Shown one piece after another: positions 1-43,545 of a stretch of 43,545 nt of DNA (positions within the stretch are counted from its first letter, which is position 1; every line of letters begins with the position of its first letter). Source of the stretch: Clostridium sp. (GTDB lineage: Bacteria > Bacillota > Clostridia > Clostridiales > Clostridiaceae). Where the stretch lies: contig JALEZF010000112.1 of the NCBI GenBank assembly GCA_022773025.1, positions 1-43,545 of the forward strand. Reading direction: 5' to 3'. A program made the translations under genes and the position numbers. Below the pieces are notes generated by a model that was given only the letters and a program-made list of their open reading frames with translations, was not told the origin of the DNA and did not search any database.

Positions 1-438
1 ACTTGTAGGATTATCATTCGCGGATAGAAGCCCAGTGCTATCTATACTTAGATTAGCACCCACTTTTATACCTCCAAGGGTTGTTTTAGTTGCTATTGGC
101 GGAGTAAATGTACTTGGCTTACCACTTATATTTCCCCATGCCACACTATCAGCAACCTTTGCACTTTCAGCCTTTGCAGTTTTGCCTAAATAAGCTGTAT
201 CGTGGTTGTGTGTTGCTGGTGGAAATGTAGCAGGTTTATTTACTATATCTCCCCAAGAGACAGAATCAACTCCACTAATTAAAAGCCATTTACCATTTGC
301 ATATCCATAAAATTTATTTTCAGAACTATTGTAATAAACTTGACCATTTACTGGACTTGCTGGAGCTACAGCTAAATTTTGAAGTCGTGCATTTTGTAAT
401 TCATTTTTATTCAAGTCTATATTCGAAAGATATTTCAT
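1..438 (-). CDS. Tail fiber protein, N-terminal part (runs off window)
   Basis: An open frame of 146 codons begins with ATG at 436-438 behind a GGGGGTGAT ribosome site and continues past the left edge without a stop. The N-terminus (MKYLSNIDLNKNELQNARLQ, then PASPVNGQVYYNS and a FYGYANGKW segment) is typical of Firmicutes siphovirus tail fibers and baseplate appendages. It is followed by degenerate repeats with the pattern V-x-W-G-(D/N)-I-x-x-K-P-x-T-F and a TKTTLGGIKVG segment, common in trimeric fiber shafts. It is the last gene of the visible leftward tail operon, 13 bp after the Gp37-like gene. The receptor-binding C-terminus is outside the window. Family call by motif recognition only. 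Confidence 0.8.
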   Translation of the reverse strand, partial: MKYLSNIDLNKNELQNARLQNLAVAPASPVNGQVYYNSSENKFYGYANGKWLLISGVDSVSWGDIVNKPATFPPATHNHDTAYLGKTAKAESAKVADSVAWGNISGKPSTFTPPIATKTTLGGIKVGANLSIDSTGLLSANDNPTS

Positions 439-451
439 GGTTTATCACCCC

Positions 452-1759
452 CTAATTTAAATATGCCATTCCACTAAATCCACCGACAAAGCTAATTTCT
501 AAGCTATTTATATCAATATACTTTATATCCCCAACAACCTTATTTCCTCCACTATCTACTACTGTTACAGATGGATATTTACTTAAGTTATGCCTAATGA
601 TCCACTTATCTTGAGAAGAAATTTGATTATGGATATAGCTTTTATCTCCCCCACCATTGCTATTAGCACTACTATATTCCCCATTGAGGTTATTACTTAT
701 AGAATTTACTTTATCACTTATACTTTGCATTGCTTCACCGAAACTTGGTTCAATTTTAACTATTCCATTTTCATATGTCTCTTGGACTTCAAGAACTCTA
801 ATATCCAATTTTGTAGAATATTTTTTGCTTATTATCGTTACTAAGTCACCTAAATCCCATTCTGTTTTATAACCTTCACTTTCAACATTAAACTCAAAGT
901 TTTTAACTTCTGGAGTTTCTGCAAGCTTAATCTTTCCCCTATCCTCAAGATTTACATTTGAACTTTCGCCAATATCTCTTGCATCTATAAATGTTTCGCG
1001 TCTGTCTAGTCCACTTAAATCGTCATTAACAATAATAACTTCTCTATTTTCTCCTTCACCTTGTCCTGCAACATACCCAACATTTTTATATCCAATGTTA
1101 CTGTCTGTATAAATTATTTTCTCAATATTGTCGTATTCTTTATTAAAAATAGCTGGTGGATTTGTATTCTGTCCAGAAGTAAGATCCTTTCCTTCAAGAA
1201 CTTCAAAAACAAATTTTTTATTTTTATAATCTAATATGATTTGGCAACCCAACCCACTAACATTGCATATTGTGTTTAATTCATTTGCAAGTACTTTATA
1301 TCTGCTTTGAAAAGATATTTGTTTTCCTCTATGCTTACTATTTTTAGTTATTAAATTTTCAATTTTTCTTTTACTATCTTTTGGATTAGATGCATTAAAT
1401 TCAACTAATCCAATTAGGATATCCTCCGCATAAGTATTAAACGAATGATAAGCAAATCCTGTTGGTGGAATAGTTATTCTATTTAGCAATATATAAAGTA
1501 AACTATAACCTCTTATTATTATCTCTTCATCATTATCATCATTGCATTCTATATGTTCTATAACGCCCGTTTTACTGCCATCTTTGTCTAACATAATATA
1601 ATTACCTTTTACAAATAATTCTTTGTAAAAATCGCTTGTATGAATTTCAAAACTTCCATATGTGTTCCATTTTCTAATAAAAATAAGAGAAGTATATTCA
1701 TCTACTTCTCCTATAAAATCTAATTCCTTATTAAAAAATCTTATGTTGTTTGTATCCAT
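452..1759 (-). CDS. Siphovirus ReqiPepy6 Gp37-like tail tip protein
   Basis: A 435-residue protein. The N-terminus (RFFNKELDFIGEVDEYTSLIF, then a W-x-x-x-G-x-F-E-I segment) matches the Gp37-like family of Firmicutes siphoviruses, which sits at the tail tip between Dit and the fibers and probably acts as a baseplate hub (Tal-like). Residues 1-340 form the hub-like part. A Ser/Asn/Gly-rich linker near 350-370 leads to a C-terminal module (W-I-I-x-H-N-L-x-K-Y-P-S-V-x-V-V-D-S) that recurs at the ends of many phage tail proteins and may bind glycans (inference). The start overlaps the upstream gene by 19 bp, suggesting coupled translation. No protease or lysin motif was seen. Confidence 0.8.
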   Translation of the reverse strand: MDTNNIRFFNKELDFIGEVDEYTSLIFIRKWNTYGSFEIHTSDFYKELFVKGNYIMLDKDGSKTGVIEHIECNDDNDEEIIIRGYSLLYILLNRITIPPTGFAYHSFNTYAEDILIGLVEFNASNPKDSKRKIENLITKNSKHRGKQISFQSRYKVLANELNTICNVSGLGCQIILDYKNKKFVFEVLEGKDLTSGQNTNPPAIFNKEYDNIEKIIYTDSNIGYKNVGYVAGQGEGENREVIIVNDDLSGLDRRETFIDARDIGESSNVNLEDRGKIKLAETPEVKNFEFNVESEGYKTEWDLGDLVTIISKKYSTKLDIRVLEVQETYENGIVKIEPSFGEAMQSISDKVNSISNNLNGEYSSANSNGGGDKSYIHNQISSQDKWIIRHNLSKYPSVTVVDSGGNKVVGDIKYIDINSLEISFVGGFSGMAYLN

Positions 1760-2358
1760 ATGTCACCTTCTTTGACCCCTACTGGCTGACTATTTTGCAA
1801 ATAAATATTTCTGGTCGGAGCTTGAAGTTTGTTAAACCATACGTTAAACCTTTCTTGTAAACCTGCAATCATGGCATTAAATTCAGTTAAATTTTTGGGT
1901 CTTATTGCACCACAAACCCCAGCTAGATATCTTTCATCAGTAACTCTTAAAGTATTATCCTTACTTACTAAGATTTGTGCTAAAGATAACTCATATATAA
2001 TATTGTCTCTCTGCAATGCTGGTGCTACTGGACTGTTTGATGGAGTACCTTTTTTAAGTTCTATACTGACTTTACTAGAACCTAAATTAAGCTTTAACAC
2101 GACTCTATCTATTCTTTTGTAATTAGGGTCTGCAGTTTCAATTATCGTTTTTGTACTATCATTGTACAAATAAAAACCTTTTACAATTGCAAACCCTGCA
2201 CTTACTAATATATTCATCCCAGACGCAGTTACATTCAAAGTCATGGTATTATCAGAATTTACGCTCACTCCACTCTCGTATATATTGTCAAAATATCTAT
2301 TAAATTCTTCTTGTCCATATTCTTGATCTCCATTAAAAAAGCCGCTATGTTCTGCCAT
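1741..2358 (-). CDS. Baseplate / tail appendage protein
   Basis: A 205-residue protein lying between Dit and the Gp37-like protein, a position usually held by baseplate proteins. It opens with AEHSGFFNGDQEYGQEEFNRYF, followed by a beta-rich stretch with GxxILVSAGFAIVKGFYLYN, resembling phage structural proteins of the SPP1/Listeria A118 type. The C-terminus ends in a QPVGVKEGDIWIQT element often found where tail proteins contact fibers. No enzymatic motif is visible. A good AGGAGG-like site precedes ATG. The call is from context and general resemblance. Confidence 0.6.
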   Translation of the reverse strand: MAEHSGFFNGDQEYGQEEFNRYFDNIYESGVSVNSDNTMTLNVTASGMNILVSAGFAIVKGFYLYNDSTKTIIETADPNYKRIDRVVLKLNLGSSKVSIELKKGTPSNSPVAPALQRDNIIYELSLAQILVSKDNTLRVTDERYLAGVCGAIRPKNLTEFNAMIAGLQERFNVWFNKLQAPTRNIYLQNSQPVGVKEGDIWIQTT

Positions 2359-2371
2359 GTTTAATCACCTC

Positions 2372-3220
2372 CTAAACGCCTAAATATCTATCCCTATATC
2401 GAATCTCTACGCCCTGTGGCTTTGAAAGTTCATCTGAATTACTATAAGCAATAAGATTGTCGCCTGGGACAAGTTCAAAAAAACTACTGTCCAAATCTAT
2501 ATAATTAAAAGCATTAGTTTCTACCCCATTTTTTATTATTTTCACTTTTTTGTTTTTATGTGCAGTGCTTATATATAATACATCATCGCTTGTTAGCTCT
2601 CTATTAATCTGTATAAACTCGCCAGTAGTCAGATTATCTATACGTGGATTTTTAGCTGGGCCATAAAAATATATTTCTACTGGCGTATTAACATGGCCAG
2701 AATAAGTTATGTTTTGTTTAGTTTCTCCACGCTGCTTGAATTTAAATGGCAGCTTAAATTTAAACTTCCATCCATTAATCCATGTGTTAATTTTCATTAG
2801 ATTTTCATTTACTGTTTTAAAAAATGGATCTGCGCAAACTAAATCTACTTTAAAACTTAGTGTTTCATATAAATTACTCCTTTTGTCTTTAAAGCTTTCT
2901 ACTTCATAGTTTATAGCTCTTTCTATACCACAATAATTCACTATCAACGTACCCTCATAATGTGGATTAAAAAAAGCTATAAGTTTTTGCCTTTCCTGTT
3001 CTGTATATTCCCCTATAAAATCAGCTATTATAGATATATCTCGTGTTTTTATATGTTTCTTGTTTACATACCCACCATCATACTGGTTATTATCCGTAAT
3101 ACTTATATCATAATCACTACTTTCTAAACCTTCAACACTTACAATTTTATATATAACCCCATCTATAAAGAGAGATTTTTTATTACTTTCAAATTTTAAA
3201 GTTAAATTTTTCTTATCCAA
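2372..3220 (-). CDS. Distal tail protein (Dit), Sipho_tail family
   Basis: A 282-residue protein immediately downstream of the tape measure gene, overlapping its end by 8 bp. The N-terminal half (KLIAFFNPHYEGTLIVNY and the following beta strands to a DLVCADPFF motif near residue 130) is the conserved N-terminal domain of Dit proteins, which form the hexameric ring connecting the tail tube to the baseplate. The C-terminal half (about 160-282) is a jelly-roll-like beta domain ending in EIRYRDRYLGV, a typical Dit ending. The position after the tape measure strongly supports the call. Confidence 0.9.
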   Translation of the reverse strand: MDKKNLTLKFESNKKSLFIDGVIYKIVSVEGLESSDYDISITDNNQYDGGYVNKKHIKTRDISIIADFIGEYTEQERQKLIAFFNPHYEGTLIVNYCGIERAINYEVESFKDKRSNLYETLSFKVDLVCADPFFKTVNENLMKINTWINGWKFKFKLPFKFKQRGETKQNITYSGHVNTPVEIYFYGPAKNPRIDNLTTGEFIQINRELTSDDVLYISTAHKNKKVKIIKNGVETNAFNYIDLDSSFFELVPGDNLIAYSNSDELSKPQGVEIRYRDRYLGV

Positions 3221-5522
3221 ATGCTAAATCCCTCCCAGCTTTCTTTAATGCTCTAGCGTTCTCGCTTGGAGTACGCTCTGGATTAACTATAGTAACATTT
3301 TGTGTTATACCATTGTCATTGTGAGTTATCGTGTTAGTTGTATTATTTATTCTACCACCAGCAACCATGGCACTTGTCTTAGCAGTTTCATAATCAACTG
3401 TACCTTTTAGCTTTGCAGCTAATTCATTAATGTTAGAATTTATCTGTTTGTCTAAATCTGGCATTTCCGTATCAATTCCAACAGATATACCCTTAACAAG
3501 GTTTTTACCTATAATATCTCTCATAAGTCTAGAAGGAGAATGTATTCCAAGAGCATTTTTGAAGCCATCCATAATTCCACTACAAAAGCCGGTTATCTTA
3601 TCCCAAAGCCAGTCTTTAGCATTCTTTATACCATTCCAGATACCTTGTACAATGTTCTTTCCTATGTCTAGCATATTACCAGGAAGTTCTTTGAACCAAT
3701 CTACAATAGATTCTGCTGTTTCTCTAGCTGCTGTAGATGCTTTGTCATACATATCTGAACCCCACTGAACAACTTTGTCTATAGTGTTACTGAACCATTC
3801 TGAAATCCGGCTAGGTAATGTAGAGAACCACTCTATAATAGCATCTAAAAATTTCTTTCCGACTTCTTGAGATTTATTATGCATTTCTATTGCCCAATTA
3901 TTAACTCTGTCTAAAGTGTTTACTAGCCAATCGTATATCCTTCCAGGCAGTTCAGAAAACCAGTTAACTATATTATCAATCCATATAGGAATGTTTTCAG
4001 CAAAATAATTGAATATATTAACCCAACCTTGGATTATAGTTCCGAGTAATTCTCCCAAAACATAGCCTATCTTGTAAGGTAACTCAGAGAACCAATTGAC
4101 AATATTTTCAATCCATAGTGGAATAGTTTCAGTGAAAAATGCTACTATTGAATTCCATCCATCTATAAAGAATTGTTTAACTTTCTCACACTGTTCATTA
4201 AACCAATTAGGTACTTCTTCCGTAAAAAATGCTTTTACTGAGTTGAACGCTTCTGGGATAGTCTCTGTGAAGAAATCGCAAATGCCACCCCATACGTTAC
4301 TACCTACTTCTTTGATATTCTCCCATATATTTATGACTGCATTCCTAAAGTCCTCATTTGTGTTCCATAGAACTACTATACCTGCTACTAAACCTGCTAT
4401 TGCTGCTACAATTAACCCTATTGGATTTGCGAATAGTTCAATATTTAATAACTTTTGTACAACTAACCATGCTTCTGTAGCTGTTTTTACACCTTTAAAT
4501 GCTGACACTAATTTCATAATCATATTAGCAACATTCATTGTCACTAAAGCTGCTCCTATTCCAGCAATTCCAGCCGCTATATTACCACTATTATCTAAAA
4601 TCCATGCAAATCCTTCTATTATTTGGGGTAGATATTCAGATATTATTTCTCCTAGCTTAACAGCTAATTCTCCCAATCTTTCAGCTATATTAGATATACT
4701 AGTCTGAATGTTTGGATCAGAAAAGCCATCTGACATTTGTTTAATCATTTCTTGTAAAGCAGGCATAACATTTGTTTTTAAAGTTTCACTAAATGGTTTG
4801 AATGCATCGCCTATAAGAGACATTGTGTCATCTTTAAGAGTAGACCACATTCCGCTAAGGGTCTGAGATTGTACTTCCATACCTTGATAAAACTTACCAC
4901 CTTCACTCGTAGCAGTTTTCATAGCTTCTGCAACCATTTCATAAGTTATCTTTCCATCAGACATTTCTTCTTTAAGTTCTGCCATTGATTTTCCTGTCTT
5001 TTCTGCAATGGCTTGAAGTGGATTAAACCCTTGATTTATAAATTGCATTAAATCTTGACCAGTTAACTTTCCAGCCGAAGCAACTTGAGCAAATACTAAA
5101 GCCAATCCTTTGAATCGTTCTTGATTTCCGAGTGAAATATCTCCTAACATTTGAAGATCTGGCATTATATCATCTACATTAATTCCAAAAGATAATAATT
5201 GTTTTGAAGCATCTGCGAGTCCTGTCATTTCAAAAGGTGTTTTTGCAGCAAACTTTTTTAAATCTTCTACATGTTTAGCAGCTTTTGTTGCACTACCCAA
5301 AAGAACTGTAAAATTAGCAAAATAATCTTCCATTTGTGAATTATACTTTGTAGCAACTCCAGCTAATCCTCCAATAGCAGTTCCAGCTGCCGTAATTGCT
5401 CCAGTAAATACTTTAAGTCCTGTTTTTGCAACGCTACCTAATCTATTCCCTAGATTAGCAACTTCTTTCTCTGCGCCAGTACTATCTATTTTAGTATCAA
5501 TTATAATACTTCCATCAGCCAC
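3213..5522 (-). CDS. Tail tape measure protein
   Basis: 769 residues, the longest structural gene. The N-terminus carries the tape-measure domain (GAEKEVANLGNRLG, then AAKTPFEMTGLADASKQLLSFG and LTGQDLMQFINQGFNPLQAI, about 60-230). A hydrophobic, Gly/Ala-rich helical segment follows near 300-390. The middle (about 400-590) holds tandem Trp-rich repeats of the form (T/N)-I-P-x-W-I-(E/D)-N-I-V-N-W-F-S-E-L-P. The protein sets tail length and enters the host envelope on infection. At the usual ratio of about 0.15 nm per residue the tail would be near 115 nm (inference). Its start lies just downstream of a terminator, so late transcription must read through or restart here. Confidence 0.95.
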   Translation of the reverse strand: MADGSIIIDTKIDSTGAEKEVANLGNRLGSVAKTGLKVFTGAITAAGTAIGGLAGVATKYNSQMEDYFANFTVLLGSATKAAKHVEDLKKFAAKTPFEMTGLADASKQLLSFGINVDDIMPDLQMLGDISLGNQERFKGLALVFAQVASAGKLTGQDLMQFINQGFNPLQAIAEKTGKSMAELKEEMSDGKITYEMVAEAMKTATSEGGKFYQGMEVQSQTLSGMWSTLKDDTMSLIGDAFKPFSETLKTNVMPALQEMIKQMSDGFSDPNIQTSISNIAERLGELAVKLGEIISEYLPQIIEGFAWILDNSGNIAAGIAGIGAALVTMNVANMIMKLVSAFKGVKTATEAWLVVQKLLNIELFANPIGLIVAAIAGLVAGIVVLWNTNEDFRNAVINIWENIKEVGSNVWGGICDFFTETIPEAFNSVKAFFTEEVPNWFNEQCEKVKQFFIDGWNSIVAFFTETIPLWIENIVNWFSELPYKIGYVLGELLGTIIQGWVNIFNYFAENIPIWIDNIVNWFSELPGRIYDWLVNTLDRVNNWAIEMHNKSQEVGKKFLDAIIEWFSTLPSRISEWFSNTIDKVVQWGSDMYDKASTAARETAESIVDWFKELPGNMLDIGKNIVQGIWNGIKNAKDWLWDKITGFCSGIMDGFKNALGIHSPSRLMRDIIGKNLVKGISVGIDTEMPDLDKQINSNINELAAKLKGTVDYETAKTSAMVAGGRINNTTNTITHNDNGITQNVTIVNPERTPSENARALKKAGRDLAFG

Positions 5523-5547
5523 CTATTTATCACCTACCTTTCGCATG

Positions 5548-5575
5548 AAAAAAGCACCTACTAATGTAAGTGCTT
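5548..5575 (-). terminator. Rho-independent terminator after the membrane-protein moron
   Basis: On the minus strand AAGCACTTAC pairs with GTAGGTGCTT around an ATTA loop and is followed by a T tract (GCTTTTTTC). It ends the cassette formed by the promoter at 6315-6343 and the membrane protein gene, and lies between that gene and the tape measure start. The stem arms are the same as in the terminator at 12346-12380. Confidence 0.85.
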
Positions 5576-5643
5576 AAACTTCAATTATTATATTTTTCTA
5601 GCATATGAAATAATTATACTTTCTTATTTTTTCTGTATTTACT

Positions 5644-6279
5644 CTAATTTTGAGAAGTTGCTATTTGAAGCATTGATAATATTTTTTGAGCAATTTCATA
5701 TGAATTTTTATAGATAAATGAATCAGTTTTAGTGGAAGTGGTTATTAAGTTTATATACGAATTAGGATTATTCATGTCTTTTACTACAATTTTTATTTTC
5801 AGTCCACTTATACTGGTTATACTCTTCTTTTTACTTGTAGTACCACCAACTATAGCACCTACCCCTCCAAATAAAACTCCACCAGCAACAGCCTTTCCTA
5901 AACCACCTTTAGTAACAACAGTCTCTCCATCCTCAATTAATTCAAAATCTAAAATATCAGAATAATTAATTATTCTTGGATTAAATTTGGGAGATATTAA
6001 GATTTGTTTTGTATCATCATTAAATTTTATATACCCTTTAACTTCGCTAGTTGAAATAAAATCTTCAACCTCTTTAGAGTATCCTCCTTCGATTGAAGAT
6101 TTCTTAAAATTTCTTGAAGTCACAATCATTAATATACCTATCACTAATATAACTATTCCAAAAGGTAATACTGGTATTGCGATTAATGCTCCTAATACTG
6201 TAAAAATTATTCCTACAATTAGATATACTTTAGAATATGTCTTATATTGTTTTTTAGAATATGATGTTCCAGCTTTCAT
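5644..6279 (-). CDS. Membrane protein with PH-like C-terminus (moron)
   Basis: Start chosen at ATG 6277-6279 because GGGAGG lies about 10 bp upstream; an earlier in-frame ATG at 6306 would place that site inside the gene. Two hydrophobic segments near residues 20-60 form a transmembrane hairpin. The cytoplasmic part contains a glycine zipper (GKAVAGGVLFGGVGAIVGG) and a basic TSKKKSI stretch, a pattern common in small bacterial PH-like/SHOCT-type membrane proteins. The gene interrupts the tail operon between the tail chaperones and the tape measure and has its own promoter and terminator, so it is probably expressed from the silent prophage. Superinfection exclusion or another conversion role is inference only. 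Confidence 0.75.
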   Translation of the reverse strand: MKAGTSYSKKQYKTYSKVYLIVGIIFTVLGALIAIPVLPFGIVILVIGILMIVTSRNFKKSSIEGGYSKEVEDFISTSEVKGYIKFNDDTKQILISPKFNPRIINYSDILDFELIEDGETVVTKGGLGKAVAGGVLFGGVGAIVGGTTSKKKSITSISGLKIKIVVKDMNNPNSYINLITTSTKTDSFIYKNSYEIAQKILSMLQIATSQN

Positions 6280-6314
6280 AAATATATTTCCTCCCTTATG
6301 TAACATATACTACA

Positions 6315-6343
6315 ATTATAAATGCATAAGGAAATTATTACAA
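6315..6343 (-). promoter_or_regulatory. SigA-type promoter of the moron gene
   Basis: On the minus strand TTGTAA (6338-6343) and TATAAT (6315-6320) are separated by exactly 17 bp. The -35 box overlaps the stop codon of the Gp15 gene. The transcript would start near 6308 and reach the ATG at 6279 after about 30 nt. Confidence 0.75.
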
Positions 6344-6934
6344 TACTTTGCTAATATCTCCACCATTTAGAAGTATATTATTTATTTCATCTAGCTTTTC
6401 TTTTTCATTTTTAGATACAGGAATTTCATATAACTTTTGCATTTTTTTATAGTAGTCTTTCTGTTCCTTATCTTTAATTTTAGATAAATCAATACTCCTA
6501 TATCCCATAATTTTAACTATCATATTATCCTCTTTAAGGCTCTTAAACATGGCTTTAAACTTCCACCAATGCAAATATTTTATGTCCTGCAAATCTACTC
6601 TATACTGGTCTAAAAAAGCGCTATAGATATAATCGTCATCATATTCAAAACTGTATATTTGTGTTGTTCCTCTATCTTTTCCAGTGCTTTTAACCTTAGC
6701 TTCATCCTTACCACATTTATAAAACCATAATATTTTTTCTATAGCTTCATCAATATTAGTTGGAATAACAGGATAGTACAAGTCTAAAGCCATGTATATT
6801 TTATCCTTTTCTTCTATAGTTGAATCCTGCATTAAAAGTTCAAAGAGTATGCCATACCTGAAGTTACTATTAATTTCATATTCAACACCATCTATGTCTA
6901 CACTAGTTGGAACTGTATCTATTAAAATATTCAT
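6338..6934 (-). CDS. Gp15-type tail assembly chaperone
   Basis: A 198-residue protein recognised as the bacteriophage Gp15 family of Listeria A118 and relatives. The SVDIDGVEYEINSNFRYGI opening, an F-Y-x-C-G core near residue 73, and a DLQDIKYLHWWKFKAMFKSL stretch near 120-140 are family hallmarks. It lies between the tail tube/chaperone genes and the tape measure, where the second tail assembly chaperone is expected. Start and upstream stop share one base (TAATG), so translation is probably coupled rather than frameshifted as in lambda G/GT. Confidence 0.85.
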   Translation of the reverse strand: MNILIDTVPTSVDIDGVEYEINSNFRYGILFELLMQDSTIEEKDKIYMALDLYYPVIPTNIDEAIEKILWFYKCGKDEAKVKSTGKDRGTTQIYSFEYDDDYIYSAFLDQYRVDLQDIKYLHWWKFKAMFKSLKEDNMIVKIMGYRSIDLSKIKDKEQKDYYKKMQKLYEIPVSKNEKEKLDEINNILLNGGDISKVL

Positions 6935-7275
6935 TACTTTTTACGTCTTTGAGCTCTATTAGGAGAATATTTGCTAGTTATTTTTTCTATCTCTGATTTT
7001 TGCTCATTCATCTGAATAACTAATTCTTCAAAAGCCTTTAGGCAAGTTAACAAATTCACTTTATCTCCAAAAACTTTCTTATCTGTTCCTTCTCCAAACA
7101 TTGTATTAAACACATCAAATATTGCATTGCATTGTGTTTCAATACCATCAACCATATTCATACTTTTAACTTGCTCGCTTATTCCATCTAAAAGCTTTAA
7201 AGATTTCTCATATTTTTTAGCAACCTCTAAATCAAATATATCTAAATCTCCTAATTCAACATTATTTATTTTCAT
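6934..7275 (-). CDS. Tail assembly chaperone, first component (DUF6673-like)
   Basis: A 113-residue, largely helical protein between the tail tube gene and Gp15. The opening KINNVELGDLDIFDLEVAKKYE and the basic end NRAQRRKK resemble the DUF6673 family found in this position in clostridial siphoviruses. The conserved small size and order (tube, this protein, Gp15, tape measure) suggest the G-like chaperone that coats the tape measure protein before tube polymerisation. No catalytic motif. Function is inferred from position. Confidence 0.75.
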   Translation of the reverse strand: MKINNVELGDLDIFDLEVAKKYEKSLKLLDGISEQVKSMNMVDGIETQCNAIFDVFNTMFGEGTDKKVFGDKVNLLTCLKAFEELVIQMNEQKSEIEKITSKYSPNRAQRRKK

Positions 7276-7287
7276 TTACTATTCCCC

Positions 7288-7767
7288 CTAACCTTTAGCA
7301 GCGAATCCTTCAGTAAAGGTCTTTTCATCAGTTTTAAAAGTACCCTCAATTGGATCACTTTGACCTAAGAAAGTACCACTAATACCTAACTCGCCATCAT
7401 TATCATCAAAGCTATCTACTGCTATCGCAACTTTAAATTGTCTTGCTCTATATCCTGCAGTTTGTGCTGCTTTATCTAAGTCGACTATAACATACTCTGT
7501 TTCTGTATCAGCACCTGTTTTTTGCATTTCTCCAATATTTCTAATATATTCAATAGCCTTATCCGAAACTATTTGATCAGTATTAAAGCTTGTACTCCAT
7601 TCATATCCAGTAATGGATTGACTTGCACTAGCTTGATTAATATATCTCTTACTACTTGTCTGTGCTGATGGACTTTCATTCAACTCTGTAAATCCTGTTC
7701 CTAAAAGTTCAAAATTTTCTCCGACTTTTAAATAATTAGCTTGAATTGCTCTCTTTCTAATTGCCAT
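7288..7767 (-). CDS. Major tail tube protein
   Basis: A 159-residue protein with features of siphovirus tail tube proteins: a FTELNESPSAQTSSKRYINQ segment, an ITGYEWSTSFNTDQI strand region, a YVIVDLDK strand and a C-terminus with GEL-GISGTF and DPIEGTF strands. The family forms hexameric rings stacked along the tape measure. Position directly before the chaperone pair supports this. It would be among the most abundant virion proteins. Confidence 0.88.
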   Translation of the reverse strand: MAIRKRAIQANYLKVGENFELLGTGFTELNESPSAQTSSKRYINQASASQSITGYEWSTSFNTDQIVSDKAIEYIRNIGEMQKTGADTETEYVIVDLDKAAQTAGYRARQFKVAIAVDSFDDNDGELGISGTFLGQSDPIEGTFKTDEKTFTEGFAAKG

Positions 7768-7804
7768 CTATATCATTCCTTCCTTTTTAAATATTTTAAT
7801 TTTA

Positions 7805-8029
7805 TCAATCTAATTTATTAGCATTTTCTTTTACTCTTTCACTGATATCACCTTTAATAATTTCAACTTCTTTACAATCTATTACTAATGTTAAAGTTGA
7901 CAATCCATCAACCTTCTTGTTTATAGAATAATCAATGATATAATCTATTTTTTTATCATTTAAAAATAATTCTTCAATAGGTCTTGTTCCCTCTGAGTAA
8001 TCAACTATCTTTAATCTATTATGCTCCAC
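7805..8029 (-). CDS. Small phage structural-region protein, unknown
   Basis: A 74-residue protein between the tail terminator-like gene and the tail tube gene. It abuts the upstream gene: its ATG starts at the base before that gene's stop triplet. The sequence is mostly beta (IDYIIDYSINKKVDGLSTLTLVIDCKEVEI), ending in a short helix. No family was recognised. By position it could be a tail completion or minor tail protein. Confidence 0.6.
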   Translation of the reverse strand: MEHNRLKIVDYSEGTRPIEELFLNDKKIDYIIDYSINKKVDGLSTLTLVIDCKEVEIIKGDISERVKENANKLD

Positions 8030-8461
8030 TTACATCACTCCTTTATAATATTTTAATCTTAATTGTATCTGGAATTGCGCAGTATCCTCTGTTACTGCAA
8101 AAGCATATCCAGTGCTTGTAACCTTAATTTCTAAAGGTTCTAATCCATTATCAAGTAACGGAAATGTTTCACTATTATTCTTTTCCTCAACTTCTTCAGC
8201 AAACTTTTCATAAAATCCACTATTATCTATATTCTGTAATACATCCACTCCATAAGGCTCTCTAGAAGTAAATATAAAAGCATATTGTCTTATAGTATCC
8301 CCATTGACATATCGCTTTACAATAGGCTCTATAGGTATCTCTTCTATTGAGTAGGTGTCCGGATTTTCTTCTAGATAATTTACATTTACTTTAATAGCAT
8401 TATTGAAGGTTTCCAAACATTCAAATGTTCTTATATAATCTCTTAAGGCCTTAATTATCAT
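8030..8461 (-). CDS. Minor capsid / tail terminator-like protein (Minor_capsid_3 type)
   Basis: A 143-residue protein resembling the third minor capsid protein of A118-like phages. It has a helical start (IIKALRDYIRTFECL), then a YVNGDTIRQYAFIFTSREPYG segment, and a C-terminal beta meander (FQIQLRLKYYKGVM). This family has the fold of tail terminator proteins that cap the tube and join it to the head. It overlaps the upstream minor capsid gene by 4 bp (ATGA). The position between connectors and tail tube agrees. Confidence 0.8.
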   Translation of the reverse strand: MIIKALRDYIRTFECLETFNNAIKVNVNYLEENPDTYSIEEIPIEPIVKRYVNGDTIRQYAFIFTSREPYGVDVLQNIDNSGFYEKFAEEVEEKNNSETFPLLDNGLEPLEIKVTSTGYAFAVTEDTAQFQIQLRLKYYKGVM

Positions 8462-8817
8462 TTACTCCTACCTCCACAAAAATCAGCTATAGTTTTAACT
8501 ATTTCGTCGCCACGACTTACCCACATTCTCTTATCCCACATCTTACCTCTTAAGCCACCTTGATTCATACCTTGCTTTCCGTTTCCTTTATTAGTGTAAT
8601 ATTGTTTTCTAGCATAAGGAGCATTAAACTCTATACAAGTTGGTTTTACTTCTATCATCCAATCCTTTAAACGTCCTGTTGCGAATGGAACATATGGATT
8701 CATTGATTTATAACACTCTTTTGTAAACTTAATCTGTGCTTCACCATTTTCATTTAAATTTCTTTTTAAAAGTATTTTTTGAGTTGGATTCATTTGAATT
8801 TTTACATTAGTAGGCAT
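8458..8817 (-). CDS. Minor capsid protein (Minor_capsid_2 type)
   Basis: A 119-residue protein matching the second minor capsid protein family of A118-type phages: an N-terminal strand (VKIQMNPTQKILLKRNL), a PYVPFATGRLKDWM motif close to the HK97 gp10-like signature, and an APYARKQYYTNKG stretch. Proteins of this type act in head-tail joining, between the stopper and the tail terminator. It shares one base with the preceding gene and four with the next, so the trio is translationally coupled. Confidence 0.82.
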   Translation of the reverse strand: MPTNVKIQMNPTQKILLKRNLNENGEAQIKFTKECYKSMNPYVPFATGRLKDWMIEVKPTCIEFNAPYARKQYYTNKGNGKQGMNQGGLRGKMWDKRMWVSRGDEIVKTIADFCGGRSK

Positions 8818-9227
8818 TATTTACATTCCACCTCCCAATGATTACTCCATTCTTGAACACCAAGAATATTAACAACATCATCAAATTGACGTTCTAAGTC
8901 AGCAATACTGTTAGGCTTAATTCCTTTAATATCAAAATCACATATGCCTTTCACAATTATGTCATTTAACCCAAAAGTAAAATAGTTTGCTCTGTCCTCA
9001 TCCATTAGCATATTAAATCTTTTAGGCCTAACATAATTATCTAATTTATCAATAAAAATAAGAATGCTATCATCACGATTTAATCCTTTATCCGTAATAG
9101 TAGCATTCCTTTTGCCTTGCCAATTAACTCCTCTTATAATAGTTCTTTGATATCTATCAACGTCATTTTCTTTATCATAATACTTATTATAAAGAGTTAT
9201 ATCAGCATTCTTAAATAATACACCCAC
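8817..9227 (-). CDS. Head-tail joining protein (Minor_capsid_1 / DUF6751-like)
   Basis: A 136-residue protein, first of the three minor-capsid-type genes. It begins with a beta-rich VLFKNADITLYNKYYDKENDVDRYQRT segment and contains RGVNWQGK, typical of stopper-like proteins in Gram-positive siphoviruses. The order connector, this protein, gp10-like, terminator is the usual head-completion order. No enzymatic motif. Fold assignment is from memory and position. Confidence 0.75.
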   Translation of the reverse strand: MGVLFKNADITLYNKYYDKENDVDRYQRTIIRGVNWQGKRNATITDKGLNRDDSILIFIDKLDNYVRPKRFNMLMDEDRANYFTFGLNDIIVKGICDFDIKGIKPNSIADLERQFDDVVNILGVQEWSNHWEVECK

Positions 9228-9231
9228 AATA

Positions 9232-9504
9232 TCACCCCATTAACTTAACAAATGGAGCAGGTAACAATTCTTTAATATCATTAGTTATGGTCCATTTACC
9301 TTCATCAGCAAATGTCATTGATTGACCACCCTCACTAAATGATTTTACACCTGACATAGTTTTAAAATTTGCAGCCTTTTCAACTAACAATTGAACAGCT
9401 ACACCAAAATTAGATAAAACATATTCTTTGGTCCATTTAGGATGTCCAATTACATTTAAATAACCTTTAATCTTTTCTATTGCAATATCCTCATTAGAGT
9501 ACAT
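9232..9504 (-). CDS. Head-tail connector-like protein
   Basis: A 90-residue helical protein between the head fiber and stopper genes. The start (SNEDIAIEKIKGYLNVIGHPKWTKEYVLSNFG) and LLVEKAANFKTMSGVKSFSEG resemble gp6-like connector proteins, which dock under the portal. It ends with LLPAPFVKLMG, a common ending in this family. The function rests on position and general helical character. Confidence 0.65.
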   Translation of the reverse strand: MYSNEDIAIEKIKGYLNVIGHPKWTKEYVLSNFGVAVQLLVEKAANFKTMSGVKSFSEGGQSMTFADEGKWTITNDIKELLPAPFVKLMG

Positions 9505-9544
9505 TTAACCCCTCCTTAAAAGAGAGTAACTAAGTACTCTCACT

Positions 9545-9898
9545 TTATGCTTCATTCATAAGTCCTTTGGCTTTTAAATCTGCAATTAAATTATTAAATG
9601 CTGTTACTACTGCTGCAACTTCTGCTCCACCATCTAAAGCATCTACTTTATTTAATTTATTAATTACGGCATCTGCTCCTTTAGGACCTTGTGGTCCAGT
9701 TTCTCCTCTATCACCCTTAGGTCCTTGAACACCCGTTTCACCTTTATCTCCTTTTGGACCTTGAGTACCCGCTGGTCCTTGTTCACCCTTAGGTCCAGGA
9801 GTAAGTTCTATATTTGAAATTCCTTCTTCTATATGATCTAATTTTGCTTTTGTTATTGTTTCTCCATCAACCCATGTTTGCTTTTCGTATGCTGCCAT
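9545..9898 (-). CDS. Collagen-like head fiber protein
   Basis: A 117-residue protein in three parts: an N-terminal attachment segment ([21 protein letters not shown], about 6-30), a Gly-X-Y triple-helix region of about 14 triplets ([19 protein letters not shown] and on, about 35-75), and a C-terminal domain ([20 protein letters not shown] ending KGLMNEA). The last part resembles Phage_fiber_2, the head fiber family of phi29 gp8.5. The gene follows the major capsid gene, so the product probably decorates the capsid as a trimeric fiber rather than the tail. Confidence 0.78.
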
Positions 9899-9948
9899 CC
9901 TTCATTACTCCTTTCCTACTTTTGCTTCGCCAACCTTAGCTTTTCCTA

Positions 9949-9966
9949 CCCTAGATGTCTCTAGGG
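9949..9966 (-). other. RNA hairpin after the major capsid stop codon
   Basis: CCCTAGA pairs perfectly with TCTAGGG around a 4-nt loop, beginning 6 bp after the major capsid stop. There is no T tract, so it is more likely an RNA-stabilising or partial-termination element that raises capsid expression over downstream genes. Confidence 0.55.
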
Positions 9967-9971
9967 CTTGA

Positions 9972-11003
9972 TTAGGGTAAAGTGATAGTTCCTATTCCTA
10001 ATTCTTCTCCATGAGGTAATGTTGGTAATGCAGTAGCAACAGCTTTAGTAAATTCTCCAACTGGATCTATAGATGTATAAGTTCCAACGAAGATTTTATT
10101 ATCTAAAACTGAAGCTTCTTCTATCTTTCCATCACCAATAAGTTTAACTTCTTCAGCTGTTAAACCATAAATAGTCTCCCCTAATGTTTCATCTCCAAAC
10201 ATAGATATTACATTTTCAGGGAAATATCTAGCAGTAGTATATCCTTTTGTAGTTTCTTTCTTGTATTTTCCTTCATAAACCACTATTTGAGGTAAATCTA
10301 ATTGGGCTAGTAGCTCATTTAATGCAGCTAAAGTAACAATCTTATCTGAATTAACTCCATAAATAGCTTTTCTTACACTAGCACAATTACAAATAGTTTT
10401 AACAACTTTTCTAGATGTTAATGCTCTAGTTGGTCTTGATCCACTTTCGGTTTCCACCGCATCAGCTAATGCAGTTAAATCATCTAATGGATGGTCATTA
10501 TCTGGAGCTTTCCATGTAAATTTATTTTGGTTTCTAGTTGGCACTTTATAGTCAATAGTTACCTTTACACCATTTTCATTAATAGCAATTTTACCTGTAG
10601 ATAATAACTCCATTCTCATTGCTTCAACTCTAACTTTAACTGAATCTGCCATCTTTTCAGAATCATTATAAAGTTGAGATAAAACAAAAGCTAATTCTGA
10701 GTCTGTTCTTGGATTATTTATCTTAATAATTTCTTTTTCTGCAATTTTAATCTTTCTCTTAATAAGAGCTAGGCTTGCAACACCTTTTTCAATTGCTTCT
10801 CTTGAAGCTAACTGAGTTTCTGTATCAAAAGCATGCACTTCTGCACTTACAGGAAGTCCCCCTGTTCCTAATATCATATCAAATTCAATATCTTGAATTT
10901 TACGCTCTGGGAAAAGTGATTCCCCTAACATTTGAGTAACTTTTCTTTCTTTAAAATAATTAACTAATTCATTTGTGTTAAAAACTTCTTCTAATCTTGG
11001 CAT
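9972..11003 (-). CDS. Major capsid protein, E family
   Basis: A 343-residue protein recognised as the phage major capsid protein E type. It has a VTQMLGESLFPERKIQDIEFDMI motif near the N-terminus, a conserved AFDTETQLASREAIEKG stretch near residues 57-75, a KIAINENG / VTIDYKVP strand pair near 140-155, and a P-domain-like TARYFPENVISMFGDETLGETIYG segment near 255-280. E-family capsids use an HK97 fold. The gene order scaffold, decoration, capsid fits. No obvious N-terminal cleavage peptide, consistent with a separate scaffold. Confidence 0.93.
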   Translation of the reverse strand: MPRLEEVFNTNELVNYFKERKVTQMLGESLFPERKIQDIEFDMILGTGGLPVSAEVHAFDTETQLASREAIEKGVASLALIKRKIKIAEKEIIKINNPRTDSELAFVLSQLYNDSEKMADSVKVRVEAMRMELLSTGKIAINENGVKVTIDYKVPTRNQNKFTWKAPDNDHPLDDLTALADAVETESGSRPTRALTSRKVVKTICNCASVRKAIYGVNSDKIVTLAALNELLAQLDLPQIVVYEGKYKKETTKGYTTARYFPENVISMFGDETLGETIYGLTAEEVKLIGDGKIEEASVLDNKIFVGTYTSIDPVGEFTKAVATALPTLPHGEELGIGTITLP

Positions 11004-11018
11004 TTATTATTCACCTTC

Positions 11019-11381
11019 CTATCTAAATTTTATATTTGGTACTTTTGCTTTAGCAGCAGTTTTAGCACCTTCGTCAAAACCATCAAATACTCTATCTTCT
11101 CTTAAGTAACCTTCAACAATTATTGAAGCTGGAGCATCTCCATTTGTTACATCTACTGTTTTATAAAGAACCCCTATTGGATTACCTTCAAAACTTGATC
11201 CACTTGGTTTTACAACTGCACCTGTAGCATCAATGAAAGAACCAGCTTTTACATACTTTCTTCCATTCTCATCAGCTTGAGTAACATTTGAAGCTAATAC
11301 AGTTCCTGTAAAAGTAACCAAATTCTTTTCAGTTACTAGAATCTCCATATCATTTGTATAATTTTCTTTTCCAAAATACAT
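11019..11381 (-). CDS. Capsid decoration-type protein
   Basis: A 120-residue beta-rich protein between scaffold and major capsid genes, where lambda gpD-type decoration proteins sit. Segments FTGTVLASNVTQADENGRKYV, FEGNPIGVLYKTVDVTNGD and SIIVEGYLREDRV suggest a beta-tulip fold. It is preceded by a strong GAGGAGG site. The assignment rests on position and sequence character rather than a diagnostic motif. Confidence 0.7.
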   Translation of the reverse strand: MYFGKENYTNDMEILVTEKNLVTFTGTVLASNVTQADENGRKYVKAGSFIDATGAVVKPSGSSFEGNPIGVLYKTVDVTNGDAPASIIVEGYLREDRVFDGFDEGAKTAAKAKVPNIKFR

Positions 11382-11396
11382 GTTTTATTCCTCCTC

Positions 11397-12032
11397 TTAT
11401 TTATCAGCCCAAGGGTCATTTGGTGCTGAACTTGTTTGATTTAATTGAGCAGCTACTGCTGCACCAATACTAATTGGTTTTCCATCAGCTCCTTTACCAG
11501 GAACATAAGAATTAGATTTCATTTTTTCAGTAGCTATTGCTTCAAGACCTTTGGACCAGTCAGTAGCTAAACCGTCAATTACCTCTTTAGTTTTATCAAA
11601 ATCTTCATCTAAGCACCTTTCTACAAAACTAGCTGGTAGCTTCTTATCGGCTGCGTATTTCATAGCTTGAGTCAATAGGTCTTTTCTTGCATTAGCTGCC
11701 TTTTCATCTGCTAGTTGTTTTTCTAAGTCAGCTAATTTCTTAGCCATAGGATCTTTAACTAACTCTGGATACTTTTCCTTAATAAAAGGTTCAAGTTCCT
11801 TCTCTAAATTATTCTCCTTCCAAGTCTTTAAAGCTTTGTTGTGATATTTATCATTTTCACTCTCCATATAAGCTTTAAAGTCTTTATCATTTTTCATTTT
11901 TTCCTTAAAGGCCTCTAAGGTAAGTCCACTTTCTTTTAGTGACTTAGCTAAATCACTATCTTTTAATAATTCATCAATATCTTGATCATCAGTAGCTTTT
12001 TCAATTAGTTTTAATAAATCTTTCTTTAACAT
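11397..12032 (-). CDS. Capsid scaffolding protein (DUF4355)
   Basis: Start taken at ATG 12030-12032 (MLKKDLLKLIEKATDD) because AAGGAGG lies 5 bp upstream; an in-frame ATG 21 bp earlier lacks such a site. The 211-residue product is highly charged with long coiled-coil helices (about 60-125), then an ARKDLLTQAMKYAADKKLP segment and a Gly/Pro-rich tail ending NDPWADK. This is the DUF4355 architecture found directly before E-family capsid genes in Firmicutes phages. It should fill the procapsid and leave on maturation. Confidence 0.87.
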   Translation of the reverse strand: MLKKDLLKLIEKATDDQDIDELLKDSDLAKSLKESGLTLEAFKEKMKNDKDFKAYMESENDKYHNKALKTWKENNLEKELEPFIKEKYPELVKDPMAKKLADLEKQLADEKAANARKDLLTQAMKYAADKKLPASFVERCLDEDFDKTKEVIDGLATDWSKGLEAIATEKMKSNSYVPGKGADGKPISIGAAVAAQLNQTSSAPNDPWADK

Positions 12033-12182
12033 ATATTCCTCCTTATCCCACAAACCTCATTAAAAGCCTTGTGACACAAAATTATTTAACTTAGTTCGTA
12101 TACTTATATCCCCTTGTACAATAAAGCTTCCACAAGACGATTTTAGGTATAAAAATAAAGCAGTTTAGCGCCTTACTTAGGG

Positions 12183-12213
12183 CAAAATAAAAAGCCTTAG
12201 TTTTCTAAGACTT
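12183..12213 (-). terminator. Rho-independent terminator before the scaffold gene
   Basis: On the minus strand AAGTCTTAG pairs with CTAAGGCTT (9 bp including one G-U) around an AAAA loop and is followed by TTTATTTT. It lies 2 bp after the stop of the 33-residue membrane peptide gene and about 150 bp before the scaffold start. The 12054-12182 stretch holds no gene; no convincing -35/-10 pair was found in it. Confidence 0.75.
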
Positions 12214-12215
12214 AA

Positions 12216-12317
12216 TTAACATTTAAATATCATTATCACTATTGCAACAAGCGTTATTTCAATGCAAGTTAAAACATGTCTAATATCTTTAAGCAGCTTA
12301 AGCTGTTTTTCATCCAT
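12216..12317 (-). CDS. 33-residue single-pass membrane peptide
   Basis: ATG at 12315-12317 follows an AAGGAGGAG site at 4 bp spacing, one of the best in the window. The peptide has a charged helical start (MDEKQLKLLKDIRHVL), a hydrophobic segment at about 17-31 (TCIEITLVAIVIMIF), and ends KC. It sits alone between two terminators in the 12054-12378 gap, between the toxin/immunity pair and the head genes. No family recognised. Candidates are a holin-like peptide, a toxin-associated peptide or a moron product; none can be chosen from sequence. Confidence 0.65.
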   Translation of the reverse strand: MDEKQLKLLKDIRHVLTCIEITLVAIVIMIFKC

Positions 12318-12345
12318 TACGCTCCTCCTTAATTTTAAGCATAAT

Positions 12346-12380
12346 AAAAGCACCTACCATTTAACTTAGTAAGTGCTTTT
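12346..12380 (-). terminator. Terminator after the MuF-toxin immunity gene
   Basis: On the minus strand AAAAGCACTTAC pairs with GTAGGTGCTTTT (one mismatch) around an 11-nt loop and is followed by ATTAT. It overlaps the stop codon of the 108-residue gene. The arms are nearly symmetric, so it may also act on rightward transcripts. The arms equal those at 5548-5575. Confidence 0.75.
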
Positions 12381-12705
12381 ATATTACCTTTTTCAATACT
12401 TCTTTATACAATTCTCTTAATGTCACATCTTTAAGATTTAAAGCTAATTCATCATCTTTATAATCTAAAAGTCCAACATCAGGTAAACATTCTTCTTTGT
12501 CTATGTTTTTATAAACCTTTTTTAAATCTAATATCTCAATACTAGCTAAATCATCAGTTTCTCCTACATAATGAAGAAGAACCTCATAATCTGGTGTTTC
12601 ATATCCATCAGTAGTTATATTGTTACAATCATTTATAAAACAACATTTAGATATAATTTCATCATTTATTTCATTTAAGCTCAATGATTTTACTACTTTC
12701 GCCAT
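12379..12705 (-). CDS. Probable immunity protein for the MuF toxin
   Basis: A 108-residue acidic protein that begins inside the 3' end of the minor head/toxin gene (13-bp overlap) and ends at a terminator. No family was recognised. It has two Cys in SKCCFINDCNN near residues 20-27 and acidic stretches (DYKDDELALNLKDVTLRELY) that could cover a basic nuclease surface. MuF polymorphic toxins of temperate phages are normally followed by a small immunity gene in exactly this arrangement. The immunity role is inference from context; an ordinary head protein is the alternative. Confidence 0.6.
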   Translation of the reverse strand: MAKVVKSLSLNEINDEIISKCCFINDCNNITTDGYETPDYEVLLHYVGETDDLASIEILDLKKVYKNIDKEECLPDVGLLDYKDDELALNLKDVTLRELYKEVLKKVI

Positions 12706-13853
12706 AACAACACCTTCTTTTTTATATTATTTAAATACCTTTTATTAGGATAATATGCTGTAATTATATCACTATTAACTATCACTATCAAATCTTTTCC
12801 TTTTATATTTTTAATATATACATTTTTACCAAATGATAGTCTTATCTCATCTGGATTTTTTAAACTTTCTACTATTTCATCTATATTAGATGGATTTAAA
12901 AATTCCTTATGGTCCTCTAAAATATGCCAGTATTGATCTATACTTTTTCTACTTTTATTTATAACTTCTATAGGTGTTACTATTTCTTTTTTTATAGCTT
13001 TTTCCCAATACTTCATTCCATTTTTAGCTTCGTTTTCGTCCAAAATACCTGAATTAATTTGTGATCTTAATATCTCCCAATTACTTTTCTTAGCAAACAA
13101 TTGTAAATTCATCACTAAATGTTTTTCATCATCTTCCTGGACATAAAAGCATTTACATTGTGGATGTCTTGGCAATCTCGGTCTATTTGGATCATCTACA
13201 TCAAATATTTTTTCATGATCATTCATACATCTATCACACGTATTACATAAACAAGCATTGTATTTAACTTTTTTTATTCCATAATCTCTAAAATATTTTT
13301 CAGTGATATCACTTTCAACTCGTGCTATCTCAGTATCAACCAATCTACTAACATTATACTTATTGGCATCAAACTGTTTCTCAATGTGAGATTTAATTTG
13401 ATTAGCATTAACTTTGCCATCTAAAAAGTCCTTAACCTCTTTATGCAATCTTTTAGATACATCATTTTCATTATCCCAAATTCTATCTGAATAATGCTTA
13501 CCATCAAGATTCCTATTAATTATATCTAATACTTCTTGCTGGTGAGACTTAATCCCATATGACTCTAAATTATCTTTAGCAACTTTTGATAAAATACTAT
13601 CAACTTTTTTAGTTGTTTCTTTTGTTTCATTAGAAAACATATTTAGTATTTTACTAGACAGCCCTTTATATAAAGTATTTTTTTGCTTGTTATTAAGGTT
13701 CAACACATTATCAACAATAGTGTAAGTAAGCAAAATCATAGCTATTTCATTTAATAATTCTCTCATATTTATATTTTGTCTCTTATAAACTTCTTTCAAT
13801 TCTTCCTCAGATGATTTATATAATTCTTCTAAAAATTTCTCTCTATCCATCAT
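12693..13853 (-). CDS. MuF minor head protein fused to a BECR-type nuclease-like C-terminus
   Basis: 386 residues. Residues 1-240 are an SPP1 gp7/Mu gpF-type minor head protein, with the R-x-V-D-T-E-I-A-R region (170-178) and a zinc-binding cluster (C201, C203, C206, C209, then H230-P-Q-C233-x-C235). A linker with MNLQLFAKKS (248-257) follows. Residues 305-386 (DQYWHILEDHKEFLNP, NPDEIRLS, VYIKNIKGKDLIVIVN, ITAYYPN) have the layout of phage barnase/EndoU/colicin E5-D/RelE-like nuclease domains. MuF-toxin fusions are known in temperate Firmicutes phages. Start overlaps the portal stop (GAATGATG). RNase activity is inferred. Confidence 0.82.
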   Translation of the reverse strand: MMDREKFLEELYKSSEEELKEVYKRQNINMRELLNEIAMILLTYTIVDNVLNLNNKQKNTLYKGLSSKILNMFSNETKETTKKVDSILSKVAKDNLESYGIKSHQQEVLDIINRNLDGKHYSDRIWDNENDVSKRLHKEVKDFLDGKVNANQIKSHIEKQFDANKYNVSRLVDTEIARVESDITEKYFRDYGIKKVKYNACLCNTCDRCMNDHEKIFDVDDPNRPRLPRHPQCKCFYVQEDDEKHLVMNLQLFAKKSNWEILRSQINSGILDENEAKNGMKYWEKAIKKEIVTPIEVINKSRKSIDQYWHILEDHKEFLNPSNIDEIVESLKNPDEIRLSFGKNVYIKNIKGKDLIVIVNSDIITAYYPNKRYLNNIKKKVLLWRK

Positions 13854-15190
13854 TCATCACCATGTTCTAAATCAGGAATATTATTCATTTCTTCCTGCTG
13901 TTCTTTTTTAACCTTTTCAGCTTCAGCAACTTTATTATTAATAAAACTAAATAATCCTCTAGCAGTATCTTTAGAAATAACTCCTTCTGGAGTTTGATTT
14001 AACATCTGAGCTGTAGCCAAGTCATCACTTGGAATGTTTGGAGTATAAAGAGCTTTAACATCTTTATAATCATATTTAAGATTTTTCTTTATATCTAAGT
14101 AAATAAATAAAAATCTCAATCTATTTTTAACTATATTCTTATGAGCCTTTATCTGTAAATTACACTTATTCTCTAGAACTATCAATCTAGATCTTAAAGC
14201 AATACCACTTAAATTACTTTGAAGCTTTTCATTATGATTTATATGACAAGCTATCTGGTACATAGTATCTTCGTATCTATCAAGAGTATTCTGAATGAAA
14301 GTATCATTAATTTCTTTTATCAACCATTTAGAGTCTGATTTATCACCTGGTAACTGAATTACACCTAATCGCTTCATATCATCTATTTCATCTTCATCTA
14401 TCTGACAATTCTTAAACAACAAATAAGCATTTCTAAAATCGCTTATCTCATTACCAATATCGCTTAGATTAGTCTCAAAAGCATCTTGAAGTCCTTTTAG
14501 ATCTTTATATAAACTATCGTCATAATCTTCATCAGTTAATTCTCCAATAGTAACTGGAACTTCTCCAAAAATATTTACACTCGGACTAGCTATCTCATTA
14601 AATTTATTATCAAAGTGATATATCTTATCTGAAGTATAAACATCAATGTAAGAAGTAGTTGTTTCAAAATCATTTTTAAAAGAATGAATAAAAAAAAGAA
14701 CTTTCTTTGAAGATTCATCATAATAAGCATATCCTTCTGTTGGTTTTATAATCTTGCTACAAAAATCAGCTTTATCATCAATATAATATAGCTCATACAC
14801 TTTTGTGAAAATCAGTAAGTACTTCATTAAATCTGTATCATGCAGTTCATTCCAATGTGCTGTATAATAATCAATATCCTTTATTATATTAGAGTTGTCT
14901 GTTCTAGATTCATAAGTTATATCATTACCTAAAGTATAAGCTACCTCTTCTTTAATAAACTTCTTAATATAATTTGTGTTTATTTTAAGATTAGATCTTT
15001 CAGTAACAAAGAGATATTTTTTAATAGCATCAGTATCTCCTTTATAATACTGATACATCTTTTCATAAATATTTTTAAACACATGATAACTTCCATAAGC
15101 TTTTTTAATAAGTTTTAAATGTTCTGGATTAGAGAGGTCTAATCCTATTTCTTTTCCAAACAACTTTTTTATTAAATCATTTATTGTCAA
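13850..15190 (-). CDS. Portal protein, SPP1 Gp6 type
   Basis: 446 residues. The N-terminal part (KKAYGSYHVFKNIYEKMYQYYKGD, then KINTNYIKKFIKEEVAYTLGND near 70-92) is the conserved wing/stem start of SPP1-like portals. The LQDAFETNLSDIGNEISDFRNAYL region near 233-256 is the stem helix area. A helical clip/crown ends in a Glu/Lys-rich tail (EVKKEQQEEMNN type). Portals form the dodecameric DNA gate and bind terminase. It overlaps terL by 4 bp and the minor head gene by 4 bp, so the three are translationally coupled. Confidence 0.93.
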   Translation of the reverse strand: MTINDLIKKLFGKEIGLDLSNPEHLKLIKKAYGSYHVFKNIYEKMYQYYKGDTDAIKKYLFVTERSNLKINTNYIKKFIKEEVAYTLGNDITYESRTDNSNIIKDIDYYTAHWNELHDTDLMKYLLIFTKVYELYYIDDKADFCSKIIKPTEGYAYYDESSKKVLFFIHSFKNDFETTTSYIDVYTSDKIYHFDNKFNEIASPSVNIFGEVPVTIGELTDEDYDDSLYKDLKGLQDAFETNLSDIGNEISDFRNAYLLFKNCQIDEDEIDDMKRLGVIQLPGDKSDSKWLIKEINDTFIQNTLDRYEDTMYQIACHINHNEKLQSNLSGIALRSRLIVLENKCNLQIKAHKNIVKNRLRFLFIYLDIKKNLKYDYKDVKALYTPNIPSDDLATAQMLNQTPEGVISKDTARGLFSFINNKVAEAEKVKKEQQEEMNNIPDLEHGDE

Positions 15191-16980
15191 ATTCCGAACC
15201 TCCTTCTATCCAGTAATTTTATTTTTCTAACAACCTTTATAGTATCAACCTTCAACCAAAATTCAGCACTTACGTCAGCAGCATCATCATGGACTGTAAA
15301 CTTTTGTCCTGCAAAATCCATCAGCTGATTTGTAAATTCACTATCCTCTTCGGCAAAAATAAAAGTACCATTATTTACATATGGTACTATAGTTGAAATC
15401 TTATCATCCTTATTTTTACGTTGCATTTCATTAATTATTGTTATATTTCTATATTTCAATACTGGATGCTCATTTATAGCCTTTTCAAGTTGATTTGCAT
15501 CAGCGCCGTTAAATGTATTCTTTTCTATATTAACATGAGTAATATCCTCATATTCTAGTAAGTAATCAATCATCTTTTGAATATATTTATCAAACTCTTT
15601 TCTAGCATTTATTTTTTCAAGCTTTGCTTTTCTAGCATACTTATTACCATTGCTAGATTCTGAACCAACTAAAAATGCACAATAGTCATTGTTAGCACCA
15701 CCTGAAGCAGCTGGGTCCACACACAACATTGTCTTAATAAAATCATGGGTTTCGATAGTTGCTCTCGGTTCAGTATTAACCCTTTTAAAGTACTTTTCAC
15801 CAATACTATCTACATCACCCTGAACCTCCTGTTTAAAAGAGTTAGGATTTTCAAAATAATCCAGTGCTAGCTCTAAACAATCCCAAAATTCACTCCAAAG
15901 AGTTGGAAATTGCATATCTTTTTCATGTTTATAATAGAACTCTTTAGCATCTTCAAGCCTATCATCATTTTTAAAATCATTCAAAATACATGAAAACTTT
16001 TTCCAAAGTCCAGTTTGAAAATAATGATCTAATCCATTAACTTTTTCACCTTTTTCGTTAATAAAATCATCTATTAAAACACCCTTGTACTTTTTAAATT
16101 TCCAAGTAGCTGATTTAAGCAATCTAGAGTAGAAACATTCTTTATGCTGCTGAGTTCCCCAAGCCATAAGTACAGTACCTTTTTTAACTATTTTACCATT
16201 TTTTACAATAGGACGTTGTTTAGCGAATTTAACATCATTTGAATAACGTAACCACTTCTTTTCCCTCGCCTCTTCTGTTCGGCAATCATCCTCGGATTGA
16301 TAATCATCGAGTATTATCAAATCAGGTCTAACGTTCTTATATTTACGTCCACGCATGGGAGAGGTACTCGATATTGCTTCAATGAAAGTTTTATTTGTAA
16401 ACTCAAGCTGAGTAGCATTACAAATAAAATCTCTATTTCTATCATCAAGGAGCTTACCAAAAGCTGATTCGATACGTTCATTTTCAATCATATTATCTTT
16501 TATATCCTTGATAAACTTTTCAGCAGTACTTCCTATATCAGAGCAAATAAGCACATAAGATTTATGTTTATATGATACTGCCCAAATACTTGGTCCCAAT
16601 GTACCAAATGCTGATTTTCCAGTACCTCTTGATAATATACGTCCAAGTTGTTCTGGACCATTACCAATTACAGACTCCTGGATATCTCGCCACATTTCAT
16701 GATGTACATCCGCAAGTGGAGCTGCGGCATTATCTTCTTTTGGAAGATATATATCCTGAAGAAAATACAAACAAAAAAACTCTAAAGAAATTGCTCCAAG
16801 CTCCCACGCTAATCCATGGAACCCAAACAAATTCTTAGAGTTTTCAAGTATACGATTTTCTGTTAATTCTTCGGCCTTTTTTTCATCTATTCCTATATCA
16901 ATATAGGATTTTTTCAAGTAGTGATAAAGCAGCCATTTGTTACGTGCTTCATCACTTGGGAACTCAAATGGTATATTCAA
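15187..16980 (-). CDS. Terminase large subunit
   Basis: 597 residues. The ATPase domain shows a Walker A-like SRGTGKS (117-123), Walker B LIILDD (221-226) and a coupling-motif-like LMAWGTQQH near 271. The nuclease domain begins at MLCVDPAASGG, with the first catalytic Asp near 422; HVNIEKN (about 487) and a DDAADVSAEFW segment near the C-terminus would supply the other acidic residues. The enzyme pumps DNA into the prohead and cuts it. Unusually, terS is not adjacent but about 1.9 kb away, separated by three cargo genes. Confidence 0.95.
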   Translation of the reverse strand: MNIPFEFPSDEARNKWLLYHYLKKSYIDIGIDEKKAEELTENRILENSKNLFGFHGLAWELGAISLEFFCLYFLQDIYLPKEDNAAAPLADVHHEMWRDIQESVIGNGPEQLGRILSRGTGKSAFGTLGPSIWAVSYKHKSYVLICSDIGSTAEKFIKDIKDNMIENERIESAFGKLLDDRNRDFICNATQLEFTNKTFIEAISSTSPMRGRKYKNVRPDLIILDDYQSEDDCRTEEAREKKWLRYSNDVKFAKQRPIVKNGKIVKKGTVLMAWGTQQHKECFYSRLLKSATWKFKKYKGVLIDDFINEKGEKVNGLDHYFQTGLWKKFSCILNDFKNDDRLEDAKEFYYKHEKDMQFPTLWSEFWDCLELALDYFENPNSFKQEVQGDVDSIGEKYFKRVNTEPRATIETHDFIKTMLCVDPAASGGANNDYCAFLVGSESSNGNKYARKAKLEKINARKEFDKYIQKMIDYLLEYEDITHVNIEKNTFNGADANQLEKAINEHPVLKYRNITIINEMQRKNKDDKISTIVPYVNNGTFIFAEEDSEFTNQLMDFAGQKFTVHDDAADVSAEFWLKVDTIKVVRKIKLLDRRRFGI

Positions 16981-16999
16981 GCTTTATCACCTCTCTCTT

Positions 17000-17545
17000 T
17001 TAATTATTTAAAACATCTTTAATGTTAACCTTTTTACCCACTTTAAAAGGTGGCTTAATTAATATTTCATATAAAGGGTCTTGTATAGATTTGCCTTTCC
17101 AATATAAATCAGCGTAAATCGTATTTACCAAATTACTGTTTTTTAGTAACAAATTCATATCATGTTTTTCAAATACATCACTTTGTATCTCAAATACACT
17201 CACATTATTAATATTTACACGTAATCTTTGAAGCATTGGCATTAAGTTTTCTTTTTCCACACAATAAAACGCTTGAAATCTAGATATTTTTTCTGGAAAA
17301 TATATTCTTCTGTATAATTCAAATATCAACTCAATATCTACACTGGTGTCATTGAACATTGATCCACTAATAAAATATTGTTCTCCGTGACTACTAACTC
17401 CATCTTCAAACATATTATCAACTTGATTTTGCAATAAAGTAGTAGTACTTTGAGTTTCCCCTTTAAGATCTTTATACATTATTAGATTAATTTCATCACC
17501 TTCTTGAAGTTTGTTTAATCTATCTATGTGATAAAATATCTCCAT
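17000..17545 (-). CDS. DUF2441-like protein, possible ADP-ribosyltransferase fold
   Basis: A 181-residue protein between terL and the resolvase cargo. It begins EIFYHIDRLNKLQEGDEINL and has ELYRRIYFPEKISRFQAFYCVE near residues 90-112, both resembling the DUF2441 family. The N-terminal H-I-D-R strand and the E-x-x-R-R-x-x-F-P-x-K-x-S-R core recall small proteins with ADP-ribosyltransferase-like folds that occur in phages. Neither the fold nor catalytic residues can be proved by reading. It is not a packaging protein by any recognised motif and may be accessory cargo. Confidence 0.5.
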   Translation of the reverse strand: MEIFYHIDRLNKLQEGDEINLIMYKDLKGETQSTTTLLQNQVDNMFEDGVSSHGEQYFISGSMFNDTSVDIELIFELYRRIYFPEKISRFQAFYCVEKENLMPMLQRLRVNINNVSVFEIQSDVFEKHDMNLLLKNSNLVNTIYADLYWKGKSIQDPLYEILIKPPFKVGKKVNIKDVLNN

Positions 17546-17603
17546 AAATTTCTCACCTCCCTTATAAAATACATTATTCTACAAGAGCATCCATTTTCCT
17601 TCT

Positions 17604-17801
17604 TTAACCAGTTTCAACAATCGCACCATGTTTATTTCTTTTATACTTCCTTGACTTCATGCATTCTCTACTACCTTCATACTCATCATAAGTGAATTTC
17701 ATTAATTCACAGTTATGATCTTTATTACATTTATTTTGAGGAGGGCAACAACATTCCAGTTTCCCATCTCTCCAAAATGTATATAACTTAATGTTTTTCA
17801 T
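17604..17801 (-). CDS. Small Cys-rich protein
   Basis: A 65-residue protein with Cys clustered as ECCCPPQNKCNKDHNC, plus one more in SRECMKS, which could bind zinc. The C-terminus is basic (KSRKYKRNKHG). It sits in the block of three genes between terS and terL. No family recognised; the small zinc-knuckle look suggests nucleic-acid or protein binding. The 17802-17980 stretch after it holds no gene but has an inverted repeat and a short GC-rich patch (CCGGCGCGC at 17852-17860). Confidence 0.55.
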   Translation of the reverse strand: MKNIKLYTFWRDGKLECCCPPQNKCNKDHNCELMKFTYDEYEGSRECMKSRKYKRNKHGAIVETG

Positions 17802-17900
17802 GCCTTCACCTCATTTTTAACATAATAAAAGTCGGTTATCGCTTACGAAATCCGGCGCGCTCCTTCTACACATGGTAGATGAGTAATCAATTCATTTTTA

Positions 17901-17973
17901 AGCGTTTTAAGACTATCTATTCATTAAGATGATTAATTTATCAGTAACACCACTATAAACACCTTAAAACGCT
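17901..17973. repeat. Long-range inverted repeat beside the resolvase gene
   Basis: AGCGTTTTAAG at 17901-17911 is the exact reverse complement of 17963-17973, with a 51-bp spacer; weaker matching extends about 6 bp outward. It starts 8 bp after the resolvase stop (17981). It could be a recombination site, a boundary of the inserted block or a long-loop RNA stem. There is no T tract for termination. Confidence 0.55.
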
Positions 17974-17980
17974 CAAGAAA

Positions 17981-18634
17981 CTATTTATTTTCATACTCTT
18001 TTCTATATCTATAATAAGTAGGCTTAGTTATACCCAATAATTTCATGCACTCAACTGGTTTAATATCTCCAGCAAGAACTCTTTTATACTCTTTAATGAA
18101 TTTATCAAAATTAAGAGCTCTAGGCCTACCATAATCATCCCATTCACCCCTAGCCTTTTTAGCTTCAATTCCTTCACGCTGCCTTTTCTCTTTTTTATCA
18201 AGTTCAGCTTGAGCAAAACTAGCATACATTTCAATTAGCATATTATTAATAGTTTCCATAATCATAGTTGATATATTATTATCCTTTGGAAGCTCAACCA
18301 AAGTTGTAGGTATTTCTAAAACCATAAGTCGTATACCTTTTTCTTTAAGTTTTGATATTTCTTTAAGTGTTAGTTGCTTATTTCTTCCTAACCTATCAAG
18401 TTCAGTAACTATCAAAGCTATTTTTTCATTAGGATTAACTTTAGATACTAAATCCATGTCATATATTAATTTTTTAAAACTAGGTCTGTCAAAATTCTTT
18501 CCAGTACATTGATCAGTATATATATCATTTGTTAATTCAATATTTTCTTTAGTTATAAAATCGTTAATTTCTTTAAGTCCTCTATCTAAATGTTGATCTT
18601 CAGTAGAAGTCCTATGATATGCAAAATATAACAT
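17981..18634 (-). CDS. Serine resolvase / invertase
   Basis: Start at ATG 18632-18634 with GAGGTG 7 bp upstream; an earlier frame extension lacks such a site. The 217-residue product has the resolvase catalytic domain: YHRTSTEDQ with Ser10 as nucleophile, TDQCTGKNFDRPSF near 50, VTELDRLGRN near 80, an E-helix, and a KKEKRQREGIEAKKARGEW hinge. The C-terminus has a short helix-turn-helix (ECMKLLGITKPTYYRYRKEY). It resembles Tn3-type resolvases in size. It lies between terS and terL rather than in the lysogeny module, with its own promoter and paired half-sites upstream. Confidence 0.92.
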   Translation of the reverse strand: MLYFAYHRTSTEDQHLDRGLKEINDFITKENIELTNDIYTDQCTGKNFDRPSFKKLIYDMDLVSKVNPNEKIALIVTELDRLGRNKQLTLKEISKLKEKGIRLMVLEIPTTLVELPKDNNISTMIMETINNMLIEMYASFAQAELDKKEKRQREGIEAKKARGEWDDYGRPRALNFDKFIKEYKRVLAGDIKPVECMKLLGITKPTYYRYRKEYENK

Positions 18635-18656
18635 GATAACACCTCGGCTTTTTAAA

Positions 18657-18767
18657 AATATTATAGAATTTCCGTAGTCGGTCAACGAGGTTTGAAAGAA
18701 AAAGCATTTTAGAAGGTACCCCTCATTTTCGACATACGACTATTCCTTCACTACTTTCTATAATATT
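18657..18767. repeat. 12-bp inverted repeat upstream of the resolvase
   Basis: AATATTATAGAA (18657-18668) recurs exactly inverted at 18756-18767, 87 bp apart. Each arm is followed inward by a TAGTCG-containing segment and a GAGG element, giving an extended, imperfect symmetry. It lies between the resolvase start and its promoter. Possibly a recombination crossover region or an ancestral insertion boundary. Confidence 0.55.
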
Positions 18768-18796
18768 AGCATACTCTTATAGTATCAAAATGTCAA
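18768..18796 (-). promoter_or_regulatory. Promoter of the resolvase gene
   Basis: On the minus strand TTGACA (18791-18796), a perfect -35 box, is followed after 17 bp by TATGCT (18768-18773). The -35 box lies between the two arms of a GTATCAAAAT inverted repeat, so a bound protein there should block transcription. Confidence 0.72.
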
Positions 18797-18893
18797 CATT
18801 ATATTTTGATACCGATTTATTATTAAAAACCTTCTTTAAACCTTATAAATACGTGCGATTTAATAATGGTATCATAAGTATACTTTTTGATAC
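18782..18893. promoter_or_regulatory. Paired GTATCAAAA half-sites (candidate res site / operator)
   Basis: Two inverted pairs share one half-site. Pair 1: GTATCAAAAT at 18782-18791 against ATTTTGATAC at 18803-18812. Pair 2: GTATCATAA at 18869-18877 against TTTTTGATAC at 18884-18893, the last overlapping the terS stop. Overall subsite lengths of about 31 and 25 bp are in the range of Tn3-family res subsites. Binding by the adjacent resolvase, with autoregulation, is inferred; binding by TerS is the alternative. Confidence 0.55.
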
Positions 18894-19309
18894 TACTTAA
18901 CAACCTTTAGATTCTTAATATCTTCAAGTTCTTTCTTTAATGTATTAGTATCTTTATTCTTATCATCACCAGGAGCTTTATTATCTTCCTTAGCAGTAGT
19001 AGCAGTACCAAGACATTGATCTATTAGATATTTATTAGCATTAAACTTAACTCTTTGATCAGTACTTTGATTGGCCAGTAGTATCATATTATTTACATAC
19101 TCTAATATGTTTCCTGTAATTCTGTCTTTGGCTGATTTTCGCAACGCCTGTCTACGCTCTTCTAGCTCAGCCTTAATTTCTGGTTTATCCAACCATCTAT
19201 ATAGTGTGCTAGGATGAACCTTAATTACATTCTTAGCAATATCAGTAACAGTACGACCTATAAGCAATTCATCTATCATATCACTTTGTTCTTTAGTTAA
19301 TATATTCAT
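18893..19309 (-). CDS. Terminase small subunit (HTH type)
   Basis: A 138-residue protein. Residues 1-55 form a helix-turn-helix (TKEQSDMIDELLIGRTVTDI, then VHPSTLYRWLDKPEIKAELEERR), the DNA-binding part of phBC6A51-type small terminases. A central helical oligomerisation region (NILEYVNNMILLANQSTDQRVKFNANKYLIDQ, about 68-100) and a charged tail follow. It would recognise pac DNA and pass it to TerL. It is the first gene of the late operon, preceded by AAGGAGG and a leader terminator. The separation from terL is unusual. Confidence 0.85.
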   Translation of the reverse strand: MNILTKEQSDMIDELLIGRTVTDIAKNVIKVHPSTLYRWLDKPEIKAELEERRQALRKSAKDRITGNILEYVNNMILLANQSTDQRVKFNANKYLIDQCLGTATTAKEDNKAPGDDKNKDTNTLKKELEDIKNLKVVK

Positions 19310-19328
19310 TAGATAAACCTCCTTACAT

Positions 19329-19361
19329 AAAAATAAGAGATACTCGCAACAAGTACCTCTT
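19329..19361 (-). terminator. Leader terminator directly upstream of terS
   Basis: On the minus strand AAGAGGTACT pairs with AGTATCTCTT (10 bp, one G-U) around a 7-nt loop and is followed by ATTTTTATG. It lies between the promoter at 19382-19410 and the terS ribosome site, so late transcription must pass it. This suggests control by readthrough or antitermination. Confidence 0.75.
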
Positions 19362-19381
19362 TATATAATTTCACTATTTAT

Positions 19382-19410
19382 ATTATAAACCTAACTTCAT
19401 TTATTTTGAA
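19382..19410 (-). promoter_or_regulatory. Candidate late promoter upstream of terS
   Basis: On the minus strand TTCAAA (19405-19410) and TATAAT (19382-19387) are separated by 17 bp. The transcript would start near 19375 and meet the leader terminator within about 15 nt. The -10 is perfect but the -35 is weak, which suits an activator such as the ArpU-type product encoded just upstream. Confidence 0.6.
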
Positions 19411-19446
19411 TGTATATAATATCAATCTAAAAAGTATATGATATGA

Positions 19447-19884
19447 TTAACATATTAATGGAATAAGCTTATTTATAATTCTAGCTTTTATTGTGGCTAT
19501 AGATTCTACTTCAAACCCTAGTTCATCTGCTATTTTTTCATGATTCATTTTATTAAAATATTTCATCTCAATTAATGATCTTTCATAATCCTTTAATTCT
19601 CTCATAGCATTGTCTACTCTTTGTATTTGATTTTGCATTAATTTTATATCATGTCTTAATTTAATTATTTTTTCATCTCTAATTAATATTTCATCTTCAA
19701 CACTTGATGAAAATTTATTAGTTTTACCTGTTTTCTCTTCATAGCTTATAGCTCCAGTTCCCCTATAATCATTTTCTAACTCGTCTAAATCAATCATTTT
19801 ATTTTCAATTCTTATCTTTATAGACGTATAATTATATAATAATCCTTCTATTTTTCTATAATCATTTTTATCATTTGTATTCAT
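19447..19884 (-). CDS. ArpU/RinA-type late transcription regulator
   Basis: Start at ATG 19882-19884, 5 bp after AAGGAGG; a longer frame lacks this. The 145-residue product is mostly helical, with a coiled-coil middle (IIKLRHDIKLMQNQIQRVD) and a C-terminal sigma-region-4-like helix-turn-helix (LKDYERSLIEMKYFNKMNHE, KIADELGFEVESIATIKARI). Such sigma-like proteins stand at the end of the early region and switch on late genes in Firmicutes phages. The position next to the candidate late promoter and terS supports this role. Confidence 0.82.
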   Translation of the reverse strand: MNTNDKNDYRKIEGLLYNYTSIKIRIENKMIDLDELENDYRGTGAISYEEKTGKTNKFSSSVEDEILIRDEKIIKLRHDIKLMQNQIQRVDNAMRELKDYERSLIEMKYFNKMNHEKIADELGFEVESIATIKARIINKLIPLIC

Positions 19885-19898
19885 AAAATCCTCCTTAA

Positions 19899-20219
19899 CG
19901 CTTGATATTACTGGATTTGAGTATAAATTAAACACTGTCTTAGATGTCTTAGATTAGCCTTAGATATAAAAATGTATCTAAGGCGCACTTAAAGTGTTGA
20001 TATTATTAGTTTTATAGATATTTTATTTTTAAAAAAGTGTCTTAGATATATATATATTTTCTTATATATATAATATACTTTTTTTGAGAAGTAGTAATTT
20101 TATAATAAAGAAGTTCAAATCATCTAAGGCATCTAAGGCATCTACCACTGTAACCGTTGATATTATTGGGATTGAAGTTGCCTTAGATGTGTCTTAAAAC
20201 CGCCTTAGATGTCTTAGAT
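19899..20219. repeat. Repeat-rich AT-rich region, candidate replication origin
   Basis: Ten copies of CTTAGAT or its complement occur at 19939, 19948, 19959, 19976, 20041, 20122, 20131, 20182, 20204 and 20213. Three copies of a TTGATATTAYT element (near 19902, 19997 and 20156) precede clusters of them. Between the clusters lies an alternating TA tract (about 20044-20080) suitable for strand opening. The layout of repeated sites plus an AT-rich stretch beside the primase/helicase gene fits a phage origin; a multi-site regulator region is the alternative. No gene lies in 19936-20218. Confidence 0.6.
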
Positions 20220-20461
20220 TAAATTTCATTTATTAACTTCCTTAATCTTTCAAGCTCTCCTTTAGGAAGTTCATGTATTAAGAAATCTGTTGAAAACCTT
20301 GTGAGAATATCTTTTATAACACCCAACCTTTTTTCTTTATCAAATGTATCTACAACATAATAGGTTAAAATAGTTCCTATTTCAGCTGTATCCTTTATAC
20401 CCTTTAAAGCTTGAAATACTTTATCATTTGCTTCACTTTCTAACTTATCCATTTTATTCAC
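20219..20461 (-). CDS. Small protein of the replication module, unknown
   Basis: An 80-residue helical protein overlapping the end of the primase gene by 8 bp. It is charged, with a KVFQALKGIKDTAEIGTILTYYVVDTFD core and a RLRKLINEI end. No family recognised. Its last codon lies in the CTTAGAT repeat region. Placement between primase and late regulator suggests a replication or regulatory accessory. Confidence 0.6.
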   Translation of the reverse strand: MNKMDKLESEANDKVFQALKGIKDTAEIGTILTYYVVDTFDKEKRLGVIKDILTRFSTDFLIHELPKGELERLRKLINEI

Positions 20462-22358
20462 TCTCTTTCACAAATATATATATTTTTTTATTATCTATTC
20501 TAACTTGTTTGGTTTTATATTCATGCTTACATATTTCTCTACTAAAAGCTATTCTACTGAGGTGCTTTAAACCATTCTCGCTGCAGTATGTTTGATATTG
20601 AAGATAAACATCTTTAGTTGATTCGTTTTCGATTTTTCCTTCTTCTAAAAAACCAATGATAGGATTGTTACGTTTCTCATAGTCTTCCCATGCATCATCT
20701 ACTGACTTAGGTGTTGTAAATGATCTGTTATATAGAATTCGTTCTAACCCTTCTAGAGATATCTTTAATAAATACTCTAAAGATTCATTAGATAAAAGCT
20801 TATCTATTATGAATGGATCATAATCTGGGTCCTTCTTACTGAATTTAGCATTAAAAGGAATAAAAATAATTCTTCTCTTAAGTCCATCTGATAAGTCATT
20901 AATTCTTGGAATATCGTTACAGCTAAAAATCAGTTTGCTGTAGTTCTCAAAATCAAATGGATCTTTGCCTTTTCTCTCTACATTAACCGTTTCTCCAGTT
21001 ACTAATTTCTTAAAGGTGCTGTTATCTTCAATATAACCATTACTTATATCATCGCCTATATTGGCCAACTTACCTTCTAGTTGAAAAGTACGGAATCTAT
21101 CATTTAATTCATTTAGGGCCACACTTGAAATATTTTCTTTACCAATAAGGCGTTTAATTACATCTAATAAAGTTGACTTACCATTGGCACCAGAACCAGT
21201 TAATATAAAACATTTTCCAAGCTCATTCCTTCTAAATAATATATAACCAATCATTTCTTCAATGAGCATTCTAAGTTGTTTATCATTACAGGATATCTTA
21301 TTTAATGTCTTGTCCATAATTTCTGAATACGCAGCTGGATTATAATTGATTGGTACCTTATTTTTAATCTTATATTCTGGAGAGAAATCCAGTAATTGCT
21401 TTGTTTCTAGATTTAACACTCCATTATTTAAGCTTATAAGTGTTGGTGATTCTGTTCTTACTTCTTCTGATTTAAGTTCTAGGTATCTCATTACCTCTAA
21501 TCTTGGAGTACGTGTACTATTAACAATATACTGAAGCATGATGCGTTCTATTTCATCTGTTTCAGAAGTATAATATCCCTGCTTATATACATGAAGATTA
21601 TCATTAATTTTTATAACATTATGCTCTCTAATTAAGTATGTGGCCAACTTCTCATACTGTAGCTTTCCTTTGATGTAAAATGATTCTTTGAGAAATGCTT
21701 TATCCCTTAGAATTACTTCAAGTTCCTTCTCAGATACAGGCTCTTTTATTATAAATTGATTGACCACCTTTATTACTTCTCTTATTTCATTTTTAGTTAA
21801 AGACTGTTGCTGCAGCGTTAATATATAAGCGAATAAAGTATCATTTCTTCCGTCACCTTCTTGGAGCTTAGAGAAATCTGTAGAGAATCTCTTACTTAAT
21901 GGAATTAACCATACTGGAAGCTTATCTAAAGTATCTTTAGCATAAACTATTTCACGTATAGATCCACTTAAACATATTGGTGTAACCACGTTTTGATGTG
22001 GATACTTAGTTTCTGTTTTAATTCCAAGTGGTGTGTAGTAATGCTGCTTATTTGACTTTATGTTAGTGTTTAAAAAGTGAAAATGCATACCGTTGGAAGT
22101 TTGAATAATTATACAGTTAATATTTAATGTTTCTATTATAGCCTTAACTTTTTTGGCTTTTTCCATATCATCAATATCAACCATAATAGTTCCAGGTTTA
22201 AGAGTTGCTCCATAATCCTTCTGGGTTTTTATTTCTTCATATGAAATTGAATTTTCTTCTGATACAGACTGAACATTTGGTTTTTTAGTTCCAGTAATTA
22301 AAGGATAATAATGTTCAAATATTAAGTCATATATCTTTTTATCATTAGTTTTTTTCAT
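20454..22358 (-). CDS. Primase / SF3 helicase, phage-plasmid P4 type
   Basis: 634 residues. The N-terminal domain (about 30-155) looks like a primase-polymerase: PGTIMVDIDD (acidic pair D61/D63) and SNGMHFHF (H92/H94). A linker leads to the D5-type domain (from about 280) and the SF3 helicase with Walker A GSGANGKST (388-396), a B motif in NIGDDIS near 433, and LIFSCNDIPR near 480, the typical SF3 motif C. The C-terminus is a winged-helix-like region. It should prime and unwind at the phage origin, probably the repeat region just downstream. Confidence 0.93.
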   Translation of the reverse strand: MKKTNDKKIYDLIFEHYYPLITGTKKPNVQSVSEENSISYEEIKTQKDYGATLKPGTIMVDIDDMEKAKKVKAIIETLNINCIIIQTSNGMHFHFLNTNIKSNKQHYYTPLGIKTETKYPHQNVVTPICLSGSIREIVYAKDTLDKLPVWLIPLSKRFSTDFSKLQEGDGRNDTLFAYILTLQQQSLTKNEIREVIKVVNQFIIKEPVSEKELEVILRDKAFLKESFYIKGKLQYEKLATYLIREHNVIKINDNLHVYKQGYYTSETDEIERIMLQYIVNSTRTPRLEVMRYLELKSEEVRTESPTLISLNNGVLNLETKQLLDFSPEYKIKNKVPINYNPAAYSEIMDKTLNKISCNDKQLRMLIEEMIGYILFRRNELGKCFILTGSGANGKSTLLDVIKRLIGKENISSVALNELNDRFRTFQLEGKLANIGDDISNGYIEDNSTFKKLVTGETVNVERKGKDPFDFENYSKLIFSCNDIPRINDLSDGLKRRIIFIPFNAKFSKKDPDYDPFIIDKLLSNESLEYLLKISLEGLERILYNRSFTTPKSVDDAWEDYEKRNNPIIGFLEEGKIENESTKDVYLQYQTYCSENGLKHLSRIAFSREICKHEYKTKQVRIDNKKIYIFVKESE

Positions 22359-22436
22359 GTTTTACCTCCTTATTCTTTAATTACTATTTTATCACTTTTG
22401 ATGTATAATAAGGTATTAGAGGGTGGTGATTTTTAT

Positions 22437-22802
22437 ATGCGTTTAAATTATGATTGTGTTAGAGATATTCTTTTATATATCGAAGATAATACTGACTATG
22501 AAAATGACTATGTTTCATCTGACGAATTATTAACTAATCTTTCTTATGATAAAAACACTTTATTTTATCATATAGACATGATATATCAAGCTGAACTGGT
22601 GAATGATGTCTTTTATGCTGAAGATGAACCACAAGAAGTATCTAGATTATCTTGGGAAGGTCATCAATATTTAGATAACATCCGTGATAATGGAATTTGG
22701 AAAATTGTAAAAGAAAAAACTAATTGTGTTGGATCATTATCTTTGAAGCTTTTAATTCCATTAGCTGAATCAGTTATAAAACAAAAATTAGGTTTAAATT
22801 AA
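22437..22802 (+). CDS. DUF2513 family protein
   Basis: Start at ATG 22437-22439 behind GAGGGTGGTG; an earlier in-frame ATG at 22398 lies in the promoter region. The 121-residue protein opens MRLNYDCVRDILLYIEDNTD and has LSWEGHQYLDNIRDNGIWK near residues 78-97, hallmarks of DUF2513, whose function is unknown. A TATAAT box at 22404-22409 would drive it, and the hairpin at 22801-22823 ends it. It points against all surrounding early genes, so it is probably expressed independently, perhaps in the lysogen. Confidence 0.85.
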   Translation: MRLNYDCVRDILLYIEDNTDYENDYVSSDELLTNLSYDKNTLFYHIDMIYQAELVNDVFYAEDEPQEVSRLSWEGHQYLDNIRDNGIWKIVKEKTNCVGSLSLKLLIPLAESVIKQKLGLN

Positions 22803-22823
22803 AGGGAGATAAATTCTCCCTTT
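22801..22823. terminator. Hairpin terminator after the DUF2513 gene
   Basis: AAAGGGAGA and TCTCCCTTT form a perfect 9-bp stem with a 5-nt loop, directly after the TAA stop. The tail is only moderately T-rich (TTTGTACTTT). Symmetric arms could also slow leftward early transcripts. Confidence 0.65.
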
Positions 22824-22853
22824 GTACTTTCGTATTATCTTAGGATTAAGAGC

Positions 22854-23063
22854 TTAAATAGGAATAGTTAGATTAAGTGGGGTATCCCAATCAGTTTTAC
22901 AATCATACGCTACAAATTCTTTTCCATCAATATTTATTTTGTGAACATAATTAAAATTCTCATCTAATAAGGTTTTATTATCTCCATCATAAGAACCTAT
23001 AATATAACCTATTTCCCATTTTCCCTCTTCACTCATCCGATATTTAATTCTTTTTATGTGCAT
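22854..23063 (-). CDS. Small phage protein, unknown
   Basis: A 69-residue protein with a good ribosome site (GGTGGAGGG) upstream. It is beta-rich with aromatic residues (KWEIGYIIGSYDGDNKTLLD, then KEFVAYDCKTDWDTPL). No known family or catalytic motif. It lies in the leftward early operon, downstream of the Cys-rich gene. Confidence 0.55.
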   Translation of the reverse strand: MHIKRIKYRMSEEGKWEIGYIIGSYDGDNKTLLDENFNYVHKINIDGKEFVAYDCKTDWDTPLNLTIPI

Positions 23064-23118
23064 TTTATCCCTCCACCTTCGCCTTTTCTTAGTATTGTGA
23101 ATTTATTTTTCAAGTAAA

Positions 23119-23337
23119 TTAGCTTCTTGAATATTTTCTTAAGATTTCATGTAGATAATTTTTCTTTTTATTTTGTTTATAATTAATCTCGCATTTTGAC
23201 TCGCTGCAATGTTCTCCATTTGTGTCATATGATATAACATGTCTTCTACTGCATTGGCAAACTAAATGTTCGACAGTTCCATCTTCTTTTTCTAGTTCTC
23301 CTATTGGCATATCTGTTTGGTTTTTATAAGATTTCAT
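23119..23337 (-). CDS. Small Cys-rich protein
   Basis: Start at ATG 23335-23337 behind GAGGAGAT; a longer frame would overlap most of the yyaC-like 3' end. The 72-residue protein has a possible zinc site: VCQCSRRHV and HCSESKCEIN. The C-terminus is basic. It overlaps the yyaC-like gene by 14 bp, so translation is probably coupled. No family recognised. Confidence 0.6.
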   Translation of the reverse strand: MKSYKNQTDMPIGELEKEDGTVEHLVCQCSRRHVISYDTNGEHCSESKCEINYKQNKKKNYLHEILRKYSRS

Positions 23338-23881
23338 AATATCTCCTCGCTTCGCATTTTCTACAGATTGTTCTGGTGTTATATAGATGTGCATTAGATA
23401 ACACCTCCTTAGCTATAATAGCTTTTCTAATACTATGAGCTATTTCTTTTGACATATTGAATATCATATTCAATCTAACCTCTCTTACTGCATCAAATCC
23501 ACCTGAAGGTGTGTTGACAATTCCAATAATACTTACATCACCTATAGGTTCAATCAACTTTCTAACACCTTTACCTGGATTTATTGGTTTTTCTCTAAAC
23601 TTAGTTTTACCTATTTCTAATTTATCTCCTAAACAAGCATCTATAGCTATTACAAAACTATCTTTTAATATACCTTCTCTCTTTTTGTCTATATTGAGAG
23701 CGTGACAAGGATCGTCTAAAGTGCCTATCACCTTTATATTTTTGTTTTCTAAGTCTTTAATAAAAGTTCCTATTAGGGGACCTAAGCAGTCCCCAGTAAC
23801 TCTATCACTACCTATACACATAAAAGTTATTTTATCGTATTTTTTAATAACTCTTTCTAACTCTTTCATAGTGCACCTCAC
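23324..23881 (-). CDS. YyaC-like protein (DUF1256, spore protease-like)
   Basis: A 185-residue protein with the signature FMCIGSDRVTGDCLGPLIGT (20-39), an AIDACLGD motif (about 83-90), a GIVNTPSGGFD segment and a helical C-terminal part. This is the YyaC/DUF1256 family, related in fold to the germination protease Gpr and conserved in spore formers. The ATG overlaps the upstream TGA (ATGA); a second ATG at 23869 has a better GAGGTG site at 4 bp and may be the real start. The tail (CRKCEARRYY) adds two Cys. Presence within a phage replication operon is unusual. Confidence 0.85.
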   Translation of the reverse strand: MRCTMKELERVIKKYDKITFMCIGSDRVTGDCLGPLIGTFIKDLENKNIKVIGTLDDPCHALNIDKKREGILKDSFVIAIDACLGDKLEIGKTKFREKPINPGKGVRKLIEPIGDVSIIGIVNTPSGGFDAVREVRLNMIFNMSKEIAHSIRKAIIAKEVLSNAHLYNTRTICRKCEARRYYEIL

Positions 23882-24246
23882 TCAACTTCTTTAAACACAA
23901 ACCCTCTATTTAATAATTTTTTATAATGCTTACTTTGGGCTTTACATATCACATCAACTGGTATACCCATCATATCTAAACAGTTGAGTTTAGTTTGGAT
24001 ACTATCATGAAACTCTTCTATTGCATTGTTTATATCATTTTTTAATACAGCTTTTTGAAATTCATCATCTTCCTCTTTGCATTTATTAAGTTCATGAAAC
24101 ATTGTAGGTTGTCCTATTGGAGATCTCTTGAAATCTACTGGATTTAAAGTTATAGAATTTTTACAAGATCTATTAACTCCTTTAAAAAAGTTGAGAATTA
24201 AAAATAATGCTACTAGATATACGCCTACGATTAGAATTATTATCAT
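23878..24246 (-). CDS. Membrane-anchored MazG-like protein
   Basis: A 122-residue protein with an N-terminal hydrophobic helix (MIIILIVGVYLVALFLILNF) and a helical domain from about 50 with EEDDEFQKAVLKNDINNAIE, EFHDSIQTKLNCLDMMG and SKHYKKLLNRGF. The E-x-x-E and E-x-x-D spacing resembles all-alpha NTP pyrophosphohydrolases of the MazG type, common in phages. The membrane anchor is unusual for this family. It overlaps both neighbours by 4 bp. Activity is inferred. Confidence 0.65.
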   Translation of the reverse strand: MIIILIVGVYLVALFLILNFFKGVNRSCKNSITLNPVDFKRSPIGQPTMFHELNKCKEEDDEFQKAVLKNDINNAIEEFHDSIQTKLNCLDMMGIPVDVICKAQSKHYKKLLNRGFVFKEVE

Positions 24247-24527
24247 TTGTTTGTTACCTCCTGTATAAATTCTTTAAGCTCATTAATTTTATCTACTACT
24301 AGCTGCAGACTCTCTAATCCAGTTCCATTTATTTCACGTCTTATGACACCATTAAGTGCTTGTTCTACAGTTGCATAAAAAGCAATTGGCTTCCATATCT
24401 CAACTTTTTCTATTTCAATGTTCTCATCTTCTTTTTTCTTAGCTTTTCCTTTTTCCATAATTTTTTTTTCATATAGAATCACGTTGAATTCATCTGTTCC
24501 AAGCTTGTATTTATCATTTAACCTCAT
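24243..24527 (-). CDS. Small phage protein (DUF5405-like)
   Basis: A 94-residue protein with the pattern W-K-P-I-A-F-Y-A-T-V-E-Q-A-L (about 45-58), seen in small phage proteins placed beside DNA polymerase genes. A basic, charged insert (KKIMEKGKAKKKEDENIEI) separates two beta strands. The C-terminus is a helix. Function unknown; the family likeness is weak. Confidence 0.55.
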   Translation of the reverse strand: MRLNDKYKLGTDEFNVILYEKKIMEKGKAKKKEDENIEIEKVEIWKPIAFYATVEQALNGVIRREINGTGLESLQLVVDKINELKEFIQEVTNK

Positions 24528-24533
24528 CTTTAG

Positions 24534-26246
24534 TTACACCTCTCCTACAAAATCTTTAATTCTTTTTTTGGCTGTATCTATATACCACTCTTTGTCTAAT
24601 TTTCTAGGCACCTTAATATCTTTTATATCTCCATTTTCTATGAAACATCTTTCAGGAGTTCCCCCTATTTTATCTGGTGTAGTTTTATTTTTATGAAGCT
24701 TATATACTCCTGGATCTTTTCTAGATCTTGAAGCAAACACTCTTAATATTTTTTCATTAAGTATTTGTTCACCATATAGTGCGTGACTGTATTTACCTGA
24801 TACTTTAACTACCTTTTGGAACTCTATTAAGTCATTACAATTAATTATTGTTTCTTCTGGAGATATCTCATTGATGAAATATTCCATAAGGGCTTTATTA
24901 ACTATTGGTAAATCATTATCCAGTTTATTTAATGATTTAACATAAGCACCTTTGGATTTTATCTTTCCGTTTTCCATGATTATAATGTAATTATTAACAT
25001 CCTTCTGAACTACTTTTTTAATTAAATCATGCTCCAATCCCATTCTTGTTCTAGTTTCCCACTCTGCAGCAACTTCCTTATAAGTATCAAATAATTCAAT
25101 GGAAGGTAATTTAAACATCACACCATCGGTATTACTTTGAATTAATAACGCTCCAGGTATCTTTGCTTCAACATGCTCAATTAAATCCAGCAACATTAAC
25201 TGACCATTAACACATACATTGTTAGCTTGTAATGGATCAAATAGATTGTTATATTTATCTTTACTAGCTCCATAGGTACTATTAAGAACTATTTTGTAAG
25301 GTGCCTGTTCTGCTTTTTTACCTTCTCTTTTTAACTTAACTCTCATATCATAAACATCTTTGAATTTTTCAGGTCTCCTTACATTTCTACTTAAAAAGCT
25401 ATATTCTATCATTAATGAAGGGTAAAAACTTGTTACATCAGAATTAACAAATATTCCTTCTCCTTGATATTTAGTTCTAGCACCATGTAGTCCTCCCCAT
25501 CCAAACATATGAGGTACTCCAGCAACTTCAATTTCTAAAGATTTCTTGTAATCCTTATTAAGTGGGTTTTCATACCATTCTTTAATATGCTTGTACTTAT
25601 CTAACTTAAGAGTATCAACTATAGTAATATCAAATTCATCATCATGTTCTTGCTTATCAGCTTCAAGAATTATTGCACTTAATTGAGCTTTAGTTTTATT
25701 GATATATTTGAGAGGTAATTTAAAGGTCTTAATTAAGTTCATTTGACTATCAAACTCTTCTTTTCTATTAATAAACACCTTCATGGTTTGCTCAACATCA
25801 TGGTTACAGTAGAAAAATACTTCATCTATTTCTTTTGGTGTTAATTTTCTATCTATGTCAAAAGCAACTGTTGTTTCTCTTATGTCATTTCCCATAAATC
25901 CTTCTAACTGCTTAAGACCTTTAAATTTATCTGTCATGATATCAAAGTTATATAGTTGTACTTGATTAAATAATCTACTATATTGCCATCCACCCAAATT
26001 TTTAACTATTATGTGGTCATTTATTTTCTTTGGGTCCATACCAAGTAATATTCCCTTTAAGATATACTGATCGTAACTCCGTGAGTTATATCCAACCCAA
26101 ATTTCATCTTTATGAGCTTGATGGACTTTTCTTAAAGCTTCAGGATCATTAAGTATCTTGTGAGTAATCCTGGTACTAGTATCTTTAATAACTACTAACC
26201 AGTCATGAGAAAATACTTCAAAGTCATAAAATAAAATTTTAATCAC
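24534..26246 (-). CDS. Family B DNA polymerase
   Basis: 570 residues. The exonuclease domain shows Exo I FYDFEVF (D8, E10), Exo II in VGYNSRSYDQYIL (51-63) and Exo III in YCNHDVEQT (146-154). Polymerase motifs are A, SDVTSFYPSL (269-278); B, KIVLNSTYGA (318-327); and C, QSNTDGVMF (370-378). In motif C the usual first Asp of D-T-D is Asn372. The length is short for family B and there is no obvious terminal-protein region. It should copy the phage genome together with the primase/helicase. Confidence 0.88.
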   Translation of the reverse strand: MIKILFYDFEVFSHDWLVVIKDTSTRITHKILNDPEALRKVHQAHKDEIWVGYNSRSYDQYILKGILLGMDPKKINDHIIVKNLGGWQYSRLFNQVQLYNFDIMTDKFKGLKQLEGFMGNDIRETTVAFDIDRKLTPKEIDEVFFYCNHDVEQTMKVFINRKEEFDSQMNLIKTFKLPLKYINKTKAQLSAIILEADKQEHDDEFDITIVDTLKLDKYKHIKEWYENPLNKDYKKSLEIEVAGVPHMFGWGGLHGARTKYQGEGIFVNSDVTSFYPSLMIEYSFLSRNVRRPEKFKDVYDMRVKLKREGKKAEQAPYKIVLNSTYGASKDKYNNLFDPLQANNVCVNGQLMLLDLIEHVEAKIPGALLIQSNTDGVMFKLPSIELFDTYKEVAAEWETRTRMGLEHDLIKKVVQKDVNNYIIIMENGKIKSKGAYVKSLNKLDNDLPIVNKALMEYFINEISPEETIINCNDLIEFQKVVKVSGKYSHALYGEQILNEKILRVFASRSRKDPGVYKLHKNKTTPDKIGGTPERCFIENGDIKDIKVPRKLDKEWYIDTAKKRIKDFVGEV

Positions 26247-26257
26247 TTCCTCTCAAG

Positions 26258-26860
26258 TTATTTATAAAACTGATTTTTCTTACGTAGTTTTTCTTTCTTT
26301 TCTTCTACATACTTAAGCTGTTCTTGAGTGAATTGAGATAGGTCAGCCGCATAAGGACAGTTAGGTTGTTCACCACAATAAGGTGTGCTTATATCGTCTA
26401 ATAGAGAGTATATTGGGCACTTTCTATAATCTTTTTCACATCCAACACACCTAACTTCTGCTATATCCTCTAGAACATCTTCAAACTTCTCTCTTTCAAT
26501 AATTGCATATTGAATATGATCGTTTAAATCACGCATAATTTTCTTTACTGAATAATCATCTATAACCTTATAATCAAATTTCATAAGCTGCTTATTTAAT
26601 TTTATACGCTCGTGAGAATTAAGATTTTCTTCTAATTCATAACAGAATTTTTTAAGATAAGTGTGAGCAAGTTTTAAATATTTCTGCATAACAGGAGTCA
26701 TCATGCCGCGCTTTTTCCATTCAATCCATACTTCATCAGATATTTTGTTATCTAAATTTCTTTGACCTTCTATTGATTGAACATATGCTTTAGAAATCAA
26801 ATAGAAGTTCTTTTCTTCATTAGTTAGATACTCTCTCTTTAGTTGACCCACGTTTTTCAC
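26258..26860 (-). CDS. DUF5651-like phage protein
   Basis: A 200-residue helical protein with a zinc-like cluster (VRCVGCEKDYRKCPIY, about 146-161, and STPYCGEQPNCPYA, about 167-180). The opening LKREYLTNEEKNFYLISKAYVQ and the Cys pattern match a family common in clostridial phages next to the DNA polymerase. Function unknown. It overlaps the upstream gene by 41 bp; a start inside the frame (MMTPV, about residue 53) is possible but has no better ribosome site. Confidence 0.65.
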   Translation of the reverse strand: MKNVGQLKREYLTNEEKNFYLISKAYVQSIEGQRNLDNKISDEVWIEWKKRGMMTPVMQKYLKLAHTYLKKFCYELEENLNSHERIKLNKQLMKFDYKVIDDYSVKKIMRDLNDHIQYAIIEREKFEDVLEDIAEVRCVGCEKDYRKCPIYSLLDDISTPYCGEQPNCPYAADLSQFTQEQLKYVEEKKEKLRKKNQFYK

Positions 26861-27107
26861 TTACCTTTCTTTCCATTATTACACCCACATCATCTATAAT
26901 CATGTTAGCTTTTGTTAAGTTAATCCCATTCTTTTGGAACGCTTCGATCAAACACTCTGAAAATAACTTTTTAAAATATGCTATTTGAGTTTTAACTTCA
27001 CTGTCGATATACTCTTTATTTACATTACTTTCTAAATGAGCGAATTGCTCAGGAGTAAGTTTCTTATTTATATATTTTCTCTTTTTTCTATCTTCAGCTC
27101 TTCCCAT
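26820..27107 (-). CDS. Small phage protein, unknown
   Basis: A 95-residue, basic N-terminal (MGRAEDRKKRKYINKKLTPE) and otherwise helical protein. It may bind nucleic acid through its basic start. It overlaps DUF5651 by 41 bp, which suggests coupled translation. No known family. Confidence 0.55.
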   Translation of the reverse strand: MGRAEDRKKRKYINKKLTPEQFAHLESNVNKEYIDSEVKTQIAYFKKLFSECLIEAFQKNGINLTKANMIIDDVGVIMERKVSEKRGSTKERVSN

Positions 27108-27135
27108 TTGTTCCCCTCCTGTTTAGATTCATATA

Positions 27136-27618
27136 CTAAAATCTTCTCCATACATGATTTTTATTTAGTTCTGTCATATATTTACTTCGGTTTATCAAAG
27201 GTGTTGTGGCAGCTTCTTCTAAACTCATATGTCGTTTATTTACTCTATAATAAAATAATCTTCTTGATATGCCATTTTTTTCAGAGAGCTCTAAAAACTC
27301 TTTTGGATATTTTCTTCTTTGTTCAGGTTTTAAAAATTTTCTTGTATCAATTTTCTTTAATGTAGAAGCTTGTAGTGCTGTCATATTTAACTTATTGATT
27401 CTATAAAGAACAGTCGTATATGCTATATTGTTTTGTCTTGCTAACTCTCTTATATATTTGTTTGTTTTTTTCTTATAAATTTTAACAGGCTGGGTTAGTG
27501 CCTTTTCTTTATCCCAAGCACATTTTCTTATTCTTTCCTCTAAGACTCTTGCTGGTATATTGTTTTCTTTGCTAATTTTGTATTCTTCAGGCGTGATGTA
27601 AAAATCATAAATATTCAT
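27136..27618 (-). CDS. Protein with three tandem helix-turn-helix repeats
   Basis: Start at ATG 27616-27618 after AGAGGTG. The 160-residue protein contains three similar units of about 40 residues: KENNIPARVLEERIRKCAWD, RQNNIAYTTVLYRINKLNMT and EKNGISRRLFYYRVNKRHMS, each ending with (E/L)-x-A-x-T/L. This is like repeated small HTH modules in phage DNA-binding proteins and homing-endonuclease DNA-binding regions (NUMOD/IENR1-like). No nuclease motif. Probably binds repeated DNA sites, perhaps in the origin or promoter regions. Confidence 0.65.
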   Translation of the reverse strand: MNIYDFYITPEEYKISKENNIPARVLEERIRKCAWDKEKALTQPVKIYKKKTNKYIRELARQNNIAYTTVLYRINKLNMTALQASTLKKIDTRKFLKPEQRRKYPKEFLELSEKNGISRRLFYYRVNKRHMSLEEAATTPLINRSKYMTELNKNHVWRRF

Positions 27619-27670
27619 TGTAATCACCTCTAATTTGTATTAAAAGAGGGAGCCTTAACTCCCTCAGCTG

Positions 27671-28126
27671 CTATTTCTCAAATACGTCAGTTATCTTATA
27701 AGTGTTATATCCTTTATTGTTTTCACCATATTCTAGTGCATACTCTAAGTTACCCTCTATAGCTTCAACTATATCTAATAACATCTCGTGATATTTCTTG
27801 AAGCTAGTAAACTCTACTTCAACACCTGAATCAAGTGATCTTAACATTTCATTCGCATTGTGAATACCAAAACCTTGTAATATTACTTGGTTATAGAATA
27901 TTAAGCTGCCTTTATATTCTCCAGCAATAATCTTGAACCAAATTGAAAGCATTGGATCACCTTTCTTAGACTTCTTAAGTTCTAGCTTGTTAACTTCAAC
28001 CTCATAAGTACCTAATGGTACTTCTTTATAATCTCCACCGCCATTTTCAGCAGCTTCTTTAGCATCTCTTGCTAATCCTTCTGTATCAATTTTCTCGTCA
28101 AACTCATCCCATAAATCTTTTGCCAT
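27671..28126 (-). CDS. DUF669 family protein
   Basis: A 151-residue protein recognised as DUF669: an acidic start (WDEFDEKIDTEGLARDA), then VPLGTYEVEVNKLELKKSKK and GDPMLSIWFKIIAGEYKGSL, and a YNTYKITDVFE end. Members occur beside the recombination ATPase in siphoviruses and probably have an OB-like, single-strand-binding-related role. Its position directly downstream of the Cas4-like/Sak4-like fusion fits. Confidence 0.82.
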   Translation of the reverse strand: MAKDLWDEFDEKIDTEGLARDAKEAAENGGGDYKEVPLGTYEVEVNKLELKKSKKGDPMLSIWFKIIAGEYKGSLIFYNQVILQGFGIHNANEMLRSLDSGVEVEFTSFKKYHEMLLDIVEAIEGNLEYALEYGENNKGYNTYKITDVFEK

Positions 28127-28191
28127 ATAATTTTTTCTCCTTCGTTTTATTTATATTTGAGGGATTATGGTTCCCTCAGGACCTTAATTAA

Positions 28192-29907
28192 CTATTCAGC
28201 TTTTCTAGATCTTCTTCTACGTGGTTTTTCTACCTCTTCCTGTGCTTCTTCAGAAGTAGTATCTTCTACTTTAGTTTCTTCCTTAGGCTCTACTTCTTCT
28301 GATTTCTGATTTCTACTTCTTCTAGGTTTGTCTTCTTTAACTTCTTCAGGAGTCTCTTCCTCTTTACTATCAGGTACTTCTTCCTTAGGACCCTCAGCTG
28401 CTTTCCTGGATCTTCTATTTTCTTTAGGTTCATCTACTTTATCTGATACATGTCCTACTATTTCTTGTGCTCCAATTAGAGCATTTGTAAATTCCTTCAT
28501 ATCCAATTTGCAAGTCTTAATTTTAAAGTTAAATCTACCCCCACCAAATACATTTTCATCTTTAGCTAACTGAATTAATCTTTCTTCACCTTTCATGTAA
28601 GCCCTAATAGTTAAATCAACCGTTCCAGCTAATACATTAGCGACCTTATCTCCAATATTGGGTTTATAGCTTGTTAGCTTATTCCCATTCTTAAGATTAA
28701 CCTCTGTAATTACTTCTTTTGATATATAAATTATTTGATATCCTAAAGCTTTAAGTCTCTTCATATTACTTAGGAACTCTGTTTTAACTAAATCATATCC
28801 TTTTCCATAACCACCATCTGATTCATGCTCCCAACCATACTTGTTATAAACATATAGTCTACAATGCTCATATAAATCTTCTACTAAGTCTATACACACT
28901 CTTTTAAAGTCATTTTCTTTCTTTTCAAGTTCTGCAATAACCTCTTTGAATATTTCCCATGCAAACTTAGTGTTGGTTATTCTTCCAGTAACAGTTACTT
29001 CATTAGCAATTTTAATCACTGGTGCAGTAGTGTTATCAGTATTTCCATCGGTATTAAGGAATAATAAATCCTCATACTGGTCAATGAATGTAGATTTTCC
29101 TACATAACTTTGAGCATAAATCCATAAGTCTGGATTCTTATCAATCTTTTTCTCTCTTCTTTGGTTACTTGGTAATATCATGTAATCTTCTCCTTTTAAA
29201 CAATATTTTTCATAATCACACCAGGAACAATATCCTGTTGGATTTTTCTTATATTCAACATCTTCGATAATATTGATAATGTTATCCATGTACTCAATTA
29301 CCTTAGATGCATCATATTTAACTTCCATAATTTTAATTTTTGAATTTTTTAGTTCTTCCTGGAGTCTTTTTCTAAACTGATATAAAGACTCTTCTTTCTT
29401 TTGTTTTATAGCTACTTTAGGAATGAAGATAAATCCTAACTTCCTAACCTTAAAGCCTATTTGTTCTAAGAAATATTTATATAAATGTAATTGTGGTGAC
29501 TCTGAATACTTTTCATAATTGTTACTATATTTATAATCAAATACATCCACTGATCCATCTTCATTTTTAGTTATAAGGTCCACTATTCCTATAAATCTTG
29601 GAGTATTAATCTTAAACTCTTTCTTATAGACATTAATATCAGCTAGTAATTCATGAATTTTAGGTATTAAATACTCAAACTTCATTACTTCCTCAACATG
29701 TCTATCAGTTATTATTGGATAGTTATCGTAATACCAGTTAATAGCTGTTTCTAAGTCCTTCTCTGCTCCAAGATGTATTGTGTTGCCTACTATAAGAGCA
29801 TTGTCTGCATTTGGCGCTTGTATTGTTTTAAGCTTGTCTATATAACGTAACTTGTATTTGTAAGGGCAGCTTAAATGAGTTTCTACTTTTGAATGTGAGT
29901 ATTGCAT
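28192..29907 (-). CDS. Cas4-like nuclease fused to Sak4-like recombination ATPase
   Basis: 571 residues in three parts. Residues 1-240: a PD-(D/E)XK nuclease of the Cas4/RecB type, with C14 and the C227-x-x-C230-x5-C236 cluster (likely Fe-S), H45, D110 and D124-Y-K126. Residues 255-470: a RecA-like ATPase with a non-standard Walker A (AQSYVGKS, 265-272) and a Walker B-like RVCIDLVEDL, as in phage Sak4/AAA_24 proteins. Residues about 485-571: a disordered Glu/Lys-rich tail with RRSR repeats. The fusion joins end processing to strand annealing. Usually these are separate genes. Confidence 0.78.
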   Translation of the reverse strand: MQYSHSKVETHLSCPYKYKLRYIDKLKTIQAPNADNALIVGNTIHLGAEKDLETAINWYYDNYPIITDRHVEEVMKFEYLIPKIHELLADINVYKKEFKINTPRFIGIVDLITKNEDGSVDVFDYKYSNNYEKYSESPQLHLYKYFLEQIGFKVRKLGFIFIPKVAIKQKKEESLYQFRKRLQEELKNSKIKIMEVKYDASKVIEYMDNIINIIEDVEYKKNPTGYCSWCDYEKYCLKGEDYMILPSNQRREKKIDKNPDLWIYAQSYVGKSTFIDQYEDLLFLNTDGNTDNTTAPVIKIANEVTVTGRITNTKFAWEIFKEVIAELEKKENDFKRVCIDLVEDLYEHCRLYVYNKYGWEHESDGGYGKGYDLVKTEFLSNMKRLKALGYQIIYISKEVITEVNLKNGNKLTSYKPNIGDKVANVLAGTVDLTIRAYMKGEERLIQLAKDENVFGGGRFNFKIKTCKLDMKEFTNALIGAQEIVGHVSDKVDEPKENRRSRKAAEGPKEEVPDSKEEETPEEVKEDKPRRSRNQKSEEVEPKEETKVEDTTSEEAQEEVEKPRRRRSRKAE

Positions 29908-29917
29908 ATTTAGTCAC

Positions 29918-30085
29918 CTATAAAATAACCTTTTGTATTGGTTTATCTTGTATATTCCATTGATCTGGACTTGTCATAATGAGAAGACAATCGTCGTCAC
30001 CTTTACTTAGTGGGCATTCTGTACATCTTTTTTGGTCATCACAAGTTTTTTTAATAACTTTCAAAGCATTTATCAACTCTTCCAT
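29918..30085 (-). CDS. 55-residue Cys-rich protein
   Basis: A short frame beginning ATG 30083-30085 after AGGA, running to TAG at 29918. The product has a possible zinc site: C14, C21-x-x-C24-P-L and C33, followed by MTSPDQWNI. The C-x-x-C-P-L and P-x-x-W elements recur in small proteins of clostridial phages. It fits exactly between the HD gene and the fusion nuclease, which supports a real gene. Confidence 0.6.
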   Translation of the reverse strand: MEELINALKVIKKTCDDQKRCTECPLSKGDDDCLLIMTSPDQWNIQDKPIQKVIL

Positions 30086-30090
30086 ATATC

Positions 30091-30894
30091 CTATCCCTCC
30101 ACATCAAAATTAACTTCTAACATCTTACGACTAGCTAAGTAATCACAAAGATGAACAAATCTCTGTATTTCTGTTTCTGGAATTGGTAGTATTTTTTCGT
30201 TTGTCTTATAGTCATAGCACCAAGGTCCCATGTGAGATTTAATACAGTCTGATATTTGCTCCCAAGGACCATCTTCCATAATCTCTATTACTTCCTCAGT
30301 TAGTTCATCTTCTTCAACTTTAAAATATCTATCTTCTAGATATTTAACTACTTCTAATGGGTGAGTAGCTACTGTATTTGCAGCTCCATCTAAGCCATGC
30401 TTGACTCCATCGTGTAGTAGTAAGCTAACTCTAATAATGTCTTTTTCATTATCATCAAAGTTTTGAACTGTTTCATTTCTAAATAACTCTTCAGCTATTC
30501 TAACTGCAGCTACAGTATGTCTTACTAATCCTCCTTCACCTAGGGCGTAAGTTGGATGGTGCTTTCCTGTACTTGAAGCTGCTACTTCATAAAAGTAATC
30601 GGGTAATTGCTTTAATGACCATTCTGCGAACACTTTTAAAGGCTTGTACTGTATAAGTTCTAACTCTTTCTTAAAGTCATATTTAGGAGCTCTATAATTT
30701 TGATCTATATCATCAGCTATATCTAAGTTAGTAAATAGCTCTTTCAATTTGTGAATAGCTTGAAGTGGTAAAGTCCATGACTTATTATCAGCATTGTATT
30801 TTCTACCTGGTATTGTTTTAATCTTTGATACTATCTCAGCATCGTAATTAAATGATGCATTAAGAGTGTCATTGATTTTTATAACTTTAATCAC
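30091..30894 (-). CDS. HARP-like plus HD-domain protein
   Basis: 267 residues. Residues 8-60 (NASFNYDAEIVSKIKTIPGR, KYNADNKSWTLPL) resemble the HARP domain of annealing helicases. Residues 75-260 are an HD domain: GGLVRHTVAAVRIAEEL (H126), LLHDGVKHG (H159-D160), THPLE (H177) and SHMGPW (H220). HD proteins hydrolyse nucleotides or nucleic acids. A possible role is a nucleotide phosphohydrolase guided by a DNA-structure-binding domain; this is inference. It overlaps the upstream gene by 8 bp. Confidence 0.75.
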   Translation of the reverse strand: MIKVIKINDTLNASFNYDAEIVSKIKTIPGRKYNADNKSWTLPLQAIHKLKELFTNLDIADDIDQNYRAPKYDFKKELELIQYKPLKVFAEWSLKQLPDYFYEVAASSTGKHHPTYALGEGGLVRHTVAAVRIAEELFRNETVQNFDDNEKDIIRVSLLLHDGVKHGLDGAANTVATHPLEVVKYLEDRYFKVEEDELTEEVIEIMEDGPWEQISDCIKSHMGPWCYDYKTNEKILPIPETEIQRFVHLCDYLASRKMLEVNFDVEG

Positions 30895-31216
30895 CCAAAT
30901 ACCCCCTTACATTTATAAAATTAACCTTTATCTCTTTAGTAAGATCCTTCATATCTATTTTTTTAATCTTACCTTTATTAACTCCGTCTACAGTATCAAT
31001 TACGTTGTCTTTAACTAGACCTTCTCTCTCAAATTTAACGAAATTAGCTTTACCGTTAGTTCCTACATACTCACTTAAGTTATGCTCTTCCAATAAATCA
31101 ACAAGTTCAACTTTAACTGAATCTAGCTCTTCTTTAGTTCTTTTTCCCTTCTCCTTTAAGTCAAGTATTTGGTCTATTAGTTCATCCGCTTTTTCTTGCC
31201 ATTTTTCTTTTGCCAT
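30887..31216 (-). CDS. Coiled-coil phage protein, unknown
   Basis: A 109-residue protein. The first half is a coiled coil (KADELIDQILDLKEKGKRTK, EELDSVKVELVDLLEEHNL), followed by a small beta region with YVGTNGKANFVKF. The end is IKVNFINVRGYLGD. Good ribosome site (AGGAGG). No family recognised; the order with the HD gene suggests a common function. Confidence 0.6.
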   Translation of the reverse strand: MAKEKWQEKADELIDQILDLKEKGKRTKEELDSVKVELVDLLEEHNLSEYVGTNGKANFVKFEREGLVKDNVIDTVDGVNKGKIKKIDMKDLTKEIKVNFINVRGYLGD

Positions 31217-31235
31217 AAATCTTCCTCCTTAGTTT

Positions 31236-31529
31236 TTATAGTTTTATAAGCTCTTCCTTGAGCTTTTCAAAGTCCTTAGGATAAACTATCCTAGCATATC
31301 CTCCACACTGTTCTATGAGCCTTATATTACGTTTCTGTAACTCACTAGCACGTCCATTCTCTGCTTTTACTTCTAACGCTATAAATTTTCCATTAACACA
31401 TCCTATAATATCTGGGATACCTGATTTACTATAAGGCCCTGCCCAAAACTTGAAGTACCATGTCTTAGGTAGTTTATCTAAGAACTTTTTTATCTGATTT
31501 TCAAACTGTTTTTCTGGACCAGCTGTCAT
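31236..31529 (-). CDS. VRR-NUC domain nuclease
   Basis: A 97-residue protein with the complete VRR-NUC core: E-x-x-x-x-x-Q at the start (EKQFENQIKKFL), SGIPDIIGCVNGKFIALEVK (the PD-x(n)-E-x-K catalytic motif), and a GGYARIV end. Small stand-alone VRR-NUC proteins are structure-specific nucleases in phage replication modules and may act as Holliday junction resolvases. It overlaps the zinc-finger gene by 29 bp. Confidence 0.92.
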   Translation of the reverse strand: MTAGPEKQFENQIKKFLDKLPKTWYFKFWAGPYSKSGIPDIIGCVNGKFIALEVKAENGRASELQKRNIRLIEQCGGYARIVYPKDFEKLKEELIKL

Positions 31530-31680
31530 TAGTTTTTAAACTCTCCCTTTTAGCTTTTTTATATTGCCTATCGAGTAATCTCTTACAAGGTTTGCAATAA
31601 CTTTGATATCCTCCACCAGTACGTTTAGGAAACTCTATTTCATCTTTATACTGGTGGCAGTTTATACATTTTCTTAACAC
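31501..31680 (-). CDS. 59-residue zinc-ribbon protein, GTG start
   Basis: A frame from GTG 31678-31680 (preceded by AAGGAAGA) to TGA at 31501. The product MLRKCINCHQYKDEIEFPKR... has two C-x-x-C knuckles (C5/C8 and C29/C32) and a basic C-terminus. This is the pattern of small HNH-like or zinc-ribbon proteins of phages, though no HNH His is present. It overlaps the VRR-NUC start in another frame, consistent with coupled translation. Confidence 0.6.
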   Translation of the reverse strand: MLRKCINCHQYKDEIEFPKRTGGGYQSYCKPCKRLLDRQYKKAKRESLKTNDSWSRKTV

Positions 31681-31691
31681 TCTTCCTTATC

Positions 31692-31955
31692 CTAAACTGG
31701 CATAAATCCATCTTCTAATAATGAAGTAAATACAACTTCATTATTCTCAATAACATCAGTGGTGTAACCAGTGTCCATAACCATCTTACACACACTGCAG
31801 ATATAAGGTTTACCTGGTGACTCTTTTAGTAATCTAGAACCTTCTTCCACTAGATCTTCATTCATGCACCCACATCTATAACATAACGTTCCGTTTTCTT
31901 TTAACAATTGCTCTTGATGTAAATCATCAATTATTTGTTTAGCTGTTTCACTCAT
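31692..31955 (-). CDS. Small zinc-ribbon protein
   Basis: An 87-residue protein with two C-x-x-C pairs: LCYRCGCMNE (near 24-30) and YICSVCKMVMD (near 51-60), the two halves of a zinc ribbon. A helical start and a beta-rich end flank it. Part of the run of small Cys-rich early proteins. No specific family. Confidence 0.65.
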   Translation of the reverse strand: MSETAKQIIDDLHQEQLLKENGTLCYRCGCMNEDLVEEGSRLLKESPGKPYICSVCKMVMDTGYTTDVIENNEVVFTSLLEDGFMPV

Positions 31956-31968
31956 TTTTTACCCTCCA

Positions 31969-32454
31969 CTATTTCAACTTTATTCTTATGCTAGATTTTA
32001 CATTTGATGTCTTTGTATATTCCTTAAATACCTCAGGTAGTTCTTTCTTAAGTTTTGTACTATCAACACTTGTTCTAGTTGTTGCTGCTACATATGTTAT
32101 TGTCATAACATCGTTATCCCATTTACTTATTCCATGCTGCTCCATAGCTTCTAATAAATTTGTCTTAAGCTTGTCTGACTCTTCTTTAATAGCCTTTGAC
32201 TGAATTTCTAGTTCTTGTAGTTTTAATAAAGCTGGCATAACTTCTTTAGGTAGACCAGGCACCTCAGATTTAAATTCAATACCTACTAGTGCTTTGTCAT
32301 AGCATTCTTTGCATTTCGCAAGAGTACACTCTGGAACCTGAAAAGTGTCTTTTAATCCGAAATGAGTTGGGCATAATTCTTCAAGTTTTGTAAAATTGTC
32401 AAATTCAAGTCTAGTCATTTCTTTGCTGTATTCTTCAACTGTTTTTAAATTCAT
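31969..32454 (-). CDS. Phage protein with coiled-coil core
   Basis: 161 residues. A Cys-containing N-terminal part (CPTHFGLKDTFQVPECTLAKCKEC) suggests a zinc site. A helical stretch (LLKLQELEIQSKAIKEESDK, LKTNLLEAMEQHGISKW) is followed by DVMTITYVAATTRTSVDSTKLKKELPEVF and a basic end. The last part is a recurring pattern in clostridial phage proteins beside the replication genes. The coiled coil recalls Gam-like or Gp157-like proteins, but the match is weak. Function unknown. Confidence 0.6.
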   Translation of the reverse strand: MNLKTVEEYSKEMTRLEFDNFTKLEELCPTHFGLKDTFQVPECTLAKCKECYDKALVGIEFKSEVPGLPKEVMPALLKLQELEIQSKAIKEESDKLKTNLLEAMEQHGISKWDNDVMTITYVAATTRTSVDSTKLKKELPEVFKEYTKTSNVKSSIRIKLK

Positions 32455-32470
32455 TACTTTACCTCCTTAG

Positions 32471-32746
32471 TTATTTATAAATTTCGCCTAGGGCAAATAT
32501 CTTTTCTCTTTGTCTTTTAGGCAATTTTATGACTTTTTCTAAATCTGCAACTATAAAGCCTGTTCCCCAGTTAGTTATAAACCATGCTTTAGGTGTAACT
32601 TCTTCTATTGGTGGTTCTGGTGCATTACGCCATGTATTTTGCTTATGTTTACAAGCCCATTCTTCTTTCCAATTCTGTATATTCATCTGAATAGTTTCTT
32701 GCTTTGCTCTCTCTATCTCTTCTTGCAAATTTTTAATAATTTTCAT
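32471..32746 (-). CDS. Small phage protein, unknown
   Basis: Start taken at ATG 32744-32746 (MKIIKNLQEEIERAKQ), 14 bp inside the helicase 3' end; a longer frame lies deeper in the helicase. The 91-residue protein is helical with many Trp (WKEEW, KAWFITNWGTGF). No known family. It follows the SNF2 helicase in the same operon. Confidence 0.55.
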   Translation of the reverse strand: MKIIKNLQEEIERAKQETIQMNIQNWKEEWACKHKQNTWRNAPEPPIEEVTPKAWFITNWGTGFIVADLEKVIKLPKRQREKIFALGEIYK

Positions 32747-33992
32747 CACCATCCATTTCTTCAAACAATTTATTAGTAAAATCCCTTCTAGTTCCAAGTA
32801 CCTCGTATATCTTTTCTTCTATACTTCCACTAGCAATTAAGTAATAATAGAAGCAGCTCTTCTTTTGGCCTATTCTATGAATACGCTTTTTACTCTGTTC
32901 AAATAACTCTGAGCTTAAAGGCAAACTGAAATATACTATTTTATTAGCTTTCTGAAGATTAAGTCCCATAGCACCTGCTTGATATTGTATAAGTGTTACT
33001 GAATCCTGATCTTTCTCATAACAAATCAAATCCTTACGCTTACCATTAACCACACTTACAGGTCGTTCCATTCTAATACACATATCTTCAATCTTTTCTA
33101 ATTCATCATTAAAGTTATAGAAGATAATAACTCTATCGTTAGTTGATTCAAGTAAATCTCTTAACATCGTAATCTTATTACTGTTGTATTGACTAGCTAA
33201 CTGTCTTTGATACAACATCTTAGTTAATGAAGTATCTCCAACTAGCTCTTTACCATCAATTTCTATATAGCGATTTTTAACAAATTTCTTATATTCTTTA
33301 GTAAACTCAACTTTAATTACGTTATCTATTTGCTCTGGAAGATCCAATACTTCCTCAGTTTTCATAAATACAGCTCCATACTCACGTAATTTAGCTTTAA
33401 GTCGGTCTATATTTTTATAGCCAATAACTATTGGCACACTAAATCCACCTATCTCCATTTTTTTAGTTATAATGTACGTATCCCAAAAAGCTTTTTTAGA
33501 TATCTTCCAACCTAGTAGCTTACACTGAGAATACAATTCCTCATATTTTCCACCAGTAGGTGTACCACTAAGAAGTATCACATTGTCTGGTTTCATCTTA
33601 AGAATAAATTTAGTTCTCTCAGCTGTAGTATTTTTAATGCAGCTTGATTCGTCTAACATAAGAGTAAAGTTTTCTAACTGTGCTAATTCTGGTCTACGCC
33701 ACACTAAATCATAATTAATAATTACAATACTGTGGTCCGGAATATTTTTTATTGGCTTTGAATAAATAATAGTGTTATAATCTTGATAGTAAGTTTTAAA
33801 GTGCTCACACCAATCATTTAACTTTGATTTTTGACAGATGACTAAGTTAATATTGGCGTTGAGTGCTTTTAATTTTTCTGAACCTATAAATGTTTTTCCT
33901 AAACCCATGTCATAATAATAAGCAACTTTATTATTATTCTTGGTCATTTCTAAGGCTTCATTTTGATGTGGTAGTAGTTTTACTTGTCCCAC
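32733..33992 (-). CDS. SNF2-type helicase
   Basis: 419 residues, GTG start immediately after the upstream TAA. Motif I DMGLGKT (near 29-35), motif Ia LVICQKSKLNDW, motif II LMLDESSCIKN (about 112), motif III LLSGTPTGG (about 139), motif V GAMGLNLQKANK and motif VI QSKKRIHRIGQKK (near 373) are all present. It is a compact SWI2/SNF2 protein as found in phage replication modules, where it probably remodels protein-DNA complexes or forks. Complete and apparently active. Confidence 0.92.
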   Translation of the reverse strand: MGQVKLLPHQNEALEMTKNNNKVAYYYDMGLGKTFIGSEKLKALNANINLVICQKSKLNDWCEHFKTYYQDYNTIIYSKPIKNIPDHSIVIINYDLVWRRPELAQLENFTLMLDESSCIKNTTAERTKFILKMKPDNVILLSGTPTGGKYEELYSQCKLLGWKISKKAFWDTYIITKKMEIGGFSVPIVIGYKNIDRLKAKLREYGAVFMKTEEVLDLPEQIDNVIKVEFTKEYKKFVKNRYIEIDGKELVGDTSLTKMLYQRQLASQYNSNKITMLRDLLESTNDRVIIFYNFNDELEKIEDMCIRMERPVSVVNGKRKDLICYEKDQDSVTLIQYQAGAMGLNLQKANKIVYFSLPLSSELFEQSKKRIHRIGQKKSCFYYYLIASGSIEEKIYEVLGTRRDFTNKLFEEMDGDENY

Positions 33993-34130
33993 TTAATATC
34001 GTCTCCTTTCTTTCCTTTTTCTCATATGAAGATTGGTTATATAGTCTCTATAATCACTCTCCTTTTCCTTAGCTTTCTTCTCCATATCCGCTTTGTACCG
34101 CTTCATGAACTCCTCCTTACTCATTCCCAT
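33993..34130 (-). CDS. 45-residue basic helical peptide
   Basis: ATG at 34128-34130 follows GAGGTG at 5 bp; the stop TAA directly touches the helicase GTG. The peptide is very charged (SKEEFMKRYKADMEKKAKEK, ending MRKRKERRRY). It may be a leader that couples helicase translation, or a small nucleic-acid-binding protein. No family. Confidence 0.55.
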   Translation of the reverse strand: MGMSKEEFMKRYKADMEKKAKEKESDYRDYITNLHMRKRKERRRY

Positions 34131-34142
34131 ATCTACACCTCA

Positions 34143-34328
34143 CTACAGCATATACCACAAATCAAATAAGAAAATTGACGCTGGTACAAGTAAAGCCACT
34201 TGAAAAAGTGTGTGGAGATCATCTTGCCCCTTTAGAGCCTTGCGAATATTCCTGACTATGATATAAAGTACAACTACTAAGCAGTATAAACTTGCTGCTT
34301 TAATCCCCCATGTGTGCATATTTAACAC
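34143..34328 (-). CDS. Small two-helix membrane protein
   Basis: A 61-residue protein with two hydrophobic helices (GIKAASLYCLVVVLYIIV and FQVALLVPASIFLFDLWYML) joined by a charged loop (RNIRKALKGQDDLHT). Its ATG shares one base with the antirepressor stop. Holin-like in topology, but the place in the early operon argues against lysis; exclusion or host takeover is possible. No family recognised. Confidence 0.55.
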   Translation of the reverse strand: MLNMHTWGIKAASLYCLVVVLYIIVRNIRKALKGQDDLHTLFQVALLVPASIFLFDLWYML

Positions 34329-35077
34329 TATCCCTCCTTTTTTAATCTGCTAATAATATAAATCTGCCCCTTGCCGGTAACCCTTGATGTCTTGTAAGTG
34401 AATTTGCCTTTAGAACTCTCCCTGACTCCCTCAGTGACCTCAATTAGACCTTGTTCTATTGCTCTTTGTGTTGCTTCACATGAGTTCTTAAATATTAATC
34501 CCCACTCTCTTAATTTTCCATATAGTCTCTTCTCCCCAATTTTTATACCATTTTTAGAAGCGAGCTTAGCTACTTCTCGAACAAGCATTGAATTATTGGC
34601 GGCAGCAACATGTTCTGCAAATGATACCTTTGGAGCATTAAACATCTTTTCCTTTTCAAGTGCTTTTCTTTGCTCTTTCTCATTTTTAAGTTCGACTGCA
34701 AGTTTTATAAGAAAATCAGGATTAGTAATTGCCTCCTCTAATGTGCTTTCTGTCATGTATGTCCCATGCTTTCTTATGCTTGGCAGTACTTCACTAGTTA
34801 CCCAACGTTTAAACTTCTTTGCTCCTGGAAGTTTGCTTGAAAGAATAAGGCTGTAAAGACCAGACTCATTAATGAGAATTCCCTTTGTCCCGTTGACGGT
34901 GAACGATTCGTTCAGCGTTTTGTCTTCCTCATCGATATGGTCTCTGATAGCCTTCTGAGGATTTGTGTACCCAAGGATTTCAGCTACATCTTTCCCTACT
35001 AGCCATCCTTCACCATCAATTTCTACAGCTCTTATCTCTCCAAATTGCTCATTCTTAAAAATCTGAATTTCTTTCAT
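34328..35077 (-). CDS. Antirepressor, Bro-N plus KilAC
   Basis: 249 residues. Residues 1-110 are a Bro-N domain (FGEIRAVEIDGEGWLVGKDV, EILGYTNPQKAIRDHIDEED, ESGLYSLILSSKLPGAKKFK, RWVTSEVLPSIRKHG). A coiled linker leads to a KilAC/ANT domain (about 140-249: MLVREVAKLASKNGIKIGEK, RLYGKLREWGLI, TYKTSRVTGKGQIYI). Such proteins inactivate the phage repressor at induction. It is the second antirepressor of this prophage, downstream of the Xis-like gene. Confidence 0.92.
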   Translation of the reverse strand: MKEIQIFKNEQFGEIRAVEIDGEGWLVGKDVAEILGYTNPQKAIRDHIDEEDKTLNESFTVNGTKGILINESGLYSLILSSKLPGAKKFKRWVTSEVLPSIRKHGTYMTESTLEEAITNPDFLIKLAVELKNEKEQRKALEKEKMFNAPKVSFAEHVAAANNSMLVREVAKLASKNGIKIGEKRLYGKLREWGLIFKNSCEATQRAIEQGLIEVTEGVRESSKGKFTYKTSRVTGKGQIYIISRLKKEG

Positions 35078-35087
35078 ACTATCCCTC

Positions 35088-35333
35088 CTATATAACCCTT
35101 CTTTGTTCTGTTATCCTGTTAAGCCATTCCATAAACATTCCCCTATTAATAAGAGTCTTAGTTCCAACCTTGAAGAATGGGAAATCGGAATTACGCATTT
35201 TAGTTAATGCTATTATCTTGTCCTTTCCTATTCCACTGAACTTAGCACATTCATCAATAGTCATAGTCACTTTTTCAGGCTTGTTTAATGACTTCAATAT
35301 ATCTTCTAAACAAGCTAAAATTTCTTTATCCAC
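35088..35333 (-). CDS. Excisionase-like helix-turn-helix protein
   Basis: An 81-residue winged-helix protein. TIDECAKFSGIGKDKIIALT and FPFFKVGTKTLINRGMFMEW are the Tn916-Xis-like (excisionase) pattern: a recognition helix followed by the wing. It would assist the integrase in excision by binding beside attachment sites. It lies in the early operon rather than next to int, common in Firmicutes phages. Confidence 0.82.
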   Translation of the reverse strand: MDKEILACLEDILKSLNKPEKVTMTIDECAKFSGIGKDKIIALTKMRNSDFPFFKVGTKTLINRGMFMEWLNRITEQRRVI

Positions 35334-35347
35334 TTAAGCCTCCCCCC

Positions 35348-35560
35348 TTAACCTGTAATATTTAAATCTTTGAATATTTCATCCGTAGTACATTGATAAG
35401 TATCTGCAAGTCTTTTAATCAACTGCGCTGATGGACTAGTCCATCCCTGCTCTAACTTATAGAAAGTACTCTTACTTATCTTTAGCTTATCTAGCAAAGG
35501 CTTAGTTATTTCTTCATAACCTGCATTCACTCTTCTCATCTTAATTGGTGTTATTTTCAC
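35348..35560 (-). CDS. Cro-like HTH regulator (XRE family), GTG start
   Basis: A 70-residue protein with an XRE-type HTH (VNAGYEEITKPLLDKLKISK, STFYKLEQGWTSPSAQLIKR, LADTYQCTTDEIF). GTG start at 35558-35560, with AGGAG 10 bp upstream. Likely a Cro-type switch regulator binding the operators near 36.95 kb or its own upstream region. It is separated from the repressor by the antirepressor block, an uncommon order. Confidence 0.82.
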   Translation of the reverse strand: MKITPIKMRRVNAGYEEITKPLLDKLKISKSTFYKLEQGWTSPSAQLIKRLADTYQCTTDEIFKDLNITG

Positions 35561-35633
35561 TGTTTATCATCTCCTTTTATTGCTATATTGTTACTTTTAA
35601 TGATAAAATTGTCCTTGAAAGGTGGTTAATATT

Positions 35634-35873
35634 ATGAAACGTATTTATGCTTGCTTAACAGGTAATTGGGTTAACTTATGTGATGATCCAAACTGTAAAG
35701 TTGGTTCTAACTCTCAATCTCCTACAATGTGGTGGGAAGAGAATGCAGAAATTTGGAGTCCTCTAAATAAAGAACAAGAACATACAATGTACCAACAAGA
35801 CTATGTTTATATTCACTATTTAGGTAAGGACTATCGCATACACCCAATATTTATTCAAGTAGTAGATTCTTAG
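35634..35873 (+). CDS. Rightward small protein, possible moron
   Basis: ATG at 35634-35636 follows GAAAGGTGG. The 79-residue protein (MKRIYACLTGNWVNLCDDPN, with SPTMWWEENAEIW and a YIHYLGKDYRIHPIFIQ end) is Trp/Tyr-rich and matches no family I know. A promoter-like TTGCTA-18-TAAAAT lies at 35582-35611. It is divergent to the Cro-like gene and convergent to the next, so it can be transcribed in the lysogen. A conversion function is a guess. Confidence 0.65.
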   Translation: MKRIYACLTGNWVNLCDDPNCKVGSNSQSPTMWWEENAEIWSPLNKEQEHTMYQQDYVYIHYLGKDYRIHPIFIQVVDS

Positions 35874-35937
35874 TATCCTCTTTTTAGATACGCATCTACT
35901 ACGGACAAGTCGTCAATTTTTAAGTTGGCGGCTTGTC
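35859..35937 (+). other. Two strong RNA hairpins at a convergent gene end
   Basis: GTAGTAGAT (35859-35867) pairs with ATCTACTAC (35894-35902), with an inner GTATC/GATAC stem. Next, 35904-35916 pairs with 35925-35937 over 13 bp including two G-U pairs that would be A-C mismatches on the other strand, so the second hairpin is formed by the rightward transcript. Probably a 3' end or termination structure for the rightward gene, although no T tract follows. Confidence 0.5.
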
Positions 35938-36061
35938 TGCTAAAATACATATCTATTCCACCTTTTATATAGTTCCATTCTGTACTATCAAGTCCAACTA
36001 ACTCATTTTTAATTCTTTCAATTTTCTTTTCTGTAAGAGTTTTAAAAACTTTTTTCTCCAT
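35870..36061 (-). CDS. Small early protein, unknown
   Basis: A 63-residue helical protein (KTLTEKKIERIKNELVGLDS, EWNYIKGGIDMYFSRQAANL). The stop overlaps the stop of the rightward gene by 4 bp. Good ribosome site (GGAAAGAGAGG). No known family; small helical proteins at this place are common in clostridial phages. Confidence 0.6.
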   Translation of the reverse strand: MEKKVFKTLTEKKIERIKNELVGLDSTEWNYIKGGIDMYFSRQAANLKIDDLSVVDAYLKRGY

Positions 36062-36112
36062 CTAATATTCCTCTCTTTCCATAACTGGTACTATTCCTTT
36101 TTTATTCTAATT

Positions 36113-36136
36113 TTGTTTTGTTAGGTGATTTGTTTG
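36113..36136. repeat. 24-bp direct repeat, copy A (3' of antirepressor)
   Basis: Identical over 24 bp to 36896-36919. It begins with TTGTTTTGTTAGG and ends GTGATTTGTTTG. It lies 3 bp after the antirepressor stop codon in the leftward direction. Confidence 0.9.
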
Positions 36137-36139
36137 GCT

Positions 36140-36862
36140 TTATTCTCTTTCTATTAATGGAAATATCCCTTGTTGCTTTAGCAGGTCATAAATGAACAAT
36201 CTTCCTTTTTGAGTCCAATATGTATGTAACCTACTCCCTTGACTTCCATCACTTTTGCTATAATTTTGAGTTTTAGAGAATGTGTAGCCTTTGTCCTGAT
36301 ATTTAGCATAAAGCAACCATTGTTCGCCTAACTTATATTGAACTCCTAATTCATGTAATTTCTTATTTAACGTCGGTGCCCCCATTCCATAGTCCTTAGC
36401 TATTACTGATATAGCTAATAATGAACTGTTTTGAAGTATCAAATCATAATAAGTTGCTTTTGGTTCTAGCTCTCCTATTCTTTGCTTTTGCTGTGCATTT
36501 TCTAGTTGTAGATTTTCAACCTTCTTGCTTGCAATTTCTAAGGCTCTCTTCATAATCATTTCAGGACTATTCCATGCCTTTTCAACCTGTATGAAATATT
36601 TACGTGCCTGTCTACCTTTTGAGTTGTTTTGAACCATTGAAAGTTCTTTAGCCATATCAATTCTTAAAGCATAGTCTTGTAGTTCTTGTTTTGCTTGGGT
36701 GTGAAAAAATTTACACCCCACAAAATCTTCTCCATCAATGAATCCGTACTTTTCAACTTTCTTATCAAACCATTGCTGAAATCTCTCTGTTACTTCCAGA
36801 AATTCATGAAGCTCTCTAGCACTTACTAATCCGTCATTGTTAATCTTGATTAAATCGTTCAT
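36140..36862 (-). CDS. Antirepressor, AntA plus KilAC
   Basis: 240 residues. The N-terminus is an AntA/AntB domain (NNDGLVSARELHEFLEVTER, FQQWFDKKVEKYGFIDGEDF, DMAKELSMVQNNSKGRQARK, YFIQVEKAWNSPE; about 1-95). A coiled segment (ENLQLENAQQKQRIGELEPK) leads to KilAC (about 140-240: SVIAKDYGMGAPTLNKKLHE, LGVQYKLGEQWLLY, YWTQKGRLFIYDLL). It is the first gene of the leftward early operon and would counter the CI-like repressor. The gene is exactly framed by 24-bp direct repeats. AGGAG lies 5 bp before ATG. Confidence 0.92.
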   Translation of the reverse strand: MNDLIKINNDGLVSARELHEFLEVTERFQQWFDKKVEKYGFIDGEDFVGCKFFHTQAKQELQDYALRIDMAKELSMVQNNSKGRQARKYFIQVEKAWNSPEMIMKRALEIASKKVENLQLENAQQKQRIGELEPKATYYDLILQNSSLLAISVIAKDYGMGAPTLNKKLHELGVQYKLGEQWLLYAKYQDKGYTFSKTQNYSKSDGSQGSRLHTYWTQKGRLFIYDLLKQQGIFPLIERE

Positions 36863-36895
36863 CCTATATCTCCTTTCTATAAATTTGAGATTGAA

Positions 36896-36919
36896 TTGTT
36901 TTGTTAGGTGATTTGTTTG
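36896..36919. repeat. 24-bp direct repeat, copy B (leader of antirepressor)
   Basis: Identical to copy A. It lies in the 5' leader of the leftward transcript, about 45 nt after its start. A 27-bp window around it (36886-36912) also matches the repressor start region (37082-37108) at 22 positions without gaps. Confidence 0.9.
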
Positions 36920-36945
36920 TCTTGGTATGTCTTAATAATATCAGT

Positions 36946-36991
36946 AATACCGATATAAGTAAAATTATATTATACCACTAATATCGGTATT
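36946..36991. promoter_or_regulatory. Operator pair between divergent promoters
   Basis: AATACCGATAT (36946-36956) and its exact inverse ATATCGGTATT (36981-36991) flank the leftward promoter's -10 box; the second lies within its spacer. Related TATCAGTAA elements occur at 36939 and 37055, the latter inside the repressor promoter. These are likely CI/Cro binding sites. Confidence 0.72.
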
Positions 36992-36997
36992 ATTGAA
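36969..36997 (-). promoter_or_regulatory. Leftward early promoter
   Basis: On the minus strand TTCAAT (36992-36997), a 17-bp spacer ending TGG, and TATAAT (36969-36974) form an extended -10 promoter. Its spacer contains one operator arm, so repressor binding should shut off the antirepressor and the early genes. Confidence 0.72.
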
Positions 36998-37046
36998 GTT
37001 TATATCGCTAATTCTTTTATTTTCTTTAAAATTCTTTAAATCGCTA

Positions 37047-37074
37047 TTGATTTTATCAGTAACTATGATATTAT
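37047..37074 (+). promoter_or_regulatory. Repressor promoter
   Basis: TTGATT (37047-37052) and TATTAT (37069-37074) with a 16-bp spacer that contains a TATCAGTAA element. The transcript would start near 37081 with a very short leader that carries GAGGTG 8 bp before the repressor ATG. Confidence 0.6.
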
Positions 37075-37096
37075 TATCATATGAGGTGAATTTGTT

Positions 37097-37531
37097 ATGT
37101 TAGGTGATAAAGTAAAAATACTTAGAAGGTCTTTAAAAATTACACAAAAGGATTTAGCTGCTAGTATCGGAGTTAGTCAATCTACAATTGGTATGATAGA
37201 AGGTAATAATCAAGGTGCTAGTAATGATACATTATTAAAATTAGCTAAAGCCTTAAATACAACCGTGGATTATCTTTTATCCGATGATGATAAAGTAAAG
37301 GACATTATTAATTTTCAAGAATTAAATGAAAAAGATAAAAAGTCAATAACTAAAGATTTAAAAGTTCTTATGGATGAATTTAGAGAAGGTACTGATGGTA
37401 CTGCATATTATAATGGGCAAGAACTTGCAGAAGAAGATTTAGACTTAATTGAAAGCGCTATGAAAATAGCTCTAGAACAAATAAAAATTAAGAACAAGGA
37501 AAAATATACACCAAATAAATATAAAAAATAG
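37097..37531 (+). CDS. CI-like repressor (XRE family)
   Basis: 144 residues. An N-terminal HTH (VKILRRSLKITQKDLAASIG, VSQSTIGMIEGNNQGASNDT, LLKLAKALNTTVDYLL; about 5-62) is followed by an acidic, helical C-terminal part without a LexA-type protease domain. Repressors of this type are inactivated through an ImmA-like protease or an antirepressor; both are encoded here. GAGGTG lies 8 bp before the ATG. The stop is directly followed by the next gene, so the two form one operon. Confidence 0.9.
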   Translation: MLGDKVKILRRSLKITQKDLAASIGVSQSTIGMIEGNNQGASNDTLLKLAKALNTTVDYLLSDDDKVKDIINFQELNEKDKKSITKDLKVLMDEFREGTDGTAYYNGQELAEEDLDLIESAMKIALEQIKIKNKEKYTPNKYKK

Positions 37532-37543
37532 GTGGGGGATAAT

Positions 37544-37972
37544 TTGAATACTTATATTAAAAGGGTGATTAACGAATTAAGGGGTAAGTATAAGACAAAT
37601 GATCCTTTTGAGCTAGCAAATTGCTTAGATGTAATTTTAGTAAGCCAACCTTTGGGCAATATCTATGGAATGTATAAATATATCAGACGAAATAAAGTTA
37701 TTTATTTAAATTCAAATTTAGATGACTACCAAAAGCGTTTTGTTTTAGCTCATGAATTAGGGCATTGTGTACTTCATACAAAATCAACATGCTTTTTTAC
37801 TAGCATAGGTTATATAAATAAGGGGAAAAAAGAACATGAGGCAAATTTATTTGCTGCTGAATTTTTAATATATGATGTAGATCCTGTTATTCTTGAGGGA
37901 TACTCTATTAATCAATTAGCGGCTTATTACGAGGTGCCTAGTGAATTAATAGAGTTAAAAAGACAAATTTAA
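37544..37972 (+). CDS. ImmA/IrrE-type metalloprotease
   Basis: Start taken at TTG 37544 behind AGGTGGGGGAT; an in-frame GTG at 37532 directly after the repressor stop has no ribosome site of its own. The protein of about 142 residues carries the zinc motif HELGH in FVLAHELGHCVLH, and a third ligand probably in EHEANLFAAEFLI. ImmA-type proteases cleave the partner repressor when induced. Cotranscribed with the repressor. Confidence 0.92.
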   Translation: MNTYIKRVINELRGKYKTNDPFELANCLDVILVSQPLGNIYGMYKYIRRNKVIYLNSNLDDYQKRFVLAHELGHCVLHTKSTCFFTSIGYINKGKKEHEANLFAAEFLIYDVDPVILEGYSINQLAAYYEVPSELIELKRQI

Positions 37973-38056
37973 ATTGCTTATATTATAGGTCTTTGACCTT
38001 GATATATATTTTTTAACATTTTAAAGAACATACGTTTGTAAAAGGAGGTTAAGTTT

Positions 38057-39247
38057 GTGGCAGTAAAAACAAATTATACGAAAGGAGATCATAAATATTA
38101 TAGGACAGCATTAGTTATTGGCTACGACTCTAGTGGGAAAAAAATAAAAAAAGAGTTTTACGGAAGAACAAAAAACGATGCTGAGTTGCAAAAGGAGGAA
38201 TATAAAAACGATTTAAAAAATGGAATAAACAAAAATGCTGAAAATGAAACAATGAATGTAGCATTTAAAAACTGGTTAGTTGAAACAATCATGCCAAGCG
38301 GTATAAAGACTAGTACTTTTGAAACTTATGAATCTGTGTATCGATTATATATTAAGGATTCCGAACTTGGTATAAGAAAAGTTAAAGATATTAAAGCTCC
38401 CATGATTCAAGCATTTTTTAATTCTCTTTATAAAAAAGGTAAAAATTATCCTCTTTTAAGTAAAATATATAAGCTTATAAAAAGATTTTTTAATTATGAA
38501 ATTGAAAATGATGCTATATTAAAAAATCCTTGTTTAAGTGTAAAAGTACCTGGTCAAATTTCTTACTTAAAAGAAAAGAACTCTAACGAAATTGATACCT
38601 TTACTCCAGAAGAAAGAGAACAAATATTAGAATATCTTTACAAAACTCATAACAGAATAGCTGGAATAGCTTATTTAGGCTTTTCATTAGGTATGCGTGA
38701 AGGTGAAATTCTAGCTCTGAGTTGGGATGATGTTGACCAAAAAAAGAGAATACTCCATATAAAAAAATCAATTAGATATACGAAAGACTTTGATGAAAAA
38801 GGTAATATAAAAGGCGGTAGCATAAAAATAACAACACCTAAGACCTTAAGTTCTTCTAGAGATATAGAGTATACTAAAAACTTTGATGATATGTGGAAAA
38901 TAGCCAAATCTCAAAATAATAGAGACAAATTAAAAGCTGGTGAAAGTTTTGATAACAAATATAATTTAGTCTTTACAGATTCTATGGGAAATCCATTAAA
39001 TAAAAGATATGTTATTAGACATTGGGAAAACGCTTTAAATGAGCTTGAGATAAGCTATAGACCATTTCATACTACTAGACATACTTTTATAACTCAAATG
39101 GCTATGGATGGCATTCCAGAGCCTATAACCCAGTCTATCGTTGGGCATAAAACCGGTTCTGAAATTACTCGTAAAATTTATACCCACGTCAAAAAAGTAG
39201 ATACTAAAAAGGCACTTCAAAATTATAGGATTACCGTTCCTAAGTAA
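38057..39247 (+). CDS. int: Tyrosine integrase
   Basis: 396 residues, GTG start behind AAAGGAGG. An arm-binding N-terminal domain (about 1-60; KYYRTALVIGYDSSGKKIKK), a SAM-like core-binding domain (about 65-165) and a catalytic domain (175-390) with R214 (LGFSLGMREGEIL), H338-T-T-R341 (PFHTTRHTF), H364 (IVGHKTG) and nucleophile Y375 (RKIYTHV) are all present. Catalyses integration and excision. It lies at the phage end, reading toward the host RNA gene, as usual for integrases beside attL or attR. Confidence 0.95.
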   Translation: MAVKTNYTKGDHKYYRTALVIGYDSSGKKIKKEFYGRTKNDAELQKEEYKNDLKNGINKNAENETMNVAFKNWLVETIMPSGIKTSTFETYESVYRLYIKDSELGIRKVKDIKAPMIQAFFNSLYKKGKNYPLLSKIYKLIKRFFNYEIENDAILKNPCLSVKVPGQISYLKEKNSNEIDTFTPEEREQILEYLYKTHNRIAGIAYLGFSLGMREGEILALSWDDVDQKKRILHIKKSIRYTKDFDEKGNIKGGSIKITTPKTLSSSRDIEYTKNFDDMWKIAKSQNNRDKLKAGESFDNKYNLVFTDSMGNPLNKRYVIRHWENALNELEISYRPFHTTRHTFITQMAMDGIPEPITQSIVGHKTGSEITRKIYTHVKKVDTKKALQNYRITVPK

Positions 39248-39250
39248 AAT

Positions 39251-39272
39251 TAGGTCGGGAATAGGTCGGGAA
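39251..39272. repeat. Tandem 11-bp repeat at the phage end
   Basis: TAGGTCGGGAA occurs twice in perfect tandem (39251-39261, 39262-39272), 3 bp after the integrase stop and about 20 bp before the RNA terminator. The position and tandem order suggest arm-type integrase binding sites. The 39248-39290 gap contains nothing else; the attachment core most likely lies between here and the terminator. Confidence 0.6.
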
Positions 39273-39290
39273 TTCCACTAAAAAGGCAAT

Positions 39291-39542
39291 AAAAAAGCAG
39301 CCTCTATGGACTGCGAACCCTTGATATACAAAGGTTTGAAGCTAGCTGACCTGGTCTTTGACCCCACACTCGCCTGCTGGAGCTTTTGCTACCCGGAATT
39401 AACCTCTCACTACTAACTCTCTCATATTAAATTATGGCAGGACTTACTTCTAAGCCGCACCATGCTCATTAAAACTTTGTTTAACTTACGTGGATCGTTT
39501 TGCCTGCGACTGGCATCGACTTTCAACCACAAACCTAGCTAC
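39291..39542 (-). ncRNA. raiA RNA: Probable raiA motif RNA
   Basis: A gene-free stretch of about 250 bp that is GC-richer than its surroundings, has its own strong promoter and ends in a terminator (GCAG/CTGC stem at 39297-39314, then T6). Reading on the minus strand, the ends pair (39530-39536 with 39332-39338, AGGTTTG/CAAACCT); internal hairpins include GGTC-AAA-GACC (39353-39363) and a nested GTGG/CCAC, TCG/CGA, TGCC/GGCA stem near 39490-39528. It is downstream of comFC, the known place of the raiA RNA, which precedes the raiA/hpf gene in Firmicutes. 6S RNA is the main alternative; tmRNA, RNase P and SRP signatures are absent. Confidence 0.65.
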
Positions 39543-39548
39543 AGTATT

Positions 39549-39576
39549 ATTATATACGAGATTTCGCAGCAGTCAA
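39549..39576 (-). promoter_or_regulatory. Promoter of the structured RNA
   Basis: On the minus strand TTGACT (39571-39576) and TATAAT (39549-39554) with a 16-bp spacer, inside the 3' end of comFC. Predicted start near 39542, which matches the start of the base-paired region. Confidence 0.75.
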
Positions 39577-40233
39577 GACCCAAACTTTTCTAGCACCATT
39601 TTTCATAAGCTCTCTACTGCAATAAAATACTGTAGCACCAGTGGTTAACACATCATCTACTAGAATAATATTCTTATCCTTTACATCTTTACCTTCTATA
39701 AAATTATAGCCATTCTTTGCATTTTCCCATCTCTCATCTACAGATAATGTTTTTTGCTTTTGGTGTCCCTTTTTCTTTTCTAGTAACTCATCAATTTCTA
39801 AGTCAAATTTTTCTCCTAAGATAGAACTTAGAAATTCACTTTGATTAAATCCCCTTTTCTTCTTATTTTCCTTTGTCATGGGGACGTAAGTTATCATGTC
39901 AACTTCATCAAGATTAAAGCGTTCCATACATTTTATCATTAGTTGTCCTAAGAACTCTCCACATTGAAAATTGTCCTTATATTTGAAAGCCAGTATCATA
40001 TTTTTTATAGCAGCAGAATAATAGGCGCCACTATAAATATAAAGCTCATAATAATCCTTCTCTAATATATAAGGTTCTTTTGGAATAAGTATTTCCTTTT
40101 TACAACTTTCACATAAAAAATCATATGAAATAGGCCTACCACAGTTCAAGCAGAGGCCTTCTTCTTCATCATATATGGTATTTAAAATACATCTTTTTAT
40201 ATACTCTATTCCTTTAACAAACCGCTTTCCCAT
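39550..40233 (-). CDS. comFC: ComFC-like phosphoribosyltransferase-family competence protein
   Basis: 227 residues. An N-terminal zinc finger (LCLNCGRPISYDFLCESCKK, four Cys) and a C-terminal phosphoribosyltransferase-like domain with the PRPP loop (NIILVDDVLTTGAT, about 190-203). A central VDMITYVPMTKENKKKRGFN stretch and FNQSEFL are typical of ComFC. It aids DNA uptake in natural transformation; in clostridia the gene is kept even in strains not known to be competent. It overlaps the upstream gene by 28 bp and contains the RNA promoter at its 3' end. Confidence 0.9.
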   Translation of the reverse strand: MGKRFVKGIEYIKRCILNTIYDEEEGLCLNCGRPISYDFLCESCKKEILIPKEPYILEKDYYELYIYSGAYYSAAIKNMILAFKYKDNFQCGEFLGQLMIKCMERFNLDEVDMITYVPMTKENKKKRGFNQSEFLSSILGEKFDLEIDELLEKKKGHQKQKTLSVDERWENAKNGYNFIEGKDVKDKNIILVDDVLTTGATVFYCSRELMKNGARKVWVLTAAKSRI

Positions 40234-41222
40234 GCTAATTTATTGAAGCTTCTAGCGATATCCTTTGCTTTCGTCATATTTTCCGTCACTACATTAGCTA
40301 AAAATATGGCTTCTCCAAGATTCCCGCTATTGCTCATCCCTACCTTTCCACATAAAAACAAGAGCTTTTTGTACTTAAACTCTATGCTATCTGCAAAATA
40401 GACTATTATGTCTAAATTCTTGACATCCTGAGGAATATTATACATGGAACTTATAAGGGTTATAGTAGGAATATCTTTACTCTTAATCTTCTTTAGAGAT
40501 CGTTTATAGTCATTTTCCATATCTAGTATTATATTCTCATACTCATTATCTATATTTTGAAGATATTCCGATATAATCTGATGACTTTGACTTTCCGGAA
40601 GATAGATTATAAGATTCCTCTTGCTCTCTATAAACCACTTTATATAATCGTATATTATATAAGGAATATCTTTTGATAAATCTATTCTAGTGTTTACTAT
40701 CCTTGGCTCTATAAATGGATTACTTCCTGCTACATGCTCCATGGTATCTCCATCTATAAGAACAGTCTCAACTGAGTACACTAAATGCTTTTGAGCTTTC
40801 TTCGATATAGTAAGCTCCTCTATCTCATCTCTGCTATAGTCTGCGTATTCACTTATATCATCATATATAACCAAATCAAATTTCATAGCGATGTCAAATG
40901 CATTTTCATGATTTGCAAATATAAGCTGAACGCTATCATAAACACTTCCGTTATTCCTAAAATAAGCATAATTTCTAAAGCTGCTACTTCTCTTTAGTAC
41001 CTTTAAAAACTTTATATTATCCTCTTGTTCATTTGTTATATATAATACCTTTTTCTTAGAATTTACAAAGTTTAAAACTGTATCTAAAAATATATCTGAG
41101 GAGCTGTATGGCGCAGCTAAAATATTAAGCATAGAATTTTTATTAAAGCTTCTGCTCCATCTCTCAATTTTTTCATCTATGGATTTTTCAGCATGATGTT
41201 TATGGGATTTGAACCAAATCAT
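40206..41222 (-). CDS. Degenerate ComFA-like protein
   Basis: 338 residues. The position before comFC and the C-terminal pattern (LLFLCGKVGMSNSGNLGEAI, then MTKAKDIARSFNKLA) match ComFA, where the equivalent is the R-V-G-R motif and the following helix. The helicase motifs are missing: no GxGKT (the site reads AAPYSSSDIFLDT near residue 37) and the DEAD-like position reads VIYDDISEYA. No N-terminal zinc Cys is seen. It thus looks like a ComFA relative that lost ATPase activity. GGAGAAGGGGG precedes the ATG. Confidence 0.65.
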   Translation of the reverse strand: MIWFKSHKHHAEKSIDEKIERWSRSFNKNSMLNILAAPYSSSDIFLDTVLNFVNSKKKVLYITNEQEDNIKFLKVLKRSSSFRNYAYFRNNGSVYDSVQLIFANHENAFDIAMKFDLVIYDDISEYADYSRDEIEELTISKKAQKHLVYSVETVLIDGDTMEHVAGSNPFIEPRIVNTRIDLSKDIPYIIYDYIKWFIESKRNLIIYLPESQSHQIISEYLQNIDNEYENIILDMENDYKRSLKKIKSKDIPTITLISSMYNIPQDVKNLDIIVYFADSIEFKYKKLLFLCGKVGMSNSGNLGEAIFLANVVTENMTKAKDIARSFNKLAWESGLLKE

Positions 41223-41237
41223 ATAATCCCCCTTCTC

Positions 41238-43469
41238 CTATTCATTAAAAATATCATCTTTTAAAATATCTTGTATTCTCCATCGTAGTGATGAATATCT
41301 CTCAAAAGCCCTATCATTTTCAATCATAAATTTTAGTGCTTTAGGCGAACCAGTCAAAACAACTAGTTCCTTTGCTCTTGTTATAGCTGTATATATTAGA
41401 TTTCTATTCATAAGCATAGGTGGTCCCATAAACATGGGTATCACTATAACGGGAAATTCACTTCCCTGACTCTTATGTATAGTTATTGCATAGGCAAGTT
41501 CTAGTTCATCTAAGTACATAGCTTCATAACACACTCTTCTCTCATCATCAAAAATTATGGTGATAGAGTTCCCTTCATTATCTATTGACTCTATAAAACC
41601 TATATCACCATTGAATACTCCTAAGCCCTCTTTTTCTCCGCTACCTTTTATTCTGGTCCATTGAAGGTTGTAATTGTTCTTTGTCTGCATGACTTTGTCG
41701 CCTTCTCTAAAGACCATACCTCTATATTCCTTCTCTACCTTTCCTTTTTCCTTTGGATTTAGTATATCCTGAAGGTTAGAATTTAAATTATCTACTCCTA
41801 GGATTCCTTTCCTCATTGGTGAAAGAATTTGTATATCACTGAATCCATCCCAAGATTTATTGAACTTTGGAAGTCTTACTTTTACAAGTTCTTTAACCCT
41901 AGTTAGAACATCCTCCGGCCCCTCCTCTTGCATGAAAAAGAAATCCTTTCCCTTTTTATTCAGCAGTGGCATCTCTCCATTATTTATCTTGTGAGCATTT
42001 ATTGTTATAAGACTTGTTTCTGATTGTCTAAATATCTCTTGAAGCTTTGTAACCTTTATACAGCCACTCTCAATCAAATCATGAAGCACATTTCCTGGTC
42101 CTACTGATGGAAGCTGGTCTACGTCACCAACTATTACAAGCCTTGTTCCTATCTTTATTGCTTTTAAAAGACTAGACATAAGGGATATATCTATCATTGA
42201 AGCCTCATCTATTATGATTACATCACATTCTAAAGGTGAATCTTCACCTTTTGCGAAAACATCTAATGTTTCATCTCCTGTGAAGCCCATCTCCAAAAGT
42301 CTATGTATTGTTTTTGCTTCTCTATGGGTAGCCTCTGTCATTCTCTTGGCTGCTCTTCCTGTAGGTGCCGCCATTACTACCTTAAAACTGTTATTCTCAA
42401 ATATGCCCATTATACAGTTTATTATAGTAGTTTTTCCTGTACCCGGTCCCCCAGTTATTATCTCAATACCATGCTGAAAAGCTCCTCTTATAGCTTCCTT
42501 CTGGCTATCAGCAAAGGTTATCCTATTTTCCTTTTGAAATTCTTCTATTTCATCATCAACTTTTATTTTTAAATCATCATAATTTGAAGTAGCCAAAGTC
42601 AGAATGTTCTTAGTTACACTAAGCTCACAATAGTAATAGAACGGTGTAAATATACATTCCACCCCTTCTATTTTTTCCATCTTTATTTTTCCATCAATTA
42701 TGCAGTCTGCTATATTTCTCTCTATGATACTTTCTTCTACTAAAAGCACCTTTGCAGCATTGTTTACAAGTTTATCCTTTGGTATATAAGTATGTCCCAT
42801 AGCACAAAATTCATTTACTACATATTTAATTCCGCTTTGAATTCTAAATGGGGCATCCTTCTCTACTCCTAGACTTCTTGCTATCTTGTCAGAAGTCTTA
42901 AATCCTATACCTGTAACTTCTTCGCAAAGTATATAAGGATTTTCCTTTACCACGGTTACAGCTTGAGAGCCAAATCTCTTGTGTATCTTCATGCACTGAT
43001 TAGGTCCTATGCCATAGCTTTGGAGGAATATCATTATATTTCTCACATCTCTTTGTTTTCCGTAAGAATCATATATGAGTTCAAGTTTTTTCTCGCCAAT
43101 TCCTTCTACTTCTCTAAGTCTTTGGATATCGTTGTCTAAAATCTCTAAAGTATTTTCTCCAAACCTATTAACTATTTTCTTAGCAGTTATTGGGCCTATT
43201 CCTACAATTACACCTGAAGCGAGATATTTCTCTATTCCTTTTGTTGAAGTTGGCAGAATCTCTTCGCAGCTTTTAACTTGAAACTGCTTTCCAAACTTAG
43301 GATGAGTTATCCACTGTCCTAAAAGTTTTAAATTTTGTCCTTCAACTAGGTAAGGAATAGTTCCAACTATGGTAACTATAGATTTATCAGAACTAAGCTT
43401 TGCAACTACATATCCATTTTCTTCGTTTTGAAAAACTATCTCATCTATTACTCCATTTATTTCATCCAT
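41238..43469 (-). CDS. recD2: RecD2-type ATP-dependent DNA helicase
   Basis: 743 residues. The N-terminal OB and HhH regions (LPTSTKGIEKYLASGVIVGI, GPITAKKIVNRFGENTLEIL, VEGIGEKKLELI) precede the SF1B helicase: motif I IITGGPGTGKTTII, Ia VVMAAPTGRAAKRM, II VIIIDEASMID, III RLVIVGDVDQLPSVGPG, and the C-terminal motif VI AYAITIHKSQGSEF and YTAITRAKELVV. RecD2 is a 5'-3' helicase in repair and recombination without RecBC. Complete, host gene, GGGAG site before ATG. It leads the recD2-comFA-comFC set. Confidence 0.95.
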   Translation of the reverse strand: MDEINGVIDEIVFQNEENGYVVAKLSSDKSIVTIVGTIPYLVEGQNLKLLGQWITHPKFGKQFQVKSCEEILPTSTKGIEKYLASGVIVGIGPITAKKIVNRFGENTLEILDNDIQRLREVEGIGEKKLELIYDSYGKQRDVRNIMIFLQSYGIGPNQCMKIHKRFGSQAVTVVKENPYILCEEVTGIGFKTSDKIARSLGVEKDAPFRIQSGIKYVVNEFCAMGHTYIPKDKLVNNAAKVLLVEESIIERNIADCIIDGKIKMEKIEGVECIFTPFYYYCELSVTKNILTLATSNYDDLKIKVDDEIEEFQKENRITFADSQKEAIRGAFQHGIEIITGGPGTGKTTIINCIMGIFENNSFKVVMAAPTGRAAKRMTEATHREAKTIHRLLEMGFTGDETLDVFAKGEDSPLECDVIIIDEASMIDISLMSSLLKAIKIGTRLVIVGDVDQLPSVGPGNVLHDLIESGCIKVTKLQEIFRQSETSLITINAHKINNGEMPLLNKKGKDFFFMQEEGPEDVLTRVKELVKVRLPKFNKSWDGFSDIQILSPMRKGILGVDNLNSNLQDILNPKEKGKVEKEYRGMVFREGDKVMQTKNNYNLQWTRIKGSGEKEGLGVFNGDIGFIESIDNEGNSITIIFDDERRVCYEAMYLDELELAYAITIHKSQGSEFPVIVIPMFMGPPMLMNRNLIYTAITRAKELVVLTGSPKALKFMIENDRAFERYSSLRWRIQDILKDDIFNE

Positions 43470-43503
43470 AGAAATCTCCCTACTTAAAAGAATTACAATA
43501 TTT

Positions 43504-43532
43504 ATTATATCATATTTTCATCTTACTCTATA
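43504..43532 (-). promoter_or_regulatory. Candidate promoter of recD2
   Basis: A perfect TATAAT (43504-43509 on the minus strand) lies about 35 bp before the recD2 ATG. The -35 region (43527-43532) is poor, so strength is uncertain. Nothing else is seen in 43470-43545. Confidence 0.5.
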
Positions 43533-43545
43533 TTTAATATTAGTT

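What the first reader, a model, noticed from the sequence alone, without database searches (positions are those of the whole stretch)
36886..37108. Antirepressor leader encodes a near-complement of the repressor's ribosome site and start codon
The 27-bp stretch 36886-36912 matches 37082-37108 (repressor ribosome site, spacer, ATG and first codons) at 22 of 27 positions without gaps, 16 of 17 in the part around the ATG. The first lies in the leftward transcript's leader, so that RNA carries the reverse complement and could base-pair over the repressor start. Once early transcription begins, this could block repressor translation and lock in induction. It may instead be a relic of duplication in the immunity region.
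Basis: partly seen in the sequence, partly recalled or inferred. Interest (0 to 1): 0.8.

Follow-up and report, generated by a model that had tools for sequence, protein, structure and literature searches.

The report
Leader RNA complementary to phage repressor
The first stretch of this prophage's early lytic transcript looks able to base-pair over the start signal of the repressor's own message, and a similar pairing is predicted in eleven related phage sequences, which suggests, without experimental proof, an RNA switch that shuts off dormancy when the virus wakes.

Summary
The match is real: 22/27 and 16/17; 0 of 2000 shuffles reach it. It is not tied to the antirepressor gene: it lies in the predicted 5' leader of the leftward early operon, and a further copy sits at 36113-36140. 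The leader RNA pairs with the repressor's ribosome site and first codons at -29.0 kcal/mol, best of 86 ORF starts in the window (next -16.7). I gathered relatives by repressor and by a small Cro-like protein. Twelve systems, with mostly diverged operators, have a leader element pairing with their own repressor start; seven tested relatives with the same start codons do not, though the weakest of the twelve overlaps the best of the seven. Leaders fit their own repressor start better than swapped ones by duplex energy (p about 0.003-0.013) but not by ungapped identity (p = 0.19). Best reading: an antisense element in the early leader that blocks repressor translation once lytic transcription starts. 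No experiment supports it yet; a DNA-binding site or an inherited remnant is not excluded. It would be a new variant of phage antisense control (compare OOP, sar, c4); nine paper searches listed none like it.

The parts
36863..36930 (-). 5' leader of the leftward early transcript (predicted start near 36930-36928, to the antirepressor start codon)
   Evidence: Promoter consensus TTTACT-N17-TATTAT at 36963-36935; in an automatic promoter scan the -10 lay 22 nt from the element end in 7 of 12 group-A systems.
36886..36912 (-). Antisense element, copy 1: its RNA pairs with the repressor ribosome site, start codon and codons 2-4
   Evidence: 22/27; predicted duplex -29.0 kcal/mol, 25 pairs covering -15 to +11 of the repressor.
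36100..36140 (-). Antisense element, copy 2, directly after the antirepressor gene and in front of the 63-aa ORF; predicted duplex -24.4 kcal/mol
   Evidence: its flank matches the leader of L024.
37082..37108 (+). Target: repressor ribosome site, spacer, start codon and first codons (about the 5' end of the predicted repressor mRNA)
37097..37531 (+). HTH repressor gene
   Evidence: Pfam HTH_3 9.5e-14; Phage_CI_repr 21.1 bits, just under its cut-off of 22; PHROG transcriptional regulator.
36935..36963 (-). Predicted early leftward promoter, overlapping inverted repeat I3
   Evidence: Consensus only; TTTACT-N17-TAATAT in the same place in L024.
37047..37074 (+). Predicted repressor promoter
   Evidence: Consensus only.
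36941..36996 (.). Inverted repeat I3, taken to be repressor operators (inference)
   Evidence: Arms 36941-36960 and 36977-36996, 90% complementary.
36140..36862 (-). AntA/KilAC antirepressor gene, first gene of the early operon here
   Evidence: Pfam AntA 7e-25, ANT 7.6e-34; PHROG 63 anti-repressor.
35348..35560 (-). Small Cro-like HTH gene, with relatives in all three groups of related loci
   Evidence: Weak Pfam HTH matches, no PHROG match, relatives.

Best explanation
The 5' leader of the early lytic mRNA carries a mostly unstructured, A/C-rich antisense element. When the repressor lets go of the leftward promoter, this leader accumulates and pairs in trans with the 5' end of the repressor mRNA, covering ribosome site, start codon and codons 2-4 (about 25 pairs). 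Repressor translation is blocked and the mRNA may be cut by RNase III, so the prophage cannot rebuild immunity: an RNA-level counterpart of what Cro does to cI transcription in lambda. Shown here: the complementarity, its rank among ORF starts, its position in the predicted leader, and predicted pairing in 12 systems. Inferred: that the RNAs are made as predicted, meet, and that pairing lowers repressor output.
For: Chance match excluded at the locus. The repressor start is the best of 86 ORF starts (mechanical ORFs of 60 aa or more) for the leader in the window; within the fetched loci it ranks first in 11 of 12 group-A systems and second in L030, against 0 of 6 in group B and 0 of 1 in group C (5 to 85 starts compared per group-A locus). 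Number of 500 dinucleotide shuffles of the leader that pair as well: W 0, L024 7, L030 1, L048 17, L066 0, L045 2, L060 1, L069 0, L073 42, L075 20, L076 0; the seven B/C systems 36, 110, 242, 280, 334, 335, 393. L162 came out of an unanchored scan of 95 loci with 0 of 100. Own beats swapped pairing: 54 of 20,000 permutations as good (11 systems); p = 0.0026, 0.0091, 0.0126, 0.0126, 0.0096 in five variants with 8 to 12 systems. The upstream half of the element tested against the ribosome-site half of the target alone reaches p < 0.05 against shuffles in 7 of 12 group-A systems and 0 of 7 B/C systems in each of three windows. Shuffling the 28 nt beside the GTTAGGTGAT core, core kept, never gave as many pairable positions (304 observed, mean 265.2, sd 11.0, 0 of 1000). 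L066 and L045 carry tandem copies; in the predicted duplex one lies on the ribosome site and one on codons 3-4. Opening costs about 4.9 + 4.9 kcal/mol against -29.0 gained.
Against: No RNA or reporter data. The own-versus-swapped advantage is not significant by ungapped identity (p = 0.19), and for the upstream half alone depends on the window (p = 0.116, 0.011, 0.016). Group A and B overlap: L073 (A) has 42 of 500 shuffles as good, L057 (B) 36; L073 falls to -10.3 kcal/mol with trimmed sequences. G-U-tolerant differences exceed intolerant ones 22 to 7, but the ratio is what shuffles give (mean 0.70; 244 of 1000 as high; the plain difference 26 of 1000) and group-B leaders set against group-A targets show a stronger bias (0.91), so this does not separate RNA pairing from a DNA site. 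Ungapped conservation of the element core (0.64) is matched by the TSS-proximal stretch (0.64) that is not needed for pairing, and the half that should pair with the ribosome site is only 0.45, no more than the operator spacer (0.49). Groups B and C do without the element. The 12 systems are related, not independent events, and leader windows were anchored after I had seen the motif. In the unanchored scan the best duplex lay at the element in 6 of the 8 group-A loci with 0 of 100; of the rest, L090 (L075) had 3 and L161 (L048) 10 of 100 at the element, L087 (L073) 10 of 100 elsewhere; 4 other loci also had 0 of 100, two of them group B.
Confidence: 0.57

Rival explanations
1. DNA site: the shared sequence is a binding site for a phage regulator that sits both just downstream of the early promoter and over the repressor start, so the likeness is between two copies of an operator.
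For: Direct repeats on the same strand; spacing from element end to repressor start is 182-184 bp in 10 of 12 group-A systems; the own-versus-swapped result also fits a co-evolving DNA site; the G-U test is uninformative.
Against: Spacing is about the same in group B, which lacks the match (179-185 bp). The Cro-like protein, the likeliest binder, has the same STFYKLE stretch in the 5 group-A and 2 group-B members aligned, yet B lacks the element. The element is not palindromic by eye. Pairing beyond the shared core differs from phage to phage.
Confidence: 0.15
2. Relic: a remnant of duplication or a recombination linker at the edge of the immunity region, inherited by descent, without function.
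For: Copy 2 at 36113-36140 fits insertion of the antirepressor gene between leader copies; the block is shared by mosaic phages; its ribosome-site half is poorly conserved in ungapped alignment (0.45).
Against: Predicted pairing persists in 12 systems; nine of the other eleven repressor N-termini were compared and are 47-64% identical to that of the window; the element core (0.64) is more conserved than the sequence beyond it (0.35); the upstream part pairs better than shuffles.
Confidence: 0.14
3. Reverse direction: the abundant repressor mRNA of the lysogen pairs with leaky early transcripts and destroys or silences them, or both RNAs titrate each other, making the switch sharper.
For: Same pairing; in a lysogen the repressor mRNA would be in excess (inference). 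In the window the element ends 23 nt before the antirepressor start codon and about 10 nt from its ribosome site (coordinates), close enough that pairing might hinder early translation.
Against: The pairing covers the ribosome site and start on the repressor side, but lies beside, not over, those of the early gene.
Confidence: 0.12

Closest known systems
Phage lambda OOP RNA against cII
   Same: Phage antisense RNA that lowers a lysogeny-promoting regulator and favours lysis (passages of PMC12197685).
   Different: OOP is a separate cis-antisense RNA to cII; here the element is part of an mRNA leader, lies about 180 bp from its target and is only partly complementary.
P22 sar RNA and P1/P7 c4 RNA against ant
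   Same: Antisense pairing that blocks translation start of a regulator in a phage with an antirepressor gene (passages of PMC12197685).
   Different: sar and c4 silence the antirepressor; here the predicted target is the repressor. C4 is not among the Rfam matches in the window region or in 10 relatives.
Lambda Cro acting on cI
   Same: Early lytic product that prevents renewed repressor synthesis (recalled, no call).
   Different: Cro is a protein acting on promoter DNA; here an RNA acting on translation is proposed.

Membership tests
C4 antisense RNA (Rfam) | Match to the C4 covariance model | tested here: not met
   Window 35000-39000 gave three matches at E up to 1, all far below their gathering scores and none of them C4 (mir-3327, mir-2012, U4atac); no match at gathering score in L024, L030, L045, L060, L066, L069, L073, L075, L076, L162.
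C4 / sar antisense RNA | Target is the antirepressor's translation start | tested here: not met
   Best pairing of the leader is with the repressor start, -29.0 against -16.7 for the next of 86 ORF starts.
cis-antisense RNA (OOP type) | Transcribed from the opposite strand of its own target, full complementarity | tested here: not met
   Element and target are about 180 bp apart and 22 of 27 positions match.
Trans-acting antisense RNA acting on a ribosome site | Complementarity to ribosome site and start kept across relatives | tested here: met
   12 group-A systems against 7 B/C controls, with one overlap (L073 and L057).
Trans-acting antisense RNA acting on a ribosome site | Pairing lowers target translation in vivo | not testable with these tools
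   Needs reporters or RNA data.

The most novel reading that the evidence does not exclude
A two-way RNA toggle at the core of a phage genetic switch: early-operon leader and repressor mRNA neutralise each other, so the decision is set by which of two divergent transcripts is in excess, with the early leader acting as an 'RNA Cro' that keeps pace with changing repressors and operators across a family of temperate phages.
Probability: 0.25. Interest if true: 0.8.

Novelty: new variant of a known kind. Interest (0 to 1): 0.63.

Why it matters
The lysis-lysogeny antisense RNAs in the review passages I saw act on cII, Q or the antirepressor. One aimed at the immunity repressor itself, carried in the leader of the opposing mRNA, would add an RNA arm to the classic repressor/Cro switch. 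It is compact, predictable from sequence and testable with two plasmids, and would bear on how lysogens of clostridia and their kin commit to induction.

Tried and rejected
Chance: rejected by shuffles and relatives. Antirepressor-specific control: rejected because such leaders precede other first genes. A rightward leader peptide read from the plus strand of the element: considered by eye only; at least L041 (= L066) has a stop in frame. G-U asymmetry as proof of RNA pairing: computed, then found uninformative. Ungapped-identity swap test: not significant. Second target: a small rightward gene beside the Cro-like gene scored second in W and L024 and above the repressor in L030, but against shuffles only L030 stands out (26 of 1000; L024 60, W 268). 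Known RNA families: none at gathering score. The phage and plasmid collections gave only short or distant matches to the region or the Cro-like protein.

Rows dropped: C_L079 was lost to a pattern error, so group B was 6 and group C 1. Of the HTH loci, L046, L051-L054, L058, L059, L064, L065 and L068 showed no such repressor in the stretch, L070 and L074 were too short, L062 has a repressor but was left out, and L047, L056, L063, L071, L072 and L078 repeat systems used under other ids. In one search, of 107 loci 7 were skipped and 5 duplicates dropped; L080 used an internal start of the L024 repressor, so L024 was not properly tested there. One search had minus-strand loci the wrong way round and was redone.

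Full report
What is there. The immunity region has a leftward early operon starting with an AntA/KilAC antirepressor (36140-36862) and, rightward, an HTH repressor (37097-37531), an M78 peptidase (37532-37972) and an integrase (38057-39247). The reported match is exact in position and size (22/27, 16/17) and is not reached in 2000 shuffles. A further copy sits at 36113-36140.

Where it sits. Consensus promoters, no better than chance in number, put the early start of transcription near 36930-36928 and that of the repressor near 37081. The leader RNA then reads ACAUACCAAGACAAACAAAUCACCUAACAAAACAAUUCAAUCUCA and on to the antirepressor ribosome site. The target is about the whole predicted 5' untranslated region of the repressor plus four codons. 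The predicted duplex is -29.0 kcal/mol with 25 pairs from -15 to +11; opening both partners costs about 9.8. Of 86 ORF starts in the window (mechanical ORFs of at least 60 aa) the repressor is first, the next scoring -16.7; copy 2 gives -24.4 with the repressor.

Relatives. The repressor alone finds few close relatives. Searches by repressor start, by the Cro-like HTH protein and by a repressor profile gave the useful set; one search kept the best 80 of 109. Twelve distinct systems, here group A, carry the element: the window (W), L024, L030 (C. cadaveris), L048, L066, L045, L060, L069, L073, L075, L076 and L162, after merging copies under other ids. First leftward ORFs are the Cro-like HTH in 8, AntA/KilAC in W, a 91-aa ORF in L024, a 44-aa ORF in L030 and a 224-aa ORF in L162. 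Operators have diverged (spacer identity 0.49), although some, such as those of L048, L066 and L069, look alike. L066 and L045 have two tandem copies. L031, a second C. cadaveris locus, has the leader of L030 without a repressor. Group B (L049, L050, L067, L055, L057, L077) and group C (L061) have the same first repressor codons and a Cro-like gene but no matching element. Further loci with this kind of repressor and no match are L165, L166, L169, L170, L173 and L184.

Tests. Of 500 dinucleotide shuffles of each leader, group A had 0 to 42 pairing as well (2 or fewer in seven of 11), groups B and C 36 to 393; L073 (42) and L057 (36) overlap. An unanchored scan of 95 loci gave 0 of 100 for twelve loci: six group-A elements, two group-A loci with the best duplex elsewhere, two group-B loci and two unrelated ones. 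Own pairing beats swapped pairing by duplex energy: 54 of 20,000 permutations (11 systems) and p = 0.0026, 0.0091, 0.0126, 0.0126, 0.0096 in five variants. By ungapped identity it does not (p = 0.19). For the upstream half alone p was 0.116, 0.011 and 0.016 in three windows; against shuffles 7 of 12 group-A systems and 0 of 7 controls were below 0.05 in each window. With the core held fixed, the upstream 28 nt give more pairable positions than any of 1000 shuffles (304 against a mean of 265.2). The direction of transitions (22 G-U-tolerant, 7 not) gives a ratio that 244 of 1000 shuffles match, and group-B leaders show a stronger bias, so I do not use it. Within each fetched locus the repressor start ranks first for the leader in 11 of 12 group-A systems (second in L030), in 0 of 6 group-B and 0 of 1 group-C systems.

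Conservation. Ungapped, over 66 pairs of group-A systems, the element core is 0.64 identical, its ribosome-site half 0.45, the sequence beyond it 0.35, the operator spacer 0.49 and the TSS-proximal stretch 0.64. So something besides the pairing constrains the start of the leader; an AAGACAAAC stretch is also seen in two group-B leaders, L049 and L050. The spacing from element end to repressor start is 182-184 bp in 10 of 12 group-A systems (173 in L069, 194 in L075), 179-185 in group B and 174 in L061.

Copy 2. Aligned on the core, copy 2 and the single leader of L024 share a stretch on one side (about TTTTT-ATTCTA-TTTTGTTTTG) that copy 1 lacks, while copy 1 shares the promoter side with L024. 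The simplest reading is that the antirepressor gene entered between two leader copies, or duplicated the leader on entry. That accounts for the extra copy, not for the likeness to the repressor start.

Mechanism. I favour antisense control of repressor translation by the early leader (confidence 0.57). Complementarity, position and presence in relatives are shown; expression, pairing in the cell and effect are inferred. Rivals are a DNA site, an inherited relic, and pairing that acts mainly on the early transcript.

Novelty. OOP (cII), aQ (Q), sar and c4 (ant) and 24B_1 (proposed: ant) are described in the passages of the review PMC12197685 that I saw, which also say that OOP was once believed to act in cI expression; STnc6030 of BTP1 in passages of PMC7067206. 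None of these passages describes pairing at the immunity repressor's start. Nine searches of the open-licence library listed nothing of that kind; two searches listed only 20 of 25 and 10 of 41 papers, I saw listings only for papers other than these two, and most subscription papers are not held. I therefore rate it a new variant of a known kind.

Noticed in passing
window 35634-35873 (+): A small rightward ORF lies inside the leftward early region next to the Cro-like gene. L024 and L030 have a different protein there but a similar promoter and ribosome-site sequence, which in L030 is also a good pairing target of the leader.
   Followed up: partly
L024 5776-6435; L162 repressor: These repressors carry two N-terminal HTH-like stretches in a row, with a second internal LGDK stretch, as if two repressor heads had been fused.
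   Followed up: no
L049 (= L008) leader: Group-B leader with several tandem repeats of a TTAATTACCTGTTTGTC-like unit before the Cro-like gene; function unknown.
   Followed up: no
window 36113-36140 and 36896-36923: 28-bp direct repeats (96%) flank the antirepressor gene, a likely trace of its insertion.
   Followed up: partly
window 36912-36928 and leaders of relatives: A stretch AAGACAAAC right after the predicted early start of transcription recurs in many relatives, including two group-B leaders without the antisense element; its role is open.
   Followed up: no
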